Assembly: GCA_020436085.1 (NCBI GenBank)
Contig: JAGQYM010000012.1
Coordinates: forward strand, 1 to 64,000
Length of the DNA stretch: 64,000 bases
From: Cyclobacteriaceae bacterium
Lineage (GTDB): Bacteria > Bacteroidota > Bacteroidia > Cytophagales > Cyclobacteriaceae
Direction: 5' to 3'
Shown here: positions 1 to 64,000 of the stretch, one piece after another
Layout of the letters: each line of letters opens with the position of its first letter
How positions within the stretch are numbered: the first letter of the stretch is position 1
The notes under the pieces: model-generated
Database searches by the model: none
What the model saw: the letters and a program-made list of their open reading frames with translations, nothing else
What the model was told of the DNA's origin: nothing
Position numbers and translations under genes: made by a program

Positions 1-543
1 ATCATTACTCAGAAGGACGATCTCTTAAAAGCGAAAGAATCGTTGTTCAACACGATCAGCGAGATTGAGGAAGTAGCAAGTAAGACATTCATGGATGCTT
101 TCCAGAAAATCAAAGAACACTTCGTGGAAGTATTCCGCTCACTGTTTAGCGAGGGTGACGACTGTGATCTTAAGCTTGTCGATCCAACAAAACCGCTGGA
201 GTCTGACATAGACATCATTGCAAAACCAAAAGGAAAACGTCCTCTGACGATCAACCAGCTTTCAGGAGGAGAAAAGACATTGACTGCTACAGCGTTGCTG
301 TTCTCAATGTACTTATTGAAGCCTGCACCATTCTGTATTTTTGACGAGGTTGATGCTCCGCTTGACGATGCTAACATCGATAAGTTCAATAACATCATTC
401 GCAACTTCAGTAAAGACAGTCAGTTTGTGATTGTGACTCATAACAAGCGAACGATGACGAGCACGGACGTGATCTACGGTATTACGATGGTGGAGAAAGG
501 AATTTCGCGCGTTGTGCCTGTTGACCTGCGTGAGTTGGCATAA
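1..543 (+). CDS. smc: Chromosome segregation protein SMC, C-terminal fragment
   Basis: This is the last 180 codons of an SMC ATPase whose 5' part lies left of the window; the reading frame is open from base 1. SMC dimers compact and segregate the chromosome through an ATPase head built from both ends of the chain. The fragment begins in the end of the coiled coil, then shows the ABC signature LSGGEKT (starting at visible residue 87), a Walker B segment CIFDEVDAPLDD, and the switch histidine in VIVTHNK. This order and these motifs are diagnostic of the SMC C-terminal head; RecN and SbcC differ around the Walker B. A TTG codon at 43 is an artificial start. Family length is about 1,180 residues, so about 85 percent of the gene is missing. 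It converges with the next gene, three bases away. Confidence 0.95.
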   Translation: MITQKDDLLKAKESLFNTISEIEEVASKTFMDAFQKIKEHFVEVFRSLFSEGDDCDLKLVDPTKPLESDIDIIAKPKGKRPLTINQLSGGEKTLTATALLFSMYLLKPAPFCIFDEVDAPLDDANIDKFNNIIRNFSKDSQFVIVTHNKRTMTSTDVIYGITMVEKGISRVVPVDLRELA

Positions 544-546
544 TCG

Positions 547-1020
547 TCAGTCTCTCAACTGAATCAAGATTTCGCGAAGCTGAGCAATATAAGCTCTGAT
601 TTCTTCAGGCTGATTATCTGCAAAGGTATCGATATGCCAAAATTTCACTTCTGATCCGCTTTGCAAAAACAAATGGTATCCGCCCTGATCAGTACAATCC
701 GGACAGCCAAAAGTTTGGTTGGTGTGATTTAGAAGGTATTTCGGAAAAGAATTGATCAGAGGTTCTGCAATGTCATAGTTACTCTGCAAGTCTGGAGTCT
801 CACTGAAGGTCGGAGTCTCCACTCCATAGCGATCAATATTGTCGCGAAACAGTTTACCTCCTTCTATTTTATAAAAATGCGCACAATCCCCAGCACAAAA
901 GCCGTACGCCTCGCCAAAAATGAAATAACCATCAATGGATATCGCCTCATCCCCTTTCGAACACGAAATAAGAACAATCGTCATTACGAATAACTTTAAA
1001 AATCTATTGACCTTTTTCAT
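547..1020 (-). CDS. Hypothetical lipoprotein with two cysteine pairs
   Basis: A 157-residue protein with a lipoprotein signal: a basic start, a hydrophobic stretch and a lipobox ending at Cys20 (VLISC). It should be anchored in the inner or outer membrane facing the periplasm or surface. The mature part has two close cysteine pairs, CAGDC (residues 42-46) and CPDC further on, which could form disulfides or bind a metal. The C-terminus is a charged helix-like stretch. I recognise no enzyme motif and assign no function. It is monocistronic, convergent with smc and divergent from the haemoglobin gene, with 87 bases between the two starts. Confidence 0.75.
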   Translation of the reverse strand: MKKVNRFLKLFVMTIVLISCSKGDEAISIDGYFIFGEAYGFCAGDCAHFYKIEGGKLFRDNIDRYGVETPTFSETPDLQSNYDIAEPLINSFPKYLLNHTNQTFGCPDCTDQGGYHLFLQSGSEVKFWHIDTFADNQPEEIRAYIAQLREILIQLRD

Positions 1021-1107
1021 TAGCTAAACTGTTTATTATTTGGATGCTTATCCAGTCGTTAAGGTTGGAATGATCCTGTTAATTTAGTTTATTAAATTTC
1101 ACTTTGA

Positions 1108-1500
1108 ATGGGCACAACAAGTGATATCAAAACGAGAGCGGATATTGAAGTATTGGTTTCGAACTTTTATCAAAGGGTGCGTAAGGACAACACAATTGGA
1201 TTTATCTTTAACGATATAGCCAAATTAGACTGGGAGGCACACCTGCCTGTAATGTTTGATTTCTGGGAAATGGTACTGCTTGGCACAGGTGGATATAAGG
1301 GAGACACGATGACCAGCCACATTCAATTAAATAAAAAGATTGAGCTGAAGCCTGCTCACTTCCAGCAGTGGCTAAAGTTATTCAACGAAGCTCTTGATGA
1401 AAATTTTAGCGGACCAAAGGCAAACGAAGCGAGAGACCGTGCGAAGAATATTGCAAACCTGATATCATATCGGGTCAGTCAATCGGCACACAAAGTCTAG
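1108..1500 (+). CDS. Group III truncated haemoglobin
   Basis: A 130-residue haem protein of the 2-on-2 truncated globin fold. Family III members bind O2 or other small ligands in the cytoplasm; their roles are little known. Visible family features are the B-helix FYQRVRKD (20-27, with the distal-pocket Tyr21), the FW...LLGTGGYKGD block (52-66), which is typical of group III, and the candidate proximal haem ligand His84 in the HFQQWLKLF helix. The length is normal. The ATG at 1108 gives the expected N-terminus. The stop codon overlaps by four bases the stop of the convergent DUF1223 gene. No partner reductase is adjacent. Confidence 0.9.
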   Translation: MGTTSDIKTRADIEVLVSNFYQRVRKDNTIGFIFNDIAKLDWEAHLPVMFDFWEMVLLGTGGYKGDTMTSHIQLNKKIELKPAHFQQWLKLFNEALDENFSGPKANEARDRAKNIANLISYRVSQSAHKV

Positions 1501-2219
1501 CTCTTTCCAACAGGAACTGAAGTCGCTCCCAATACTTTTAGGTTATCATCCTGGATATAAAGAATGAGTGATGATTTTTCCGGGTTCACCTCACTGAGAT
1601 CGACCTTTAGCTTTCCATTTTGCTTTAATGTTATCGACTCGAACACACGCACCACGTTATCATGACTCAACGTCTTGCCTCTGTTCTCACCTTTCGATAC
1701 ATAGTTCTCAATATCACGTTCTACTACGGCTATGTTCAATCGCTCACCATGCGGAGCTTTATCCAATTGATATTGAAAGGAACCTTGACTTCCCTCCACC
1801 TTCCAGTCTCTGATCTCGATTGCATAAGCTGCCTTCGTGGTTAGCGCCTTCTCTACATTTCTATTTGCTTCTGTCTTGTTGGATCCAACAAATTCAGTAC
1901 TTCCGTTGACAACCATCTGTGGCGTATACACACGATGCGCATCGATGCTCTTTGCATAGTTGCGTTGTCGCTGTGAGTAAACTGCGCTGCTGTATGGGTC
2001 TTTCCACCCGATATAGTTCCAATAGTCTACATGAAAAGACAGGCCATAGACTTTAGTTCCCTTTTTATCTGCATCATCGAGCAATTGACTTAACACGCGG
2101 TCTGCAGGTGGACAACTGGAACATCCCTGAGACGTGAACAACTCCACGACAGCAAAACCGTTCTGCGCATTTACCTGAGCAAATACAATTGTGCAGAAAA
2201 ACAAAAGGAGCACTCTCAT
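1497..2219 (-). CDS. DUF1223 family thioredoxin-fold secreted protein
   Basis: A 240-residue protein with a cleavable signal peptide (residues 1-19, ending VNAQ). The mature start VVELFTSQGCSSCPPAD carries the CSSC pair (33-36) that defines DUF1223 and resembles a thioredoxin active site. It is probably periplasmic. The family's reaction is not established. Two further blocks agree with the family: the WNYIGWKDPYSS segment and YTPQMVVNG near the cis-proline position (TPQMVV). The C-terminal 60 residues are a beta-rich extension. It lies 52 bases downstream of the M20 peptidase gene on the same strand and may be read from the same promoter. The domain call is sure, the function is not. Confidence 0.85.
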   Translation of the reverse strand: MRVLLLFFCTIVFAQVNAQNGFAVVELFTSQGCSSCPPADRVLSQLLDDADKKGTKVYGLSFHVDYWNYIGWKDPYSSAVYSQRQRNYAKSIDAHRVYTPQMVVNGSTEFVGSNKTEANRNVEKALTTKAAYAIEIRDWKVEGSQGSFQYQLDKAPHGERLNIAVVERDIENYVSKGENRGKTLSHDNVVRVFESITLKQNGKLKVDLSEVNPEKSSLILYIQDDNLKVLGATSVPVGKS

Positions 2220-2271
2220 GCTCCTAATTAACCAAATATGAAATAAAAAAACTGTCTTTCGACCGACGTTG

Positions 2272-3804
2272 CTATTTCTTCTGAATGTCGCTCGGTAAGG
2301 TCATCATTACAGACATCAGATCGACACCGTACCAAAGGTTGCCGATCCTGACATTCTCGTTTTCAGCATGCTGATTATTGTCGTGATTAACCATGTTCAC
2401 AGAAACTGCCGGTGTTTTCAGAATATTAAAAATAGCATCATTCACGCGGTTTGAGCCACCTGAGCTCGGTAGGAAAACAGCACGGTCTCCGGTAAATGAT
2501 TTTACACCATTGATCACGCTCATGATCTCAGGCTGATCCATTTTCACTTTAGTCGCGGGGAATCCATTTTTCGTCCTTGTTATTTTTACAATACGTGGAT
2601 ACTTCATTCGCGTGGCGTGATCTGGTTCGTCTCTTACGATATGCCACCCTTCTTTTTTAACATGTTCTTCAACCAGATCCATCATCTTCTCAGGATCATT
2701 TCCCTTAACCAAACGCATACTGAGCTCAGCAATGGCGTAGCTTGGAATGATGTTGGCTGCCTTATCTTCGACAGATCCGCTGGCCAGTCCTCTTATTGTT
2801 AATGAAGGAAGTAGCATTCTCTCATTTAATGTACCCGTTCCTTCGGTTCGTGCCAACCCAAGTTCTTCCTTCATTTGATCATCGATGTTCGGTGCATTTT
2901 TTACCTGATCGCGTTCGAAATCAGAAATGGGTTCAACACTGTCATAATATCCATCAATCAAAACATTTCCATCTTTGTCGGTCATTGATGCCAGTAAGTG
3001 CGAAAGCATCTGCCCCGGTACAGGCGCCCAGTTACCATAATGGCCGCTGTGCAACGGGCGTGATGGACCATATACTTTCAACTGCATACTTGTTACGCCT
3101 CGTCCGCCAAACTTAAATGATGGGTCGCCAGTTTGATATACCGCACCATCCACCAGTAACCAAACGGTAATATCCTTAAAGAGATCTCCATACTTGGTAA
3201 GGTAGGCGTCTATATGAGGTGAACTTGATTCCTCTTCGCCATCAAAGAAGAACTTGACATTTGAAGTCAGTCCTATGTTAGATGTTTTGAGTGCATCGAG
3301 GGCTGCAGCCATCGCGATTATGGGAGCTTTGTCATCACTGGCAGATCGTCCGTACATGCGCCACTCTTCATTAATCGGTTCACCGGCTTTCGGCATTGGA
3401 ATTGGTTTACCTCCATCATACATGGCCTTGTCATATAACTCTGGCTTGAATGCATCCAGTTTCCACAATGCTGGATCTACTGGCTGTCCATCGTAGTGGG
3501 CATAAAAACATAAAGTGCGCTTCGCTCCTTTCACCTTTCGCTCACCGTAAACAATTGGAGGAGCTCCTGGTTCCTCAAGCAAACGCATATCGAACCCTCG
3601 ATCTGCAAACATCTTTTTAATCTTCTCCGCATTGCGTTTGATATTCGGTAGGTCGGAAGCGTGATTGGGGATGGACAATAAATCCCTGAACTCGGATAAT
3701 ATGTTTGGTCCTTCTTTTTTCACCCAATCCCTACTCGCTTTTACAGAGGGTTGGGCAATACTTGCCAGTGGCAATAGCACCAACAAAACGAAAAATATTC
3801 TCAT
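2272..3804 (-). CDS. M20 family metallopeptidase (secreted dipeptidase-like)
   Basis: A 510-residue di-zinc exopeptidase with a signal peptide (1-18, ending SIAQ). Family members cleave dipeptides or C-terminal residues. Visible metal and catalytic residues are His103 and the following Asp105 in HYDGQPVD, the bridging Asp157/158 in GRSASDDKAP, the catalytic Glu pair 190-191 in DGEEES, and a late His in NQHAENENVRIG. The middle contains the dimerisation (lid) domain with the GHYGNWAPVPG motif. Size and motif order fit the M20 dipeptidases of the ArgE/DapE/CPG2/CNDP group. It is the last gene of a three-gene leftward group (RidA-like, GH114-like, M20) and starts 14 bases after the GH114-like gene ends. 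Substrate unknown. Confidence 0.9.
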   Translation of the reverse strand: MRIFFVLLVLLPLASIAQPSVKASRDWVKKEGPNILSEFRDLLSIPNHASDLPNIKRNAEKIKKMFADRGFDMRLLEEPGAPPIVYGERKVKGAKRTLCFYAHYDGQPVDPALWKLDAFKPELYDKAMYDGGKPIPMPKAGEPINEEWRMYGRSASDDKAPIIAMAAALDALKTSNIGLTSNVKFFFDGEEESSSPHIDAYLTKYGDLFKDITVWLLVDGAVYQTGDPSFKFGGRGVTSMQLKVYGPSRPLHSGHYGNWAPVPGQMLSHLLASMTDKDGNVLIDGYYDSVEPISDFERDQVKNAPNIDDQMKEELGLARTEGTGTLNERMLLPSLTIRGLASGSVEDKAANIIPSYAIAELSMRLVKGNDPEKMMDLVEEHVKKEGWHIVRDEPDHATRMKYPRIVKITRTKNGFPATKVKMDQPEIMSVINGVKSFTGDRAVFLPSSGGSNRVNDAIFNILKTPAVSVNMVNHDNNQHAENENVRIGNLWYGVDLMSVMMTLPSDIQKK

Positions 3805-3818
3805 GGCTTAGGTTAAGT

Positions 3819-4808
3819 TTAGATATCCTCAAAATACTCAAATCCGTCAATGATGTCGAGGTAAACTCCATCAAAACCAGCGTCAAGTATTTTTTTTACA
3901 TAAGAGGCATCATTACCATATATAATGTCCTGCCATGTTTTATTCCAGTAATGTACTTTGTAATTGTTTTCATAGTCTGGATTGGGCAAGTCAAGAAACT
4001 CTGGTTCGCTAGTCTTCCATGACGACTGCCAATAGTATCGGTAATTCTCAGCCTCACCAATACTCATATAGCTAATCACTAGTCTCCGCGCACCATTCGG
4101 TTTTGTTTTCAGTTTGTCGAGATCAGCAACGGTTAGGGCATCATCGTCAAAAAAGAAATCGATTATAAAAACATCGTGATTAGTATTATCAATTGCAGTT
4201 ACAAAGGCATCGTGGCTGGCAAACTGGTCAGGGTTGAGTAAGTAGAGAAAGTTTTTAGCGTCAGCAAGTGAATTAATATCATCGTTATTTTCATTGTGAA
4301 TGGGTGATGGATGACTGGGTATCCCATTCAACTCGCGATCGGCTGCAAATGAAATGTACCCTTTGCTTTCGTTGCGTGTGTACGAGTCGTTAATTTTTGA
4401 AACCGTTGTACAATAGTCGGTAGTTAGTACTTCAATTCCCTGCGATTCAGCTAAATCGAGGTACTCAATAAGATAGTTGGTATCTTCTGTGGATGTGGGC
4501 TGGTCGTCATCATCGTAGCCATAAAATAAATCTTCACGACCTGTCCCATCAATGGCAGCGATGTATTCTATTGCAAGCGGGCTGGTCAATTCACCGTCCG
4601 TTGTCAATATCTCCTGACCATTCTGAGGTAGAATCAAGAAATCAGGATTGATTCCTTTTGCATAATTACTAATCCCAATTACAAACTGACGCATCTCCTC
4701 TTTAAAATCCAGATCGGGAACGGGTGGTCGGTTGACTTCGTCTTCACTGCATGCAACTAGTAATGTCGTTAAGACAACAGCCGAGACTTTTTTATTGATG
4801 AACAGCAT
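3819..4808 (-). CDS. TM1410/GH114-like TIM-barrel lipoprotein, halves apparently in permuted order
   Basis: A 329-residue lipoprotein (lipobox ending at Cys20, LLVACSE) of the TM1410/MJ1477 family, related to GH114 endo-alpha-1,4-polygalactosaminidases. Typical motifs are all present: VISYMSIGEAENYRYYW, YWNKTWQDII, GFDGVYLDIIDGFEYF, NPDFLILPQNG and IDGTGREDLFYG. Their order is unusual. In the family as I know it the SIGEAE and YLDIID blocks come first and the PQNG/IDGIGREDL blocks follow. Here PQNG and IDGTGREDL occupy residues of about 55-105 and the YLDIID block ends the protein. This fits a circular permutation of the barrel. It starts four bases after the RidA-like gene. A role in exopolysaccharide degradation is only inferred from the family. 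Confidence 0.8.
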   Translation of the reverse strand: MLFINKKVSAVVLTTLLVACSEDEVNRPPVPDLDFKEEMRQFVIGISNYAKGINPDFLILPQNGQEILTTDGELTSPLAIEYIAAIDGTGREDLFYGYDDDDQPTSTEDTNYLIEYLDLAESQGIEVLTTDYCTTVSKINDSYTRNESKGYISFAADRELNGIPSHPSPIHNENNDDINSLADAKNFLYLLNPDQFASHDAFVTAIDNTNHDVFIIDFFFDDDALTVADLDKLKTKPNGARRLVISYMSIGEAENYRYYWQSSWKTSEPEFLDLPNPDYENNYKVHYWNKTWQDIIYGNDASYVKKILDAGFDGVYLDIIDGFEYFEDI

Positions 4809-4812
4809 AAGA

Positions 4813-5256
4813 TTAGTTTGTCGATTTTATTGCAACCGCTTCCAACTCCACCAGATATTGATCTTTGAAAAGAGAGTATACGCCTACGAGCGTATTAGCA
4901 GGCATGTTTGAGTCTCCTAATATCTCACCCCTTACCTTTCGAAAGGTATCCAGGTCACTTTCTTTATACCTGACTATGTAGGTATTCATCTTAACAATGT
5001 CGGAAAGAGTTGCACCGGCATCTTTCAGCTGCTTCTCCAAATTCTTGAATGCTGCACGTAATTGCTCCTCTAAGTTCTTCCCCTCGCCCACCTGACCGGA
5101 TACATGGATCGTCTTTACTCCACTGGCTTCAGTTACCACTACCTGGGTGTAGCCCGGGCCGGGATTGATAAATTTTTTATCAAGTGTTTGTGCCTGGAGG
5201 TCAAAACTCAAATACAGCAAAATCACTGCACTTAACACGCTAAAACTTCTTCTCAT
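4813..5256 (-). CDS. Secreted RidA/YjgF-family protein lacking the catalytic arginine
   Basis: A 147-residue protein with a signal peptide (1-23, ending LQAQ) followed by a complete RidA fold: HVSGQVGEG (51-59), the helix LEEQLRAAFKNLEKQLKDAG, and a VELEAVAI final strand with Glu139. Classical RidA enzymes hydrolyse reactive imine/enamine intermediates using an arginine in the PARS segment. Here the corresponding segment reads PANTLVGV, with Asn121 where the arginine should be, so imine deaminase activity is doubtful. Export is also atypical for RidA itself but common for the other Rid subfamilies. It is the first gene of the leftward group with the GH114-like and M20 genes, divergent from a permease gene 133 bases away. 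Confidence 0.88.
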   Translation of the reverse strand: MRRSFSVLSAVILLYLSFDLQAQTLDKKFINPGPGYTQVVVTEASGVKTIHVSGQVGEGKNLEEQLRAAFKNLEKQLKDAGATLSDIVKMNTYIVRYKESDLDTFRKVRGEILGDSNMPANTLVGVYSLFKDQYLVELEAVAIKSTN

Positions 5257-5280
5257 TTTCTTATTGATTAGATTCTAAAT

Positions 5281-5298
5281 ATAGCCTAATCGGGCTAT
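5281..5298. promoter_or_regulatory. Inverted repeat in a divergent promoter region
   Basis: ATAGCC and GGCTAT form perfect 6-bp arms around a 6-base spacer (TAATCG). The site lies between the divergent starts of the RidA-like gene (5256) and the permease gene (5390), about 25 bases upstream of the former, where an operator would be expected. No regulator is identified. Confidence 0.3.
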
Positions 5299-5389
5299 TA
5301 AGTGACGTCTTAATTAATTCCACAGCCTTATTCATTAATCCAACCTCCGCTCAATCCATCGGCTCGTATTATCACGCAAACACTTTTTT

Positions 5390-7783
5390 ATGCTGAAAAA
5401 CCACTTTAGGAGCGCCATTCGAAATCTGAAAAAACACAGGGGCTTCACCCTCATTCACGTTGGCGGATTGGCCATCGGGCTGGCTGCATCCATTCTGGTG
5501 CTACATTATGCCAGACTCGAACATGCTTATGATGAATTTCATGTCAACGCCAGGAACACTTACCGAATCACAACTGAGCGCCTTCGCGAAGGAGTACCTA
5601 CCTCCCACTTTGCCTCGACATTCGCGGGTGTAAGCCCGGCAATCCTGGCAGAATATCCGGAGGTGACAGCATCATGCAGGTTATTCAAACGTTACAGGGG
5701 AGGTGTGGTGTCATTTGAAGATGAGCACTTTCGCGAAAGCAATGTCTTTCATGCGGACTCAGGTTTCTTCAAAGTATTCTCATTTCCGCTCCTCAAGGGA
5801 GTTGAGAATGATCTCTTCAAACCCGGCAGCGCTTTCGTTGAAGAACAGACTGCTATCAAATATTTCGGGTCTGAAGATCCGATCGGTAAGCGAATTAAGT
5901 TTGGAAGTTTTGACGGTGTGGAAGAATATGAAATACGCGGTGTCATTCGCTGCCCTGATACGTCTAGCATTAAGTTCACATTCCTGTTCTCATATCATGA
6001 CTTAGGTAGAATATTTGGTACTCAACATGAAAGCAATTGGTCCTGGCTTGACTTTCACACTTTTACTGTATTGAAAGACGGAGAAAATGCCGCGGGCTTT
6101 GAAAATAAACTTAAGTCGCTCACTGAAAAAAATCTTGGCCCCAGGTCGGCTACAGTTGCTCTCAGAGTTCAGCCATTCACAGATATATATCTAAAATCAA
6201 AAACTGAATTTGAAACAGGAAAAACTGGAAATGAAACAGTAGTTAACGTGCTGCTCGCTCTAGGTATCATTATCCTGGCTATTGTTTCCTTGAACTTTAT
6301 CAATCTAAGCACGAGTCATTCATTAACACGAGCGAAGGAAGTTGGCATCAGAAAGGCCCTTGGCTCGTCTCGCCAAAATCTCATTTGGCAATTTATAATT
6401 GAAACGTTTCTAACCACCTCTATCGCTCTCGTACTGTGCATCGCTCTTATTGCTCTAGTATTACCCTATTTCAATCAACTAACCCAGCGTGATGTCAGCC
6501 TTACATCATTCTTTGCCTCAGAACTATGGTTGTATCTGGCTGCTTTTCTTGTCATAGGTTCTCTTATCATTGGTTTTTATCCGGCATTGGTACTCTCGGC
6601 ATTTCGGGCTGTAGATGTGCTGAAAGGTTTTTTTATTCCAAAAGGAAAAGGGAATCTGGTTCGGGAAATGTTTGTAGGCTTCCAAGCCTTTGTTTCTTTT
6701 TCCTTGGTGGTAGCGATTCTTGTTATCATCGATCAACTGCGCTTTGTTAATCAAAAGGACTTGGGCATAAATATTTCGCAAACACTGGTTGTAAGAACGC
6801 CTGATATCAACACTGATGGCTACCTCAATTCATTGGATAGTTATAAGTCGACCGTTCGGCAATTGCCTGGCGTAGTTGATATAGCAACGACTGTTGATTC
6901 ACCAGGTTCCCCCATCAGCTGGCTTGGTGGTTCAAGAAAAGTAGGCGCAGATATCAATGACACACATTCGTTTTTTCGTGCGGTGATAGATGAAGATTTT
7001 TTAAACACTATGGAGGCGAAGCTCCTTGCCGGAAAGATGTTTTCTCCAAATCAGTATGATCGGGACATTCTCATCAACAAAAGGGTGGCCTCGGATCTGG
7101 ATTTTGACAACCTGGATGAGAGCATTGGCCAGCGGATTCTCATTGGCAGGGATACGTTCAACGTCATTGGCGTGGTTGACGATTTCCATCAGGTGAGTCC
7201 ACGTGAGGCTGTTCCTCCAACTGTCTTTCACTACAATCTTGAACCTCCCCGACTCTTCATGATTAAATATGAAAAGGGTCATGAACAAGATTTGGTGAGA
7301 TCGGCCGGAGACGTCTTTGCAAAGATGTATCCCAACGTTCCTTTCGACTATTATTTTCTTAGCGATTTTTTTGATCAACAATACGACATGGAACGAAGGT
7401 TAACAACGATCGTCACTGCCTTTTGTATCCTGGCTATTATCGTCTCTTCGTTAGGACTGCTTGGGCTGACCTGGTTCCGTCTGGCTCGTCAGAAGAAGGA
7501 ACTCGCAATCCGCAAGATCATTGGATCAAGCGACCTCAATCTCTTCGCGAATGCTTCACGAAGACTTGTACTTACGACCTTTATTGGATCCATCGCAGGC
7601 ATACCAGTAATCTGGATGTTGATGAATCGATGGCTAGAGTCTTTCTCCTATCACACTTCACCAAAGCTTTGGGAATTTGCTGTCGCTATTGTTGTCTCTC
7701 TTCTCATCTTGCTGGTATCCATTTCAGGGCATACGATCAAGGTGATCAGAACCAATCCCGTAAATCATTTGAGGCAGGAGTAA
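5390..7783 (+). CDS. MacB/FtsX-type ABC transporter permease
   Basis: A 797-residue inner-membrane permease of the duplicated MacB type. Order: N-terminal TM (about 21-41), MacB-like periplasmic domain, three TMs (about 285-405), a second TM with a periplasmic domain, and three final TMs. Each half carries the cytoplasmic coupling motif, RAKEVGIRKALGSS in the first and ELAIRKIIGSS in the second. The chain ends in the family tail TNPVNHLRQE. Such permeases need a separate ATPase, and none is encoded nearby. It is the first gene of a rightward operon: the next gene begins three bases after its stop. It is more divergent in its second coupling motif than the permeases at 42-64 kb. Substrate unknown; peptide, lipid or lipoprotein export are family possibilities. 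Confidence 0.9.
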   Translation: MLKNHFRSAIRNLKKHRGFTLIHVGGLAIGLAASILVLHYARLEHAYDEFHVNARNTYRITTERLREGVPTSHFASTFAGVSPAILAEYPEVTASCRLFKRYRGGVVSFEDEHFRESNVFHADSGFFKVFSFPLLKGVENDLFKPGSAFVEEQTAIKYFGSEDPIGKRIKFGSFDGVEEYEIRGVIRCPDTSSIKFTFLFSYHDLGRIFGTQHESNWSWLDFHTFTVLKDGENAAGFENKLKSLTEKNLGPRSATVALRVQPFTDIYLKSKTEFETGKTGNETVVNVLLALGIIILAIVSLNFINLSTSHSLTRAKEVGIRKALGSSRQNLIWQFIIETFLTTSIALVLCIALIALVLPYFNQLTQRDVSLTSFFASELWLYLAAFLVIGSLIIGFYPALVLSAFRAVDVLKGFFIPKGKGNLVREMFVGFQAFVSFSLVVAILVIIDQLRFVNQKDLGINISQTLVVRTPDINTDGYLNSLDSYKSTVRQLPGVVDIATTVDSPGSPISWLGGSRKVGADINDTHSFFRAVIDEDFLNTMEAKLLAGKMFSPNQYDRDILINKRVASDLDFDNLDESIGQRILIGRDTFNVIGVVDDFHQVSPREAVPPTVFHYNLEPPRLFMIKYEKGHEQDLVRSAGDVFAKMYPNVPFDYYFLSDFFDQQYDMERRLTTIVTAFCILAIIVSSLGLLGLTWFRLARQKKELAIRKIIGSSDLNLFANASRRLVLTTFIGSIAGIPVIWMLMNRWLESFSYHTSPKLWEFAVAIVVSLLILLVSISGHTIKVIRTNPVNHLRQE

Positions 7784-7786
7784 CGC

Positions 7787-8929
7787 ATGAAGTATAATAT
7801 AAAAAGGGACTGGCGGAGTCTTGCTGTGCTCCTGATCATCTCCGCAAATCATTTCATGCAACGACCATTGCGAGACACTCTAGCGGTAGCTGTGGGTGCC
7901 GAAAATTTGAACTGGCTAATGGCTGGAACCTTGACTGGTACGGTTCTATTGTCTTTTATCATAATCGGCATTGAACGAAGAGTCGATATTCGGAAACTCG
8001 TACCCTATCTATTGATCGTTGTTGGTATCGGGCAATTGATGCTATACTACCGCTTGAACGACATTAATTTCATAAATGCGTTGTTATATTTCTCGTTCAA
8101 CGGAGCCACAAGCCTCACGATCCTCACGTTAACATGGCGAAGGATTACTACGGCTCAGGGATTCACAGATGATAAAAGACTTAACGCCTACACAGCTACC
8201 AACCTTGGAGCAATCGCGGGTCCGTTGCTGACCCTTATCATCACACAGCTTTTCGGTGAATTAACTCTCCTGCCCTTTTCGACAACACTGTTAATACTAT
8301 GTGCGGTTTATTTGATTTCTCTGGATCGCAGGTGTGAAGAGGTAGCTCGTTTTTCTTCTTCCCTTCCTCGGCTGCCTGTAAAGCGACTGATTGCATTCAT
8401 GGTTCTCTATACTTTTGTAGCCACTGGCTTTTACTACTTCACGTTGAAGACGGTCGGAACTCATCTGCCACAAGGAGATAGAAATAAATTATTCACCTTT
8501 CTCGACCTGATTACAAATTGCTCCGTATTGGTATTGCCTCACTTGCTTAGAAGATGGAGCCGACAACCCATAGCATTCCTGATTGTTCCTTGCATCTCAT
8601 TGTTGCTACTCTCGTCTCTTGGCATTCGCTTTACGATCGTAACAGCGGTAGTGGCATTGGTGGTCTTTAAAGTCAGCAATCTGTCGGTACAGCGGCCAGC
8701 GCGCGAATGGCTTTATTTGCAATCAAGGTTTTCAACCCCTTATAGCACGCAAAATTTTTTGGATGCTGTCATTTATCGGCTCGGAGATGTGACTGCAGCC
8801 TGGATGATAACCCTGATGCTAAACAACGATGCGGGGTTCACACAGGTACTTTCGGTCTTTGTGATGGCCGCTTCTTTGTGGATCATCACAGGATATTCCA
8901 TTTCAAAAAATATAAATTTGACAAACTGA
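7787..8929 (+). CDS. ATP/ADP-translocase-like (NTT family) membrane carrier
   Basis: A 380-residue protein with about 11-12 hydrophobic helices. The N-terminus contains RPLRDTLAVAVGAENLNWL (26-44) and the C-terminal part has RPARE (303-307) followed by NFLDAVIYRLGD. These two motifs match the bacterial branch of the Npt1/TLC nucleotide transporter family, often annotated as MFS transporter. Known family members in obligate intracellular bacteria exchange host ATP for ADP; free-living relatives have no proven substrate, so nucleotide transport is not claimed. The gene sits three bases after a permease gene, and its stop overlaps the start of an aldo/keto reductase gene (TGATG), pointing to one transcript and translational coupling. 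Confidence 0.75.
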   Translation: MKYNIKRDWRSLAVLLIISANHFMQRPLRDTLAVAVGAENLNWLMAGTLTGTVLLSFIIIGIERRVDIRKLVPYLLIVVGIGQLMLYYRLNDINFINALLYFSFNGATSLTILTLTWRRITTAQGFTDDKRLNAYTATNLGAIAGPLLTLIITQLFGELTLLPFSTTLLILCAVYLISLDRRCEEVARFSSSLPRLPVKRLIAFMVLYTFVATGFYYFTLKTVGTHLPQGDRNKLFTFLDLITNCSVLVLPHLLRRWSRQPIAFLIVPCISLLLLSSLGIRFTIVTAVVALVVFKVSNLSVQRPAREWLYLQSRFSTPYSTQNFLDAVIYRLGDVTAAWMITLMLNNDAGFTQVLSVFVMAASLWIITGYSISKNINLTN

Positions 8930-9837
8930 TGAACAGACGAGAATACTTAGGGTCAATGGCGGCACTGGGCATCATCTCAGCCACGCCTTCCTTGGCAATC
9001 GTACAATCTCAATCTATTATGAAAAGAATAATTCCTTCTACCGGAGAAAAACTACCAGTCGTTGGTGTGGGTACTTGGCAAACTTTTGATGTTGATGAAT
9101 CTGATCGTGAAAGAATTCCTTTGAAGACTGTATTGCAACAACTCATTAAGCAAGACGGAAGTGTTATTGATAGTTCACCCATGTACGGTCGCTCGGAACG
9201 TGTGGTTGGAGATCTCTCAACTGAACTAGGGATCAACAATAAATTATTCATGGCTACGAAAGTGTGGACTTCAGGTCGTGAGGCAGGCATCAGGCAAATG
9301 AATACTTCGATGTCGCTCATGAAGCGGGATAAGATGGATCTGATGCAGATTCATAATCTTGTGGATTGGCAAACACATTACAAAACATTGCGGCAGTGGA
9401 AGGATGAGGGGAAAATTCGATACATAGGCATCACGCACTATGTTGATAGTGCACACGATCAGGTGGAGCGCATCATCAAAAACAATCCTATTGATTTTAT
9501 TCAAATCAATTATTCGATCGTTAATCGTCACGCTGAAACGGGTGTACTAAACACAGCTCAAGAGAGAGGAGTTGCTACGATCATTAACCAACCTTTCGGT
9601 GGCGGTGGCTTGTTTGGGAAAGTGCGTGGTAAAGATGTACCCCAGTGGGCCAAAGAATTTGGCTGCGAAAGTTGGGGATGTTTTTTCTTGAAGTATCTTC
9701 TAGCTAATCCTGCCGTAACCTGCGTGATTCCGGGCACTTCAAAACTTCAACACATGATCGACAATCTCAGTGCTGGTGTTGGGGGACTACCCAGTGACCA
9801 ACAACGTCAGCAGATGATAGCCCTTATTGACGGCTAG
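8929..9837 (+). CDS. Aldo/keto reductase with Tat-like signal
   Basis: A 302-residue NADPH-dependent oxidoreductase of the aldo/keto reductase barrel. The catalytic tetrad is visible as Asp81 and Tyr86 (DSSPMYGRSE), Lys111 (MATKVW) and His142 (MQIHNL). The N-terminus MNRREYLGSMAALGIISA has twin arginines and a hydrophobic segment, suggesting folded, cofactor-loaded export by Tat. The start at 8929 is preferred over an upstream ATG at 8878 because it begins the signal and overlaps the previous stop as TGATG. It ends the permease/NTT-like/reductase operon. A weak hairpin follows at 9863-9882. Substrate unknown. Confidence 0.88.
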   Translation: MNRREYLGSMAALGIISATPSLAIVQSQSIMKRIIPSTGEKLPVVGVGTWQTFDVDESDRERIPLKTVLQQLIKQDGSVIDSSPMYGRSERVVGDLSTELGINNKLFMATKVWTSGREAGIRQMNTSMSLMKRDKMDLMQIHNLVDWQTHYKTLRQWKDEGKIRYIGITHYVDSAHDQVERIIKNNPIDFIQINYSIVNRHAETGVLNTAQERGVATIINQPFGGGGLFGKVRGKDVPQWAKEFGCESWGCFFLKYLLANPAVTCVIPGTSKLQHMIDNLSAGVGGLPSDQQRQQMIALIDG

Positions 9838-9862
9838 CTCATTTGTCTTAAACCCATGATGA

Positions 9863-9882
9863 AAAATTTCAAAAGAAATTTT
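9863..9882. terminator. AT-rich hairpin downstream of the reductase gene
   Basis: AAAATTTC and GAAATTTT form an 8-bp stem around an AAAA loop, 26 bases after the reductase stop. The stem is AT-rich and no clear U-run follows, so termination is a weak inference. Confidence 0.3.
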
Positions 9883-9886
9883 GTCA

Positions 9887-9959
9887 GGGTTTAACCCAGA
9901 CAAGCGAAGCTTCGTTGCCCTGAGGGCAATTTATGTGGCTATGCATAATTTGGGTTAAA
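9887..9959. promoter_or_regulatory. Nested palindromes upstream of the AraC-type gene
   Basis: TTTAACCCA (9890-9898) and TGGGTTAAA (9951-9959) are perfect 9-bp inverted arms. The left arm is itself inside a palindrome GGGTTTAACCC (9887-9897). Between the arms lie GAAGCTTC and a hairpin TTGCCC-TGA-GGGCAA (9915-9929). A similar half-site TTAAACCCA occurs at 9848-9856. The right arm ends 21 bases before the AraC-type start. It may be an autoregulatory site, a leader structure or a small palindromic element. Confidence 0.4.
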
Positions 9960-9980
9960 TTTGAGCATCAAGAATAATTC

Positions 9981-10985
9981 ATGAGTGAATTGATATTGGT
10001 GCTTTGCTGGCTGGGCGTTGTCCAGAGTGTTCTCCTTGGCACTTATTTTCTGAGTAACGCGAGAGACAAAATCAATTACCTGTTTCTGGGTCTCACACTG
10101 CTGATGATCGGAATCAGAGTTGCAAAGTCTACTATTTACTTGTTCAATCCTGATCCTCCTCTGTGGGTTATGAATGTTGGGTTTGCTGCACATGCGTTGC
10201 TCGGGCCTTTATTCCTGATTTACATTCAATCGCTATTTCAGAAAAGCCCCAAGCGAATTCTGGTAATACTCCAATTTATTCCGGCCCTTGTTATCCTTGC
10301 GTTCTCCTCTATTCTTTCCCTGGATGACTTTTGGTATCGGGGTGGCTACAGTGCCTTGCTCTATTACACGTTAATATACCTGGCGTTGGGATGGAGTCTT
10401 GTTGTAGTTTCCCGAAAGGCCAAGCCGCTGGCCAGTGTGATTCTGATTCTCCTAACTACGATTACTATTTTTCAGGTCAGTTATTTTTCAAACTACATTC
10501 TTAGGTTGACTCCTTACGAGGCTGGCGCGGTTGTCCATTCGTTGTTGATTTATCTAATCAGTTTCCTGGTATTGAAAGACAACAACGTATTCAACATCCA
10601 AAAGAAAAAGAAATATGATAACCTCAACCTTTCGACCGATGAGATTGATCGGTATAAAAAGAAATTGATTGACGTTATAGAAAATCAGAAGCCTTTTCTG
10701 AATACTAATTTTTCACTAGCCCAATGCGCATCACTTACAGGCATCCCAACGTACATCTTATCCTATGTTCTAAGCAACGCCCTCAATCAAAACTTCGTGA
10801 ATCTTATTAATTCCTATCGAGTGGAAGAAGCGAAGAAACTATTAGCTGACAGTTCGAAACAACACATTAGCATAGCCGGTGTGGCCCACGATTGTGGATT
10901 CAATACGTTATCGTCATTCAATTCTGCTTTTAAAAAATTTACGGGCATTACTCCGTCTGACTACAGAAAAAAGATTCCTGCTTAG
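9981..10985 (+). CDS. AraC-family transcriptional regulator with membrane sensor domain
   Basis: A 334-residue regulator. Residues of about 1-205 form six or seven hydrophobic helices (for example LILVLCWLGVVQSVLLGTYF at the start), and the C-terminal 100 residues are an AraC-type double helix-turn-helix: FSLAQCASLTGIP...YVLSNALNQNFVNLIN then ISIAGVAHDCGFNTLSSFNSAFKKFTGITPSDYRK. This membrane-bound AraC layout is common in Bacteroidota and couples an envelope or small-molecule signal to DNA binding. Ligand and targets are unknown. Palindromes directly upstream (9887-9959) may be its own operator. It converges with the thioesterase gene, sharing four bases at the stops, so those genes are not in its operon. 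Confidence 0.88.
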   Translation: MSELILVLCWLGVVQSVLLGTYFLSNARDKINYLFLGLTLLMIGIRVAKSTIYLFNPDPPLWVMNVGFAAHALLGPLFLIYIQSLFQKSPKRILVILQFIPALVILAFSSILSLDDFWYRGGYSALLYYTLIYLALGWSLVVVSRKAKPLASVILILLTTITIFQVSYFSNYILRLTPYEAGAVVHSLLIYLISFLVLKDNNVFNIQKKKKYDNLNLSTDEIDRYKKKLIDVIENQKPFLNTNFSLAQCASLTGIPTYILSYVLSNALNQNFVNLINSYRVEEAKKLLADSSKQHISIAGVAHDCGFNTLSSFNSAFKKFTGITPSDYRKKIPA

Positions 10986-11374
10986 TCGTGGAAGAGTGAA
11001 GTGATATCGGTTTCGATCCTTTTTGGTCTTCGCGATATGGCATCCAACAAGCACCACAATGTGGCGGCTTTAATAACAATTTTTCCTGTAGTCGCTTGCC
11101 TGATTTCCACTCGCCTTTCGGAGCGCACGCCCTCAGACCACTCAACCCAAGTTTTTGCGACTAGTTGATCACCGAGCATCGCTTGACTCGCGTAGTCAAT
11201 CTCGTGTCTGAGTACCATCCAAACATATTTCTGCTGCACTTCTACAGGTGCAATCTTCTCCCAATGCGCTTTGGCGACATCCTGCACCCACTGCACATAT
11301 ACCACGTTATTGACATGATTTAATTCATCAAGGTCAATTGCTGCTACTGTTATAGGAAGTTCGAAAGAGATCAA
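10982..11374 (-). CDS. Acyl-CoA thioesterase, 4HBT hotdog fold
   Basis: A 130-residue single-hotdog protein. The motif DLDELNHVNNVVYVQWVQD (15-33) is the 4-hydroxybenzoyl-CoA thioesterase active-site block, with the conserved aspartate, the HVNN turn and the following helix. The family hydrolyses acyl-CoA or acyl-ACP in the cytoplasm and works as dimers or tetramers. Length is typical. It is the last gene of a leftward run (beta-helix protein, cytochrome, acetyltransferase, thioesterase) and starts three bases after the acetyltransferase stop. Its own stop overlaps that of the AraC-type gene by four bases. Substrate is not predictable. Confidence 0.85.
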   Translation of the reverse strand: MISFELPITVAAIDLDELNHVNNVVYVQWVQDVAKAHWEKIAPVEVQQKYVWMVLRHEIDYASQAMLGDQLVAKTWVEWSEGVRSERRVEIRQATTGKIVIKAATLWCLLDAISRRPKRIETDITSLFHD

Positions 11375-11377
11375 GAT

Positions 11378-11893
11378 TTAATCTGGTTGATGGCGAAAGA
11401 TAAGACATTCCTTTTCTCTGAATACAATTTCTTTTTCCAGCGTTGCGCCCACCGCTTTTGCCACGCGAATGGAGTTGGTATTGTCTTTAAAAATTAAACT
11501 AATGAGTTTACAATTCTCCAGATTTGCATAAGCTATTTTCTTCACAGCCCGCGCAGCTTCAGCAGCGTATCCCTTACCCCAATGACTGCGAATTATTCCC
11601 CACTTGATCTCCGGCTCTGGCCAGTCGTTAGGATACCACAGGCCAACGATACCGATTAACGATCCGGATTTCTTTTCTTCTACTGCGTAGGGTCCATACC
11701 CTCGTAATTGCCAATGCCCTACCGCGCCCGCCATGGTGCGCCAGGTCTCCCCTTCTGTTAACATTCTCCCCGTTGTGTAGCGCATAGAATCTTCATCACC
11801 ATAATAGGCGTGCATCTGTTTCCAATCGCCATTTTGAAACATTCGAAGTAATAACCGATCCGTTTCGAGCCGTGTAGGTATCTTATACTCCAT
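11378..11893 (-). CDS. GNAT-family N-acetyltransferase, RimJ/RimL-like
   Basis: A 171-residue acetyl-CoA-dependent transferase. The start ETDRLLLRMFQ and the acetyl-CoA loop WGKGYAAEAARAV are typical of the RimJ/RimL branch, followed by the late NTNSIRVAKAVGA motif. Members acetylate protein N-termini, amino sugars or antibiotics; nothing here narrows the choice. The gene start overlaps the end of the cytochrome gene by 11 bases, so it is translated as part of the same leftward operon. Confidence 0.85.
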   Translation of the reverse strand: MEYKIPTRLETDRLLLRMFQNGDWKQMHAYYGDEDSMRYTTGRMLTEGETWRTMAGAVGHWQLRGYGPYAVEEKKSGSLIGIVGLWYPNDWPEPEIKWGIIRSHWGKGYAAEAARAVKKIAYANLENCKLISLIFKDNTNSIRVAKAVGATLEKEIVFREKECLIFRHQPD

Positions 11894-12959
11894 CCCTACT
11901 GAGTTGTGTTATCCATTGCCTCACTAACTCCACACCTTCCTCGTGAACCAGTTTTTTTCCAAGTTCGGGCATCATCACTCCCGGGTCTGACGATTGAATG
12001 CGATAAAATAAGATCGATGCTTTAGGACTACCCGGCACAATATCAAAATGCAAACCACCGGAACCGCGTCCTGCTGCAACGGGCGCCTTACCTATTCCCA
12101 GTTCAGCTCTATTGGTGACACTTGCCAACAAATGGAGGCCACTCGTTTTAGCTGGACCATCCGGGCGATGGCAATGGGCGCAGTTGACCTCAAGCCATGC
12201 TCTTGCACGTAAATTGACTGGTTCTTCATTGTTATCATAAGCAACGAGGCGTGGCACTTGAGTCATTTCAGGTAATCGTTGTAGTATTCCTTCTGAAGAC
12301 CAGTGTATCAATTGATTTTCAGCTTCGCCACGAATCGATCCATTTAACTGCCGTGCGGTTGGACCGATGGGCATTATTTTATCTCCGCGTAAATGACATC
12401 CGCTGCACTGATTCATGTTAGGTACTGAGTATAGTACCTGTCGTGGTGAACCATCATCGTGCGTCCATGACACTTGCAGATTTTTACCCGCTACATCCAG
12501 AAATGCTTCGGTTTTTTCGTCATTCCAAACGTAAGGCAGCGCTTTCCAACTATCTCCTTCTCGAATCAACAGGCGAGTTTCAATGATTCTAACATCATCT
12601 GTCGGCTTTCTAAAATCGGATGGATAGTAAAAGTTTTTGATGAGCACGGTTCCATCGGGAAAATCAAAGACATCATCTGAATCGTAGGTAACCTGACTTC
12701 CCCGGGGAATGTAAACAAATCTCTTTTTGAAGGCATAGTCACTGAACAGAGGTGAGTTCAATTCATATTCCGTAACTCCCTCTGCTGGATTCAAGTCCTT
12801 GAGTTGACCAACAAAAAATCCGTAATCAGAAAGTTTTTGCTTGCCAATTGAGGCGATATCAGTATCCGTAAGGCTTATCTCTTCCACTAACGTGGCAGGT
12901 CTCTGCTGATTGCAGCCGAAGGTTGTGAGAAATGTTAATGCAAGAAAGGTTCGAATCAT
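11883..12959 (-). CDS. Dihaem c-type cytochrome lipoprotein, HNE_0200/SO2930-like
   Basis: A 358-residue lipoprotein (lipobox ending at Cys16, TTFGC) with two haem-c attachment sites, CSGCH (185-189) and CAHCH (260-264), and a methionine in VMMPELGK as a candidate axial ligand. The N-terminal half (FFVGQLKDLNPAEGV, SPLFSDYAFKKRFVYIP) matches the conserved family often found next to a parallel beta-helix protein, as it is here. The start at 12959 is chosen because it begins the lipoprotein signal and overlaps the preceding stop as ATGA; an ATG 30 bases upstream lies inside the previous gene. It probably acts in the periplasm as an electron carrier or oxidoreductase; the reaction is unknown. 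Confidence 0.88.
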   Translation of the reverse strand: MIRTFLALTFLTTFGCNQQRPATLVEEISLTDTDIASIGKQKLSDYGFFVGQLKDLNPAEGVTEYELNSPLFSDYAFKKRFVYIPRGSQVTYDSDDVFDFPDGTVLIKNFYYPSDFRKPTDDVRIIETRLLIREGDSWKALPYVWNDEKTEAFLDVAGKNLQVSWTHDDGSPRQVLYSVPNMNQCSGCHLRGDKIMPIGPTARQLNGSIRGEAENQLIHWSSEGILQRLPEMTQVPRLVAYDNNEEPVNLRARAWLEVNCAHCHRPDGPAKTSGLHLLASVTNRAELGIGKAPVAAGRGSGGLHFDIVPGSPKASILFYRIQSSDPGVMMPELGKKLVHEEGVELVRQWITQLSRDGV

Positions 12960-14203
12960 TGTCCACTCACTACCGGTGAGGAGCCGCACTTAAAAGGTGT
13001 CAGATCCTTGGAAAGCCCTTCAAAATCATTTGCCGCATCCAGGTTGATGAAAGTTATATCACCGGATTCATTGATACAGATATTCCTCTCCGGTTGGTCT
13101 TCGGTTTCGATTCCATCATAAACGATATCGGGAGGATTGAAGAAAGATTTTAGAATTAAAAGCTTACCGATGTCGTTACTGGTAGTTGGAAACCAATGGC
13201 TGTTTGCAAACTTGTTGTCACGAATGCGAACGTCATACGGAAATGAGTTGTACAAACTATCATCTCTAAAACTATTGTTGACTGTTTGTACTCCGCCAAC
13301 TGCTCCTTCCTCCTGTTGCGTTTCTCCCTCACTCAGCGCAGCTACCAGTTCATAGCTCACTATAGCAACACCCACTGTGGTATTGTCTTTGAAGTCGTTA
13401 TTATAAATATCAATATCGTGAGTAGCCAAAATCATCATACCAGATCCTGGTGGGATGGTAGCTACGATATTACCTTCTTGCGCAAAGTTATCGTGGTTGT
13501 TGCTGCGAATGATGTTGTTGTAAACCTTGGTGGTGTGACCATATTGCGTTAAGCCTGGAAGATCGAACACAAGAATGCCGCCTGTATTCTCAAACGCCTC
13601 ATTGCCATAAATCTCCACCCACTTTGAGTTTTCAGATTCAATGCCTGCTACATTCCAATAAGCTTTGTTATTGCGAATGATGACTGAATCTGACTGACCG
13701 ACATAGATACCAGCATCGGATGATCCCATGGCAATGCATTCTTCCATCAACACATTTTTACAAAGCACTGGATACAAAGCGTATGCTCCGTTCTCGGTCT
13801 TAGGACCCTCTGCCCATACCGAACGGATTCTTCTTAACACAATTCCTTGGGTATCATTTACTTTGAGATTGTCTCCTTTCGCATCTTCAATCGAAAAGTC
13901 TTCAAGTATTATATTCTTTCCGTTGCTTACCTGGAATCCCTGCGCTCCTTCTACCTGATTCTTCCACGAGAGAATGGTTTTGTCCATGCCCTTACCTCTC
14001 AGTGTCACATTCGATTTTCCATCCATTGTTAAGGTACGCGAGAACATGAAGTGACCTTCAGGCAAATCGATAACCTCTCCATCTTCAGCAAGGATCAGCT
14101 TTGTTTGCAGGTCTTTTTCGATGGACTTCCATTGGATTTCATCCTTTGGTGAACTACACCCAGCGATCAGGCCAATTATTAATAATGCAGGAATAATTCT
14201 CAT
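12956..14203 (-). CDS. Parallel beta-helix lipoprotein partnered with the dihaem cytochrome
   Basis: A 415-residue lipoprotein (lipobox ending at Cys16, GLIAGC). After residue 40 the sequence shows right-handed beta-helix coils with repeated short I/V-x-N-N patterns, for example VIIRNNKAYWNVAGIESENS, VEIYGNEAFENTGGI and IDIYNNDFKDNTTVG. Such folds bind or cleave polysaccharides, but this family has no proven activity. It typically occurs beside an SO2930/HNE_0200-like cytochrome, and that pairing is seen here with an ATGA start/stop overlap. It is the first gene of the four-gene leftward operon; 66 bases separate its start from the serine hydrolase 3' end, so the promoter must lie there or further upstream. 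Confidence 0.85.
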   Translation of the reverse strand: MRIIPALLIIGLIAGCSSPKDEIQWKSIEKDLQTKLILAEDGEVIDLPEGHFMFSRTLTMDGKSNVTLRGKGMDKTILSWKNQVEGAQGFQVSNGKNIILEDFSIEDAKGDNLKVNDTQGIVLRRIRSVWAEGPKTENGAYALYPVLCKNVLMEECIAMGSSDAGIYVGQSDSVIIRNNKAYWNVAGIESENSKWVEIYGNEAFENTGGILVFDLPGLTQYGHTTKVYNNIIRSNNHDNFAQEGNIVATIPPGSGMMILATHDIDIYNNDFKDNTTVGVAIVSYELVAALSEGETQQEEGAVGGVQTVNNSFRDDSLYNSFPYDVRIRDNKFANSHWFPTTSNDIGKLLILKSFFNPPDIVYDGIETEDQPERNICINESGDITFINLDAANDFEGLSKDLTPFKCGSSPVVSGQ

Positions 14204-14269
14204 AATGTAGGCAGTATGATCTTAAGTTATGGATTTTTAAGATTACACCGAAATGAGAATGCCGGATAC

Positions 14270-15457
14270 TCAATCCAACAAGAGTTTGTAGAGTTGATCG
14301 AGAGTTCCCAGAGCCTTTGCGTGAATTGGACTATCCGTTACTGTACCCAGATTGATGCCAACAAACATGTAAAGACCTTTCTCCGGGAAATAATAAAGTT
14401 GACAGCCAGCGCCTATACCACCTCCACTATGACCGTAGCCTGTGTGGCCAACAAATTCAGCATGATCAAGGCCGAGCCCGTATGTCGGATTGCCGTTGCG
14501 ATCATTAGCCCACTCCTTCATCAGATTCAGTGACGAAGCTGTAATCAGCTTTTCTTCCAGCAAGCCTCGAAGAAACATCACGGCTTCTACAGGCGTAGTC
14601 ACGATGCCGTCATCGCCAACCAATGCCTGAACATTGTTTCGTTGCAGCTCTGAGGAGTTTTCAAGAACGCCATTGCTAAATCTATCCCAATATGAATTCA
14701 CCAATCGCGGGTACTTGAGATATCCCTCCATGCCACGGTAGTAGGTTTCCTTCAATGCTAGCGGCTTGACGATTACCTCTTCAATCAATTTTGCATGATC
14801 ACCTGTAATGTAATCGGCTATCAAGGCAAGAAGTACATAATTGGTGTTGCGATAAGAATAGCGACTTCCTGGTTTGAATGTAAGTGGCTTACCTTCTATG
14901 TATTTGATGTAATCGATTGGCTGGAATTCGTGATTGGGTTCTTGTAGGAGTTTGGTGATGTAGGCGGGAACTGAGTTGTATTCTGGCACACCGGATGTGT
15001 GGTTCATCAGTTGTTTAACGGTGATGGAATCTGCATTCGTCACCATTTTACTTACCGACTCGGGAAGGAATTTGGTTATAGGTGCATTGATATCAATCTT
15101 TCCCTGTTCATACAATTTCAATATAGCCACGGCCATGTATATCTTAGCGATACTCTGAAGATAAAGCAGGTGACAAGGTTGCATCGGTACCTTACCTTCG
15201 AGTTTTGCATAACCTGCTACACCAGCCCACCAACCATCTTGTGAATACAGGGCCACCGATACTCCGGGGATGCTTTGATTAGCGATCTCATCCAATATTT
15301 TTTGAATCTCTGCTGCTTTCGGAAAGTCAATGTTTATTTCAACAGATGGCTTTTGCTCACACGGTTCAGTTGGCAATGCCTGTGTTAGCCCTTTGCCCAA
15401 CACTGCGGTGATCAACACAAATATTATTTGAAGTCTTTTTAACATAACAGTCATCAT
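14270..15457 (-). CDS. Secreted serine hydrolase, class C beta-lactamase-like
   Basis: A 395-residue protein of the beta-lactamase/penicillin-binding fold. The nucleophile motif S-I-A-K is at residues 102-105 (YLQSIAKIYM), followed by a Y-x-N-type segment in YSYRNTNYVLL and a C-terminal HTGYGHSGG motif that replaces KTG. The signal peptide runs to about residue 26. Such secreted proteins are usually esterases or D-amino-acid peptidases and not true beta-lactamases. The start overlaps the stop of the beta-barrel gene as ATGATG; another in-frame ATG at 15445 fits the signal peptide about as well. It is the last gene of a leftward group headed by the LytTR gene. Confidence 0.85.
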   Translation of the reverse strand: MMTVMLKRLQIIFVLITAVLGKGLTQALPTEPCEQKPSVEINIDFPKAAEIQKILDEIANQSIPGVSVALYSQDGWWAGVAGYAKLEGKVPMQPCHLLYLQSIAKIYMAVAILKLYEQGKIDINAPITKFLPESVSKMVTNADSITVKQLMNHTSGVPEYNSVPAYITKLLQEPNHEFQPIDYIKYIEGKPLTFKPGSRYSYRNTNYVLLALIADYITGDHAKLIEEVIVKPLALKETYYRGMEGYLKYPRLVNSYWDRFSNGVLENSSELQRNNVQALVGDDGIVTTPVEAVMFLRGLLEEKLITASSLNLMKEWANDRNGNPTYGLGLDHAEFVGHTGYGHSGGGIGAGCQLYYFPEKGLYMFVGINLGTVTDSPIHAKALGTLDQLYKLLLD

Positions 15458-16062
15458 TTGCTGTGTATTCTGGATCCTACCTGGAGCAAAGTTTCAGGCA
15501 CTATCGGAATACTTGCATTGTAGTTTTTAACTGGTAGAAATTGATAAGTAATAAATGGTGACACCTGTGTTCCTGAAGAATAATTGTGGTATCCTAGTGA
15601 AACTCCAATCGGGATGGTGAACATCCACTTACCGCTATGCTTCACCTCATGCCAGGCGCCATCTGTCTGTTCAAAAGATGTTACGGGATGGAATGAGTAT
15701 AAATACCCGGCACCTATCTTTAATTCGGTATAAACCTCTGATGCAATCGTTGGTCGCCAGGCTGATTGTGTGTAAAGCAAGAGTCCGTTACCCAGGTTCT
15801 TGTTTCTGAACCACATGACATTGAACTGTTGAGTCCAATTATCTTTTCCATTCAGACTTACTTCTGTACCCAGCCCAATACCAACATTCTTAAAGTTTGA
15901 AGCAAAGTCGTGGAAGGGCAATGCAAAGGCATGAAACTGGAGTGTAACTACCAGTGGAAAGTTTTGGTAATCTCTGCTGGAATCCTGAGCCTTTGACGCA
16001 ATATTGATGGCAATAGTCAATGCCGCTGCCAGAAGTAAACCCTTTGTGCTCGATTTATTCAT
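15454..16062 (-). CDS. Hypothetical outer-membrane beta-barrel-like protein
   Basis: A 202-residue protein with a signal peptide (1-26, MNKSSTKGLLL... ending SKAQ). The mature chain alternates hydrophobic and polar residues in strands rich in aromatic residues, for example QQFNVMWFRNKNLGNGLLLY and VSPFITYQFLPVKNY, the pattern of a small outer-membrane barrel. No named family is recognised. The start at 16062 is preferred because it begins the signal; an upstream ATG at 16101 adds a non-signal leader. It lies 88 bases after the LytTR gene and overlaps the serine hydrolase start, so the three may be co-transcribed. Confidence 0.7.
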   Translation of the reverse strand: MNKSSTKGLLLAAALTIAINIASKAQDSSRDYQNFPLVVTLQFHAFALPFHDFASNFKNVGIGLGTEVSLNGKDNWTQQFNVMWFRNKNLGNGLLLYTQSAWRPTIASEVYTELKIGAGYLYSFHPVTSFEQTDGAWHEVKHSGKWMFTIPIGVSLGYHNYSSGTQVSPFITYQFLPVKNYNASIPIVPETLLQVGSRIHSK

Positions 16063-16150
16063 GATGCAAATAACGCATGCTGAATAGCTGCCGTTGGTCA
16101 AAAAACCGGGTTTTCAGGTGAAGTGTAGCAACTATTCCCTCGAATTGTCG

Positions 16151-16963
16151 CTACTCAGGGCGGAACCATTGCTTGAACGCAGCCGCTTTGGTGCGACTGA
16201 CCGGCACCACCGGTGGGATGTTATCATTACCCCCGAGCATCACGTCAATCTTACCATTCTCGCCACGCTTGAAACCCATCACCAACTGGCGATGTACAAT
16301 GTATTGTCGGTTCAATCTGAAGAAGTAAAGTGAAGGCAGCTTTCTTTCTACCTTGTCGAGTGACTCGTTGAGGTAGAACTTCTGCCCGGTAAGGTTACTT
16401 GCTACCACATACTCTCCATCGACAAACAGTCCCATCAAGTCCTCAAAGTTGACCATCAGGTCTTGTCGTCCGTGGCGCACCATGAGCCCACCGGCTTTTA
16501 TTCTGTTCTCCTCCTCTCTCCTTTCCTCTGACTGTTTCCACTTCTGGTAATAATAAAGACCGATGTATATACCATTGATAACAAAAAACCAGATAGCGAT
16601 GATAAACAGATCAACGAGATAAAAGCTGAGGGGAGCTGTTTCGCCTTTGGCGATCAGACTGACTATCTCAGTTGTAGAACTGATGATAAAAAGACCAGTT
16701 AAGGTGGTGATCAGAAACTGAACAACTATGCGCTTGACGCCCCCTGTTTCATACGGCCATTTGCGATCGAAATAAAGAATGATAGCCCGAACCGCCCACC
16801 AGGCCAAATATCCTTGAGTTGTGTCGATGGTGAATGTGAGTAATAGGAACCAACCAAACTGGATGTTGGAATAGGTTAGATAATAATTGAATGCGCTGAT
16901 AAACGGAATGAATATCAGGAATAAGGGAATGTCGGGATGATATGGGCTAGACCGAAAACGCAT
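16151..16963 (-). CDS. Membrane-anchored LytTR-family transcriptional regulator
   Basis: A 270-residue protein with four hydrophobic helices in residues of about 12-140 and a C-terminal LytTR DNA-binding domain (about 165-268), recognised from LMVNFEDLMGLFVDGEYVVA, FFRLNRQYIVHRQLV and the final VPVSRTKAAAFKQWF. It replaces the usual receiver with a membrane domain, so it likely responds to a membrane signal directly. The next genes downstream on the same strand, a barrel-like protein and a serine hydrolase, are candidate targets. No histidine kinase is adjacent. Confidence 0.87.
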   Translation of the reverse strand: MRFRSSPYHPDIPLFLIFIPFISAFNYYLTYSNIQFGWFLLLTFTIDTTQGYLAWWAVRAIILYFDRKWPYETGGVKRIVVQFLITTLTGLFIISSTTEIVSLIAKGETAPLSFYLVDLFIIAIWFFVINGIYIGLYYYQKWKQSEERREEENRIKAGGLMVRHGRQDLMVNFEDLMGLFVDGEYVVASNLTGQKFYLNESLDKVERKLPSLYFFRLNRQYIVHRQLVMGFKRGENGKIDVMLGGNDNIPPVVPVSRTKAAAFKQWFRPE

Positions 16964-17054
16964 TGCACAATACTTACGCCTCTACATTGACAATCGATTA
17001 ACCGCTGGTTTGAATTTCGCGCAAAGATAATAATGAAATCACTATATCAATCTG

Positions 17055-17909
17055 CTATTCCTCAACCAGCAACACCCTCACATCCGGAAAGTGTAACGTA
17101 AACCATCCGAGGCCTCCGGCCACATTGCTGGGATAATTAACTGGCTCACCAAGGAAATCCGAAAAATTGAACCTTGTATCTCTTCTGAGTTTTAAAAAAT
17201 CAAAGTACTGACGATCAATATTAGCAAGCTGAATCATTACTGTATCCCCCGGTATAAAGTCCCGCCTGAAAATAGCATTGAATGACTCACTGATTTCCTG
17301 GCCATCATTCTCTTCCTGATCTTCAACTAATTTGATAAACACATTCGGGTTCAAAAAATCCTCTGGCTCCGGGGGTTCTTCGGCAGAGATATGCTGCACG
17401 TTGATCATGTAGTAATTCTTTCCTGCAATGTCCTGCAAACTGTAATCAACTCTGGCAAGCGTATCAAAACCGGTGTCGTTAACGAAGGCTGATAAAGTAT
17501 TAAATCGAACTGCTGTCTTCACCTGGGTCGTTGCCGACACTTTGCCCATGGAAGGACTATCCACATACAGTGTATACCATCCCTCATCCACAAAGGGAAT
17601 GGCGACACTTCCGTAAACACCGATGTCAATAAGATCCAGCGTATCAGCAAACCCCTCGCCTTCTATTCTAACGAGCGCATCGTTGATGGCAATCTGGTTA
17701 AGCAACACTTCAGGATCACTGCTATCACTGGCATCGAGTGCACCGAAACTTCTCGTCAACAAAATTGCTACAGATTGATCCGGCACCATTTGTGACGACA
17801 CCACAATCTTTGGCTCCAATTCCGGAAGGTCATTCACAGGCAACGGTTCTGGTAGACAACCCGCCATCATCACGGTTAAAACAATTCCACTAAGAAGTAA
17901 TCTGCTCAT
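17055..17909 (-). CDS. DUF4249 family lipoprotein, partner of the TonB-dependent receptor
   Basis: A 284-residue lipoprotein (MSRLLLSGIVLTVMMAGC, lipobox Cys18). The N-terminal pattern of the form IVVSSQMVPDQSVAILLTRSFGAL followed by INDALVRIEGEGFADTL is that of DUF4249, a Bacteroidota family almost always encoded next to a TonB-dependent receptor. It is expected on the outer membrane as a surface or periplasmic companion of the receptor. The start at 17909 lies one base after the receptor stop; an ATG at 17927 would overlap the receptor gene and adds a leader before the signal. Confidence 0.85.
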   Translation of the reverse strand: MSRLLLSGIVLTVMMAGCLPEPLPVNDLPELEPKIVVSSQMVPDQSVAILLTRSFGALDASDSSDPEVLLNQIAINDALVRIEGEGFADTLDLIDIGVYGSVAIPFVDEGWYTLYVDSPSMGKVSATTQVKTAVRFNTLSAFVNDTGFDTLARVDYSLQDIAGKNYYMINVQHISAEEPPEPEDFLNPNVFIKLVEDQEENDGQEISESFNAIFRRDFIPGDTVMIQLANIDRQYFDFLKLRRDTRFNFSDFLGEPVNYPSNVAGGLGWFTLHFPDVRVLLVEE

Positions 17910-17910
17910 G

Positions 17911-20190
17911 TCAGAACTTAAATCCATAACTAATAAAAGGTAGCAGCCCCACCAAGCCAGGTTGCTCGTATCTCAACGAACCATCACTTTCATCCGTCTC
18001 GATAGTTATCGCAACAGGATTCGTACGGTTATAGGCGTTGTATACACCTGCAAACCATTCGTACTGAAATTTTCTACCAGGCTGACTTCGCCACTTGATT
18101 CCCAAATCCAACCGGTGCGCATCGGTTAGCTTTACTGAATTGATCGGTGCAAATACGGGCACAAGATCTACACCGGTAGTAGAAGGTGCCACCACCTGGT
18201 ATTGACCGATGATGGGCGTAAACTTCGACCCAGAAATGTATTCCCATACACCGGAGACTGACAATCGATGAGTAATCGCATATTGCGCGACCACTGCACC
18301 ATTGTGCCTCCGGTCGTAGCGGGAGGCAAACCACTCACCTCCGTTGAGCTCGTCAAACTGCCTGCGTGACCAGGCCAACGTATAACTTATCCAACCGGTA
18401 AACTTCCCCGCATTTTTTCTCACCATTACTTCCAAACCATATGCACGTCCGCGACCCTGCACAAGGCTGTTTTGAAAATTGCTATTGAAAAAGAGATTAG
18501 TGCCTTCTTCCAAGCCTATTAGATTTCGCATGGGCTTGTAATACGCCTCAAGGCTCATTATGATATCCTGTTTGGGCAACGACCTTTGCCAGCCCAAAGA
18601 AAACTGATGTCCGCTTTGAGGTCTTATCGAATCTGTAACCGGATACCAAATATCCGTTGGTGACGTCACCGCGGAGTTGGAAATGCGATGCATGTATTGG
18701 GCCATGCGTGAATAGCTGAACTTGATGGCTTCATTATCGATAATCTCATATCGAGCAGCAAACCGTGGTTCAGGAAAAGCGTAAGCCTGGTCATCAACTA
18801 TCGCCATAGATGTGCGAAGACCGGCATTTAGCATCCAACGATCCGCTGGTGACCACTCGTATTGACCATAAAAAGCTAACTCATTGGAGACACGTCCTTG
18901 CGAAGTTGTACTCTCAAGAAATTCAGAAAATGTACCGGAACTGTTAACTACACTTGGACTCACCTCATGCCGGATCCATTGTGTACCTATTTTGATGTTC
19001 CTTTGAATATCTCCACGATAAATAGCCTCCGCTTTGGCACTGACATCTTCTATATCAGAAAAGGCACGAAGCCGATTGTCACGAAAGGCGTTGAGAATGC
19101 TATAGTCGTAAGTTGTTCGCAATGCACTTACATGAGTTTCCCACCTGTCGTTGATTGAATGATCCCATTGCAGAGTCTGATTGTCGTTGCCAGATTGAAA
19201 AGAGGTAAGGAAGCCTACACCATCATTATTACGATCACGAAAAATATCCAGATCATCATTTCCCTGGTAATATGAAAATGACACGCGGTCACGAGCGGAT
19301 GGTCTCCACAACGCTCTTGTATTTAAATCATAGAAGAAGTAAGGGAGTTCTTCGTTGATTACATTCATTACTTTGTCGATGTAGGTTCTCCGTCCGGCCA
19401 CCCATACGCCAAGTTTATCATCCACAATAGGCTGCTCCACGAAAAGCCTTGATGCAATCAACCCAATATCACCAGAGACGTGCGTATCATCTGCAATCTC
19501 CGATTTCGTTCTCACATCAAGTATTGATGACAGTCTACCTCCCTGACTGGCAGGAAACCCACCATTGACAGACTCAACAGATTCTAAAATATCTGGATTG
19601 AAGACAGAAACAAATCCTAAAAGGTGACTGGTATTGTAAATTGTTGCATCATCCAAAAGCACGAGGTTTTGGTCTGCTGCACCTCCCCGCACAAAAAGAT
19701 CAGAACTTCCTTCAATTCCCCTTACACTGCCAGGCATCAGTTGTAACACTTTGATCAGATCAGCCTCCCCTCCCAACACTGGAATTGAGGTCACATCTTC
19801 GGGGTTAAGCACCTGTGTGCTCATACGAGTCGACTCAAATAGCTCTTGCTGACGATCTCTCTGAGAAGTGATTACTATTTCTTCCAACTGATCGATACTC
19901 GGTTGAAGTTGGAACTGAATAGTTGTGTCTGAGGTAATGTTGATTCTCGTTGTGAGCGTACGAAAGCCGGTATAGGAAGTAATAAACGTATGCTCGCCTC
20001 TTACCAGATTAACTAAAAATTTACCACGATTATCGGTGACGGTAGTAGTAGAATCAGGCAAAACAATAATATGTGCCAGAGGCAATGCATCCTTTCTTTC
20101 CTCCCGAACAATACCTGAAATTTGAAAAGTTTGCGCACAGATCCAGCCCGGCAGCAACATGCATAGCATCACGTAACCTGTTCTTCCCAT
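17911..20190 (-). CDS. TonB-dependent outer-membrane receptor with carboxypeptidase-like N-terminal domain
   Basis: A 759-residue outer-membrane transporter. After a signal peptide (1-19, ending ICAQ) come a carboxypeptidase-regulatory-like domain (about 22-105, FQISGIVREERKDALPLAHI), a plug domain (about 115-225, with LMPGSVRGIEGSSDLFVRGG and NLVLLDDATIYNTSH) and a 22-strand barrel that ends in the aromatic terminus ISYGFKF. It takes up a ligand at the expense of TonB energy. It pairs with the DUF4249 lipoprotein one base downstream. The pair lacks a SusD homologue, so this is not a classical Sus glycan locus; peptide, siderophore or other ligands are possible. Confidence 0.92.
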   Translation of the reverse strand: MGRTGYVMLCMLLPGWICAQTFQISGIVREERKDALPLAHIIVLPDSTTTVTDNRGKFLVNLVRGEHTFITSYTGFRTLTTRINITSDTTIQFQLQPSIDQLEEIVITSQRDRQQELFESTRMSTQVLNPEDVTSIPVLGGEADLIKVLQLMPGSVRGIEGSSDLFVRGGAADQNLVLLDDATIYNTSHLLGFVSVFNPDILESVESVNGGFPASQGGRLSSILDVRTKSEIADDTHVSGDIGLIASRLFVEQPIVDDKLGVWVAGRRTYIDKVMNVINEELPYFFYDLNTRALWRPSARDRVSFSYYQGNDDLDIFRDRNNDGVGFLTSFQSGNDNQTLQWDHSINDRWETHVSALRTTYDYSILNAFRDNRLRAFSDIEDVSAKAEAIYRGDIQRNIKIGTQWIRHEVSPSVVNSSGTFSEFLESTTSQGRVSNELAFYGQYEWSPADRWMLNAGLRTSMAIVDDQAYAFPEPRFAARYEIIDNEAIKFSYSRMAQYMHRISNSAVTSPTDIWYPVTDSIRPQSGHQFSLGWQRSLPKQDIIMSLEAYYKPMRNLIGLEEGTNLFFNSNFQNSLVQGRGRAYGLEVMVRKNAGKFTGWISYTLAWSRRQFDELNGGEWFASRYDRRHNGAVVAQYAITHRLSVSGVWEYISGSKFTPIIGQYQVVAPSTTGVDLVPVFAPINSVKLTDAHRLDLGIKWRSQPGRKFQYEWFAGVYNAYNRTNPVAITIETDESDGSLRYEQPGLVGLLPFISYGFKF

Positions 20191-20279
20191 CCCGCAATAA
20201 AATTACGATGGAATAACTAAAAATAGATGACCTATTTTGCCAGACTGAAAGGCCGTTCCGCAATAAATTAGCCAGATCG

Positions 20280-20292
20280 ACATATTATATGT
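20280..20292. promoter_or_regulatory. 13-bp palindrome in a divergent intergenic region
   Basis: ACATATTATATGT is a perfect palindrome around a central T. It lies between the divergent starts of the TonB-dependent receptor (20190) and the cold-shock gene (20383). It could be an operator; no regulator is assigned. Confidence 0.25.
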
Positions 20293-20382
20293 AACTTGCG
20301 TCATCATAACGCTACGGGCTTGACAGCATCCTTGCCACATCCCTACAGCGATATTTTCATATCTAATTACTAACTCAGCGCG

Positions 20383-20835
20383 ATGGCCAAAAAGAAGGAA
20401 AGGTTTAACAAAAAGGAATTACAGAAGAAAAAAGTACAAAAGAGAAAAGAAAAAGAACAACGAAGAGAAGAACGTAAAGCCAATAAAGAAGACACTTCCT
20501 TTGATGACATGATCGCCTATGTGGATGAATTTGGCAACATCACCTCCACACCTCCCGAGCCGCGCAAAAAAGAGGAAATTAAGTTAGAAGACATCGTGAT
20601 CAGCACGCCAAGCCAGCCAGAGATCACACTACCTAAAGTCAGAACAGGACGAGTAAGATTTTTTGATACCTCAAAAGGATTTGGGTTTATTCTGGACAAA
20701 ACTACCGGAGAGGATATTTTTGTTCACTCAAACAACCTTCTTGAAGAGATTCAGGAAGATAACATCGTCAACTTCGAAGTGGAGAAAAGTCCAAAAGGAC
20801 TGAACGCATTGGAGGTCAGACTTTCCAAAGAATAG
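20383..20835 (+). CDS. Cold-shock-domain protein with lysine-rich N-terminal extension
   Basis: A 150-residue protein. Residues 1-36 are almost entirely K, R, E and Q (KKKERFNKKELQKKKVQKRK), probably a charged RNA-binding helix. A linker (37-86) precedes a full cold-shock domain with RNP1 KGFGF (98-102) and RNP2 DIFVH (111-115). Such domains bind single-stranded RNA or DNA and act as RNA chaperones in the cytoplasm. The extension makes it twice the length of a normal Csp, a layout seen in Bacteroidota. It converges with the KAS III-like gene 12 bases later. Confidence 0.9.
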   Translation: MAKKKERFNKKELQKKKVQKRKEKEQRREERKANKEDTSFDDMIAYVDEFGNITSTPPEPRKKEEIKLEDIVISTPSQPEITLPKVRTGRVRFFDTSKGFGFILDKTTGEDIFVHSNNLLEEIQEDNIVNFEVEKSPKGLNALEVRLSKE

Positions 20836-20847
20836 GCATTCGCCCCT

Positions 20848-21909
20848 TCAGAACCGATATACAAGCGCGTTAATATTCATTCCCGCCCCTACGGATGCCA
20901 TCACAACAGTGTCACCTGAAGCGATAGTGTGCCCAGGCAATTTATCTCTCTTGACTAAATCGAGGAGCGTAGGGATAGTGGCTACAGAACTATTACCAAG
21001 ATCCGCAATCGTCATCGGCATAATGCCATCCGGAACCTGATCCCTTCCATACAACTGAAAGACCCGATCCAGAATTGCAGAGTCCATTTTTTCATTGGCT
21101 TGATGAATAAGAATCTTTTTTATGTCATCAATTGATAGCGAAGCTTTTTCTATCACTGCCTTGATCACAGAAGGCACATGCTTTAAGGCAAACTCATAAA
21201 CTTTGCGGCCTTGCATTTTAATATAAAGGTCTTTTCCGGAATAGCCAGGAGCCGAAGAAGGCCCCATACACAACATGTCAACGTGTTCGCAGGCAAATGT
21301 CTGCGTTTTGTGTGCTATCACTCCGTTATCTCCTGAAGTTGCCTCCAACACTACACTGCCACTACCATCGCTAAATATCATGGAGTCACGATCATGTGGA
21401 TCGATAACTCTGGACAGCGTCTCCGTTCCTACCACCAGGCATCGCTTCGCATCTCCGGATTGAATAAAGTAGTTTGCCTGTATCACGCCTTCCACCCAGC
21501 CGGGACATCCGAAGGGTAAATCATAGGCAACGCAGTCGGGATTTCTGATTTGAAGTTTTGCCTTCACTCTTGAAGCAAGAGTGGGAACGATATCCACGCG
21601 ATTAGAACCAAAGTTTACATCACCAAAATTGTGGGCAACGATAAGGTAGTCGAGCGATTCCTTATCAATGCCAGCATCTTCAAGTGCTGCATGCGCTGAC
21701 CGGTACGCAATATCCGATGCATTTTGAGTGGGTGTTACGTATCGTCTATGCTCTATGCCAGTTATCTCCGCAAACTTTTGAACGATCGTAGTTCCGCTTT
21801 GACGTAACCTCTCTCCTGTTTCTGAATAAAACTCCGCGCTTTCAAATGATTTGTTGGCAACAACTACCTCAGGAAGGCAGCTCCCTGTACCGATGATTTT
21901 AGCTCTCAT
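20848..21909 (-). CDS. Beta-ketoacyl-ACP synthase III-like enzyme (KAS III/FabH family)
   Basis: A 353-residue thiolase-fold condensing enzyme. The catalytic triad is visible: Cys135 (LPFGCPGW), His269 (ILIHQANEKM) and Asn306 (DLGNSSVATIP). The C-terminal glycine-rich strand SVGAGMNINALVYRF is also typical. KAS III enzymes join an acyl-CoA to malonyl-ACP in fatty-acid or secondary-metabolite synthesis. The gene stands alone, not with fabD/fabG/acpP or plsX, and is longer than housekeeping FabH (about 320), so it may be a paralogue with another acyl or lipid substrate. No specific gene symbol is assigned. Confidence 0.88.
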   Translation of the reverse strand: MRAKIIGTGSCLPEVVVANKSFESAEFYSETGERLRQSGTTIVQKFAEITGIEHRRYVTPTQNASDIAYRSAHAALEDAGIDKESLDYLIVAHNFGDVNFGSNRVDIVPTLASRVKAKLQIRNPDCVAYDLPFGCPGWVEGVIQANYFIQSGDAKRCLVVGTETLSRVIDPHDRDSMIFSDGSGSVVLEATSGDNGVIAHKTQTFACEHVDMLCMGPSSAPGYSGKDLYIKMQGRKVYEFALKHVPSVIKAVIEKASLSIDDIKKILIHQANEKMDSAILDRVFQLYGRDQVPDGIMPMTIADLGNSSVATIPTLLDLVKRDKLPGHTIASGDTVVMASVGAGMNINALVYRF

Positions 21910-21962
21910 TAATTAGATATTAACCATAGCCATTGAGTGAATAACGTCATTAAGGCACAGGG

Positions 21963-22073
21963 CTCTCAACTGGCTACGCGGTAAGATACAACTTCAGGTG
22001 ACAGAAATGAGGTGGCAGTTTCAAATGATTTTACAAAATCTCACCACCTCACTAACGAACGTTGTATCGAGAG
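21963..22073. repeat. Nested inverted-repeat element
   Basis: Three nested pairs of arms occur in 111 bases: CTCTC/GAGAG (21963-21967, 22069-22073), GATACAAC/GTTGTATC (21985-21992, 22061-22068) and TGAGGTGG/CCACCTCA (22008-22015, 22044-22051). It fills most of the 189-base gap between the KAS III-like gene start and the 3' end of the 164-residue gene. It could fold as one long hairpin; a decayed mobile element end or an RNA structure are possible. Confidence 0.4.
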
Positions 22074-22098
22074 TGCAGGCGATGAACTTAGTTGTTCA

Positions 22099-22593
22099 TT
22101 AATCATCATGATTTATCATGTACTTTCTGTCATCAGGCGTTCGTTGCCAGAATCCCAACGGGAAAGTCCAGTAGTCGCAGGGCTCCTCAATACAGATTGA
22201 ATGAAGCGACCCCCAACTATATTCAAAAGATACAGGTGATTGTTGGTCCATTATTTTTCCAATCAATACACTGTGGGTAACTCCACTTACCGCGTTCCGA
22301 TAATGAAATGCGTTGGTGAAAGCAAATGAGGTTCCTGGTTTGATAGTTCGGATTTTTTCAACGCCCTCATAAAGGTTCGCTTCCTCACTTATAAAATTGT
22401 CTTCGAACATTTTAAATTGAGGGAGATTTCTCGCCAACACTGCCTGCCGTTCGACAATCAAGGTCTTTCCAATGAGACTGGCGTATGGTTCACTGGCAGA
22501 TACGTTTTGTTTTGTGTCCTTAAGAGCAACATAAAATATTCCAGCCAGAGCTACCAAAACCACGACAACAATGGCAATCAACTTTCTTCGCAT
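22099..22593 (-). CDS. Hypothetical single-pass membrane protein
   Basis: A 164-residue protein with one N-terminal transmembrane helix (about 5-23) and a 140-residue part likely outside the cytoplasm. The mature part has one cysteine pair (SICIEEPCDYW). No family is recognised. Its start is nine bases after the sulfatase stop on the same strand, so it is probably the second gene of that operon and may act with it in the periplasm. Confidence 0.65.
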   Translation of the reverse strand: MRRKLIAIVVVVLVALAGIFYVALKDTKQNVSASEPYASLIGKTLIVERQAVLARNLPQFKMFEDNFISEEANLYEGVEKIRTIKPGTSFAFTNAFHYRNAVSGVTHSVLIGKIMDQQSPVSFEYSWGSLHSICIEEPCDYWTFPLGFWQRTPDDRKYMINHDD

Positions 22594-22602
22594 CGATGCC
22601 GG

Positions 22603-24126
22603 TTAATTATCAAACCGTTTCATCCAATCTGCTCTTTCTTTACTATAGAAATACTCCTTCGATCGGATGGGTGGAATATGATGCTCCTGCAATTCAATCA
22701 GTGAAACTTCGGGCAGATCAATTGGATCCACAGGTATTGCCTGCGCCAGCTGGGTACGAATGTCCATCAAACTGTCGCCATCGGCAAGGTTGTACCATTC
22801 TTCAGGATCGGTGTCTAGATTGTACAACTCCTCTGAGTCGTCCACATACTTAATATAGTGCCACGGCCCACTACGAATGGAATAGCTTCCATAATCATAG
22901 GTGGTAATCACAGGTCTTGCTATTAATGTGTCTGGATTGGAAAGGATGGGCGCTAGACTGACTCCATCAAAATCATTTCTTGGGGGTAAATTGCAAAGGT
23001 CAACCAGCGTAGGATAAATATCCAACAGCGAGGTGATGTTGGCTGTTTCACGTCCGACCACTGAACCATTCGGCAACGCACTCACACCTGCCGGCACTTT
23101 CATCATCATCACCGTCCGCGTCACATTCTCCCAAAGCGCAAACTTTCTCCAATGCATCTTCTCCCCCAGTTGCCATCCATGATCCGACCAGATCACTACA
23201 ATGGTATTTTCAGCGTACTCACTTTCACTTAAAGCTTTCAATAGTCTTCCCACCATCTCATCTGCGAATGCAATAGAAGCAAGATATCCCTGAACTGCCT
23301 GCTTCCATTGGTTGGCCGCGACTACGTGTTTGTGGTAATTGCCTCCACGTGTTATCAACTCTTTTGCGACCGGACCAAGATCGGTAGTATCTCCGTCCAT
23401 GATTGCCGGAAGTTGAATACTATCGAGCGGAAACATATCAAAATATTTTTGAGGAACATACCAGGGCAAGTGCGGTCGATAGATGCCAGCAGCTAGAAAG
23501 AATGGTTTGTCATGTTTACGTTTCAGTTGACCTGTGATATAGTTCACCGTTTCAAAATCTCCTGTCTCCTCATCGTTGATCGGTAGCCCACTCCAATCGA
23601 ACATGTTGTACATATATTTAAAGCGAGGCATACTGGCTGGACGCTTTTCAGGGAAGTTGTCATCTGGCATTGGCTTCTTAATGCTTGGGTAGTAATCATC
23701 CCAACCCAGTGTGTCGACCTGCTCATAGTGAAAAATCTTTCCAGCTCCCGCGGTATAATATCCATTTTGTCTGAAGTTTTGACCAATGGTTAGTGACTCT
23801 GCCAACTTTGGCACTTTTCGCCAATCCTGATAGTTGGAATACATGCCTGATCTGTAGGTGTGAACTCCTGTAAGTAAAGCCGCACGTGATGGATTACACC
23901 CCGGACTAGCGCAATAGTTTCTTGTGAAGTTCACCGCTTCCTCTCCAAACTTTACCAAGTTAGGTGTCAGCGATTGCGAACTTCCTGCCAACGGTTGGGC
24001 CCAGTCATTCATGTCATCCAACGAAATGAAAAGCACGTTAGGATGCTTTGTTAAATTCTCAGATGAGTTTGGGTTACAGCCCTGAAGTAACACGACAACT
24101 GATAATAGGAAAGCAAATCTTCGCAT
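22603..24126 (-). CDS. Sulfatase lipoprotein, iduronate-2-sulfatase-like
   Basis: A 507-residue sulfatase with a lipoprotein signal (Cys17, VVLLQGC). The formylglycine motif CNPSR is at residues 77-81, within CASPGCNPSRAALLTG, and the metal-binding pair Asp37-Asp38 sits in FISLDDMNDW. Later blocks (HDKPFFLAAGIYRPHLPW, VVIWSDHGWQLGEKMHW) match the iduronate-2-sulfatase-like branch acting on sulfated polysaccharides. Activity needs conversion of Cys77 by a formylglycine-generating enzyme or anSME, neither encoded in this window. No polysaccharide lyase or SusC/D pair is adjacent, so the substrate is open. It is followed nine bases later by the 164-residue membrane protein. Confidence 0.9.
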   Translation of the reverse strand: MRRFAFLLSVVVLLQGCNPNSSENLTKHPNVLFISLDDMNDWAQPLAGSSQSLTPNLVKFGEEAVNFTRNYCASPGCNPSRAALLTGVHTYRSGMYSNYQDWRKVPKLAESLTIGQNFRQNGYYTAGAGKIFHYEQVDTLGWDDYYPSIKKPMPDDNFPEKRPASMPRFKYMYNMFDWSGLPINDEETGDFETVNYITGQLKRKHDKPFFLAAGIYRPHLPWYVPQKYFDMFPLDSIQLPAIMDGDTTDLGPVAKELITRGGNYHKHVVAANQWKQAVQGYLASIAFADEMVGRLLKALSESEYAENTIVVIWSDHGWQLGEKMHWRKFALWENVTRTVMMMKVPAGVSALPNGSVVGRETANITSLLDIYPTLVDLCNLPPRNDFDGVSLAPILSNPDTLIARPVITTYDYGSYSIRSGPWHYIKYVDDSEELYNLDTDPEEWYNLADGDSLMDIRTQLAQAIPVDPIDLPEVSLIELQEHHIPPIRSKEYFYSKERADWMKRFDN

Positions 24127-24200
24127 AAGGTGGCTGGATGATTCCTTTAATTACCTGAATTAATAGCGGTATTCCAATTGGAAATTATAGTTGCGTCAGT

Positions 24201-25628
24201 CTATTTCCGCTGTGCATCCAGTTGCTGCTTGGTTTCCCTTGCTTGTCGCAACATCTCATCCAACTCCTCGCGACTAAAATATCTTCCAAACTTCACCACA
24301 CTGTGTATTTTGCGCAAAGCACCCACATCGCTCAAAGGATTTTCATTTAGTAATACAAGGTCCGCTACATGGTCCTTTGCAATGGAGGCAGTTTTGTCGG
24401 TGGCATCAAAATACCTGGCACCATTCAATGTCGCATTCTGCAATATTTGCAGTGGAGTAAGACCTGCTTCCTGAAAAATCGCGAGTTCCTGAAGTAATGC
24501 CTCAGCCGGATATACATAAGTATTAAGCGCTGCTGCGTCACTTCCTGCAATAATTCTGATACCTGACTGTTGGATCAGTGGCAGTTGATCGCGAAGCAAC
24601 AAATACCTGTCTTTTCTCTGTTGTCTCTGCGCAGGTGTTTCATTACTCATTCGTTCGATACGCCATTGGTAATTCGATGTGAATCTGTCTGTGAGGTAAT
24701 TTAGAAAGTCATCGCCCTTGTGATTCGTCTCATCCAGGTATGCAAGCTGACGGCCACCTATTAAGGTTGGACATACGAACAAGCCAGCATCTCCAAGCTC
24801 CTTGTATTTCTGAATTGCCAAGTTCTGATTAAAACCGCCAGTATATTTTTCTTCTGCCTGGGCTTTTGTGATTGTTCCACTTGTTAGATCGCTCTTGATC
24901 TGCTGCTCATCGCTTCCAAGTCTGAGCAAGTAGCTGGCATGCTCTACGCTGGTATACCCTGCAGCCTGTAGTTCGGCTATGGTAAGATCGTAAGGCACAT
25001 GACCCGACACCCGATATCCCCGCTCATGGGCAGCCTTTACGCTCTTTAGAAACAGATTTCCCCCAAGTGTATTCTCAGTAATTTTAACAAAGTCGACTTT
25101 ATACCGATCAAGCAGGTCGAGCATCTCATTTAACTCCGATTCATTCTCAATTTCAAGGTCATCTTTCCATATTGAATTCTTGCCTTCAAGTTTGCGACCT
25201 GCCGTATATATGGTGGGACCTATAAGTTCGCCATCGGCAATTTCCTGCCTCCATTGCAACACCTGTTCTCCAAGATCACTGGCGCAATCACGAACGGTGG
25301 TGATACCGTAAGCAAGAAAAACAGGTAGAAGCGCCTTGTTGTCGGGCACCAAATCCTTTCCCTCTAAATGTATGTGCATATCCCACAATCCAGGAATTAC
25401 ATATCTACCTTCCGCATTAACCTGTCGATCAGGCTTAACTCCACGCTTCAATTTGTTGTAACTGCCAACAGCTTTGATTTTATCCCCAGAGATAAGTATG
25501 GCACCTTCCTCAACAACACCTGTCTCTATCTGAACAATTCTAGCATTGTAAATGAGCAGTTCATTATTACTCTGGGCATAAGTCACAACCAAAACCAATT
25601 GGAGAACGAATGTTAAATATTTAGTCAT
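24201..25628 (-). CDS. Secreted amidohydrolase family protein
   Basis: A 475-residue metal-dependent hydrolase of the amidohydrolase (imidazolonepropionase-like) superfamily with a signal peptide (1-18, ending TYAQ). The metal-binding HxH motif is in GLWDMHIHLEG. Later are VSGHVPYDL and SVEHASYLL, with further metal histidines, and the aspartate in RIIAGSDAAALN. The C-terminal KDHVADLVLLNENPL is the conserved small beta-domain strand. Members act on cyclic amides, peptides or prolyl compounds. It is divergent from a second amidohydrolase 133 bases away; the two may share a regulatory region. Confidence 0.88.
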   Translation of the reverse strand: MTKYLTFVLQLVLVVTYAQSNNELLIYNARIVQIETGVVEEGAILISGDKIKAVGSYNKLKRGVKPDRQVNAEGRYVIPGLWDMHIHLEGKDLVPDNKALLPVFLAYGITTVRDCASDLGEQVLQWRQEIADGELIGPTIYTAGRKLEGKNSIWKDDLEIENESELNEMLDLLDRYKVDFVKITENTLGGNLFLKSVKAAHERGYRVSGHVPYDLTIAELQAAGYTSVEHASYLLRLGSDEQQIKSDLTSGTITKAQAEEKYTGGFNQNLAIQKYKELGDAGLFVCPTLIGGRQLAYLDETNHKGDDFLNYLTDRFTSNYQWRIERMSNETPAQRQQRKDRYLLLRDQLPLIQQSGIRIIAGSDAAALNTYVYPAEALLQELAIFQEAGLTPLQILQNATLNGARYFDATDKTASIAKDHVADLVLLNENPLSDVGALRKIHSVVKFGRYFSREELDEMLRQARETKQQLDAQRK

Positions 25629-25761
25629 TTGGCAAAGATACCCTCAATCTCCTTAACCACACATCACCATTTATAAAGTCATCATCCATTTTACACACTA
25701 ATCAATGATACAGATACAGACTATTGATTATCTTGATCTAACCAACCTGAAATCAAAAACC

Positions 25762-27330
25762 ATGAAACGAATAATGCTCCTGACGATCACATGCCTGTGT
25801 GTGATCAGTTCCAATGCTCAAAAAAAATACGGTGAACTGGCTGAAGGGCCCTACAAAAAATTAGTCATTCGTGGTGCGATGGTACTTCCCGGGCACGGTG
25901 GTCCTCCGGTCGGGCCTTACGATATTGTTATAGAAGGGAACATGATCACTAAAATGATTCCGTTCGATCCCGTGACAGCTGAAAGCCGGGGAGCCACACA
26001 GCGAGAGACTGGAGATCGTGTAATTGATGCCACGGGAAAGTATGTGATGCCGGGGATGATCGACCTGCATATGCATATTCGCACAGAGCCACTGCCTCTT
26101 GAATATGTTTACTACCTGAAACTTGCCCATGGTGTTACTGCTATGGTACCGGGTGCAGACAGAGGCATTGATAGTGGAATCAATGAAGCGACTAAAAGCA
26201 AATCCAATAGCATGCTTGCTCCTCGCTTGTTTCCGATCTGGAATTATGGTGCGAAGACAAGCTATGATCAGGTATTTCTGGACAATCCTGCCAACGTGAA
26301 AAAAGTAATTCAGGAAATGTTTAGCAAGGGAGCACATGTGGTGAATGTTGGTGATCTGGGTTGGAATCAGCAACTACTGGGCACGGTGTGTAAAGAAGTG
26401 ACTGCAGCAGGCGGTATCACCACTTATCACATCCCTCCCAACACCACTTCGGTGACGCATGCCGTTGATGCCGCACGACTTGGTGTCACGATGATCGAAC
26501 ATCACTACGCTTATGCAGAGTCTTCCTTGGACAGGACTGTACAAGATTTTAGTCCAACCTACAACTACAACGATGAGAACGCCCGATTCGGACAAGCGGG
26601 TAAAGTGTGGACTGAAGCCAATAAGGAAAGGTTGTTAACTGAAGTTGCTGATTCCTTAGTTGCATATGGTGTTACTATGTTGCCAACGCGTGTGGTATAC
26701 GAAGCGAACCGAGATATTATTCGCGCATCAAGTTTGCCGTGGCATAAAAAATACACACATCAGGCGTTGATCGACTGGAACGGACCCAATCCCAATTACC
26801 ATGGCGCTTACCATTATGATTGGACCAGCGATGATGAATACAACTGGAGTTACGCTTATCAACTTTGGGGGCAGCTGATTTACGAATTCAACAAGCGTGG
26901 TGGTCGTGTGGCATATGGTTCAGATGACAGCTACATCTTTGCTACTCCCGGGTTCTCCAACATTCGCGAATTGCAGTTGCTACGAGAGACAGGTATGCAC
27001 ACGCTGGAAGTATTGAAAGCGGCTACCTACAACAGCGCGAAGACACTGCGTCAGGATAAACTTGGATTGGTAAGGCCGGGCTACCTAGCTGATCTTGTAA
27101 TCATCGATGGCAGTCCGCTGTACAACCTTCGCTATATGTATTCATTTGGCGCACTTACTGTCGATAATGATGGCAAGATGTATCGCAAGGGTGGTATCGT
27201 ACACACCATCAAAGACGGCATTGTGTTGGAGAATGAAAAACTGATGCAAGAGGTTGAGAAGATGGTGGCCGAATCAAAGAAGGAAGGGAAAGTGTCGGCT
27301 ATGGAGGAACCGTTTGTGATCAGGAAGTAA
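25762..27330 (+). CDS. Secreted amidohydrolase family protein
   Basis: A 522-residue amidohydrolase with a signal peptide (1-18, MKRIMLLTITCLCVISSNAQ). Motifs are GMIDLHMHIRTEP (metal HxH), TYHIPPNTTS and MIEHHYAYAE (metal histidines), and VAYGSDDSYIF (catalytic aspartate). The start at 25762 is chosen for the signal; the frame extends upstream to an ATG at 25705 with a non-signal leader. It resembles but clearly differs from the divergent neighbour, so they are not a recent duplication. Substrate unknown. Two REP-like palindromes follow its stop. Confidence 0.85.
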   Translation: MKRIMLLTITCLCVISSNAQKKYGELAEGPYKKLVIRGAMVLPGHGGPPVGPYDIVIEGNMITKMIPFDPVTAESRGATQRETGDRVIDATGKYVMPGMIDLHMHIRTEPLPLEYVYYLKLAHGVTAMVPGADRGIDSGINEATKSKSNSMLAPRLFPIWNYGAKTSYDQVFLDNPANVKKVIQEMFSKGAHVVNVGDLGWNQQLLGTVCKEVTAAGGITTYHIPPNTTSVTHAVDAARLGVTMIEHHYAYAESSLDRTVQDFSPTYNYNDENARFGQAGKVWTEANKERLLTEVADSLVAYGVTMLPTRVVYEANRDIIRASSLPWHKKYTHQALIDWNGPNPNYHGAYHYDWTSDDEYNWSYAYQLWGQLIYEFNKRGGRVAYGSDDSYIFATPGFSNIRELQLLRETGMHTLEVLKAATYNSAKTLRQDKLGLVRPGYLADLVIIDGSPLYNLRYMYSFGALTVDNDGKMYRKGGIVHTIKDGIVLENEKLMQEVEKMVAESKKEGKVSAMEEPFVIRK

Positions 27331-27340
27331 TGGTAAAGGG

Positions 27341-27370
27341 AGCACGGAAGTAACGTCCGCGCTAGAGTAG
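27341..27370 (+). repeat. REP-like palindrome, copy 1
   Basis: A copy of the family otherwise clustered at 37.0-37.9 kb: AGCACGGAAG-TAA-CGTCCGCGCTAG. Its right stem arm has one substitution (CGTC for CTTC) that weakens the hairpin. It lies in the convergent gap after the amidohydrolase gene. Confidence 0.7.
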
Positions 27371-27395
27371 AGCGATAAAGAGATGGTGGTAATGG

Positions 27396-27428
27396 GAGCA
27401 CGAAACTAAGTTCCGTGCCAGAGTAGAG
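27396..27428 (+). repeat. REP-like palindrome, copy 2
   Basis: GAGCACGAAACTAAGTTCCG followed by TGCCAGAGTAGAG, a diverged copy in the same orientation as copy 1 and 55 bases from it. It ends two bases from the stop codon of the convergent DinB/NTF2 chimera. Confidence 0.7.
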
Positions 27429-27430
27429 AG

Positions 27431-28180
27431 TTACTCCATATCCTTGTGAGCGAAACTGAAGATAGTTTGCATTTGCCACTTGCCATCCTTTAGCAGCCAT
27501 AGGCTGGTAAACTTAGCTGTGCTGTTCTTGTGCCAGGGAGCTCCGTCATAGGAGTTTGAAAAGAAGTGATCACCTGAGGCAACCGCACCGTAGGTCTCAT
27601 CTCCGTTCTTGAGCAGGTAAATCTTGAACGTGCCAGGTACAGCCTCGCGCAGCACCTTGTTTTTTGGATCAGCACAGATATTTGCTTTCATCGCTTCTTT
27701 CATTCCCTCCACTCCTTCGATAATTCCACCCTGATCGTGATAAAACTTCAAATCAGGCATGAGTTGGGTGGACATCAGTTCCAGATTGCAAGTGTTGTAC
27801 CCCACCCTTTTCTCATCAACAAAGGGTTCCGACAACTTTGACTCTTCGATCTTTCCAACACAATCAATAAAGGTATTTGCATTAGCGAGGTAGCTCGCCA
27901 CCAACGCTCTCCAGTTCTCTTCCGAACGAATAGGTGGCAGATCAAAACTATATTTATCACGAATCTCGAGGTCTCCTCCTTTAAATACATTAATGATACC
28001 ACCTAGATAATAGTTGATGTGGTAGGTAAGCGCTGCGATTGTGTTAAGCGAGCCTACCTTCTGAATTGCCTGCTCCCATGTCACGCTCTCAATCTGCTCC
28101 TTGATATTGGTGTTGGCTATCCAGCGCCCGTTCAGAAGTACCTCGGAAAGCCGACTTGACAGAGCATTGACTTTTTTCAT
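27431..28180 (-). CDS. DinB-like / NTF2-like chimeric protein
   Basis: A 249-residue cytoplasmic protein. Residues of about 1-127 match a DinB-like four-helix protein (TWEQAIQKVGSLNTIAALTYHINYY, metal-type His54, then DKYSFDLPPI), but the chain leaves the family before the last helix, where YRNIHGIIEHTHYHLGQI would be expected. Residues of about 128-249 match an NTF2-like/DUF4440 domain (YNTCNLELM, FYHDQGG at 146-152, ending LWLLKDGKWQMQTIFSFAHKD). The join is near base 27800. It looks like an in-frame fusion of two genes by deletion; the DinB half lacks at least one metal histidine. The start at 28180 is preferred over 28213. Function unknown; it may be a decaying gene. Confidence 0.7.
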   Translation of the reverse strand: MKKVNALSSRLSEVLLNGRWIANTNIKEQIESVTWEQAIQKVGSLNTIAALTYHINYYLGGIINVFKGGDLEIRDKYSFDLPPIRSEENWRALVASYLANANTFIDCVGKIEESKLSEPFVDEKRVGYNTCNLELMSTQLMPDLKFYHDQGGIIEGVEGMKEAMKANICADPKNKVLREAVPGTFKIYLLKNGDETYGAVASGDHFFSNSYDGAPWHKNSTAKFTSLWLLKDGKWQMQTIFSFAHKDME

Positions 28181-28224
28181 CTTTTTCTTTGATCCTGTTG
28201 AACCCCGTACCAAAGGACAATAAG

Positions 28225-28803
28225 TTATAAAATACCATGAAGCTTCACATACTGAAGCAACATGATTGTCTTTCCGTCTTTGATGTGTCCTGTTGAGATC
28301 ATCGTCATCGCGTCATCGATATCCATTTCCAACACTTCAATATTTTCCTCTTCGTGCTCCACGCCACCACCCTCATTCACTTTCATCTCTTTGGCGTACT
28401 CAGCAACAAAGAAATGGAGAATCTCCGTAACCGATCCTGGTGACATGTACGCTTCAAATATCTTTCTTACCGCTGTCACCTTGTATCCCGTCTCTTCTTC
28501 TGTTTCACGTCTGATACAGTCCTCTGCATTGTCTTTGTCCAGCAGGCCGGCACAAGCCTCAATCATCATCCCGGATTCGTTTCCATTTACATAAGTAGGA
28601 AGGCGAAACTGTTGTGTGAGAATAACGGTCTTTTGCTCTTTATTGTAAAGCAAGATAGTGGCGCCATTTCCACGGTCATAGGCTTCACGGGTTTGTGTTA
28701 GTCGGGTGCCGTCCTTTTTTGTGTATTCGTAGGTGATCTTTCTCAGCACATACCAGTTGTCGGAGAGTATTTTGGTATCGATAATCTTGACGTTGTCGAT
28801 CAT
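28225..28803 (-). CDS. nudK: Nudix hydrolase, NudK/GDP-mannose pyrophosphatase-like
   Basis: A 192-residue Nudix enzyme. The start at 28803 gives [18 protein letters not shown], and the length equals that of E. coli NudK; the frame continues upstream to 28926, overlapping the isomerase-like gene, which I reject. The Nudix box has the NudK spacing: [14 protein letters not shown] followed by ETEEETGY, supplying the Mg-binding glutamates. The loop [14 protein letters not shown] matches NudK's YMSPGGVTE. NudK hydrolyses GDP-mannose and related nucleotide sugars in the cytoplasm. It lies 44 bases upstream of the chimera gene and 70 bases downstream of the isomerase-like gene. Confidence 0.88.
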
Positions 28804-28873
28804 TTGGGATCTGGATTTGAAACCGCGAAAGGTAAGAAACAGTTGGAACCTGAATATGAAGTCCTTGGTCAAT

Positions 28874-29767
28874 CTAAAGAAATCGCTGCAGATGACTCTT
28901 GAAGTAATTGGCGCTGGCAGCAGCACTCTTAGTGGAGTTCTCTGTGTAGTTACCGCCTTGTTCTATGTAGTAGTATTCAAGGCCTGATAACGTGGGGTCT
29001 GGTAGCAACTTCGTGTAATCAATGGAGCCATTGCCCAACTCGGTATAGTCTCTTGACTCTTTATGCATGTCTTTGATGTGCCACATCACATAGCGACCAG
29101 GATATTTGGCAATCCACTCTGCGGGAGTCAGCTTGGACGAGTGCATGACCCAATACATATCCAACTGTAATTTTACCAGCTTGGGATCAGTATTATTGGA
29201 TATGATCTCGTAGCCGGTCACTCCATCAAACTCCAGGAAATCATATCCATGGTTGTGATACGCGAACCCAAGCCCGGCATCACTCACCATTTTACCCACC
29301 ATGTTCAATCTGTCTGCTGTTTGCTTAAACCCGTCTGCGGTTCGTTGATCCTCATCCATCCACGGCCAGGTGATGTAGCTACTGTTCAACACACGAGCTC
29401 CTTCAATACATCGATCAACGAACTGCTTCAGTTCATCGTCCGGCTTTTGCAAGAATCCAGAGAAAGGATAATGCCCGCTACTGACAGACAATCCCAGATC
29501 ATCAAGACGTGACTTAAAGTCGCTGGCTTTGTATCCGTAATAACTTCCCTCGTCTGCATTGAAACCATAGTGCTCAAAGTCTTCATAGCCCATTTCTTTG
29601 AGGGCTTTTAGTGTTGCCAACGGATCTTTTTCCATTTCATCACGAATGGAGTATAGCTGATAGCCGAGTTTGAATTTTGGAGAAGAGGTAGTAGGCGCAC
29701 ACGCGAAAGGGAGGCATGACGCTGCTCCTATTGCTCCGCTGAGTTTGATGAAGGTTCTACGTTTCAT
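28874..29767 (-). CDS. Sugar phosphate isomerase/epimerase-like TIM-barrel protein, Tat-exported
   Basis: A 297-residue protein of the xylose-isomerase-like TIM-barrel family. The N-terminus [18 protein letters not shown] has a twin-arginine signal. The barrel starts [18 protein letters not shown], with further blocks [21 protein letters not shown] and MWHIKDMH that carry the usual metal-binding histidine, glutamate and aspartate positions. Periplasmic Tat-exported members are common in Bacteroidota sugar-degradation loci; substrate unknown. The start at 29767 is one base after the stop of the TonB-like gene, so the two are likely co-translated. Confidence 0.85.
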
Positions 29768-29768
29768 A

Positions 29769-30473
29769 CTACCGCCTTTTCCTGCTTCCACCAAGTTTGA
29801 AACTTATTGGCATCACCATCCTTACATAGACAGGCTCACCATCGATCTTACCTGGAATAAAGTTGGGTATTGTTTTCATCACCCTAACAGCCTCCTCCTC
29901 ACAGCCGCCACCAAGTTCATTTACTGCATTCACACCATCTATACTCCCATCCTTATTTACTATGAACTGGACAAAAACTCTGCCTTCAATACCCGCTATC
30001 CTGGCTCCAGCGGGATACCTTATGTTCTCGCCAATGTATTTATAAAGAGCCACCATCCCACCGGGAAATTGAGGTTGCTCATCGACAACTTTAAATACCT
30101 CAGGTTCGCCACCAATTTTTATTTTGATGGAGTCCCACCGCTCCTGGACATATGATTTCCCATTCCATTTGACGGCTTCTGAATAGATTTGGTCTGCCAA
30201 TTGGATAAAGCTTGCACTGTCCGGGCTATTTCTAGAAAGACTAATACTGCTCTCACTTGCCATTTTGTAGTTCTCCAGTCTGGTGTATTTGGACTTGCCT
30301 AGCAAAGAATCGTAGTAGGAAAGAAAGTATATGAAGTCGTTATCTAAAAAATGTCTTTTGGCCCATTCAAATCTCTTTTCCTCTTCAATCTGTTCTTGAG
30401 TAGGCTCTCTTTCCTGAGCCAATGAACTTTGACAAATAGCTACGAACGACAACATCCCGACTAGTAACTTCAT
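29769..30473 (-). CDS. TonB C-terminal domain protein
   Basis: A 234-residue protein with a signal peptide (MKLLVGMLSFVAICQSSLAQ) in place of the transmembrane anchor of normal TonB. The middle is a charged helical region and the last 95 residues are a TonB C-terminal domain: PQFPGGMVALYKYIGENIRYP, GRVFVQFIVNKDGSI and the closing VRMVMPISFKLG. Without a TM anchor to ExbB/D it is unlikely to energise a receptor; such secreted forms probably bind envelope partners. The start at 30473 fits the signal. It leads a leftward group with the isomerase-like, NudK-like and chimera genes. Confidence 0.8.
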   Translation of the reverse strand: MKLLVGMLSFVAICQSSLAQEREPTQEQIEEEKRFEWAKRHFLDNDFIYFLSYYDSLLGKSKYTRLENYKMASESSISLSRNSPDSASFIQLADQIYSEAVKWNGKSYVQERWDSIKIKIGGEPEVFKVVDEQPQFPGGMVALYKYIGENIRYPAGARIAGIEGRVFVQFIVNKDGSIDGVNAVNELGGGCEEEAVRVMKTIPNFIPGKIDGEPVYVRMVMPISFKLGGSRKRR

Positions 30474-30619
30474 CTGAAATGGGTTAGAAGACAAATAAAG
30501 TCTGAATATCCACAAAAAAATCAGGATAATCTATGCGAGACTTTTGCCTTAGGTGGTGTTCACACCAAATTTAAAGGCTCTACGCATGATGCCGGGAAGA
30601 AAAGGCGACCCTGTTGTTA

Positions 30620-30726
30620 TCCCTCACCCAGCTCAAGGCCGAGAGTAGACCATTTAACTATACCCTCTCCCCGGGGAGAGGGTAGCACAAGCCATCACGT
30701 ACCCATTAGCATGTTTGGGTGAGGGA
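30620..30726. repeat. Nested palindromic element between lgt and the TonB-like gene
   Basis: A perfect 24-bp palindrome (30661-30684, half-site TACCCTCTCCCC) is enclosed by perfect 11-bp inverted arms TCCCTCACCCA (30620-30630) and TGGGTGAGGGA (30716-30726). The left arm is preceded by GTTAT and ATAAC follows six bases after the right arm. Elements with CCCTCACCC and CCCTCTCCC arms recur in many bacterial genomes. The element sits directly 3' of lgt (its right end touches the stop), so it could end or protect that transcript. Confidence 0.65.
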
Positions 30727-31536
30727 CTAGTGATAACGATCTCTCCTACTCCACACCATCACCACTACCCCACCCACAATCAACGGTAGACTTAGCATCT
30801 GCCCCATGTTTAAAGTAAGTGTTTCTTCAAAAGGCACCTGTTTTTCTTTTAAGAACTCGATCAGGAATCGTTGGGTGAATATCAACGTCATGCCCAAACC
30901 GAAGATAAAACCATGTGCGACTGAAAACCTTCGTGACTTCCAGACAAAGTACAAAGTGATCGTGACGATGAAATAGAAGATCGCTTCATACAATTGTGAA
31001 GGGTGACGTGAAATAAAATCAACGCGTGTGAATATGAAAGCCCAGGGCACATTGCTTGGGGTGCCGATGATCTCGGAGTTTAACAGGTTACCCACTCTGA
31101 TGAATCCACCCAATGCGGCTCCTGCTATCATCAGTCGGTCCAGCAGCCACCAGTAATTCTTCTCCGCCTTTCTGTTATAGAGATACAGTGCGAGTAGTGC
31201 GCCAATAATTCCCCCATGACTTGCCAAACCCGCGAGCCCGGTGAACTGAAAGTGCGGATCTATCTTGATGGGAAGAATTTCAACGGGGTTATGCAGGTAG
31301 TAGATCGGATCATAAAACAGAATGTGCCCAAAACGCGCACCGATCAGTGCACCCAACATCATGTAAATAGAAAGCCGATCAACTTCTCCAACGGGTATGC
31401 CTTCCGATTTATAAATGCTGACCATGATTCTTTGGCCTGCCAATATTCCCAACACCCAACACAGGCCATACCACCTGAAAAATGTAACTCCCTCGAAGAT
31501 TTCCGGGTTGATGTCCCAGATCACATAGGCCATCAT
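30727..31536 (-). CDS. lgt: Prolipoprotein diacylglyceryl transferase
   Basis: A 269-residue inner-membrane enzyme with about seven TM helices. It transfers diacylglycerol from phosphatidylglycerol to the lipobox cysteine of prolipoproteins, the first step of lipoprotein maturation. Family signatures are visible: FFRWYGLCWVLGI near the N-terminus, GARFGHILFYDP, LASHGGIIGA with the essential His, and the Lgt signature GGFIRVGNLLNSEIIG. Its start overlaps a 62-residue gene by four bases (ATGA), which in turn overlaps an ECF sigma factor gene, an unusual operon for a housekeeping enzyme. The many lipoproteins in this window are its substrates. Confidence 0.95.
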   Translation of the reverse strand: MMAYVIWDINPEIFEGVTFFRWYGLCWVLGILAGQRIMVSIYKSEGIPVGEVDRLSIYMMLGALIGARFGHILFYDPIYYLHNPVEILPIKIDPHFQFTGLAGLASHGGIIGALLALYLYNRKAEKNYWWLLDRLMIAGAALGGFIRVGNLLNSEIIGTPSNVPWAFIFTRVDFISRHPSQLYEAIFYFIVTITLYFVWKSRRFSVAHGFIFGLGMTLIFTQRFLIEFLKEKQVPFEETLTLNMGQMLSLPLIVGGVVVMVWSRRDRYH

Positions 31537-31721
31537 CCTCCCTGGCAGAAAATGGTTAAGACCATAAACATCGCAGCATTGATGAGGTAGCTGTGTGCGG
31601 TACTCACCGCTATCTCTTCTGCCCTGTCAAGTATAGACAGCACTTCCGCCTGATCCACGGACTGCATGGAATTCACTAATCGATATTGCCGCCACGCAGG
31701 CTTAAGGTTGCTTAAGTTCAT
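31533..31721 (-). CDS. Small membrane protein encoded between the sigma factor and lgt
   Basis: A 62-residue protein with a soluble N-terminal part (residues 1-42, MNLSNLKPAWRQYRLVNSMQ) and one hydrophobic segment (about 43-58, SYLINAAMFMVLTIF) ending CQGG. It overlaps the end of the sigma factor gene by 20 bases and the start of lgt by four, which supports real translation. Position and layout suggest a minimal anti-sigma or membrane tether for the ECF factor, although no zinc (HxxxCxxC) motif is present. Small proteins with a similar NLSxLKPAW start follow ECF genes in related bacteria, from memory. Confidence 0.65.
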   Translation of the reverse strand: MNLSNLKPAWRQYRLVNSMQSVDQAEVLSILDRAEEIAVSTAHSYLINAAMFMVLTIFCQGG

Positions 31722-32205
31722 AATGCTGGTTCTTAAATTTTGCTGATAGTTCTGCTTTCACCCGACTGAGCCGCGTGCTCACGTTCGTAGCAGTTAGGTC
31801 GAGCATCTGAGAAATTTCTTTGTTCTTATACCCTTCGAGGTACAGGATAACAATGGCCTTGTCCACTCCTTTCAAGTACTGTAGCACTTGATTCAGTAGT
31901 TCCACGTCATCATCCGCTTTCGCATGCGAAAATGATAGGGCTGCATTGCCGATTGACTCTGTGGTGATCTTATGCTTCTCCTTTCTGACTTTGGCGAGAA
32001 TGGTATTGAGGCTCACCTTGTAAATCCATGTGCTAATCTTGGACTCACCGCGGAAGGACCCAAAGGACTTCCATAGTTGCAGCACGATATCCTGAAAAAC
32101 ATCCTTCTGATCTTCATTGCCTGCATAGTAGGCCTTGCACAGGCTCCGGATGATGCCCTGGTTTTCAGCTACTATCCGAACAAAGTCTCGTTTCTGCAGT
32201 TCCAA
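31702..32205 (-). CDS. ECF-type RNA polymerase sigma factor
   Basis: A 167-residue sigma-70 family factor. Region 2 is recognised from AYYAGNEDQKDVFQDIVLQL and FRGESKISTWIYKVSLNTIL (core binding and -10 recognition). Region 4 is LKGVDKAIVILYLEGYKNKE followed by ISQMLDLTATNVSTRLSRVK, a helix-turn-helix for -35 recognition. Its neighbours downstream are a 62-residue membrane protein and lgt. This is a plausible envelope-stress unit: the small protein could hold the factor, and lgt could be raised with it. The region upstream has no clear self-promoter that I can call. Confidence 0.88.
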   Translation of the reverse strand: MELQKRDFVRIVAENQGIIRSLCKAYYAGNEDQKDVFQDIVLQLWKSFGSFRGESKISTWIYKVSLNTILAKVRKEKHKITTESIGNAALSFSHAKADDDVELLNQVLQYLKGVDKAIVILYLEGYKNKEISQMLDLTATNVSTRLSRVKAELSAKFKNQHYELKQP

Positions 32206-32349
32206 TTGGATACTTCTTTAAGGCATTAGTAGCCCAATTTCAGGATTTGTCACAGGGGAAGGAAGTATTTTTTTGGTTAAAAGACTGTGGGGCTTCGTTG
32301 GTCAAGAAGACCAGCGAGGGCAGCGAGGAATGGTTACTAGTCAAACTTA

Positions 32350-32637
32350 TCAAGAGAAACCGAGTCCGAAAATCAACAATAAAAAAGCAAGTGCTGGCAG
32401 TGGAGTACAAAGAATTACCAGTAACCAATTCTCCATCTGTCGCCTCTCAGTACCCCTCGCTATGATCACTATATATACTAACCAAATGAATGCCAACACC
32501 CAGTATGAAAGGAGCAAAAGAATTGCAAAATAAGGGTACTGATCATCCATTATTGATATATAAATCAAGCAAAAAGCATTGATGAGATTGTAAACTAAAG
32601 AGAACACACCGAGCGTCTTAGTTAGAGCGGTATGCAT
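32350..32637 (-). CDS. Hypothetical small membrane protein
   Basis: A 95-residue protein with three hydrophobic helices (about 10-30, 35-60 and 69-93), the last ending in FLLLIFGLGFS. Between helices 2 and 3 is a short basic loop RGTERRQMEN. No family is recognised. Opposite-strand reading frames of similar length exist here, but they lack membrane or domain character. It is upstream of the sigma gene by 144 bases on the same strand. Confidence 0.5.
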   Translation of the reverse strand: MHTALTKTLGVFSLVYNLINAFCLIYISIMDDQYPYFAILLLLSYWVLAFIWLVYIVIIARGTERRQMENWLLVILCTPLPALAFLLLIFGLGFS

Positions 32638-32843
32638 AAATCATGCCCTGTTGACCAGTCGGTAAATGCTTTAACTGAAAGATATTCGGCTTGTTCCGTA
32701 AAAATCTCGTTATTAATCATCTTGCTCTATTCCTTTTTAGCTGCTTAGCAGTTGAAGTTCTACTTCTCTTTATTTAAAAATTATGGTCTTCCAATTTACT
32801 TATAATTTCCCAACTCCCATTTCCCCTATTCCCCAATAAAACA

Positions 32844-32875
32844 AAAACCCCGACATGTATACCTGCCGGGGTTTT
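32844..32875 (-). terminator. Intrinsic terminator of the 240-residue gene
   Basis: AAAACCCCG (32844-32852) and CGGGGTTTT (32867-32875) form a perfect 9-bp stem with a 14-base loop. Read on the minus strand it lies 18 bases after the stop of the 240-residue gene and ends in a T run, as expected of a rho-independent terminator. Confidence 0.8.
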
Positions 32876-32893
32876 AAGGGATTTGGAACGCTT

Positions 32894-33616
32894 TCATCTG
32901 AGCTTGGGTTTGGTGAAACTTAACTCCTTAACCTGGCCGAACTCTGCGCTGCCGGGGCCATAGAGTACGCGGACGTAGCTCTTTACCCTGTTCGCATTGT
33001 TCACCAGCGATACCGCATCCTTGTACAACACCTTGTCGCGATGCTGGATGGTGACAGTGCGGGCCAGGCGGGCCTTGGACACCTCATCATTCTTCGTCTT
33101 CAACAAAGCTGCCTTCACGGCCAGTTGCTCCGGCTTCAGCTCCTCCTCGTTGGTCACGTAGCCGGGCAGGTTCGTCACCATGTTGACCAGTTGCGCAAAG
33201 TGGTCGGCAATGGCGGTGAAGCTTTGCTGCGTACGGCTGCGAGCAACTACCGGCTGCTGATCGGCCTCCGTAGAGGGCACGGCCTGGCGTTGGCTCTTGG
33301 TACGTCCTGAGATAATTCTCAAGTGGAAGCGTGCATCGTCAAGGGTGGCCTCGCTCATTGCCAACGCCTTTAAGGTGAAGACAATCTTTGAAGCCAGCGG
33401 CTTTACGTCTGCAAACGCATTCTCCCTGTCGTTAACCAGGGCGTAGTAAGCGTTCGTTTTAAGTGAAACATCTTGCAATGAACTTTGTGCTTCTTTAAGC
33501 AAAGCTCTCATCGCTTTAAGCTGGAGGGTCTGGCGACCGGGGTTATACTTACCTCCGAACCCGGTGCAGATGTCTACTAACCTGGAGTAGCGCATCGCAG
33601 TTTTTGCACTAGACAT
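32894..33616 (-). CDS. Hypothetical protein of unrecognised family, GC-richer than neighbours
   Basis: A 240-residue soluble protein with no signal or membrane segment. It begins MSSAKTAMRYSRLVDICTGF then GGKYNPGRQTLQLKAMRALL, followed by long alanine- and lysine-rich helices and a basic segment with R-T-K-S-Q-R, suggesting an all-helical, possibly nucleic-acid-binding protein. No enzymatic motif is seen. The gene is visibly richer in G and C than its neighbours. It is preceded by an AT-rich region and, 150 bases upstream of its start, by the 22-bp tandem array, and ends at its own terminator. The start at 33616 is chosen because the longer frame (33682) adds a hydrophobic leader read from AT-rich DNA. 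Function unknown. Confidence 0.7.
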   Translation of the reverse strand: MSSAKTAMRYSRLVDICTGFGGKYNPGRQTLQLKAMRALLKEAQSSLQDVSLKTNAYYALVNDRENAFADVKPLASKIVFTLKALAMSEATLDDARFHLRIISGRTKSQRQAVPSTEADQQPVVARSRTQQSFTAIADHFAQLVNMVTNLPGYVTNEEELKPEQLAVKAALLKTKNDEVSKARLARTVTIQHRDKVLYKDAVSLVNNANRVKSYVRVLYGPGSAEFGQVKELSFTKPKLR

Positions 33617-33765
33617 AACTTGTAAAAGTTTGAGTGTTAAACATACCTTAATATACGAAAACCCTAGACTATAAAGTTTCACTTTTTAGAAAAATATTTT
33701 AAAAAAGTTTTAAGATTTTTCTCTTGGACAGAAGAGTGTTTGGATGGGCTGTCACTCCGGTTAGT
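33617..33765. other. AT-rich region between the unknown gene and the 22-bp array
   Basis: About 150 bases with long A and T runs (33696-33722 is nearly all A/T). It probably holds the promoter of the leftward 240-residue gene, but I cannot place -33/-7 elements with confidence. The first array-like bases appear at about 33744. Confidence 0.4.
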
Positions 33766-34139
33766 CTGGCCTGTTACTTGGGTTCATCCGGCATCCAACT
33801 CCTGTTGCTGTGGCATGCTGGTCCAGATACTGCGGCATATTACTCCACTCCCTCCGGCATGCTCCCCTACTTACCCCGGCATGCTCCTCTACTCCTTCCG
33901 GCAGACTGGTACACTCTTCCCGGCATGTTGTCCTACAATCTCGAGCAGGTTCCTCCACTGCCTACGGCATGTTACTACAGTCTCTCCGGCATGTTCCTCT
34001 GCTTTGTAAGGTCTATTGGTCTACTCAGTCCGGTATATCACTCCACATTGTCCGGCATGTCGCTACACTTCCTCCGGCATATAGGTCCACTTTGTCCGGC
34101 AGGGTCCTGGAGTTTGTCCGGCAGGTTCTACCATTTGCT
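33766..34139. repeat. Seventeen 22-bp degenerate tandem repeats, no indels
   Basis: Units start at 33766 and then every 22 bases to 34118, without a single insertion or deletion. Each reads about CCGGCATGTT, two variable bases, then TCYACTTTCT. The first block (CCGGCA) is best kept; positions 11-12 vary among AC, CC, GG, GT, GC and CT, never starting with T. Diverged units are at 33942 (CGAGCAGG) and 34008 (AAGGTCTA). Twenty-two bases is about two helical turns, so equal sites would face the same side of DNA. All three plus-strand frames stay open for long stretches because the consensus has no stop codon; I do not call a protein. The array lies between the M14 gene terminator and the AT-rich leader of the unknown gene. 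Confidence 0.85.
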
Positions 34140-34145
34140 AAAAAA

Positions 34146-34173
34146 GGAAAGGCTTCCTTGCGGAAGCCCTTCC
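34146..34173 (-). terminator. Intrinsic terminator of the M14 peptidase gene
   Basis: GGAAAGGCTTCC and GGAAGCCCTTCC form a 12-bp stem with one mismatch around a TTGC loop, flanked on the left by a run of seven A (34139-34145). Read on the minus strand this is a stem followed by a T run, 24 bases after the M14 stop. Confidence 0.8.
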
Positions 34174-34197
34174 TTCATTTGGCTCAAATATATATTG

Positions 34198-36948
34198 CTA
34201 ATTTCCTAAGTGATCCCAATTGATCAGGATATTCCACACCAGTGGCGCATCATGGTGGTTCAAATATCGGTGGAGCGGATCAAAAGTAAAAGCAATTACC
34301 CTACCTTGTCCTTGCGGAACGTTGAAAATTCCTCCATGCCCTATAATGGTCTGCTCATTTCGCACCATTCCAGACAAAACATACGGGGGATCCTTCTTTT
34401 CATCCGCCTTTTTGGTGGACGCCTTATGATCCGGCATACCCATAATCGGACCCAAATAGGGTTCTTCGTCTTTCAAAGGCTTGGTACCATACTGTAGCAG
34501 CATCATGTCGCGGTTGTATTTGTCCAACTGGTACAGCGGCCCATTGCCCCTGAACACATGGAAAACCTCAGGATAACCATAGAGCACGGGGTTTCCGGGC
34601 TTACGGGCCTTCACCCGCACAAACGAACCGGGGTGAAACAAGCCTTGTGCATTGTAGCCTTCCAATTCCCTGGCAATACCCGTCTCGGCCACCATTCGGG
34701 TGGAGTTGTCCAGTGTCACCAGCACCCCGCCATTATCCACAAACAGTTTTAACTGGTTCAGGCCATCAAGACCTGGTCCACCGGTCATGTCATTGGTAGC
34801 GTCAGGTGTGCCATGGGCAGGATACTCGGCCGTTTTCGTGAACGGCATCGGTCCCCACTTGGCATCTACCCCATGAATGAAGTCGGCAGCCTCTCCTCTC
34901 ATGCGCGGCACCAATATCACATCAAACTTCTTGCGCAGGTCTCCCGCTTTCAAGTCATCCTTGTCAATAGAGGTATAAGGAATCCCGCGTTGCTCGAAGG
35001 TATAGCGCGACCACCCTTCGTCTTGCGTGCTGAACCAGCTGTGGTAAATGGCTACGCGTGGCAACGTCACATCGTGTTGCTTTCCTCCGGGTGCGGAAGC
35101 GGCTGCCTTCAAGTCCAATCCAAATTCTTTGGCAATGTGATCCGCTTGTGCTTTGGTGACGTCACGGAACACCACGGCTCCAGCTTTCAACGTGTCGCTG
35201 CCCACCACTTGTTGTTCATCCAACACAGACACACGCGCCTTCTTGTTTTGGCCTTTCACCCAATAGAGCGCTGGCAATACCGTGTTCTGTGCCTTGTAGT
35301 TCAGGATGTAATTGCCTGCACTTCCCTCAATAGTACCGGAGTACTTCACATCAGCAGTTACCAGGGTAAGGTCACTGAGGTTGTACTTCACGCTGTCCTC
35401 CGCTTTCACCTCCACGCCATAGTTCAAGCCAAGTGTCCACGCAATATCATCGTAAGGTGGAAACTTTGCTTCCTTGGGATAATTCTGATTGGTAAGCATC
35501 GTTACGGCTAGGTCGCGGTACGGCTGATCGAGCAGGATCACATAGTCTCCTTCTTTTGATTTGTTGATCTCAAGTCCTTGCACGCGCAATTGGTTGACCA
35601 TGTATGCGGCCATGGCGGGATCGTTTTGCTTTTTGGGAATAACGAACGCGCGTATCTTGTCTTCTTTACCGCGCTTGATGTTGTTCACTCCTTTCTGGTA
35701 GAAGTTGCGCAGGATCAGATTCTTATTATCGGCAGTATACGTTAGCGATGCCAATACGCCTGCCTCCATGTAGTTGGTGTTGTTGCGCAGCGACCAGTTC
35801 ACCAATTGTGTTGGTGGCGCAGGTCGGTACCACTCGCGACTGGTAGCGGGGTCGCCTGCATATTTTTGTTTGGAGAGATCACGCAGGTAGGTGTTGGCGC
35901 CTGCGTTACCAAATGTTTCATAGAAGCGACCGATGCTGTTGTGGTTGTTGGCAACCCACATCGCGTAGCCCGGCCACCATCCGTCAAAGAACGCCCACGT
36001 AAATGCACCGGGCATGCCTTGCGAAGCAAGGGTAGTGATGTCGTGGTTGGCCATGATCTGCCACTCACCAATGGCGATCGGATCCATGTGATCATTGTAG
36101 GGCCCAGTACCTGTACTGATATATAATAGTGGCACTGATTCATGAAGATCTAGCATCACAGAAGGGTGCCACTCGTAGTACACCTTGAAGATGGCCTTCG
36201 TCAGCTCTGCTGATACTTGAATGCCGTCACGGTTGTTGTCGTGGAAAATGTACTTGCCCCAGTAGGGAGTGGAACGGGGAAATCCGTCATCAAATTCTTT
36301 TCTTGCTTTGCTGTATCGATAGTACCAATCGACCTGCTTATCGCGACCATCTGGCTCGGAGGCCGGGTTGATCAGTACGATTACGTTGTCGCGAATATTT
36401 TTGATGTCAGCAGTCTGGCTTGTCGCCAATCTATATGCCAGCTCCATGAGCATCTCCGGTGAGCCCATCTCGGTTGAGTGTAGTCCACCGTTGAGATAGA
36501 AGATGGGCTTGCTGTCGGTGATGATCTTGTCTGCTTCATCACTGCCGACTTTGCGGGGATCGGAAAGTTTTGAAAGTTGACCTTTATAATGGTCGATTCT
36601 TTTCATGGACTCGTCATTGCCGATGATGACGAGGTTGATGGCTCGACCTTCTTCGGTAGTACCTACGCGTTGTACAGAAACAAAGGGTGATGCTTTCGCC
36701 AGGGCTTCATAGTAGCCATAGATTTCGCTGGTACGGTGCATGGTGCCGGGTGTGCCTATGATTTGTCCGAAGTGCTTGCGGGGCGAGGGAACGTTTGGAT
36801 CGTCTACGAGGTTGAGTACGGAAGCAGGCAGGAAGCGTGGGTCGGTTGTATATTCCTGGATTTTCTTGTTGTACTCATCATCGATATTCTGGGCACAGAG
36901 GGTGCCTGCGGCCAGGATGAGGGTAAGGAGTGTAAATATTCTCTGCAT
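34198..36948 (-). CDS. Secreted M14-family zinc carboxypeptidase
   Basis: A 916-residue protein with a signal peptide (1-20, ending TLCAQ). The zinc-binding H-x-x-E of M14 is at His157/Glu160 in NGGLHSTEMGSPE, and a conserved NPASEPDGRD follows. The third zinc ligand should be in the VMLDLHESVPL stretch (about 260). The C-terminal half is large, about 450 residues beyond the catalytic domain, with a class-I-amidotransferase-like segment (DVILVPRMRGEAADF), as in other big Bacteroidota M14 proteins. It removes C-terminal residues from peptides outside the cell or in the periplasm. It ends at a terminator and is preceded by REP-like repeats. Confidence 0.9.
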   Translation of the reverse strand: MQRIFTLLTLILAAGTLCAQNIDDEYNKKIQEYTTDPRFLPASVLNLVDDPNVPSPRKHFGQIIGTPGTMHRTSEIYGYYEALAKASPFVSVQRVGTTEEGRAINLVIIGNDESMKRIDHYKGQLSKLSDPRKVGSDEADKIITDSKPIFYLNGGLHSTEMGSPEMLMELAYRLATSQTADIKNIRDNVIVLINPASEPDGRDKQVDWYYRYSKARKEFDDGFPRSTPYWGKYIFHDNNRDGIQVSAELTKAIFKVYYEWHPSVMLDLHESVPLLYISTGTGPYNDHMDPIAIGEWQIMANHDITTLASQGMPGAFTWAFFDGWWPGYAMWVANNHNSIGRFYETFGNAGANTYLRDLSKQKYAGDPATSREWYRPAPPTQLVNWSLRNNTNYMEAGVLASLTYTADNKNLILRNFYQKGVNNIKRGKEDKIRAFVIPKKQNDPAMAAYMVNQLRVQGLEINKSKEGDYVILLDQPYRDLAVTMLTNQNYPKEAKFPPYDDIAWTLGLNYGVEVKAEDSVKYNLSDLTLVTADVKYSGTIEGSAGNYILNYKAQNTVLPALYWVKGQNKKARVSVLDEQQVVGSDTLKAGAVVFRDVTKAQADHIAKEFGLDLKAAASAPGGKQHDVTLPRVAIYHSWFSTQDEGWSRYTFEQRGIPYTSIDKDDLKAGDLRKKFDVILVPRMRGEAADFIHGVDAKWGPMPFTKTAEYPAHGTPDATNDMTGGPGLDGLNQLKLFVDNGGVLVTLDNSTRMVAETGIARELEGYNAQGLFHPGSFVRVKARKPGNPVLYGYPEVFHVFRGNGPLYQLDKYNRDMMLLQYGTKPLKDEEPYLGPIMGMPDHKASTKKADEKKDPPYVLSGMVRNEQTIIGHGGIFNVPQGQGRVIAFTFDPLHRYLNHHDAPLVWNILINWDHLGN

Positions 36949-37053
36949 AATTCTTCAAGTTTTTGCGGAGCGAATATAAGGAGGGGCGCGAAACGGTCTG
37001 ACTTTAGACTGATAAGCGGTTAAGGGAGGGGTTGGTTTGGAAAGAGGACTCAT

Positions 37054-37080
37054 GAGCACGGAGCTAAGTTCCCGCTAGAG
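37054..37080 (+). repeat. REP-like palindrome, copy 3
   Basis: GAGCACGGAGCTAAGTTCCC followed by GCTAGAG. The left arm has one change and the right arm lacks one base compared with the other copies, so the hairpin is imperfect. It precedes copies 4 and 5 at spacings of 50 and 48 bases. Confidence 0.75.
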
Positions 37081-37103
37081 AAGGAGGTTGGGTAATGATT
37101 ATG

Positions 37104-37133
37104 GAGCACGGAAGTAACTTCCGCGCTAGAGGA
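37104..37133 (+). repeat. REP-like palindrome, copy 4
   Basis: GAGCACGGAAGTAACTTCCG followed by CGCTAGAG. GGAAG and CTTCC pair exactly around TAA. It ends in the CTAG tetranucleotide that borders most copies. Confidence 0.8.
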
Positions 37134-37151
37134 GAGGAAAGAGGACTGATA

Positions 37152-37180
37152 GAGCACGGAACTAAGTTCCGCGCTAAAGG
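37152..37180 (+). repeat. REP-like palindrome, copy 5 (left half of a REPIN)
   Basis: GAGCACGGAACTAAGTTCCG followed by CGCTAAAGG. The GGAAC/GTTCC variant keeps pairing relative to GGAAG/CTTCC (compensatory change). With the inverted copy 6 twenty bases later it forms a REP pair 3' of the RAYT gene. Confidence 0.8.
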
Positions 37181-37200
37181 GGAGTTAGAAAAATTTAGCT

Positions 37201-37225
37201 TGGCGCGGAAGTTACTTCCGTGCCC
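37201..37225 (-). repeat. REP-like palindrome, copy 6 (inverted, right half of a REPIN)
   Basis: Read on the plus strand TGGCGCGGAAGTTACTTCCG then TGCCC, the reverse complement of the other copies. It ends at base 37225, directly adjacent to the stop codon of the RAYT gene. Confidence 0.8.
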
Positions 37226-37777
37226 TCACTCCATAAACTCAATATTCAAAAGTCCTTCGCCTGTTCCGTGATAATCCCTCGCACTACTGTAAACATACTC
37301 CTCTTCTTTTTCAACAATACCCGCTTTAACAGGATTCTGATGAATATAGTCCAACTTCTGCTCCATCATTTCATTTGTATTCAACTCAATAGGGTGATAC
37401 TGATTCTGCCAAAATTTATACTTACGATGTTTATTGCTACTATCAGCTGCTTTTGAAAACACTCCGAGCATCCAATCTTTCCTGCTATCCCCACTATTTT
37501 CAATCAATCGGCAGATGGTAACCGATGAGTATTTCTTGAAATCCCTAACTATATCCTGAACATCGTAAGAACCGTTTCGTCCGATAATCATGTGAATATG
37601 GTTACTCATGATACACCAGCCATAGATTAAAAGCCCTTTGTTCTGCTGACAGTATCTGATGCTTTCTAGGAATGCATCTCTGTACACATGCTTGGTGAAC
37701 ACCTCAATCCAACCGATAACAGCGAAGGTTATGAAATGTAATCTCTCTTGATCCCGAATCTTGTATTTCTCGCTCAC
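37226..37777 (-). CDS. REP-associated tyrosine transposase (RAYT)
   Basis: A 183-residue Y1-type HuH nuclease of the IS200/IS605-like TnpA_REP group. The HuH motif is His60-Ile-His62 (CIMSNHIHMIIG) and the candidate nucleophile is Tyr144 in KLDYIHQNPVKAGIV, followed by the YVYSSARDYHG tail typical of this group. These enzymes cut single-stranded REP hairpins and are thought to have spread REP elements. The gene is bounded on both sides by head-to-tail pairs of a REP-like palindrome (copies 5/6 and 7/8) and looks intact. No accessory TnpB is present. It appears domesticated, not a full IS. Confidence 0.92.
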   Translation of the reverse strand: MSEKYKIRDQERLHFITFAVIGWIEVFTKHVYRDAFLESIRYCQQNKGLLIYGWCIMSNHIHMIIGRNGSYDVQDIVRDFKKYSSVTICRLIENSGDSRKDWMLGVFSKAADSSNKHRKYKFWQNQYHPIELNTNEMMEQKLDYIHQNPVKAGIVEKEEEYVYSSARDYHGTGEGLLNIEFME

Positions 37778-37798
37778 TACAGTAAGATAATCTTGGGG

Positions 37799-37825
37799 AG
37801 AGCACGGAACTAAGTTCCGCGCTAG
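37799..37825 (+). repeat. REP-like palindrome, copy 7 (left half of a REPIN)
   Basis: AGAGCACGGAACTAAGTTCC then GCGCTAG, 21 bases upstream of the RAYT start codon. It pairs as a perfect GGAAC/GTTCC stem and forms a pair with inverted copy 8 (17-base spacer). Confidence 0.8.
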
Positions 37826-37842
37826 AAAAAATAAAAATTAAA

Positions 37843-37868
37843 CCAGCGCGGAAGTTACTTCCGTGCCA
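37843..37868 (-). repeat. REP-like palindrome, copy 8 (inverted, right half of a REPIN)
   Basis: On the plus strand CCAGCGCGGAAGTTACTTCC then GTGCCA. It ends 19 bases before the M28 stop. With copy 7 it brackets an A-rich spacer, the REPIN layout. Confidence 0.8.
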
Positions 37869-37887
37869 AGTTGGATTTACATCTACC

Positions 37888-39546
37888 CTAGCGTTTTTCG
37901 ATTATAAGTTTCGGTCCGAACTTTCCACCAAAGAAATCTCCTTTGTTCCATGTGGGACGTTGCGGATCGTTAGCGACCTGGTAGCCTGTGAGGAAATTTA
38001 CTTTCACATGAGTGGCAGCTCCGTTGAAGTCAAAATCCTGAGACATATCATCCTGGGGTGTGTGGTAGGTCGTTCTGCGCCATGCCACATCGGCTACGCT
38101 ACGATCTACTTTATCGCTCTCCACAGTTTTGAATCCGCTTTTAATGAAGAGTGAAGGAATGCCTTTCTTAATAAAACTGTAATGGTCGCTTCGGATGAAT
38201 ACTACTTGTTCAGGAAAGGGATCTGGTCCTATGCCGAGGTTGAGATATTTTGCAGCCTCACCTAGTGGTTTTGATAAACTGGAATGTTGTGCACCATAGG
38301 GTACGATGTCCAACACGGGATGAAAGAAAAACGGCATATCCATCGAGAAGTTCGCTACCATGCTTTGCTGAGGAATAGTTGGATTGCTCGCAAAGAAATC
38401 AGAACCTAAAAGGCCTGACTCCTCACCTGTGACGATTGCGATGATGATCGAGCGCTTAGTGGGCTCTTTCAATCTCTTGTAAGTTCTTGCAATCTCCAGC
38501 GCAATAGAGGTACCGGAGGCGTTATCATGCGCACCATTATATATAGAGTCGCCTTTCACCGGCACTCCGATTCCAAAATGGTCAACATGGGCTACATACA
38601 CCACATACTCATTTTTCAACACAGGATCGCTACCGGGAATTATCCCGATTAGGTTGGATGTGGCGATACTGGAAGTCTCACTGCTTACTGTCATCCTTGC
38701 CTCAAGGTTTAGCGGCAGTGATTGAGGTTTGTTGTTCTTGATGCTGTTAATAATAGCATCCATCTTCTTGCCAGAGCTTGCAAATAGTTTTTCTGCATTG
38801 GCTGGGTTGAAAGTAGCGATTACCTTTAGTTGCTCGAAAGTATTTTGTGCTTTGCCGGTTGCATCCGCCCAACGGGATGTACCCTGCTTCGATCTCCTCA
38901 CCGCAGCTTCCCATGAAGTTCGCTGGTCGCCCGGTAATTGCATGGTGATGGCACCTATTGCTCCACGCTTCACCGCTTCTTCATATTTTACTGGTGCAGA
39001 CGAAAAGTACGCGCGTTCGTTGGAAGGAAAAGACTCAGGTGCCTGATTGAAAAACACCACAATCTTATTCTTCACATCAATCTTCTGATAGTCATCGTAG
39101 CCGAGCTCGGGTGCGTGCACACCGTAACCCACAAAGACTAACTGTCCTGACACGTCTGACATTACATTAACCAAATTAGGTTGTAGCATGAAATCTTCAT
39201 CATACACCAGTGCTGTACGATCACCTTTCGATACGAGCACAAGGCTGCTTTCACTTTCGTTAACTATTCCTTTTTTCAGCGTCACCGGCTGCACATACGA
39301 TTTCCCATCTACTCCCGGTAGCAGTCCCATGGACATAAACTGTGTCTCTACGTATTTGGAAGCGAGTGCAAATCCATCCGTACCTGGCTGGCGGCCTTGC
39401 AGCAGATCATCTGCGAGATAGGTCATATCTGCTTTGATGTGATCGGGGTTCACCTGATTGATCGCATATTCTGCATCGGGTGTAATTTGAGCAAATAGTG
39501 TTGCTGTCAGCAGGTTGGCCAGGAATAGTATTGTCAGCCTTTTCAT
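37888..39546 (-). CDS. Secreted M28-family metallopeptidase with PA domain
   Basis: A 552-residue aminopeptidase-like protein with a signal peptide (1-19, ending TLFAQ). Residues of about 120-260 hold a PA (protease-associated) insert (QLVFVGYGVHAPELGYDDYQ). The di-zinc M28 site is visible as YVAHVDHFGIG, HDNASGTSIALE and the catalytic GEESGLLGSDFF. A C-terminal tail ends LIIEKR. It probably removes N-terminal residues from peptides in the periplasm or outside. It is downstream of the SGNH-hydrolase gene by 87 bases on the same strand. Confidence 0.9.
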   Translation of the reverse strand: MKRLTILFLANLLTATLFAQITPDAEYAINQVNPDHIKADMTYLADDLLQGRQPGTDGFALASKYVETQFMSMGLLPGVDGKSYVQPVTLKKGIVNESESSLVLVSKGDRTALVYDEDFMLQPNLVNVMSDVSGQLVFVGYGVHAPELGYDDYQKIDVKNKIVVFFNQAPESFPSNERAYFSSAPVKYEEAVKRGAIGAITMQLPGDQRTSWEAAVRRSKQGTSRWADATGKAQNTFEQLKVIATFNPANAEKLFASSGKKMDAIINSIKNNKPQSLPLNLEARMTVSSETSSIATSNLIGIIPGSDPVLKNEYVVYVAHVDHFGIGVPVKGDSIYNGAHDNASGTSIALEIARTYKRLKEPTKRSIIIAIVTGEESGLLGSDFFASNPTIPQQSMVANFSMDMPFFFHPVLDIVPYGAQHSSLSKPLGEAAKYLNLGIGPDPFPEQVVFIRSDHYSFIKKGIPSLFIKSGFKTVESDKVDRSVADVAWRRTTYHTPQDDMSQDFDFNGAATHVKVNFLTGYQVANDPQRPTWNKGDFFGGKFGPKLIIEKR

Positions 39547-39633
39547 AAGAATTAAAATCGGTTTGGATTAACTAATAAATATAGCTAATCCTATGGCTGG
39601 GCAAGTGCGGGAATAGATGAATGGCTGGAAATG

Positions 39634-40383
39634 TTATTCTGTGAGGGCTTTGGTCGCGGCTTCTTTGAGAATGACTAATGCTTCTTCAGGTACTTCGTTC
39701 TTCCACGATGCTTTGCTTCTATCCACAAAATCGAAGTCACTCTTTTGCTCGATTGCTCCGTAGATCGTCATTGCGGCAAGCACGCTGCCCATGACACCGG
39801 GGTGAAAAAAATCGTAAGTGTAAAGCGGAAGACCAGGATCAACTTTCCATGCATACTTCCAGGCAAGTCCTGCGGGGCAGAGCAACGAGCCTGTCTTTTC
39901 TGCCGCTTGTGTGTAGGAATAGATTACGTTGTCGTGATCAAAGGATCGGTCTTTTGATGGCCACACCATGTACATGGCGAGTTGGGTATCGTTGTCTTTA
40001 CAGTGATTGGCAAGCAGCGTGGCATAGTTGAGTAGCAAAACCTGTGACTCGGGTAATGCGGATGGTCCTTGCTGTGCAATAACAATGTCGAACTTCTTAC
40101 TTTCAATAGCAGCTTGCACTTCAAATTCACGCCAATGATCTTCGAGTGAGTAGTTAGGTTTGGCTATCGATTCGAAATAGATACCCACGCCATCCATGGC
40201 TCCGAGTTCTGATACAAGAGCGGGAAGGTCATTGAAAAAGGTCAGGCTATTTCCTACATACAACACACGAAGGTCAGCATCCTCGGGAGTTGGGATACCC
40301 GGTAGTGGTGGCAGCTCCTCCTCGGCCGCACGGCAAGAGCTAAGGAGTGTAATGGTTAGTAACAGGAACAGTCTCATCTTCAT
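39634..40383 (-). CDS. SGNH/GDSL-like hydrolase lipoprotein
   Basis: A 249-residue lipoprotein (lipobox at Cys17, TLLSSCRA). Block I appears as LYVGNSLTFFNDLP (nucleophile Ser in GNSLT, a GNSL form of GDSL), block III in VIAQQGPSALPES, and the catalytic Asp/His pair in YTYDFFHPGVMGS near the C-terminus. The family hydrolyses ester bonds in carbohydrates and lipids; substrate unknown. It lies upstream of the M28 gene on the same strand. Confidence 0.8.
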   Translation of the reverse strand: MKMRLFLLLTITLLSSCRAAEEELPPLPGIPTPEDADLRVLYVGNSLTFFNDLPALVSELGAMDGVGIYFESIAKPNYSLEDHWREFEVQAAIESKKFDIVIAQQGPSALPESQVLLLNYATLLANHCKDNDTQLAMYMVWPSKDRSFDHDNVIYSYTQAAEKTGSLLCPAGLAWKYAWKVDPGLPLYTYDFFHPGVMGSVLAAMTIYGAIEQKSDFDFVDRSKASWKNEVPEEALVILKEAATKALTE

Positions 40384-40513
40384 TTGTCAACTCTGCCAAA
40401 TTACTATCTGTCGTGGCAGAATGAATCCGCCACGTTACGTGATTTGAGTTCCAGGCAAGACGGGATGGAGCTTTACGTCAATGACGGGAGGTAATTGATC
40501 AACAAAATCTCCG

Positions 40514-40960
40514 TCATTCGGGAGCCAAAAACTCGTTGCGGGTAGCTACAAGGGGAACACCGATTAAAACCAGCGCCACAAGGTTGATCAACACTATATT
40601 ATATACTGCATCGTAGTAGTATGAAACAGTGCTATCGATCAGGAACCAGGAAAGGAGTCCCAACCATAACGCTTTGTAGGCCCACCGCTCCTTGCGCTTA
40701 AAGGCAAACTCTGAAATCATGATCATCAGAATGTGAAAGCCCACGATCGTTCCACCGATAATACCAAAGAGCCAATTCTTGAAAACCAGCACCTCGGTTG
40801 AAAACGGTTGGTTGTCAAAAAATACCTGACGGGTATAAGTATTGTGAATCTCTAGCAAAAGGGAGTTACCTGCGAATGCAACAATCAAACCGACCCCTAC
40901 CGTCATTATGTTGGCGTAGGTAAGCCACTTTTGCCAGAAAGAGAATCGCTTGTCGGTCAT
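40514..40960 (-). CDS. Hypothetical four-helix membrane protein
   Basis: A 148-residue protein with four hydrophobic helices (about 15-33, 60-82, 92-108 and 115-140) and basic loops (FAFKRKERWAYK). No family motif is recognised. It is divergent from the DUF2306 gene with 41 bases between starts, suggesting shared regulatory DNA. The C-terminal end (VATRNEFLAPE) is charged. Function unknown. Confidence 0.65.
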   Translation of the reverse strand: MTDKRFSFWQKWLTYANIMTVGVGLIVAFAGNSLLLEIHNTYTRQVFFDNQPFSTEVLVFKNWLFGIIGGTIVGFHILMIMISEFAFKRKERWAYKALWLGLLSWFLIDSTVSYYYDAVYNIVLINLVALVLIGVPLVATRNEFLAPE

Positions 40961-41001
40961 GATATGGATAAACTAAATACAAAAATTCCGATCTTGGTAA
41001 C

Positions 41002-41625
41002 ATGAACAAACTGTTATGGGTGCTTTTCATCCTTTGCGCTATCACTATCGGGTTATATCCTGTGATGTATGCGTTGATCGATTGGCAGTATGCCTTTCCA
41101 AGTTCAAAGCCGGCAGAATTACAAAGTGATTTCTTATGGAGATTAGCCTTTGTTGGGCATATTTCGTTTGGGGGCATAGCCATGCTTTCCGGATGGTCGC
41201 GGTTTTCAAAGAAACTGCGAGCAAAGAACCTGAGTCTTCACCGTACGTTGGGAAAAATTTATCTGATCTGTATAAGCCTTAGTGGTGTAGCGGGATTTTA
41301 TCTCGCCTTGTTTGCCAATGGTGGCTTAATTTCTTCTTTTGGTTTTGGAGGATTAGCTATTGGCTGGTTGTTGACATCTGCTCTAGCCTACCGGGCGATT
41401 AAGCAGAGAGATATTAACGATCATGAGCGATGGATGATCAGAAGTTATGCACTGTGTTTCGCGGCTGTTACGTTGCGGATATGGCTGCCTCTGTCGCAGG
41501 CAGTTTTACATCTTGATTTTATTGAGGCTTATCGTGTGATCGCGTGGCTGTGTTGGGTTCCTAACCTGCTATTTGCAGAATGGTGGATCAGTAAAATGAA
41601 AAAACCAAGTCCACAGGTTGCCTGA
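41002..41625 (+). CDS. DUF2306 domain-containing membrane protein
   Basis: A 207-residue inner-membrane protein of about six TM helices. FVGHISFGGIAMLSGWSRFS then LHRTLGKIYL and DHERWMIRSYALCFAAVTLR are the conserved blocks of DUF2306, with histidines at positions reminiscent of haem-binding cytochrome b561-like domains. Function is unknown. It is monocistronic. Confidence 0.8.
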   Translation: MNKLLWVLFILCAITIGLYPVMYALIDWQYAFPSSKPAELQSDFLWRLAFVGHISFGGIAMLSGWSRFSKKLRAKNLSLHRTLGKIYLICISLSGVAGFYLALFANGGLISSFGFGGLAIGWLLTSALAYRAIKQRDINDHERWMIRSYALCFAAVTLRIWLPLSQAVLHLDFIEAYRVIAWLCWVPNLLFAEWWISKMKKPSPQVA

Positions 41626-41870
41626 TAAAAAAGGATGTAATAAAAAGTTTAGAAAATTACCTTTTAAGAATTTCTCAACACCTACCTATCGTTCGTCATA
41701 TCCGCCAGCGAGCGGATTTCTACCCCATAATTCCTGATTTGTCGATAACCCGTTGATTATTGAGACAGAATCACATTACCAACCTGGAAAATTACGTATA
41801 GAGGATTAGGGACTTTTCCGGATGGTATCAGGTCATCGAATAATTGACCTTTGTATTCAATCCATTAGGC
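41626..41870. other. Intergenic region before the 38-residue reading frame
   Basis: AT-rich sequence with a 6-bp inverted repeat ATCCGC/GCGGAT (41700-41717) and, near the right end, AGGTCA/TGACCT (41830-41850). No longer reading frame or RNA is recognised. Confidence 0.5.
41830..41850. promoter_or_regulatory. Operator-like inverted repeat AGGTCA-N9-TGACCT
   Basis: Perfect 6-bp arms with a nine-base spacer, twenty bases before the ATG of the 38-residue reading frame (41871). Position and symmetry fit a dimeric regulator site; no regulator is assigned. Confidence 0.35.
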
Positions 41871-41987
41871 ATGAATAAGGAATATGATCTTCCGCCCGAC
41901 CTCATTGGATTCAGAAGGCTACTTCTGTTTACAGCAATGATGGCACTCGCTTTTGGCGCTGTTGCTGTTAATCTTTTGTCTCTTTAA
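41871..41987 (+). CDS. Candidate 38-residue membrane miniprotein
   Basis: ATG at 41871 opens MNKEYDLPPDLIGFRRLLLF then TAMMALAFGAVAVNLLSL, a charged start, two arginines and a single hydrophobic helix to the end, the usual layout of bacterial single-pass miniproteins. An operator-like repeat lies 20 bases upstream. No Shine-Dalgarno is seen, and no relatives are known to me, so this rests on structure alone. It overlaps no other gene. Confidence 0.35.
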   Translation: MNKEYDLPPDLIGFRRLLLFTAMMALAFGAVAVNLLSL

Positions 41988-42000
41988 TTCAACCGCTACC

Positions 42001-44676
42001 CTATTCGTATTTCAAAGTTTCGGCTGGGTTGGTCGAGGCTGCTTTCAGCGCGTGATAACTTACGGTGACCAGTGCAATCGCGGTGCCCATGGCGGTGCTG
42101 ACTACGAACAACATCCAGTCCATTTCAATTCTGTACTCAAACCCTGATAGCCACTTGTTCATCACATACCAGGAAAAAGGTATGGCTAGCGCGAACGCAA
42201 TAATTGATAACCACACAAACTGCTTGTTGAGTAATACGAAAATGTTGGATAGTTCGGCTCCCATCACTTTTCTGATGCCGACTTCTTTGGTTCTGTTAAC
42301 GGCATTGATACCTGCTAGTCCAAACAGACCAAGACAAGATACGATGATCGCGAAGGCCGTGGACAGGCTCATGATTTTCATCCAGCGCTGCTGTGCTTGA
42401 TATTGCTTTGCCACGTCTTCATCCAGGAAAGTGAAATCGAACGGCTTGTCTGGGTATAATTCCTTCCACGCACCTCGCATCGTTTCCAATGCCGTAGGAA
42501 TATTTCCCGATGCCACCTTGACAAGCATGGTCGTCAGGTGCCCAATATACTCTTTGTCCATTGCCAAAAACATCGGAGCTATCTCTGTCTCAAGCGAGCG
42601 ATAGTGATAGTCTTTTAGTACACCGATCACTTTCGATCCCGGGCCTTCCAGATTCTCAACATAGGGAAGACGTTCCTCCAGTGGATTCTCCCATCCCATG
42701 TCTTCTACCAAGGCTTCATTCACCAGAATGGCTGATGAGTCAGAGGCGATCGCTGGGTCAAAATTTCGACCGTCTACCAATTCCAAGCCCAACAACGGAA
42801 CATAGTAAGGATCAACAGCGTAGACGTATGCAGACCTTTTCTGTCCATCAATTTTGTAACCATTTAATGACCACCCCTGATTAAAGGACGTGCTTGTGCC
42901 CGCTATTGATAAAATGTTTGATTCTTGGGAAAGATGATTTCGAAACTGCTGAACTACCCGGTCGGATGCATTACTCCAGCCTGCTTGTGTCGGCACCACC
43001 ACCACCTGGTCTTTGTTGTAGCCAAGGTCTTTGGAAGTAATAAATCGCATTTGCCGGAACATAACGATCGAGCTTACGATTAAAAAAGCGGACAGTGCAA
43101 ACTGCAGTACGACAAGCGGTTTGGCAAACCCGGCACTCATCTTGGTGCCGTAGCGATTTCTCAATACGCTCACCGGCTTATACCCAGACAACAATAGCGA
43201 AGGATAGCTACCAGCTAACAAGCCTACTACACAGGTGAGCAAAAAACCGGAAACTAGCAAAGTCATCCATTTCGAGGAGGTGATATGGATGGCTTTATCT
43301 GTAAACTCATTAAAGTAAGGTAATGCGAGCACAACCAATCCAACAGCGGCAATAAGTGCAACAAACGCCAGCATTAGAGACTCGAAGCTAAACTGCCAAA
43401 CCAACTGTTCCCTCACTGCGCCCATCACCTTACGAACACCGACCTCCGTGCTACGCGCTGACGAAGACGTGAGTGCCAGTGAAATGTAATTGATGCACGC
43501 AATTACCAATATTAATATGGCGATGCCACCGAGGATATAGGAGTATTGCGGATCGCTTACTTTATGCCACTCCACTCCTTTGCGCATGTGCCAATCCATC
43601 AGCGGTGAAAAGCCGTAGCTGAATACGTCTACGCTATCAGATACGCCTGCATCTTTTCTCCATCGGGCCAATTCTTCGGCCATGTGTGTTTTGGTGATTT
43701 TCTCCAGGTTGTCACGAAAGGCAGTGGTACTTCCACCACGTTTCAACTGCACTAAGGTGGCCACATTGAAATTAGCCCATCGGTTAATTTGCCGTTCATA
43801 ATAAGGTCGGTTGACCACGGGCAAAAGTATACTGAACTCCAGGCTGGAGTTAGCCGGGGGTTCCTTAATGATACCAGACACCACAAAGGCCTTTTCGCCT
43901 GTGCCCTCCGCATCAATCAACAATGTTTTTCCAAGTGGGTCTTGATCACCGAAGTATTTTCTGGCAATCACAGGTGTTAGCACTACTTCTTCCTTGGTAG
44001 AAAATATTTTGTTCAATCCACCCGCTAACAGTGGAAAGGAGAACATGTGAAAGAAATCCTTATCGACAAAAGTTAGGTCTTCCGTAAAAACTTTATCTTC
44101 ATTCCGCACCGCGCCCTTGAAATTGCTGGAATACCGAGATGCAAACTCGACCACCACAGATTCTTCTTTCAAGACAGGCTGCAACGCAAGCTGGGTATAA
44201 GCATGAGTGTTATACCGCTCTTTTTCAGGTACTGCTTTGTTCCAGTAATCAAAGGCGCGAATCTCTACCCTATAAATCCTGTCTTTATTCTCATGCATCT
44301 TATCAAAGCTCTTTTCATCTTCTACAAAGAGGAAGATGAGAAGGCAAAATGCCATGCCTATCGCGAGGCCAATTGTATTGATCAGTGAGTAGAGTTTTCT
44401 CTTTTGGATGTTGCGAAGGCTAACCTTAATATAGTTGCGAACCATCATAGTTTGTATTATTGAAGTTTTGAATTTGTTTCGTAGCAAGATCTCGGGATGA
44501 AATAATCTGATAATACTCCAAATCAACCTTCGCCTGGCTCTACTCCTGCTTCCCTGAGCCAGGTCATCTTGATATTGTTCCACCAAATCTCCTTCGATGC
44601 CCTCTAACAGTTGCTCGGGGCAAAACCAGCGGACGATACCAAGTATTGATTGTGGTATGTTATTGTCTTTATTCAT
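42001..44676 (-). CDS. FtsX-type permease with permease prefix domain 2
   Basis: A 891-residue inner-membrane protein. The first 75 residues are a cytoplasmic permease prefix domain (CPEQLLEGIEGDLVEQYQDD), found in transporters encoded with PadR regulators. Then comes a MacB/FtsX permease: a TM at about 100-118, a periplasmic domain, three TMs (about 375-485) with coupling motif RSTEVGVRKVMGA, a second periplasmic domain, and three last TMs with RTKEVGIRKVMGA; the tail is TNPAETLKYE. It overlaps the previous permease gene by eight bases. No ATPase is adjacent. Substrate unknown. Confidence 0.9.
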   Translation of the reverse strand: MNKDNNIPQSILGIVRWFCPEQLLEGIEGDLVEQYQDDLAQGSRSRARRRLIWSIIRLFHPEILLRNKFKTSIIQTMMVRNYIKVSLRNIQKRKLYSLINTIGLAIGMAFCLLIFLFVEDEKSFDKMHENKDRIYRVEIRAFDYWNKAVPEKERYNTHAYTQLALQPVLKEESVVVEFASRYSSNFKGAVRNEDKVFTEDLTFVDKDFFHMFSFPLLAGGLNKIFSTKEEVVLTPVIARKYFGDQDPLGKTLLIDAEGTGEKAFVVSGIIKEPPANSSLEFSILLPVVNRPYYERQINRWANFNVATLVQLKRGGSTTAFRDNLEKITKTHMAEELARWRKDAGVSDSVDVFSYGFSPLMDWHMRKGVEWHKVSDPQYSYILGGIAILILVIACINYISLALTSSSARSTEVGVRKVMGAVREQLVWQFSFESLMLAFVALIAAVGLVVLALPYFNEFTDKAIHITSSKWMTLLVSGFLLTCVVGLLAGSYPSLLLSGYKPVSVLRNRYGTKMSAGFAKPLVVLQFALSAFLIVSSIVMFRQMRFITSKDLGYNKDQVVVVPTQAGWSNASDRVVQQFRNHLSQESNILSIAGTSTSFNQGWSLNGYKIDGQKRSAYVYAVDPYYVPLLGLELVDGRNFDPAIASDSSAILVNEALVEDMGWENPLEERLPYVENLEGPGSKVIGVLKDYHYRSLETEIAPMFLAMDKEYIGHLTTMLVKVASGNIPTALETMRGAWKELYPDKPFDFTFLDEDVAKQYQAQQRWMKIMSLSTAFAIIVSCLGLFGLAGINAVNRTKEVGIRKVMGAELSNIFVLLNKQFVWLSIIAFALAIPFSWYVMNKWLSGFEYRIEMDWMLFVVSTAMGTAIALVTVSYHALKAASTNPAETLKYE

Positions 44677-47329
44677 TTTTCAATACCTCAACAGGTCGGG
44701 TCTGTGCAGCTATCCACGTGAGAATGCCTACAACAAAGAAAATACCAAGGCATACTGTAAGTGTGCCGACTACAAATGGCAGAGGTGATAGGGTGACGCG
44801 ATATGTAAAAGATTGCAGCCACTGCTCTCCAGCCCACCATGCAGCAGGCCATGCCAACAACACCGCCACGACCACAAGTGTGACAAAGCCTTTTGAAAAA
44901 TGTAGCAACAGATTGCCGAAGTCAGATCCGAGTACTCTGCGAATTCCGATCTCTTTCATCTTGCGTTGTAGCAACAATCTCACAAGGCCTATCAAACCCA
45001 ACGTGGCGATAGTATAAGCAAACAGCGAACTATAGTTGATGATTCGCTTCCATCGCTGTTCATTTGCATACTGTGCATCAAGCGATTGATCAACGAATGC
45101 GCCCTCGAAAGGTGAGTCACCTTTGACCTCACGCCAGATAGATTCAATTTCCTTGAGGGCGGGTTGAATTTCTCCGGGAGAGATTTTCACCGCCAAACTA
45201 TTGTACATAGGGGGCCATCTATAGGTAGTCAGACCGGTTACGCCTTCACTAATGGCATCTTGATCTAGCGCAAGAATGAGGGGTTCGATTTTATTGTGTA
45301 GCGAACTAAAGTGATAGTCCTTGACTACACCAATGATTTCATGTTGACTTTCAAAATTTTTGCCCGGTATTTGGTGAGCAAGGGGATCATCCCACTGAAA
45401 GTGCTTTACCAACGCTTCGTTGACTACAATTTGTTTCGAGCCTTCGGTCTTTTGATTTTTATCAAACCATTTTCCTGCCACAACCTCCAATCCCATTGCA
45501 GAGAGATAGTTTGGATCGACCATATTAAAGTACAGCTCTTCGGGGTCGCCAGCTTCCTGCATAAAGGATAGTCGAGTCCAGGGCTCCTCGTAGTCGTTCA
45601 TTTGAGCGGCCACAGCCATCAATCGCGAAGAGTTACTGGCTTGTGATTGATAAAGGTTTACAAGGCGCGCGGCTTCATTCTTTGATGCTGGATTGTTGAG
45701 CGAAACCTGAAACAAACGTTCCTTGTCAAATCCGAGGTTCTTTTCGTAGATGTAGTTCATCTGTCGGTTCATAACAAATGTGCCGATGATCAGCGCCAAC
45801 GAAAGGGTAAACTGTATTACAACAAATACATGCATAGCATTGCCGCGTCCATTATTACCTGCTTTGTTCTTCAGCGCTTGTGCGGGTTGCAGCATAACCA
45901 AAAGTCGGCTGGGTATTCCTCCTGCGACTATAACGATAATGAGTATTAGGGCAATGATGAATAATACAGGAATCGTTTCGAACGAAAAATGCACAGTTGA
46001 ATTGATGAGCAGGTTAAACAGCGGGATGATAAAGTACACCGAGGTCAGGCCAACTACAGCTCCCACGAGACAGAGCAACAGTGCTTCCATCATCAATTGG
46101 TTTCTAATTTGGCCACGGATAGCGCCCATCACTTTTCTGACGCCTACTTCTTTCATCCGGCTAAACGTATGTCCGGATGTAAGGGAGACAAAATTTACAC
46201 ATGCCATAAAGAGAATAAGGGCACCGACACAAGTCAGGACATAGACATAGGTTGGGTTGCCAACGGTCGAAATACCAGCAGGCCGCGCATCATCTAGTCT
46301 CATCTCTCTGAGTGGCTGCAGGTATGCAACAAGGGCATTTGGATCGTTTTTTTCTTTCGACTTTGTCAAAAACGAGTCGTTAATTTTTTCCTGTAAAAAA
46401 GACCGCTGGGAATTATCACTGAGTAACAGGAAAGTTTCTACAAGACCATAGTTTTGAGAACTATACACCTCTTCTCCAACGATGCGCTTGAAATTTTCGA
46501 AGGGGATGATAACATCAAAATGCTGACTTGATTCACCGTCATGATTATCGACTACAGCTGCAACGGTAAATAATTTTAATGTGTCGCCCATTTCAATCAA
46601 CAAGTCTTGCCCTACTGGGTCTTCATTCCCGAAGAATGTATGGCTCGACTCTTCCGATAACACAACTTCAGAAGGATTTACAAACAACTTGTCACTACCC
46701 TGGAGAACATTAAAATCAAAAATTCGAAAAAAGGTCTCGTCTGCTACTGTTACTGTTTCTTTAAAGACATCGTCACCGATTTTTATAGATGTCGACCAAC
46801 TTCCAAATCGGGTAAACGACTCGATCTCTGGAAAGTCCTGCTGCAATAGTGGCCCCAATGGAATTGCTGTTACCGATGAGCTATTTTTTTGTTGTCCTGT
46901 TTCAACTTGTACCGTTGACTCTACTACACGGACAATTTGCGCGGTTTTTGAGTGAAAGCGGTCGTAGTTATGTTCGCCCACTACGTAAAGAAACGTGAGA
47001 TAGGAAAAGCCAAGGCCGAGTGCCAGTCCCGCAACATTGATGGACGAGTAGAAACCATTCCTCAGAATATTTCGCCAACCCACTTTTAAGTAGTTCTTCC
47101 ACATTACTGTTGTGTTTGAGTTAGTATTGAATTTGTTTCTTGAGATGATACCCGGTCGGATAAATCGCATAGCGTTCAACGTCAATTGCCATTTCGCCCA
47201 AGCGGTGCCTCTTTTTATAGTGTCTTTTTGATATTGCTCAACCAGATCACCTTCTATGCCTTCGAATAAGTTATCAGGGCATAATCTTCGAAGCAGCCTA
47301 AGTCCAGGGTTATGATGCTCCATAGCCAA
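44669..47329 (-). CDS. FtsX-type permease with permease prefix domain 2
   Basis: A 886-residue protein with the same order as its downstream neighbour: prefix domain (CPDNLFEGIEGDLVEQYQKD, residues of about 15-75), TM, periplasmic MacB-like domain, three TMs with RMKEVGVRKVMGA, second periplasmic domain, three TMs with KMKEIGIRRVLGS, tail TRPVEVLKNE. It overlaps the PadR gene by 20 bases and the next permease by eight, so the three are one translationally coupled unit. The two permeases may form a pair or act separately with a shared ATPase encoded elsewhere. Confidence 0.9.
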   Translation of the reverse strand: MAMEHHNPGLRLLRRLCPDNLFEGIEGDLVEQYQKDTIKRGTAWAKWQLTLNAMRFIRPGIISRNKFNTNSNTTVMWKNYLKVGWRNILRNGFYSSINVAGLALGLGFSYLTFLYVVGEHNYDRFHSKTAQIVRVVESTVQVETGQQKNSSSVTAIPLGPLLQQDFPEIESFTRFGSWSTSIKIGDDVFKETVTVADETFFRIFDFNVLQGSDKLFVNPSEVVLSEESSHTFFGNEDPVGQDLLIEMGDTLKLFTVAAVVDNHDGESSQHFDVIIPFENFKRIVGEEVYSSQNYGLVETFLLLSDNSQRSFLQEKINDSFLTKSKEKNDPNALVAYLQPLREMRLDDARPAGISTVGNPTYVYVLTCVGALILFMACVNFVSLTSGHTFSRMKEVGVRKVMGAIRGQIRNQLMMEALLLCLVGAVVGLTSVYFIIPLFNLLINSTVHFSFETIPVLFIIALILIIVIVAGGIPSRLLVMLQPAQALKNKAGNNGRGNAMHVFVVIQFTLSLALIIGTFVMNRQMNYIYEKNLGFDKERLFQVSLNNPASKNEAARLVNLYQSQASNSSRLMAVAAQMNDYEEPWTRLSFMQEAGDPEELYFNMVDPNYLSAMGLEVVAGKWFDKNQKTEGSKQIVVNEALVKHFQWDDPLAHQIPGKNFESQHEIIGVVKDYHFSSLHNKIEPLILALDQDAISEGVTGLTTYRWPPMYNSLAVKISPGEIQPALKEIESIWREVKGDSPFEGAFVDQSLDAQYANEQRWKRIINYSSLFAYTIATLGLIGLVRLLLQRKMKEIGIRRVLGSDFGNLLLHFSKGFVTLVVVAVLLAWPAAWWAGEQWLQSFTYRVTLSPLPFVVGTLTVCLGIFFVVGILTWIAAQTRPVEVLKNE

Positions 47330-47648
47330 AATTCAACTGAGGAATCAACTTCCACAGGTCCATTCGAGATTCCTTCATTGCACGCAGCACGGCTAAGCCA
47401 GCATTGGTAATGGTAAATATTCGTTTCCTTCTTCCGCCTCGTTCATTGGTAGCCCCTCCCATCTGAGACTTCACATATCCTTTATCTTCCAATCGGTATA
47501 AGGTTACATGCACTGCGCTTAAGTTTACATCGCGATCGACTCTCTGCTTAATTTCTTCCACGATAGCATTGCCATAGGCGTCATCCTGAAGGATTCCGAC
47601 AATCGTTAGAACCAATTCTTCAAACTCTCCCAGGTAGGTCTTGCTCAT
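47310..47648 (-). CDS. PadR-family transcriptional regulator
   Basis: A 112-residue winged-helix regulator. YLGEFEELVLTIVGILQDDA then YGNAIVEEIKQRV is the PadR helix-turn-helix, and VTLYRLEDKGYVKSQMGG the recognition helix and wing. PadR proteins usually repress their own operon and respond to a small molecule or membrane stress. An inverted repeat (47651-47676) touches its start codon and overlaps a TAnnTTTG promoter motif. It heads the two-permease operon. Confidence 0.92.
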   Translation of the reverse strand: MSKTYLGEFEELVLTIVGILQDDAYGNAIVEEIKQRVDRDVNLSAVHVTLYRLEDKGYVKSQMGGATNERGGRRKRIFTITNAGLAVLRAMKESRMDLWKLIPQLNFGYGAS

Positions 47649-47650
47649 TT

Positions 47651-47676
47651 GTATATTGTTTGTAAAACAAATATAC
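47651..47676. promoter_or_regulatory. PadR operon promoter and candidate PadR operator
   Basis: An imperfect inverted repeat, GTATATTGTTT (47651-47661) and AAACAAATATAC (47665-47676), starts two bases upstream of the PadR start codon. On the minus strand it includes TATATTTG (47668-47675), a match to the Bacteroidota -7 element TAnnTTTG. A further ATATAC-N6-GTATAT repeat follows at 47671-47688. This is the expected site for autorepression. Confidence 0.6.
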
Positions 47677-47758
47677 GCATATGTATATATTTTGTTAAAG
47701 AAATGACTACTTTTTATAAAACGCGGCAGGAATGCCGTAGAATCAAAGTCGTTGTTAT

Positions 47759-50700
47759 CTAAAGCTTGATCAGTTTGAAGAAAACGGGGTGCCCTTCTCT
47801 GACACCGGAGACATAATACAAGCCTGCGGGAAGATCAGGGATCTGGACGTCTGCGGACTTGCCGCTTGCTCCCGATGTGAGAGTAACTTTCATCAGTTGT
47901 ATTCCCTGTGTACTTAGAATTTCAACCTCGTCTGCAAAATCAAAAGCAGTTTGAATGTGAATATTGTCCACAGCAGGATTGGGTGACACGGACAAACCAC
48001 TAAACGATTCTTGTAGGTCACCAGTGATAGTCTCTGATCGGGAAGCTTCGATAGTTATTTCCGCCTTACTGGAACAAGTTTCAGAAACATGGGCCACAAT
48101 ACTATATAATCCTGGTGTGGACGACAAAACAAACCTTCCTTCGCTATTCTCGATTAATTCACCATTCAAATACCAGCTTACGTTGGTTTGATAATTTGAT
48201 GTTAGCGTATCACCAACCTGTGTGATAACGACCTCATCGTAAGGGATTACGATAGCTGGAACCTCCACCCTGGCACTACTGCATCCAGCAGATGAAACTG
48301 TTGAAGCATAGTAAGTTTTGGACTTTATCAACTCCGGAGTAACAAACACAGAACCGGTAAAGAGGATGTTTTCTGAAGAAGCGCTTTCATACCACTGCAC
48401 CGTTCCTGATTGGGGTTGTTCGACTGCAAGTGTAACGCTTCCAGACTTGCACTGCGTGGCTGACGGAAGTACAATAGGCTGTTGAGGATTATAGACTGTG
48501 ACTTCGGGCTTTACAGTCATCTCAAATATTCCACCGCATGCTCTTGAAGCCATAATGGTCATTTGATTTGTGCCCTCTTCAAGATAGCTGGCTGGAACTT
48601 CAAGCGTAATCATTCCACCAGAACCCACTATTGAATCGCTAGCTATGATGCTGTTCATAACAACATAATAGTCGATACCTGGCTGTGAATTGGTCAAGGT
48701 GATTTCAGCCTTCATACCTTCACATAGATTTTCAGTAGCCAACATAGGTAGGTCGACATTTACATCGATGGCGGAAAATCTAAGTTCAAACCGGTCTGCC
48801 GCCTTTGAAGCTGCTGTGGCACTAACCGCGAATGAGTATTCAGAGACTTGTGACAGATCCGTTAGCGCATTTGTAAATCGATCGTACAACTCAATACTAT
48901 ATTCTGCAAACTCCCCTTGTCTGTCGAAGGATAGGTGATAGGTACCATTAGTCATGTCTTTCGTTTTGATTGACATCACCTGTCCGCACTCAATCTTATT
49001 CAAAGAGTTAACGGCCATGCTAATACCTTCTTCGGACAATGTTGAGAGGTCAAAAAGAGCGTTGTTAAGTTTTGGACCGTCAAAATCATCTAACCTCCCT
49101 GACGATAAGGTATTCAACTTGATGATCGCTTTGTCAGTGACTCCATCTTTCTCAAGGGATAGAGTCATCTTGTTTTGTACACCCGCACGATAGAAGACGC
49201 CAACTGCTGTTGTCTTCGCTAACTCATTCACAGAAAAATTTGGCGAAGCCGATGTTGCTCGCACCCAGAAAGCCTGACCAGTAGCTAACACCATGGGTAC
49301 ATTGTCGGTATAATCATAGGTGATAAAGCCTCCACTTCCACCGTTGTCGCTTACATAAATAACAGACGATATACCGGACCGGGTCCATCCGGCATCAGTG
49401 TTCCAATCGATAGCTGACGGATACGGATTGCCCACAAGGTTAAATCCATCCTCAAGATCCCCATGTGTAGTTAGTGATAGCAGTGAATTGAAGGATACTA
49501 TTCCCTGATTCACCGGTCCTCGTACATCCACAACGGTTGGGTTTGTACACTCGCGGATAAAGGCAGCATAACCACGTCCTATTTCAAGAGGCGCTGCTGT
49601 GCTTGACACACCCACCGGATATCCTACCCATCCCATGTCAGCTGTGCCCGTTCCCGTATTTGATTCGACATATCGAAATAGTGAAGCGGAACCCGGGATG
49701 ATTGCCCTTCCACAAATTGAAGTAATTCCAGATCCTGCAGGGAACTGAACAGTCGGGTTTGAAAATCCACCAGTGATTGGAAAATCATCTTGCCAGTCTG
49801 AAACAAACTGCCCGGAAGCAGGACTTGAAATATATCGGTAAACCCTCGTAACACCAGGAACTTCAGGAGCCATGTACCGCTGCACTGTCACGTTTCCTGT
49901 AAGGCTTGCGCCTGCAGGAAGGGAAGTTATGGCTGCATCAAGAGTTGGTTCATCCCCAGCTGAGATCAAGGTGAACACTCCGCTGCCGCTTCCATCTGCA
50001 TCAAACTCACTGGCAGACTGGATTGTAAGAAGACCATGCAAATTGGCGGTCCCATTTACTAAAACTCTGCCTCCCGATTTATTTACAGTCAGGTTGGTAA
50101 AGTTCGTTAGCGAGCTACCAGAAATAATTTGATTACCCGATCCATTGAACAACGTTGTTTCAGCGTTGCGGCTAAACGATCCATTGTTAGTCCAGTTACC
50201 TCCAAGTGTGCATATAAATCCGGAATTGACAGGAGCTACGGCAGTGCTAAAAGTCAAATCTCCATTGACTGTGATATTATCTTGAAGTGATTTGGTACCT
50301 GTTCCGGCCAGGATCAAACTATTGAATGGACTACCATTGGTCGTTATGGATTGATTGGAACCGTTGGCTGTCACCACCCCACTTGTAGGCACAAACGTTC
50401 CTCCGGAGTTCAACCAGTTTCCTCCAAACGTGATGTTCCTTCCGCCTGCGTTCAACACACCACTGTTCAGATTGACATCTGATCTCACCACCAGGTTGTT
50501 AGCGGTTAGCTGTGCCGTTGCGTTTGGACTATTAATCAAAAGGTTTCCAATCGGTGCGAGAGCATTGATCAAAAAAGTCTGGCCCGTAGGTGTAGAGGTG
50601 TTGCCGAGCTGTAAAGTGCCTCCCGTTACACTGCTACTTGTTACGCCTGACGTATTATAGCCGAGATTTTGTGCCCCCGATCCCCCTTCTCTCTGAAGAA

Positions 50701-52744
50701 TAATTAAACCACCAGTAACTACCAGTGAAGAACCTGCCACATCCATAGAAAACGGAGCTGAGGTAGTAGATGTGGATGAAACCGTTGGGCACACGAGTGT
50801 GCCGGCTGTTTGCTTATACCTTGAAACAGATCCAGTATTTGGCGCATATCTACCTGCAATTTGTAAAGAACCTCCGTTGACTTCAAGTCGACCTCCAAAT
50901 GATATCAGGTTTTCATTAGCCGCATTTCCAACTTGTACAGTACCGCCATCCACATACAGGTCTCCGATCAGATTGACACCTGCCGCAAATTGCATCACAC
51001 TGTTGGTACTGTTCATGCGTATCGCACCGTTAGAAGGAATGTCTCTGGTTGAGTTAAAAAGTTGGAAGGTATTCGACCCTGAAGAAGAAAACCGAAAAGT
51101 GCCACCCGAAACAAAAGTGAGTGCATCGGGATCACAAGAAAAGTTCGAGCTGGTAATATCGAGTATGTTATTTTTATTGCCTTTGTCTACAGCAATGGAA
51201 TAGAAGGTGGTAGTACCTGAGCCGCTCACTGTTTGATTGCCATTTATTTTAATAAAGTTCGCTGTGCAGCGGCTGTTTCCATCTACCGCCAGATCGAGTG
51301 TTCCATTGTTTACTACATTGCCTCTCAGATTGATGGTATGAGTGATATTGGAGTTCGTTGCTTGCGACAACGTAGCTCCGTTGTTGATTGTTAGGGTACC
51401 GTTGATTGTCAGTGTTCTTGCAGTGTTGGTTGTAAATCTTGCTTCACCACTTACGCCTTGACCAATTGTCAAGTTATTACACTCCATGGTGTTTGATCGC
51501 ATATTAATTGTGTGACCATTGCGGATCAACACGTTGTCTCCTTGTGAGGGCACGCAAGAACAGTCCCAGGTTCCTGCTGCATCCCATCGACCAGATGAAA
51601 CCGACACCACATTGCGAGCTGCCGAGGTAGAAGCATTGTTATCCAGTGAACTGCTAAGCATTCCCTCCGTCACAGCATATACCTTCCAGTAGTATGTGGT
51701 TGCGGGCAGCAAGTCTGTGACTACAGTGGAAGTTGCGTTAGCAGCTGTTTGTGAGAAGAATTGAAAGTTGGTGTTGTCAGTTGAATAGTATAGTACATAA
51801 CCCACTTCATTGCTGGCCCAGTTAGGCCAAGACAATGTCATACCCGTACTGGTGATTGAGCCGATGCTCAGACTGCCCGAGGCGGCAGTTGGTGTCGGTG
51901 GCACAAAACTAATCTGCGAATTAGTTTCAGGCATGATCGACAAATTGTTTTGCGATGTATTGTTGAAGATATTGGTATTGGCGAACCTCTGATTCTTTAG
52001 TTGTGATACCTGGGGAGAATTGCTGACGGACGCGGCATTGATTCCAACAGTATATGAAAATGTGTTAGTACCGGCATTCATGTTGCCGTACACAAACTCA
52101 ATTCGTCCTGAAGTCTCATACAGTCTGACTTGAAAGTTCAAATCCGGTGTGGTGTTTCCATAAACTGCCATCCCGGACCATTCGATTGTGAGTATACGGT
52201 TCGGTGCTGTACCAGTAAGTTGATGTTTTATGCTTGTACCTAATGGATCTGTACCTGATCCGGTCGTCATGTCATCATAAAACGGTGCAAGCGCCAGCCA
52301 GGTACCTGCACTGGATGCTGAAAACTGGCTGTTGCAATAACCATAATCATCACATTGGGGCCCACCGTCATCAGTAGAGTTCGAGAAATCAATAAATCCG
52401 TTGGTAGAGACTGAGTACTGTGTGTACCGATCTCCATTGTACCAAAAATCAAATCCTATATCGGTCGCTTCACTTCTGTTATCGTCTTCATTGAATGGGC
52501 CAGAATAACGCCACCCACTAAACGCGTTTCCGGTAGATGTGATCGAATTATAGGAAACCCCCGTTGTTCTAATTGTTCCGTAGTTGCCAATCGACTGCGA
52601 AATCGCAGGTGTCGCCAAAAAAATGGGCAAAACTATGGCATATATTACATGAATTCCTTTTAGAAATGATACACGCAGGTATCTCTGGTTTTGGGGCAAA
52701 AAATGGCCCCCATGGCACGTTTCCATTGCGGTGACTTCGTTCAA
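47759..52744 (-). CDS. Giant T9SS-exported surface protein with FN3 domain
   Basis: A 1661-residue secreted protein. A signal peptide follows a 30-residue leader (IHVIYAIVLPIFLATPAISQ). Then come a domain recognised only by aromatic strands (about 55-280), an FN3-like domain (about 290-375), a long region of repeated short beta-strands (about 390-960, for example TINGTLTINNGATLSQA, a right-handed helix pattern), a region NLVGNPYPSAIDW typical of Bacteroidota surface proteins, Ig-like regions and a C-terminal Por/T9SS sorting domain (about 1580-1661, with VSPNPAVDNIHI and DLPAGLYYVSG). It is exported by T9SS and probably attached to the surface as an adhesin-like protein. A CRP-type palindrome lies upstream. 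Confidence 0.9.
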   Translation of the reverse strand: MNEVTAMETCHGGHFLPQNQRYLRVSFLKGIHVIYAIVLPIFLATPAISQSIGNYGTIRTTGVSYNSITSTGNAFSGWRYSGPFNEDDNRSEATDIGFDFWYNGDRYTQYSVSTNGFIDFSNSTDDGGPQCDDYGYCNSQFSASSAGTWLALAPFYDDMTTGSGTDPLGTSIKHQLTGTAPNRILTIEWSGMAVYGNTTPDLNFQVRLYETSGRIEFVYGNMNAGTNTFSYTVGINAASVSNSPQVSQLKNQRFANTNIFNNTSQNNLSIMPETNSQISFVPPTPTAASGSLSIGSITSTGMTLSWPNWASNEVGYVLYYSTDNTNFQFFSQTAANATSTVVTDLLPATTYYWKVYAVTEGMLSSSLDNNASTSAARNVVSVSSGRWDAAGTWDCSCVPSQGDNVLIRNGHTINMRSNTMECNNLTIGQGVSGEARFTTNTARTLTINGTLTINNGATLSQATNSNITHTINLRGNVVNNGTLDLAVDGNSRCTANFIKINGNQTVSGSGTTTFYSIAVDKGNKNNILDITSSNFSCDPDALTFVSGGTFRFSSSGSNTFQLFNSTRDIPSNGAIRMNSTNSVMQFAAGVNLIGDLYVDGGTVQVGNAANENLISFGGRLEVNGGSLQIAGRYAPNTGSVSRYKQTAGTLVCPTVSSTSTTSAPFSMDVAGSSLVVTGGLIILQREGGSGAQNLGYNTSGVTSSSVTGGTLQLGNTSTPTGQTFLINALAPIGNLLINSPNATAQLTANNLVVRSDVNLNSGVLNAGGRNITFGGNWLNSGGTFVPTSGVVTANGSNQSITTNGSPFNSLILAGTGTKSLQDNITVNGDLTFSTAVAPVNSGFICTLGGNWTNNGSFSRNAETTLFNGSGNQIISGSSLTNFTNLTVNKSGGRVLVNGTANLHGLLTIQSASEFDADGSGSGVFTLISAGDEPTLDAAITSLPAGASLTGNVTVQRYMAPEVPGVTRVYRYISSPASGQFVSDWQDDFPITGGFSNPTVQFPAGSGITSICGRAIIPGSASLFRYVESNTGTGTADMGWVGYPVGVSSTAAPLEIGRGYAAFIRECTNPTVVDVRGPVNQGIVSFNSLLSLTTHGDLEDGFNLVGNPYPSAIDWNTDAGWTRSGISSVIYVSDNGGSGGFITYDYTDNVPMVLATGQAFWVRATSASPNFSVNELAKTTAVGVFYRAGVQNKMTLSLEKDGVTDKAIIKLNTLSSGRLDDFDGPKLNNALFDLSTLSEEGISMAVNSLNKIECGQVMSIKTKDMTNGTYHLSFDRQGEFAEYSIELYDRFTNALTDLSQVSEYSFAVSATAASKAADRFELRFSAIDVNVDLPMLATENLCEGMKAEITLTNSQPGIDYYVVMNSIIASDSIVGSGGMITLEVPASYLEEGTNQMTIMASRACGGIFEMTVKPEVTVYNPQQPIVLPSATQCKSGSVTLAVEQPQSGTVQWYESASSENILFTGSVFVTPELIKSKTYYASTVSSAGCSSARVEVPAIVIPYDEVVITQVGDTLTSNYQTNVSWYLNGELIENSEGRFVLSSTPGLYSIVAHVSETCSSKAEITIEASRSETITGDLQESFSGLSVSPNPAVDNIHIQTAFDFADEVEILSTQGIQLMKVTLTSGASGKSADVQIPDLPAGLYYVSGVREGHPVFFKLIKL

Positions 52745-52882
52745 TTTTTGACCGAAATGGCAAATTAAAGGCCAAATGCATATGTTTTACCTAGTGAGTC
52801 AAATATATGTTATAACACCTGCGTCAGCTTAGCTTATGATGTGCCAAATGCCTACTAAACAGCATAAATAGGCCAACTATTA

Positions 52883-52898
52883 TGTGACAAAAGTCACA
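52883..52898. promoter_or_regulatory. Perfect CRP-type palindrome upstream of the giant T9SS gene
   Basis: TGTGACAAAAGTCACA is an exact TGTGA-N6-TCACA site. It lies within a larger repeat, TATGTGAC (52881-52888) and GTCACATA (52902-52909), about 140 bases before the start of the T9SS cargo gene. Crp/Fnr regulators exist in Bacteroidota, but none is encoded here, so the regulator is inferred only. Confidence 0.5.
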
Positions 52899-53009
52899 AA
52901 AGTCACATACACCTAATTTCTTACATTGAGAATATGGAGGGGTCCAACCTATAATATGTCCCGAATTGGGACCAAAATTTTCAAACTGGCAATGACGTGA
53001 CGCTTGGAC

Positions 53010-55370
53010 TTACTCTCTCCTAAGCGTCTCAGCAGGGTTGATCTGCGAGGCCCGTAGCGAATGATAGCCCACGGTGGTCCAGGAAATGAAGAGGATGATG
53101 ACACATGTTCCGGCTACGATCCACCACTCGATGGAGGTTTTATACGCAAATCCGGCCAGCCAGAACTTGATCAGGTAGATAGCGACCGGAATGGCGATGA
53201 TAAAGCTGAAGAAAAGCAGTTTTGCGTATTCCTTGTTAAGTAATGTCAAAACAGAGAGTGAGGTTGCACCCATCACTTTGCGGATACCTATCTCTTTGCT
53301 GCGCTGCACCGACAGGTAGGCTGATAGTCCGTACAATCCGAGGCAGGCAATGAACAGTGCCAAACCTGTGAACAGGCCAAGCACTTGCATAAGCACCTGT
53401 TCATTGTGCATCAGGTTCTTAAAGTTCTGATCGAGGAAATAATAGTTGATGGGCTCTTTGGGAGATAGACTGGCCCACTCTTGTTCGATCGCATCAATGA
53501 CTGCTCTGGCCTGGTTGCTTTCAATTCTCAATGCAAGTGATAAGCCGTTTGTTGATACGCTAATCATTGATGGGGCAATCGCTGTTCGCAGGGACTCAAA
53601 ATTGAAATCGCGAACAACACCGACTACCTCATACTTTTTGTTAATGATCTCCCCTACCGGATGTTCCAGCAGAAGTTGATTGGCGGCAGACTCGTTGAGG
53701 ATGATTGCATTTGAATCTGAGGCTATTTCTTTATCGAAGAATCTTCCTTCGACCAGTTGAAAGCCGAGTGTAGAGGGATAGTCAAAGTCGCCTTGAAACC
53801 GGCTTATCCTGACGGGTTCATCGAGATACGCGGATTGCACATTGGCCATTGAAAAACTGGTCACAGACCCCGGCAAACGATTCACCTGACTGAGGCTCAC
53901 CACTCCAGACTGTGATCGCATTTTGTCCATAAAGCCCGAGAGCCTTCCTTCAAGGTCTCCGGCATTGCCGATGATCAATACATTATCTTGACTAAACCCG
54001 AGGTCGCGTGAGCTCATGAATTGAATTTGACGAATCATGATGAGGGTTGTGATCACGAGAATTGTTGACAGGCCAAATTGAAATACCACGAGCACATTTC
54101 TGAATCTGGAATTCGTTCCGGCTTTGAAACTTGACTTGAGCACCTGAATTGGTTTAAATGATGAAAGGACCAATGCGGGATAGAGACCTGAAACTATTCC
54201 AAGGGCAATCGCCAGGAAAAAAGCGAGCACGAGATGTTGTGGCCGGGAAAAGACGGAGACTAATAATTCAAGGCCGGTGACTCTTTCGACCAGGATGAGC
54301 ACCAGTTCAGCCAAACCCATGGCTACTACCAAGGAAGCAAGTGTTACCATCAGAGCTTCTGAAATAAATTGTAGTCTGAGCAGTGCTATTGAGGAACCCA
54401 CGACTTTCTTTACACCAACTTCTTTTGCGCGATTGATTGCGCGTGCCGTAGACAGGTTGATAAAATTGATAGAAGCGATAAATAAAATAAGTCCTGCTAT
54501 CGCCAGCAGCACGTAAACCATTGTTTCGTTTCCTCCTTTGGAGATGTCGAACATGAGCGTGCCTTTAAGATAAATGTCATCGAGTGGTTGTGCTATCAAC
54601 CGGAAGGCGTCATCGCGAGCGAACCACTCTTCAAAAGACAGCGTGCTTTGCATCTGCGGAAAGACTTTTGTCTCTATCATGTTGTCTACGGCAGCCTGCA
54701 CCTCTCCTATCCCTACTCCAGATTTCACCTTGACGTAATTGTAGGCATCAACAGAAAACCAATTAGGGTCAATGGTGGTGGTCTGAGGCATCACGGCCCA
54801 AAAAGAAGTGTTGAGGTGAGAATTGATATCATCGGTATCGACTACGCCACGGACTGAGTACAAAGACTTCCCCTTGTCAGTAGTCATTTCGATTACCTTG
54901 CCGAGCGGCTGGTCATTTCCAAAAATTGTGTTTGCCAATGAGCGTGTCAGCACGATGCCATCGCTGCCAAGATCACCTTCACCCTGGTAAAAAGGATACT
55001 GGAACACTTCGAAGAAATTCTGCTCCACCAGCAAGCCGTTCTCTTTTAAGGTAAAATCACCGATCCCCAAGGATCCCTCGTCATACTTGACGCGGGTGGT
55101 TTGATCGACCCAGGGGTATTCGTTAGCCATCTCCTCGAGAAGGATTTGAGGACCATTGGCAAACTCGCCCATGGTCATGAAGTGCGTGGCGATACGATAG
55201 ATGCGCTCGTGACCTGAGAAATGCTTTTCATAACTAAGCTCACGAGAAACAAACATCAGGATGACAAGGCTGCATGCCAAGCTGATCGCTAAGCCAACCA
55301 CATTGATCAGGGAAAACGAAAGCTGTTTTCCGAAATTCCTAATTGCTATTCTGATGAAGCTCCTGAACAT
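53010..55370 (-). CDS. MacB/FtsX-type ABC transporter permease
   Basis: A 786-residue duplicated permease. N-terminal TM (about 21-41), MacB-like periplasmic domain, TMs at about 285-305, 335-360 and 380-400 with coupling motif RAKEVGVKKVVGSS, then a second periplasmic domain and three TMs with RSKEIGIRKVMGA; tail INPAETLRRE. It is the last gene of the five-permease leftward array and starts four bases after the previous stop. It lacks the N-terminal permease prefix domain of the PadR-linked permeases. Substrate unknown. Confidence 0.9.
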   Translation of the reverse strand: MFRSFIRIAIRNFGKQLSFSLINVVGLAISLACSLVILMFVSRELSYEKHFSGHERIYRIATHFMTMGEFANGPQILLEEMANEYPWVDQTTRVKYDEGSLGIGDFTLKENGLLVEQNFFEVFQYPFYQGEGDLGSDGIVLTRSLANTIFGNDQPLGKVIEMTTDKGKSLYSVRGVVDTDDINSHLNTSFWAVMPQTTTIDPNWFSVDAYNYVKVKSGVGIGEVQAAVDNMIETKVFPQMQSTLSFEEWFARDDAFRLIAQPLDDIYLKGTLMFDISKGGNETMVYVLLAIAGLILFIASINFINLSTARAINRAKEVGVKKVVGSSIALLRLQFISEALMVTLASLVVAMGLAELVLILVERVTGLELLVSVFSRPQHLVLAFFLAIALGIVSGLYPALVLSSFKPIQVLKSSFKAGTNSRFRNVLVVFQFGLSTILVITTLIMIRQIQFMSSRDLGFSQDNVLIIGNAGDLEGRLSGFMDKMRSQSGVVSLSQVNRLPGSVTSFSMANVQSAYLDEPVRISRFQGDFDYPSTLGFQLVEGRFFDKEIASDSNAIILNESAANQLLLEHPVGEIINKKYEVVGVVRDFNFESLRTAIAPSMISVSTNGLSLALRIESNQARAVIDAIEQEWASLSPKEPINYYFLDQNFKNLMHNEQVLMQVLGLFTGLALFIACLGLYGLSAYLSVQRSKEIGIRKVMGATSLSVLTLLNKEYAKLLFFSFIIAIPVAIYLIKFWLAGFAYKTSIEWWIVAGTCVIILFISWTTVGYHSLRASQINPAETLRRE

Positions 55371-55374
55371 TGCC

Positions 55375-57825
55375 CTACTCGTCTTTAAGGACTTCCACCG
55401 GATTTGTTAATCCCGCCTTTATCGACTGATAGGCAACAGTAACCCATGTGATGATCAGCATGGCAACACCTGCCAGAGCAAAAGAATCAACACCCAAAGA
55501 CATGCGATAAGGAAATTGATTGAGCCAGTCATTCATGGCGTACCAACCTAAGGGCACTGCAATGACGAATGATATTAGTACAAGAATGGTAAAATTTCTA
55601 TTGAGCAGGAAAACGACTTGTCCTACTGACGCGCCCAATACTTTTCTTACCCCTATCTCTTTTTTACGTTGTTCTGCAGAATAGGTAACAAGTCCAACCA
55701 ATCCAATCATTGCAATGAGTAAAGAAAGAGCAGCGAATACGTTGAACAATCCGCCAAGTCGCTGCTCTTGCTGATATTGCCTTGCCCACTCTTCATCCAA
55801 AAAGAAATATTCAAAAGGTGCATCATTGGCAACAGCATCCCATTTTGATTCGAGCTGGCTAATAATATCAGAAACCTTACTGCTTTCCACCTTCAAGGCG
55901 ATCATTTTCCCCGTCTCCCAAATTTTAGAATCGATGTGATAGAAGATAGATGGGTTGATCTCCTGATGCAATGAGGCGTAGTTGAAGTCTTTCACTACAC
56001 CAATAATCTCACCTTCTCCGGTCTCAGGGTTTTCAAAACCTTCGTATAAAATTCTTTTTCCCAGGGCTTCTTCTGGAGTCCATCCAAAGAGGCGAACTGT
56101 AGTTTCATTCGGAATTACTTTCATCTTATCACCTGGCCTGTTGATGTCAAATGAACGACCTGCAGCCAGGCTGAATCCCATGGTTTTGAAATAATGATCA
56201 TCAATTTTTGTTTGAGAAATCGATAGCTGAGAATTATCTCCCTCTCTTCTAAAAATATCTTCAAATGATCCACGACCAGGAACCGTCATCGCTATCGAGG
56301 CATCGACCACGCCAGGCACCCGGGCTGCCTCATCCCGAAATGCCTTGACATGATCTGTAAGTTTTTCTGCATTGTCGATCACCAACACATTGTCTTTATC
56401 AAATCCTAGATTCTTCGATTGAAAAAACTGAAGCTGTTGATGCACCACTATTGTGGCAATGATAAATACGATCGACACCACAAACTGAACTGTCACCAAA
56501 CCATTGCGCAAGCCTGAACGAAGGCCTGCAGCCAGCTTTCCCTTAAGCACACTGGCTGGCCTGAAACTCGTCAGGTACAATGACGGATATATTCCTGCGA
56601 TCACACCGACCACAAGGGGTAACATGATCAGAAGCCACCACGACTCGGTACCGTCCCAAAGCGAAAAAGGCATTTCAATACTCAAGGCATTCGATACCAC
56701 AATTCGAAACAATTCCAACAAGCCAAGCCCCATCAACGTTGCCACCAGGGCCATGGATACCGACTCAAGTTGAAACTGAAAGATGAGTGATCGTCTCATT
56801 GCACCCAACACTTTTTTCACTCCCACTTCTTTTGCACGCGAGGTGCCGCGTGCGGTGGACAAGTTGATGAAGTTGATAATTGCCAGGATGAGTACAAACA
56901 GGGCAACGAAACTGAAGATCTGGACATACTTGATATCCCCGGTCGGCCCAATGCGATTGTCGATCAGTCCTGAGTAAAGATGAATACTTTTTACTGGTTG
57001 CAAAGCAAACTCCCAATCTCCTTTGCCTTTCATGAATTCTGCGTAATCGATTCCCATTCTACCCAGACTTGGCAAAACGTGAAGCTTGACCATGCTTTGC
57101 ATCTTCTTTTGCAACTCATCAGCGTCCGTTCCTTGCTTGAGTTTCACATAGGTTGCCGTTTGAGTCCATATCCAGCTCCACTCGAATCGTTTGAGTGCGT
57201 GATTGGTATAAATCGACAGGAGATAGTCGAAATGGAAGTGCATATTCTCAGGCTGTTTTTCTGTGACACCCGTTATCTCCACTGCTCTATTGTCGTCACC
57301 CATTTGGATGATCTTTCCCAGAGCGGATTCATTGCCAAACAATTTTTTAGCGATAGCCTCGGAGATCACCACCTTATCAACTCCCTGAAGAGCAGTTTTA
57401 GGGTTTCCCTCCTTGAGTGGAATTGTGAAAATGCTGAAGAAATTAGAATCAGCAGCGAGCACATTACTTTCATTGAATGCAAGGACATCGCCATTGTCTT
57501 TCAGATATTTTACTAAATAGCCACCAGGCGTATTCACGCGCATCACCTCCTCCACTTCCGGAAATTCCTGCCCCATCACCACAGCAAGCTGGGGTCCGGT
57601 AGATCCCATCATACCTCCCTCTGGCGCCCAAATCAATGTTTGATTGACGCGATAGAGCCGGTCGATGTCATTATGAAATTTATCATAACTAAGTTCAAAC
57701 CTAACGTAGCTCCAGATCAGCAGACACACCGCGATGCCCAGTGATAGTCCCAAAACATTGATCAATGAGAAATATTTCTCTCTTAGAATATTCCTTATTG
57801 CTGACTTAAAGTGGCTTCTGAACAT
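55375..57825 (-). CDS. MacB/FtsX-type ABC transporter permease
   Basis: A 816-residue duplicated permease with the same layout: coupling motif RAKEVGVKKVLGA in the first half and RKKEIGVRKVLGA in the second, tail TNPVEVLKDE. It is closest in tail and motif style to the other array members. It starts 18 bases after the preceding permease gene and is followed by the next after four bases. The periplasmic part contains an unusually clear DFNYASLHQEINPSIFYH segment that recurs in diverged form in the neighbours. Confidence 0.9.
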   Translation of the reverse strand: MFRSHFKSAIRNILREKYFSLINVLGLSLGIAVCLLIWSYVRFELSYDKFHNDIDRLYRVNQTLIWAPEGGMMGSTGPQLAVVMGQEFPEVEEVMRVNTPGGYLVKYLKDNGDVLAFNESNVLAADSNFFSIFTIPLKEGNPKTALQGVDKVVISEAIAKKLFGNESALGKIIQMGDDNRAVEITGVTEKQPENMHFHFDYLLSIYTNHALKRFEWSWIWTQTATYVKLKQGTDADELQKKMQSMVKLHVLPSLGRMGIDYAEFMKGKGDWEFALQPVKSIHLYSGLIDNRIGPTGDIKYVQIFSFVALFVLILAIINFINLSTARGTSRAKEVGVKKVLGAMRRSLIFQFQLESVSMALVATLMGLGLLELFRIVVSNALSIEMPFSLWDGTESWWLLIMLPLVVGVIAGIYPSLYLTSFRPASVLKGKLAAGLRSGLRNGLVTVQFVVSIVFIIATIVVHQQLQFFQSKNLGFDKDNVLVIDNAEKLTDHVKAFRDEAARVPGVVDASIAMTVPGRGSFEDIFRREGDNSQLSISQTKIDDHYFKTMGFSLAAGRSFDINRPGDKMKVIPNETTVRLFGWTPEEALGKRILYEGFENPETGEGEIIGVVKDFNYASLHQEINPSIFYHIDSKIWETGKMIALKVESSKVSDIISQLESKWDAVANDAPFEYFFLDEEWARQYQQEQRLGGLFNVFAALSLLIAMIGLVGLVTYSAEQRKKEIGVRKVLGASVGQVVFLLNRNFTILVLISFVIAVPLGWYAMNDWLNQFPYRMSLGVDSFALAGVAMLIITWVTVAYQSIKAGLTNPVEVLKDE

Positions 57826-57843
57826 ATTTCTATTGTTAAATCT

Positions 57844-60228
57844 TTATTCGTTTCTCAAAGCCTCAACCGGATTGACAAGTGCCGCACGTAATGAGCGGTA
57901 TCCAACAGTGAGGAAAGCAATTGCTGTTGTGGTCAAAAGACCGGCAGCAAACATGATCACACTTAGCGGAACTCTGTATGCAAAGTTGCCAAGCCATTGA
58001 TCCATAATATAGCCTGCAAGAGGCGCTGCGATGACAAACGCAACGATAACCAGAATCATAAATTCTTTTGAGAAGATATAAAAGATGTTTCCAATGGATG
58101 CGCCTAACACTTTTCGCACTCCAATTTCTTTCTCTTTCTCATTCGCCATGAACGAGATTAACCCGTACAAACCGAGACAACCGATCGTAATGGCAATCCC
58201 GGAAAATATCATGAGCAACACTGACATCCTTTGTTCGTTTTCATAAAACTCAGCAATCTGCCTATCTACAAAATCGTAGCTGAATAAATAGTCAGGGTAC
58301 TGAGCATTCCATGCCTTTTCAATACCCTCAATTGCCTCCTTATATTTTCCAGGCTCAAGTTTGACGGCTATCGAGCGATAGTCTTCCAGGTCGCTCATGA
58401 TCACTGCTGGGTCAATAGGTCTGATGAGCGAAGTAGTGTGGAAATCTGCAACCACGCCAACAATAGGGATCTTTTTCCTCCAGATATTCATTTCCCTTCC
58501 TATTATTTCCTCTGGATTTTCGATGCCAACTTCATGCATCAGTCTTTCGTTGACCACCGCAGCAGCTATGGTATCTGTTCGTTGAAGATTCCTACCCGCT
58601 ATCAGCTTCAGTTGAAAGATATCCAGATAATCCACATCACCTTCTTTGACATGGGCCCTATGACTATCCTCTACACCTGCCACCGAAAAGTTAGTACTGG
58701 AAATAGATCCACTTGACGGAGGTGTTGAGCAAAGTGTGGTTCCTACAACTCCAGGAACCTGAGTCAGCGCGGATTTCAAAGCTCGCTTCGGTTGAATCCC
58801 TTCATTCTCGGGAACTGGCACGGATACGATTGCTTCCTTATTAAAACCCAAGTCCTTCTTGTCGAGGAAATTCATCTGTGAAAGCAGAATAACAGTACCA
58901 ACGATAAGGAGTTGCGAGATCACAAATTGAAATACCACGAGACCTCTTCTGAGCGCAAACCCTCCCGTACTTCGGTTGGTGATTTTATTTTTGAGAGCTA
59001 AGGCAGGACTGAATCCTGAAAGAAGTAATGCTGGGTACGATCCTGAAACTAAACTAACAACCAAGCCTACACCTACCAGAAAGGTGATAACTGAAAGATT
59101 GGTCAGATCGATATGCAGATTTAATTCAAGGAACTGATTGAGTTGGATAAATGCTAACTCAGACAGACCCACAGAAATGATGATTGCAAATAATGTAATA
59201 AGTGAAGTCTCCGACAGGTACTGCAAAATCAACTGTCCGCGTTGGCTGCCCAATACTTTTCTGATTCCTACTTCTTTGGATCGCTTCACCGCCACAGCTG
59301 TGGACAGGTTGACAAAATTGATGCAGGCAGTTAGAATCAAGAACACGGCAACAATGCCCATTGCAAGGATGGAAGACTCGCTTACAGTTGAATAACGGTA
59401 GTTACTGAAGCGAACATCGTAACTAAGATCAGACAATGGCTGCAACCACCATGTTGAATTCTCAGCATTATCCTCACCTTTATATTTTTCAATGAAATCA
59501 TGGAACTGAGCATCGATCTCAGAAGGGTCTGTACCATTTTTTAGTAACACGTAGCATTGATCGTCACTAAAGGTACTATTCCATCCATATCCATCTTTTT
59601 CTTTTTTGATAGTTGCATAGGAGATCAGGATTTCAAACGGGAGGTTAGTGTTATCAGGGGCATCTTCCATAATTCCCGTAACTTTCAAGTCTATGTCGTT
59701 ATTCAGGCGGATGGTTTTGTTAATGGGGTCATCATCTCCAAAAAACTTTCGCGATGAAGACTCTGATAGAATCACCTGACCGGGTTCAATAATGGCTGTC
59801 TTATAGTTTCCCGAAATAATCTTCCTGGAGAAAAATGAGAAGTAGGTTGAATCAGTATAACCAAACCTCTCCTCCTGTTCGAATATTTTCTTATTTCCGT
59901 TGTGCTCTACAGTAAAGAGCCCATTGTAGGAGCCAGAAATGAAAAGCACTTTTTCGAGGCCAGTAACATCATTTCTAAAAGCATCCGAGAAAGGTGGCGG
60001 TACCCCTGGGGTGAAATCCTCGTTTCCGTTTACAACCGTCTTATTCACCACTCGATAAATCCGATCTCCATTAGGGTGATAGTTGTCGAAGCTGGTGAAA
60101 AAAGAAATCATCAGAAACAACACCAGACTGCAGGTGATTCCCAATGCCAGGCCAAATACGTTGATGACAGAGTAGCCGAGGTTTCTCTGGATATTTCTGA
60201 AGGTGACAATGAAGTAGTTCTTAAGCAT
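57844..60228 (-). CDS. MacB/FtsX-type ABC transporter permease
   Basis: A 794-residue duplicated permease: coupling motifs RSKEVGIRKVLGS and KEKEIGVRKVLGA, tail VNPVEALRNE. TM layout is as in the neighbours. It is 12 bases downstream of the previous permease gene. The array position and similar motifs suggest gene duplication followed by divergence of the periplasmic domains, which usually determine partner or substrate choice. Confidence 0.9.
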   Translation of the reverse strand: MLKNYFIVTFRNIQRNLGYSVINVFGLALGITCSLVLFLMISFFTSFDNYHPNGDRIYRVVNKTVVNGNEDFTPGVPPPFSDAFRNDVTGLEKVLFISGSYNGLFTVEHNGNKKIFEQEERFGYTDSTYFSFFSRKIISGNYKTAIIEPGQVILSESSSRKFFGDDDPINKTIRLNNDIDLKVTGIMEDAPDNTNLPFEILISYATIKKEKDGYGWNSTFSDDQCYVLLKNGTDPSEIDAQFHDFIEKYKGEDNAENSTWWLQPLSDLSYDVRFSNYRYSTVSESSILAMGIVAVFLILTACINFVNLSTAVAVKRSKEVGIRKVLGSQRGQLILQYLSETSLITLFAIIISVGLSELAFIQLNQFLELNLHIDLTNLSVITFLVGVGLVVSLVSGSYPALLLSGFSPALALKNKITNRSTGGFALRRGLVVFQFVISQLLIVGTVILLSQMNFLDKKDLGFNKEAIVSVPVPENEGIQPKRALKSALTQVPGVVGTTLCSTPPSSGSISSTNFSVAGVEDSHRAHVKEGDVDYLDIFQLKLIAGRNLQRTDTIAAAVVNERLMHEVGIENPEEIIGREMNIWRKKIPIVGVVADFHTTSLIRPIDPAVIMSDLEDYRSIAVKLEPGKYKEAIEGIEKAWNAQYPDYLFSYDFVDRQIAEFYENEQRMSVLLMIFSGIAITIGCLGLYGLISFMANEKEKEIGVRKVLGASIGNIFYIFSKEFMILVIVAFVIAAPLAGYIMDQWLGNFAYRVPLSVIMFAAGLLTTTAIAFLTVGYRSLRAALVNPVEALRNE

Positions 60229-60240
60229 TGTGTTTATTTT

Positions 60241-62637
60241 TTACTCGTCTTTTAATGAGTCAACAGGATTGGCAGTTGCCGCTTTCACGGCCTGATAACT
60301 AATGGTAGCAAACGCGATGACGACATTAAGAATACCACCAATGAGAAAATAAAGCGGATCGACATCTATGCGATAAGCAAATCCACTCAGCCATTGATTC
60401 ATGGAATACCAAACCAGAGGAGCGGCAATCAAGAATGCAATGCCAACAAGCTTGATAAAATCATTGGACAGCAGCATCACGATTCCAGAGACGGAGGCCC
60501 CAAGCACTTTTCTTACCCCAACTTCTTTTGTTTTCTGCACAACCAAAAAAGAAATCAAGCCAAAGAGGCCGAGGCAGCCTATGCCAATGGAGATGCCTGA
60601 AAATATTTTGAATATGGTGAACAACTGGTTCTCGCGACTGTAGTTCTTTGCGAGGTAGTCATCCATGAACGTGTATTCAAATATGAAATCCGGAAATACC
60701 TGCTCCCATGCAGCCCTGATGTGAGCAATTGTCTCAGGAATGTTTGAGTCATTAATTTTGATTCCTGCTTCAAAGTAAAACTTAGGGTACTGAACCATCA
60801 CTTGTGGTCTGATAGCCTCGTGAAGTGACTTTGTATGAAAATCTTTCACCACTCCAATAATCGGTCCCTTGTTGCGACTTAAACCAAACGAAAGATTCTT
60901 CCCAAGTGCTTCTTCTGGCGAGCTGAAACCAAACTGACGCACTGCAGTTTCATTTATCAAAAATTCAAGGCCAGCCTCTTGTTCTTCTTGCTTCAGAAAC
61001 CAGCGTCCTGCCGCAAGCTGCAAATCAAAGGTGTTCAGGTAATCGTAATCAATAGCTTTTATTCCTGCCAACACCTCACGTTCAACACCATCCATTCTGA
61101 TCTCGGAATTAATGTCATTGTCAGAAGTCGGAACACCAATAGCAAAAGACACAGACTTTACATTGCTGTTAGTTAGCAATTGTGTTTTCAATGTCTGCAG
61201 CTTCACCGGATCGCGGTCACTCAGGCCTGCGGTCACGATATAATCCTTATCAAAGCCGAGAGGCTTGTTACGGAAATAATTCATTTGCTGCGCTACTACT
61301 ATGGTCCCGATGATCAGTACCTGACTGATCACAAATTGAAAGGTCACCAGTCCCTCTCTTAAGAATTTTGAATTGCCAGCTGATGAAGTCAGTTTACCTT
61401 TCAAGGCAACTGCCGGTTTGTAACCAGAGAGTACCAAAGCCGGATAGAGGCCTGACATCATAGAAACTGCAATGATGATCGAAATCAGAAATCCGATTGC
61501 CATAGGAGTTCTTAAAGCCTCAAAGCTCAAGCTTGTCCCCATCAGGTTGTTAATAAATGGCATCACACGTTCTGCTACACCAAGCGCTATCAGCGTTGCT
61601 AATAGCGTTAAAATAAGTGCCTCCCCCAGATACTGGTAAACCAGTTGTATTCGAGAGGCACCCAACACTTTTCTCACTCCTACCTCTCTTGATTTCCTTA
61701 AGGCAAGCGCTGTACTGAGGTTGACAAAATTGATACAAGCCAACAGTAGAATGAATAGCCCAATGAAAGCAAGCACGTACAAGTAACTTGTGTCGATTGT
61801 GTAACCAGGATTAAACTCAGCATAGGTCTTATCAAAGTGAATCTCCCGAAGAGGTTGAAGGGTGTAATGCGTATTGTCTGCAGACTCACCTTTCAAATAT
61901 TTTTTTGGAAGCAAGGCCAATTGGGTTTCAAAATCTGTCTCTGACATCCCCTCAGGAAGAAGCACATAGTGAGCAAAGCCAATATTAACACCCCACGAAT
62001 CGTATTTAAAACCACCGACCATCTCGTCATTGAAGCTTTCTGCGGCAACAATCATCGAGAAGGGCAAGTGGGAATTGCCGGGAGGATCTTTAAGTATACC
62101 TGCAATCTCTACATCCACGATCTCAGAAAAGTTGACAACCTTTCCCACCGGAGAATCACCACCAAAATGTGACTTTGCCATCGACTCTGTGATGAAGGCT
62201 GTATTCGGTTTTCGGAATGAAGCAACCGGGTTGCCAGTCACCACTTCAAAGTCAAAAACCTTGAAGAAGTTGGAATCAGCGAAGATGATTTCATTTTGCG
62301 TCCATTTTTCATCTTCCCATTGCAGTTGATACTCTTGAGGATAGAAGACCTGAGTTACGCCTTGCAATTCGGGATAATCATTGACCAACGCAGGTCGCAT
62401 GGGAAACGGGGTAGACGCATTTCTCTTTTCACCCGCATCTGTCAACTCTTCCCTAACCACCCGATAAATTCGATCGCTTTTGCTATGGAACGTGTCGTAG
62501 TTCAGCTCAAAATTGATAACAAGGAATACTAACACGCACGCACTGAGGCCAAGACTCAGGCCAAATAGATTAATAAATGTTGATACCTTGTTCTTTACAA
62601 GATTTCTAAGCGTGACTTTGAAATAGTTTTTCAGCAT
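60241..62637 (-). CDS. MacB/FtsX-type ABC transporter permease
   Basis: A 798-residue duplicated permease: coupling motifs KSREVGVRKVLGA and KTKEVGVRKVLGA, tail ANPVDSLKDE. It begins MLKNYFKVTLRNLVKNKVST then FINLFGLSLGL, the conserved N-terminal amphipathic segment and TM of this group. It lies 16 bases after the incomplete permease at the right edge and is co-directional with it. Confidence 0.9.
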   Translation of the reverse strand: MLKNYFKVTLRNLVKNKVSTFINLFGLSLGLSACVLVFLVINFELNYDTFHSKSDRIYRVVREELTDAGEKRNASTPFPMRPALVNDYPELQGVTQVFYPQEYQLQWEDEKWTQNEIIFADSNFFKVFDFEVVTGNPVASFRKPNTAFITESMAKSHFGGDSPVGKVVNFSEIVDVEIAGILKDPPGNSHLPFSMIVAAESFNDEMVGGFKYDSWGVNIGFAHYVLLPEGMSETDFETQLALLPKKYLKGESADNTHYTLQPLREIHFDKTYAEFNPGYTIDTSYLYVLAFIGLFILLLACINFVNLSTALALRKSREVGVRKVLGASRIQLVYQYLGEALILTLLATLIALGVAERVMPFINNLMGTSLSFEALRTPMAIGFLISIIIAVSMMSGLYPALVLSGYKPAVALKGKLTSSAGNSKFLREGLVTFQFVISQVLIIGTIVVAQQMNYFRNKPLGFDKDYIVTAGLSDRDPVKLQTLKTQLLTNSNVKSVSFAIGVPTSDNDINSEIRMDGVEREVLAGIKAIDYDYLNTFDLQLAAGRWFLKQEEQEAGLEFLINETAVRQFGFSSPEEALGKNLSFGLSRNKGPIIGVVKDFHTKSLHEAIRPQVMVQYPKFYFEAGIKINDSNIPETIAHIRAAWEQVFPDFIFEYTFMDDYLAKNYSRENQLFTIFKIFSGISIGIGCLGLFGLISFLVVQKTKEVGVRKVLGASVSGIVMLLSNDFIKLVGIAFLIAAPLVWYSMNQWLSGFAYRIDVDPLYFLIGGILNVVIAFATISYQAVKAATANPVDSLKDE

Positions 62638-62653
62638 AACAAATAATTTACTG

Positions 62654-64000
62654 CTATTCGCTTTTTAGTGATTCGACTGGATTGATAAGCGCGGCTTTTA
62701 TTGATTGATAGCTTACCGCGAACAATGCCACCGCGAGAACCAAAGCTCCGCTCCCTACAAAAACATAAATATTCAGGTCGGTGCGATACTCATAACCTGC
62801 CAGCCATGAGTTCATCGCGTAGTAGGCCATTGGTAAGCCAAGAATTGCAGACAGTAAAATCAGCTTGGCAAAGTCGCGGGACAAAAGCATTACAATTTGT
62901 GTTGCTGTTGCACCCAACACCTTTCTGATACTTAACTCTTTGTTACGCTGCTCGCTCATATAGGCTGCCAACCCTAAGAGGCCAAGGCAAGCGATGATAA
63001 GCGCAAGACCTGTAAAAACTGAGAAGAGTGTACCTAATCGGGACTCTTCCCTGAACAAGTTGCTGTAAGATTCATCCAAAAAAGAATAATTAAAAGAAAT
63101 GTCAGAGTGTTTCTTCCATAGTGCTTCAACCTCCGCAATGGTCTGATCGTAGTCACCTGGATTTAATCGAAGGTGCAGAAGTTGTTGATTATTCTCTAAC
63201 ATAAAAACCAAGGGGCTCACCGCTTCTTTCAACGATCTGGTATTGAAATCCTTCACAACACCGATTACCTCGAGTTTTCTTGACCTATCATTGTCAGAAA
63301 GGTAAACCAGCTTTCCGATCGGGTCACCTTCAAAAAGATAACCAGCTGCAACTTCATTTAGAATCACCGAAGCAGAGTCACTCACAAAGTCGCGTGAGAA
63401 ATTACGTCCGCTCATTACCTCAATTCCCACTGTTGGAATGAAGTCATAATCGGAGTGGCAGGTTCTTACCAATTTTCTGGTTTCCTGATCATCTTCTGTC
63501 ACCGCCACCGTGCCATCGTAATCATCGATGGGTCGGAATTCAGAACTGGCTATCGCTGAAATGCCTGGCAATTGTTTGAGTTCATTGATCAGTGACTGCT
63601 GACTATCAACACGGTCTGCATTTTGGATAACCAGCATGTTTTCCTTGTCGAATCCCAGTTTCTTTGATCGCATATATTTGAGCTGCTGCTGAACCACCAG
63701 CGTGCAACTGATCAAGATCATCGAGATAGTGAATTGCAAAGTGACAAGGCTATTTCTCAGTTTGCTGCTTTTGAACCCAGAACGGATGTCACCCTTCAGA
63801 ACAACTGATGGCTTGAGTCGGGAAAGGAAGAACGAAGGGTAACTTCCGGCAAGAACGCCTAGCAGTATCACAAACAACATCAAAGTTGCGATGCCAATGG
63901 GTTGAATAATCTGATCAAAGGAGAGCTCACGACCGGTAAGGTCTACAAAAGGCACCCTTGCCAATTCCACAAGCCCGAGGGAGATCAGAGTTGCAATCGC
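62654..64000 (-). CDS. MacB/FtsX-type ABC transporter permease, 5' part beyond the window
   Basis: The frame is open to the right edge, so the N-terminus is missing; 448 residues are visible. A GTG codon at 63970 is internal, not a start: the frame continues upstream as AIATLISLGLVELAR. Visible are the last TMs of the first half (GVLAGSYPSFFLSRLKP), the complete second periplasmic domain and three last TMs with RNKELSIRKVLGA, tail INPVESLKSE. By comparison with neighbours about 340 residues are absent. It is the first visible gene of the leftward array. Confidence 0.9.
   Translation of the reverse strand, partial: AIATLISLGLVELARVPFVDLTGRELSFDQIIQPIGIATLMLFVILLGVLAGSYPSFFLSRLKPSVVLKGDIRSGFKSSKLRNSLVTLQFTISMILISCTLVVQQQLKYMRSKKLGFDKENMLVIQNADRVDSQQSLINELKQLPGISAIASSEFRPIDDYDGTVAVTEDDQETRKLVRTCHSDYDFIPTVGIEVMSGRNFSRDFVSDSASVILNEVAAGYLFEGDPIGKLVYLSDNDRSRKLEVIGVVKDFNTRSLKEAVSPLVFMLENNQQLLHLRLNPGDYDQTIAEVEALWKKHSDISFNYSFLDESYSNLFREESRLGTLFSVFTGLALIIACLGLLGLAAYMSEQRNKELSIRKVLGATATQIVMLLSRDFAKLILLSAILGLPMAYYAMNSWLAGYEYRTDLNIYVFVGSGALVLAVALFAVSYQSIKAALINPVESLKSE

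What the first reader, a model, noticed from the sequence alone, without database searches (positions are those of the whole stretch)
33766..34139. Strictly phased 22-bp tandem array of unknown function
Seventeen degenerate copies of a 22-bp unit keep exact register for 374 bp with no indel, although individual units differ in up to half their bases. Random decay of a minisatellite would normally add indels, so spacing seems selected. The period is about two helical turns, like iterons or stacked operators. The best-kept part is CCGGCA; positions 11-12 form a variable pair (AC, CC, GG, GT, GC, CT). The array is bounded by the M14 gene terminator on one side and the AT-rich leader of an unknown, GC-richer gene on the other.
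Basis: partly seen in the sequence, partly recalled or inferred. Interest (0 to 1): 0.75.

Follow-up and report, generated by a model that had tools for sequence, protein, structure and literature searches.

The report
Protein gene with its phased DNA array
The 22-base repeat run is one half of an apparently undescribed two-part module, an unknown small basic protein gene plus a helix-phased DNA repeat array beside it, which recurs with quite different repeat sequences but nearly the same spacing in many Bacteroidota genomes.

Summary
The array is real: 17 units of 22 bp (33766-34139), plus a degraded 18th at 33744, without indels. The neighbouring 240-aa gene (32897-33616, minus strand) belongs to an unnamed multicopy family without a Pfam or NCBIfam family or a credible PDB relative. 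Of 72 family loci with adequate flanks, 55 carry a tandem array; 0 of 160 random control pieces do. In 40 loci with long flanks, 33 have an array within 1 kb of the gene and 0 at 1.5-2.5 kb. Array sequence differs between loci; the period hardly does: 55 of 62 arrays lie at 21, 22, 42, 43 or 44 bp. Array consensus follows protein identity, in fixed orientation. The protein is basic (median pI 9.68) and internally duplicated. Of four upstream-type arrays searched in their own genome, three have a full-length partner array elsewhere without the gene; the fourth has only a short cluster. Best reading: an iteron- or centromere-like binding platform for the adjacent protein. DNA binding is inferred, not shown.

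The parts
33744..34139 (-). Phased tandem array: 17 units of 22 bp (33766-34139) plus one degraded unit (33744-33765); unit on + strand about CCGGCATGTTNCTCCACTTTCT. It is upstream of the minus-strand gene; the strand given is that of the gene it accompanies
32894..33616 (-). Gene of the array-linked protein family (240 aa, pI 9.94, net charge +15, internal duplication in the family profile)
33617..33743 (-). AT-rich leader, presumably with the promoter, between array and gene; partly alignable to leaders of paralogues L070 and L071 in the same genome
   Evidence: L034 vs L070 from -95, vs L071 from -117
32844..32875 (-). Terminator-like hairpin just after the family gene (12-bp stem, T-rich tail)
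   Evidence: 4 such sites found in the region, 2.5 expected in shuffles; this is the longest stem
34140..34176 (-). Terminator-like hairpin of the M14 gene that bounds the array (neighbour, not part of the module)
   Evidence: read by eye; the scanner did not list it

Best explanation
Shown: a two-part module, consisting of a gene for a basic, internally duplicated protein of about 240 aa and, in most examined loci, a tandem array of about 8-24 units beside it, each unit about two helical turns long (21, 21.5 or 22 bp, often alternating as A/B pairs of 42-44 bp). Inferred: the array lies outside the gene's transcription unit; the protein binds its own array in a sequence-specific way, each half of the duplicated protein covering about one helical turn, so that protomers line up on one face of the DNA as a long regular nucleoprotein complex. 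Indels are removed because they would throw later protomers out of phase, while the recognised sequence can drift together with the protein. Where a second array of the same consensus exists elsewhere in the genome, the same protein would bind both, to control the two neighbouring genes together or to bridge the two sites, in the manner of iteron handcuffing.
For: Linkage: 55 of 72 family loci with adequate flanks against 0 of 160 controls; 33 of 40 within 1 kb against 0 of 40 at 1.5-2.5 kb of the same loci; a 21/42-bp array also beside 3 of 5 examined copies from outside the order. Period: 55 of 62 arrays at 21, 22, 42, 43 or 44, strict phase and no decay. Co-variation: same-strand consensus similarity 0.63 for 34 pairs with over 70% protein identity against 0.375 on the reverse strand, at background below 60%. 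Protein: pI over 9 in 61 of 67, median 9.68; N half aligns to C half by profile, probability 96%, E 4e-9. Placement: a terminator-like hairpin starts 15-54 bp after the start of the stop codon in 11 of 15 downstream-type loci, in some overlapping the estimated array edge. Trans partners: C33 with C119, C22 with C66, G019 C13 with C1; the first two pairs share a consensus but no unique co-linear register; no family gene on the fetched 12-16 kb around the partners. Each of these three partners lies 133-216 bp upstream of a gene, in the same orientation as the gene-linked array. Curvature is not selected (z 0.24, sem 0.17) and RNA folding of the window array is unremarkable.
Against: No binding, structure or expression data. 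Between close homologues, substitutions are not rarer in well-kept columns (59 of 487) than in variable ones (36 of 426), which a simple consensus-binding model would predict. In 2 of 6 homologous pairs the array differs more than four-fold sites of the gene (L073/L077, L065/L166), in 4 of 6 less; three of the six are not co-linear, so their figures mix substitution and unit turnover. Proteins 85-91% identical can have clearly different arrays (L072/L075 0.58, L073/L077 0.75). Of five module arrays searched in their own genome three had a full-length partner, one upstream-type array of 16 units (L066) only a cluster of about four units, and the one downstream-type array (L078) none. 26 of 88 family loci have no array at the 0.5 threshold, some for lack of flank. 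The genes after the partner arrays share no theme.
Confidence: 0.48

Rival explanations
1. The module is a mobile or selfish element: the gene product acts as (or recruits) a recombinase or replication factor, the array is its recognition and propagation site, and arrays without the gene are solo relics left after gene loss, like solo LTRs.
For: Multicopy (8 matches in G000, 11 in G041, some partial); sporadic across the phylum (6 of 296 genomes); duplicated gene+array pair in G055 (L063/L081); carriage as integron cassettes with attC downstream in 4 of 14 downstream-type loci at the 17-match cut and a fifth at 16; arrays without the gene, two of which in G039 match each other.
Against: No recombinase or transposase family shared by members in Pfam or NCBIfam (67 members), none in PHROGs (12 members) or PADLOC (2 members); the array is on one side only in nearly all; no shared flank ends among most copies; no gene remnant near the partner or orphan arrays except one weak hit of 1 of 68 family proteins beside a short cluster in G060 (E 0.003), likely chance; none in viral contigs by A3, phages or plasmids by one family protein.
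Confidence: 0.22
2. The arrays are ordinary minisatellites made by recombination in permissive gaps between a terminator and a promoter, and the link to the gene is hitch-hiking.
For: Arrays sit in terminator-promoter gaps; whole-unit changes and internal block duplication occur; some arrays differ more than synonymous sites; units stay in register under unequal recombination without selection.
Against: Such gaps are frequent, yet arrays were found in 0 of 160 control pieces and 0 of 40 distal flanks; periods near 2 or 4 helical turns prevail; almost no small indels; units are no more alike when adjacent; partner arrays share a consensus.
Confidence: 0.12
3. The array is transcribed on its own and works as an RNA, as guides, sponge or structured RNA.
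For: Individual units are kept between some homologues better than synonymous sites: array 7.8% against 29% for L050/L078, 7.3% against 41% for L063/L081; orientation is fixed relative to the gene.
Against: No folding signal on either strand of the window array; no Rfam match at gathering scores in the window or L004; placed outside the gene's transcription unit as far as terminators tell; a strict helical phase has no obvious use in RNA.
Confidence: 0.08
4. The array is an architectural curved-DNA element whose period alone matters.
For: Period fixed near 2 or 4 helical turns while sequence is free.
Against: Predicted curvature is not above that of the same arrays with permuted columns (z 0.24, sem 0.17, 28 of 57 above zero; wedge values recalled); correlation at one helical turn is slightly negative, not positive.
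Confidence: 0.04

Closest known systems
Iteron arrays of theta plasmids and lambda (initiator binding sites)
   Same: Tandem direct repeats about 2 turns long, in phase with the helix, beside the gene of a presumed binding protein; [quoted passage not shown]
   Different: No Rep homology; chromosomal; several unrelated arrays per genome; 8-24 units; repeat sequence differs between modules; no origin function tested.
Centromere arrays of partition systems (parS/ParB, parC/ParR, F plasmid sopC)
   Same: Tandem arrays beside the gene of the binding protein (PMC9499535, passages seen: parS sites are often multiple tandem repeats). The 43-bp repeat of sopC is recalled, not read.
   Different: No ParB or ParR family match and no recurring partner gene in most loci; on chromosomes, several per genome.
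Integron gene cassettes
   Same: Some downstream-type copies lie in a roughly 120-kb superintegron (G055), in the order gene - terminator - array - attC.
   Different: Only 4 (5 with a looser cut) of 14 downstream-type and 0 of 42 upstream-type loci show attC; the window copy is not a cassette.
REP/BIME elements with RAYT transposases
   Same: A gene accompanied by short repeats.
   Different: Repeats are tandem, phased and only weakly palindromic (z 0.52); the protein has no Y1 transposase match.

Membership tests
Iteron-type replication origin | Direct repeats in phase with the helix | tested here: met
Iteron-type replication origin | Adjacent gene encodes a Rep initiator of a known family | tested here: not met
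   no Pfam or NCBIfam family shared by members
Iteron-type replication origin | Supports autonomous replication | not testable with these tools
   needs a replication assay; one family protein had no tblastn match in the plasmid collection
ParABS or ParMRC centromere | Array bound by the adjacent gene's protein | tested here: inconclusive
   linkage shown, binding not shown
ParABS or ParMRC centromere | ParB, ParR or other centromere-binding homology | tested here: not met
   PDB profile search gave only 12 weak hits, best E 0.065
ParABS or ParMRC centromere | ParA or ParM partner gene | tested here: inconclusive
   no neighbour family shared by more than 12 of 82 loci; neighbours were not scanned for ParA one by one
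Integron cassette | attC site 3' of the gene | tested here: not met
   window locus is among 42 upstream-type loci with 0 hits at the cut; 4 of 14 downstream-type loci positive
REP/RAYT | Y1 (IS200-like) transposase | tested here: not met
   the family protein has none; the unrelated gene at 37226 does
CRISPR | Near-identical repeats with unique spacers | tested here: not met
   contiguous degenerate units, no spacers
Protein-coding repeat | Conserved open frame through the array | tested here: not met
   28 of 58 arrays have no open frame in any frame (30 have at least one, the window's array one); periods 22 and 43 break a repeated frame

The most novel reading that the evidence does not exclude
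A previously undescribed class of chromosomal nucleoprotein system: paralogous two-domain proteins, each with its own private, fast-drifting DNA code written as a helix-phased array next to its gene, and in several cases a single matching array at one distant locus, so that one genome carries several mutually insulated pairs of sites that could be bridged or co-regulated independently.
Probability: 0.3. Interest if true: 0.92.

Novelty: categorically new. Interest (0 to 1): 0.8.

Why it matters
It would add an unnamed protein family and its DNA target to bacterial genome biology. Period and phase are conserved while the repeat sequence is rewritten from module to module, which is a natural experiment in how DNA recognition co-evolves with a protein. 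The paired arrays make a direct test of long-range site pairing possible. The module is compact, recurs in several paralogues per genome, and has in places been packaged as an integron cassette.

Tried and rejected
Coding array: rejected. Intrinsic curvature: not supported. RNA structure and Rfam: nothing. Simple copying of the whole array to its partner: not supported, several registers fit about equally (two pairs). Integron as the general explanation: rejected, lineage-specific; a first, too strict attC pattern failed even on the downstream-type loci and was replaced by one checked on three known sites, of which it scored two at 18 and one at 13 of 20, so it can miss sites. TIGR02249 as an integrase marker did not discriminate: 53 of 58 genomes matched, none over the cut-off. 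A specificity region in the protein: pairs with changed arrays (25) show more change than pairs with kept arrays (13) at 73-132 and in the C-terminal tail, but also elsewhere, so no conclusion. Conserved operon partner: a protein shared by 12 of 82 loci, in 10 directly after the gene; the label DUF4230 is recalled and the Pfam call failed on coordinates. Common core motif across arrays: seen by eye only (GC-ACC-like), not established. Module at the M14 locus of relatives: no match to the module in the flanks held (1.5 kb or less) after M14, but flanks are too different to define ends. Gene remnant beside gene-less arrays: one weak hit only. Literature: five searches aimed at such arrays and four for comparators listed no paper that by title or abstract beginning describes them; beyond listings I saw only passages of PMC9499535 and PMC5043065.

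Limits of the counts: one search listed 91 family matches (my count of its rows) in 25 of 58 genomes, of which 70 were examined and 21, mostly weak or partial, were not; 13 loci from other genomes (9 with an array at 21, 42, 43 or 54 bp) and 5 distant loci make the 88. Six loci, 4 of them without any array and 2 with 16-bp repeats, are in the 88 but not in the 82 used. The 0.5 threshold was chosen. Controls are random, not intergenic-only, pieces of 5 genomes; loci are related, so p-values overstate independence. One array without the gene was met by chance among the M14 loci (L027). One search counts any period from 12 to 60; one search uses periods 20-23 and 42-44, hence 62 and 58. Genome searches score a capped list of candidates (150 of 526), so further weak partner arrays may be missed; one search also gave a 35-bp hit on C113 (E 0.24) where no array was seen (L023).

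Full report
What is in the window. The array is as described: 17 units of 22 bp at 33766-34139, with an 18th degraded unit at 33744, no insertion or deletion, mean pairwise unit identity 0.58 (range 0.32-0.77) and neighbours hardly more alike (0.61). The period score, 0.63, is far above 200 shuffles (maximum 0.40). It lies in the gap between the M14 gene's terminator-like hairpin and the AT-rich leader of a 240-aa gene on the minus strand, which is followed by its own terminator-like hairpin at 32844-32875.

The neighbour gene is the key. Its product has no Pfam or NCBIfam match; among 67 family members the only hits are scattered weak ones, one member each; the PDB profile search gives 12 weak hits (best E 0.065) and the single protein none; PADLOC (2 members) and PHROGs (12 members) give none. 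It is a multicopy family: 91 listed matches in 25 of 58 genomes of the same genus group, 8 of them (some partial) in the window's own genome. It occurs in 6 of 296 genomes across the phylum, four of them outside the order. Named relatives from the genome collection are Cytophagales, Cyclobacteriaceae, Flammeovirgaceae or 'Bacteroidetes' metagenome assemblies (38 loci).

The gene family travels with phased arrays. I examined 88 family loci: 70 of the 91 matches, 13 from other genomes and 5 distant ones. With one score, one threshold (0.5, chosen) and every period from 12 to 60 allowed, 62 of 88 have an array. Their best periods are 21 (15), 22 (4), 42 (27), 43 (3), 44 (6) and a few others (14: 3, 16: 2, 53 and 54: 1 each). 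Restricted to 72 loci with adequate flanks it is 55, against 0 of 160 random pieces of the same size from five genomes. Within the same loci, 33 of 40 have an array within 1 kb of the gene and 0 of 40 at 1.5-2.5 kb. Of the 17 full-flank loci under the threshold, 10 still have their best period at 21 or 42. Two layouts exist and largely follow the protein tree: arrays upstream of the gene (43 of the 58 detailed; gap 129-386 bp in 38 of the 43) and arrays downstream (15 of 58; within 158 bp of the gene in 13); one downstream-labelled locus, L059, lies inside the upstream clade. A terminator-like hairpin starts 15-54 bp after the start of the stop codon in 11 of 15 downstream-type loci, in some overlapping the estimated array edge. 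I infer that in both layouts the array lies outside the gene's transcription unit.

What is conserved is phase, not sequence. Averaged over 44 arrays of the 21-bp type, autocorrelation is 0.35, 0.37 and 0.38 at odd multiples (21, 63, 105) and 0.53 and 0.51 at even multiples (42, 84), with values near zero one base away; the 22-bp type (10 arrays) behaves alike and the 43-bp type (4) peaks at 43 and 86. Units therefore tend to alternate as A/B pairs, similarity does not decay with distance, and indels have not accumulated. The tree shows periods 42, 43 and 44 intermingled within one protein clade. Consensus sequences of different modules look unrelated, but for 34 pairs with over 70% protein identity the same-strand similarity is 0.63 against 0.375 for the reverse strand, and it is at background below 60% identity. 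The array thus has a fixed orientation and changes together with its gene.

Tempo. In two co-linear homologous pairs (L050/L078, L063/L081; 565 positions) arrays differ by substitutions only; L089/L090 has one 42-bp gap and edge gaps of 3 and 8 bases; L065/L166 has a 1-base gap in the last unit. In four of six pairs the array differs less than four-fold sites of the gene (for example 7.8% against 29%), in two it differs more. Substitutions are not concentrated in variable columns (59 of 487 in conserved, 36 of 426 in variable columns), which speaks against a naive consensus-only constraint and is so far unexplained.

The protein. Sixty-one of 67 members have pI over 9 (median 9.68; window 9.94). 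The N half aligns to the C half by profile comparison (probability 96%, E 4e-9), so each chain probably has two related domains, a natural match to a site of two helical turns. This is inference: no structure could be predicted.

Partner arrays. The window's array type was found as an array at one other place in its genome, C119:6865-7233 (16.8 units). The C22 module's array has one partner on C66 (16.4 units). The G019 module's has one on C1 (16.7 units). No family gene is found on the fetched 12-16 kb around these. The first two pairs share a consensus without a unique co-linear register. Each partner lies 133-216 bp upstream of a gene, in the same orientation as the gene-linked array: a 409-aa protein with a weak HEPN-like PADLOC hit, an anthrone-oxygenase-like membrane protein, and a protein that reads like an ECF sigma factor (not tested against a library). 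Not every array has one: L066, also upstream-type with 16 units, has only a cluster of about four units, and L078, the one downstream-type array searched, none. Two arrays without the gene in G039 also match each other.

Mobility. In G055, three of four copies lie in a 120-kb region with 45 attC-like sites all on one strand, next to an integrase-like frame. Four of 14 downstream-type loci (a fifth at a slightly lower score) have an attC-like site 574-601 bp after the gene; none of 42 upstream-type loci do at that cut. The module can therefore be a cassette, but the window's copy is not.

Interpretation. The simplest account of linkage, strict helical phase, sequence co-drift, basic duplicated protein, placement between transcription units and trans partners is a protein that binds its array as a regular nucleoprotein complex, working like plasmid iterons or centromere arrays (phase dependence of iterons: PMC5043065, passages; tandem parS: PMC9499535, passages). 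It is not a member of either family by the tests made. Binding and purpose (autoregulation, co-regulation or bridging of two sites) remain inferred.

Noticed in passing
window 37039-37184 and 37226-37777 (-): A 48-bp tandem repeat (3 copies) directly beside an IS200-like Y1 transposase gene, looking like a RAYT with its REP/BIME repeats.
   Followed up: no
L176-L181 (G055:C1:2183001-2303000): A roughly 120-kb superintegron with 45 attC-like sites on one strand and an integrase-like frame at its end; many 360/720/840-bp near-identical repeats inside.
   Followed up: partly
L027:1-294 (G039:C144) and L214:8200-8406 (G039:C5): A matching pair of 42-bp A/B arrays, neither beside a known family gene; the second lies within 1 kb of an integrase-like gene.
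   Followed up: partly
L044, L046, L053, L057, L086, L087, L089-L091, L094, just after the family gene: A conserved neighbour protein (LTLEQILSIKELHLVKHTY...) in 10 loci directly downstream of the family gene (12 of 82 loci in all), possibly an operon partner in some clades.
   Followed up: partly
L075 array (G041:C1): A block of several units seems to occur twice in the same order, suggesting growth by in-phase block duplication (seen by eye).
   Followed up: no
L059, L067, L098, L099, L126, L131: Short-period repeats (14 or 16 bp) beside family genes, outside the two-turn rule.
   Followed up: no
L203:5377-5508 (G060:C52), beside a short array cluster at about 5711-5798: A weak match of 1 of 68 family proteins (E 0.003), a possible gene remnant or chance.
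   Followed up: partly
L006, G000:C33:85678-85872 (-): A truncated family-gene remnant about 52 kb from the window's copy on the same contig.
   Followed up: no
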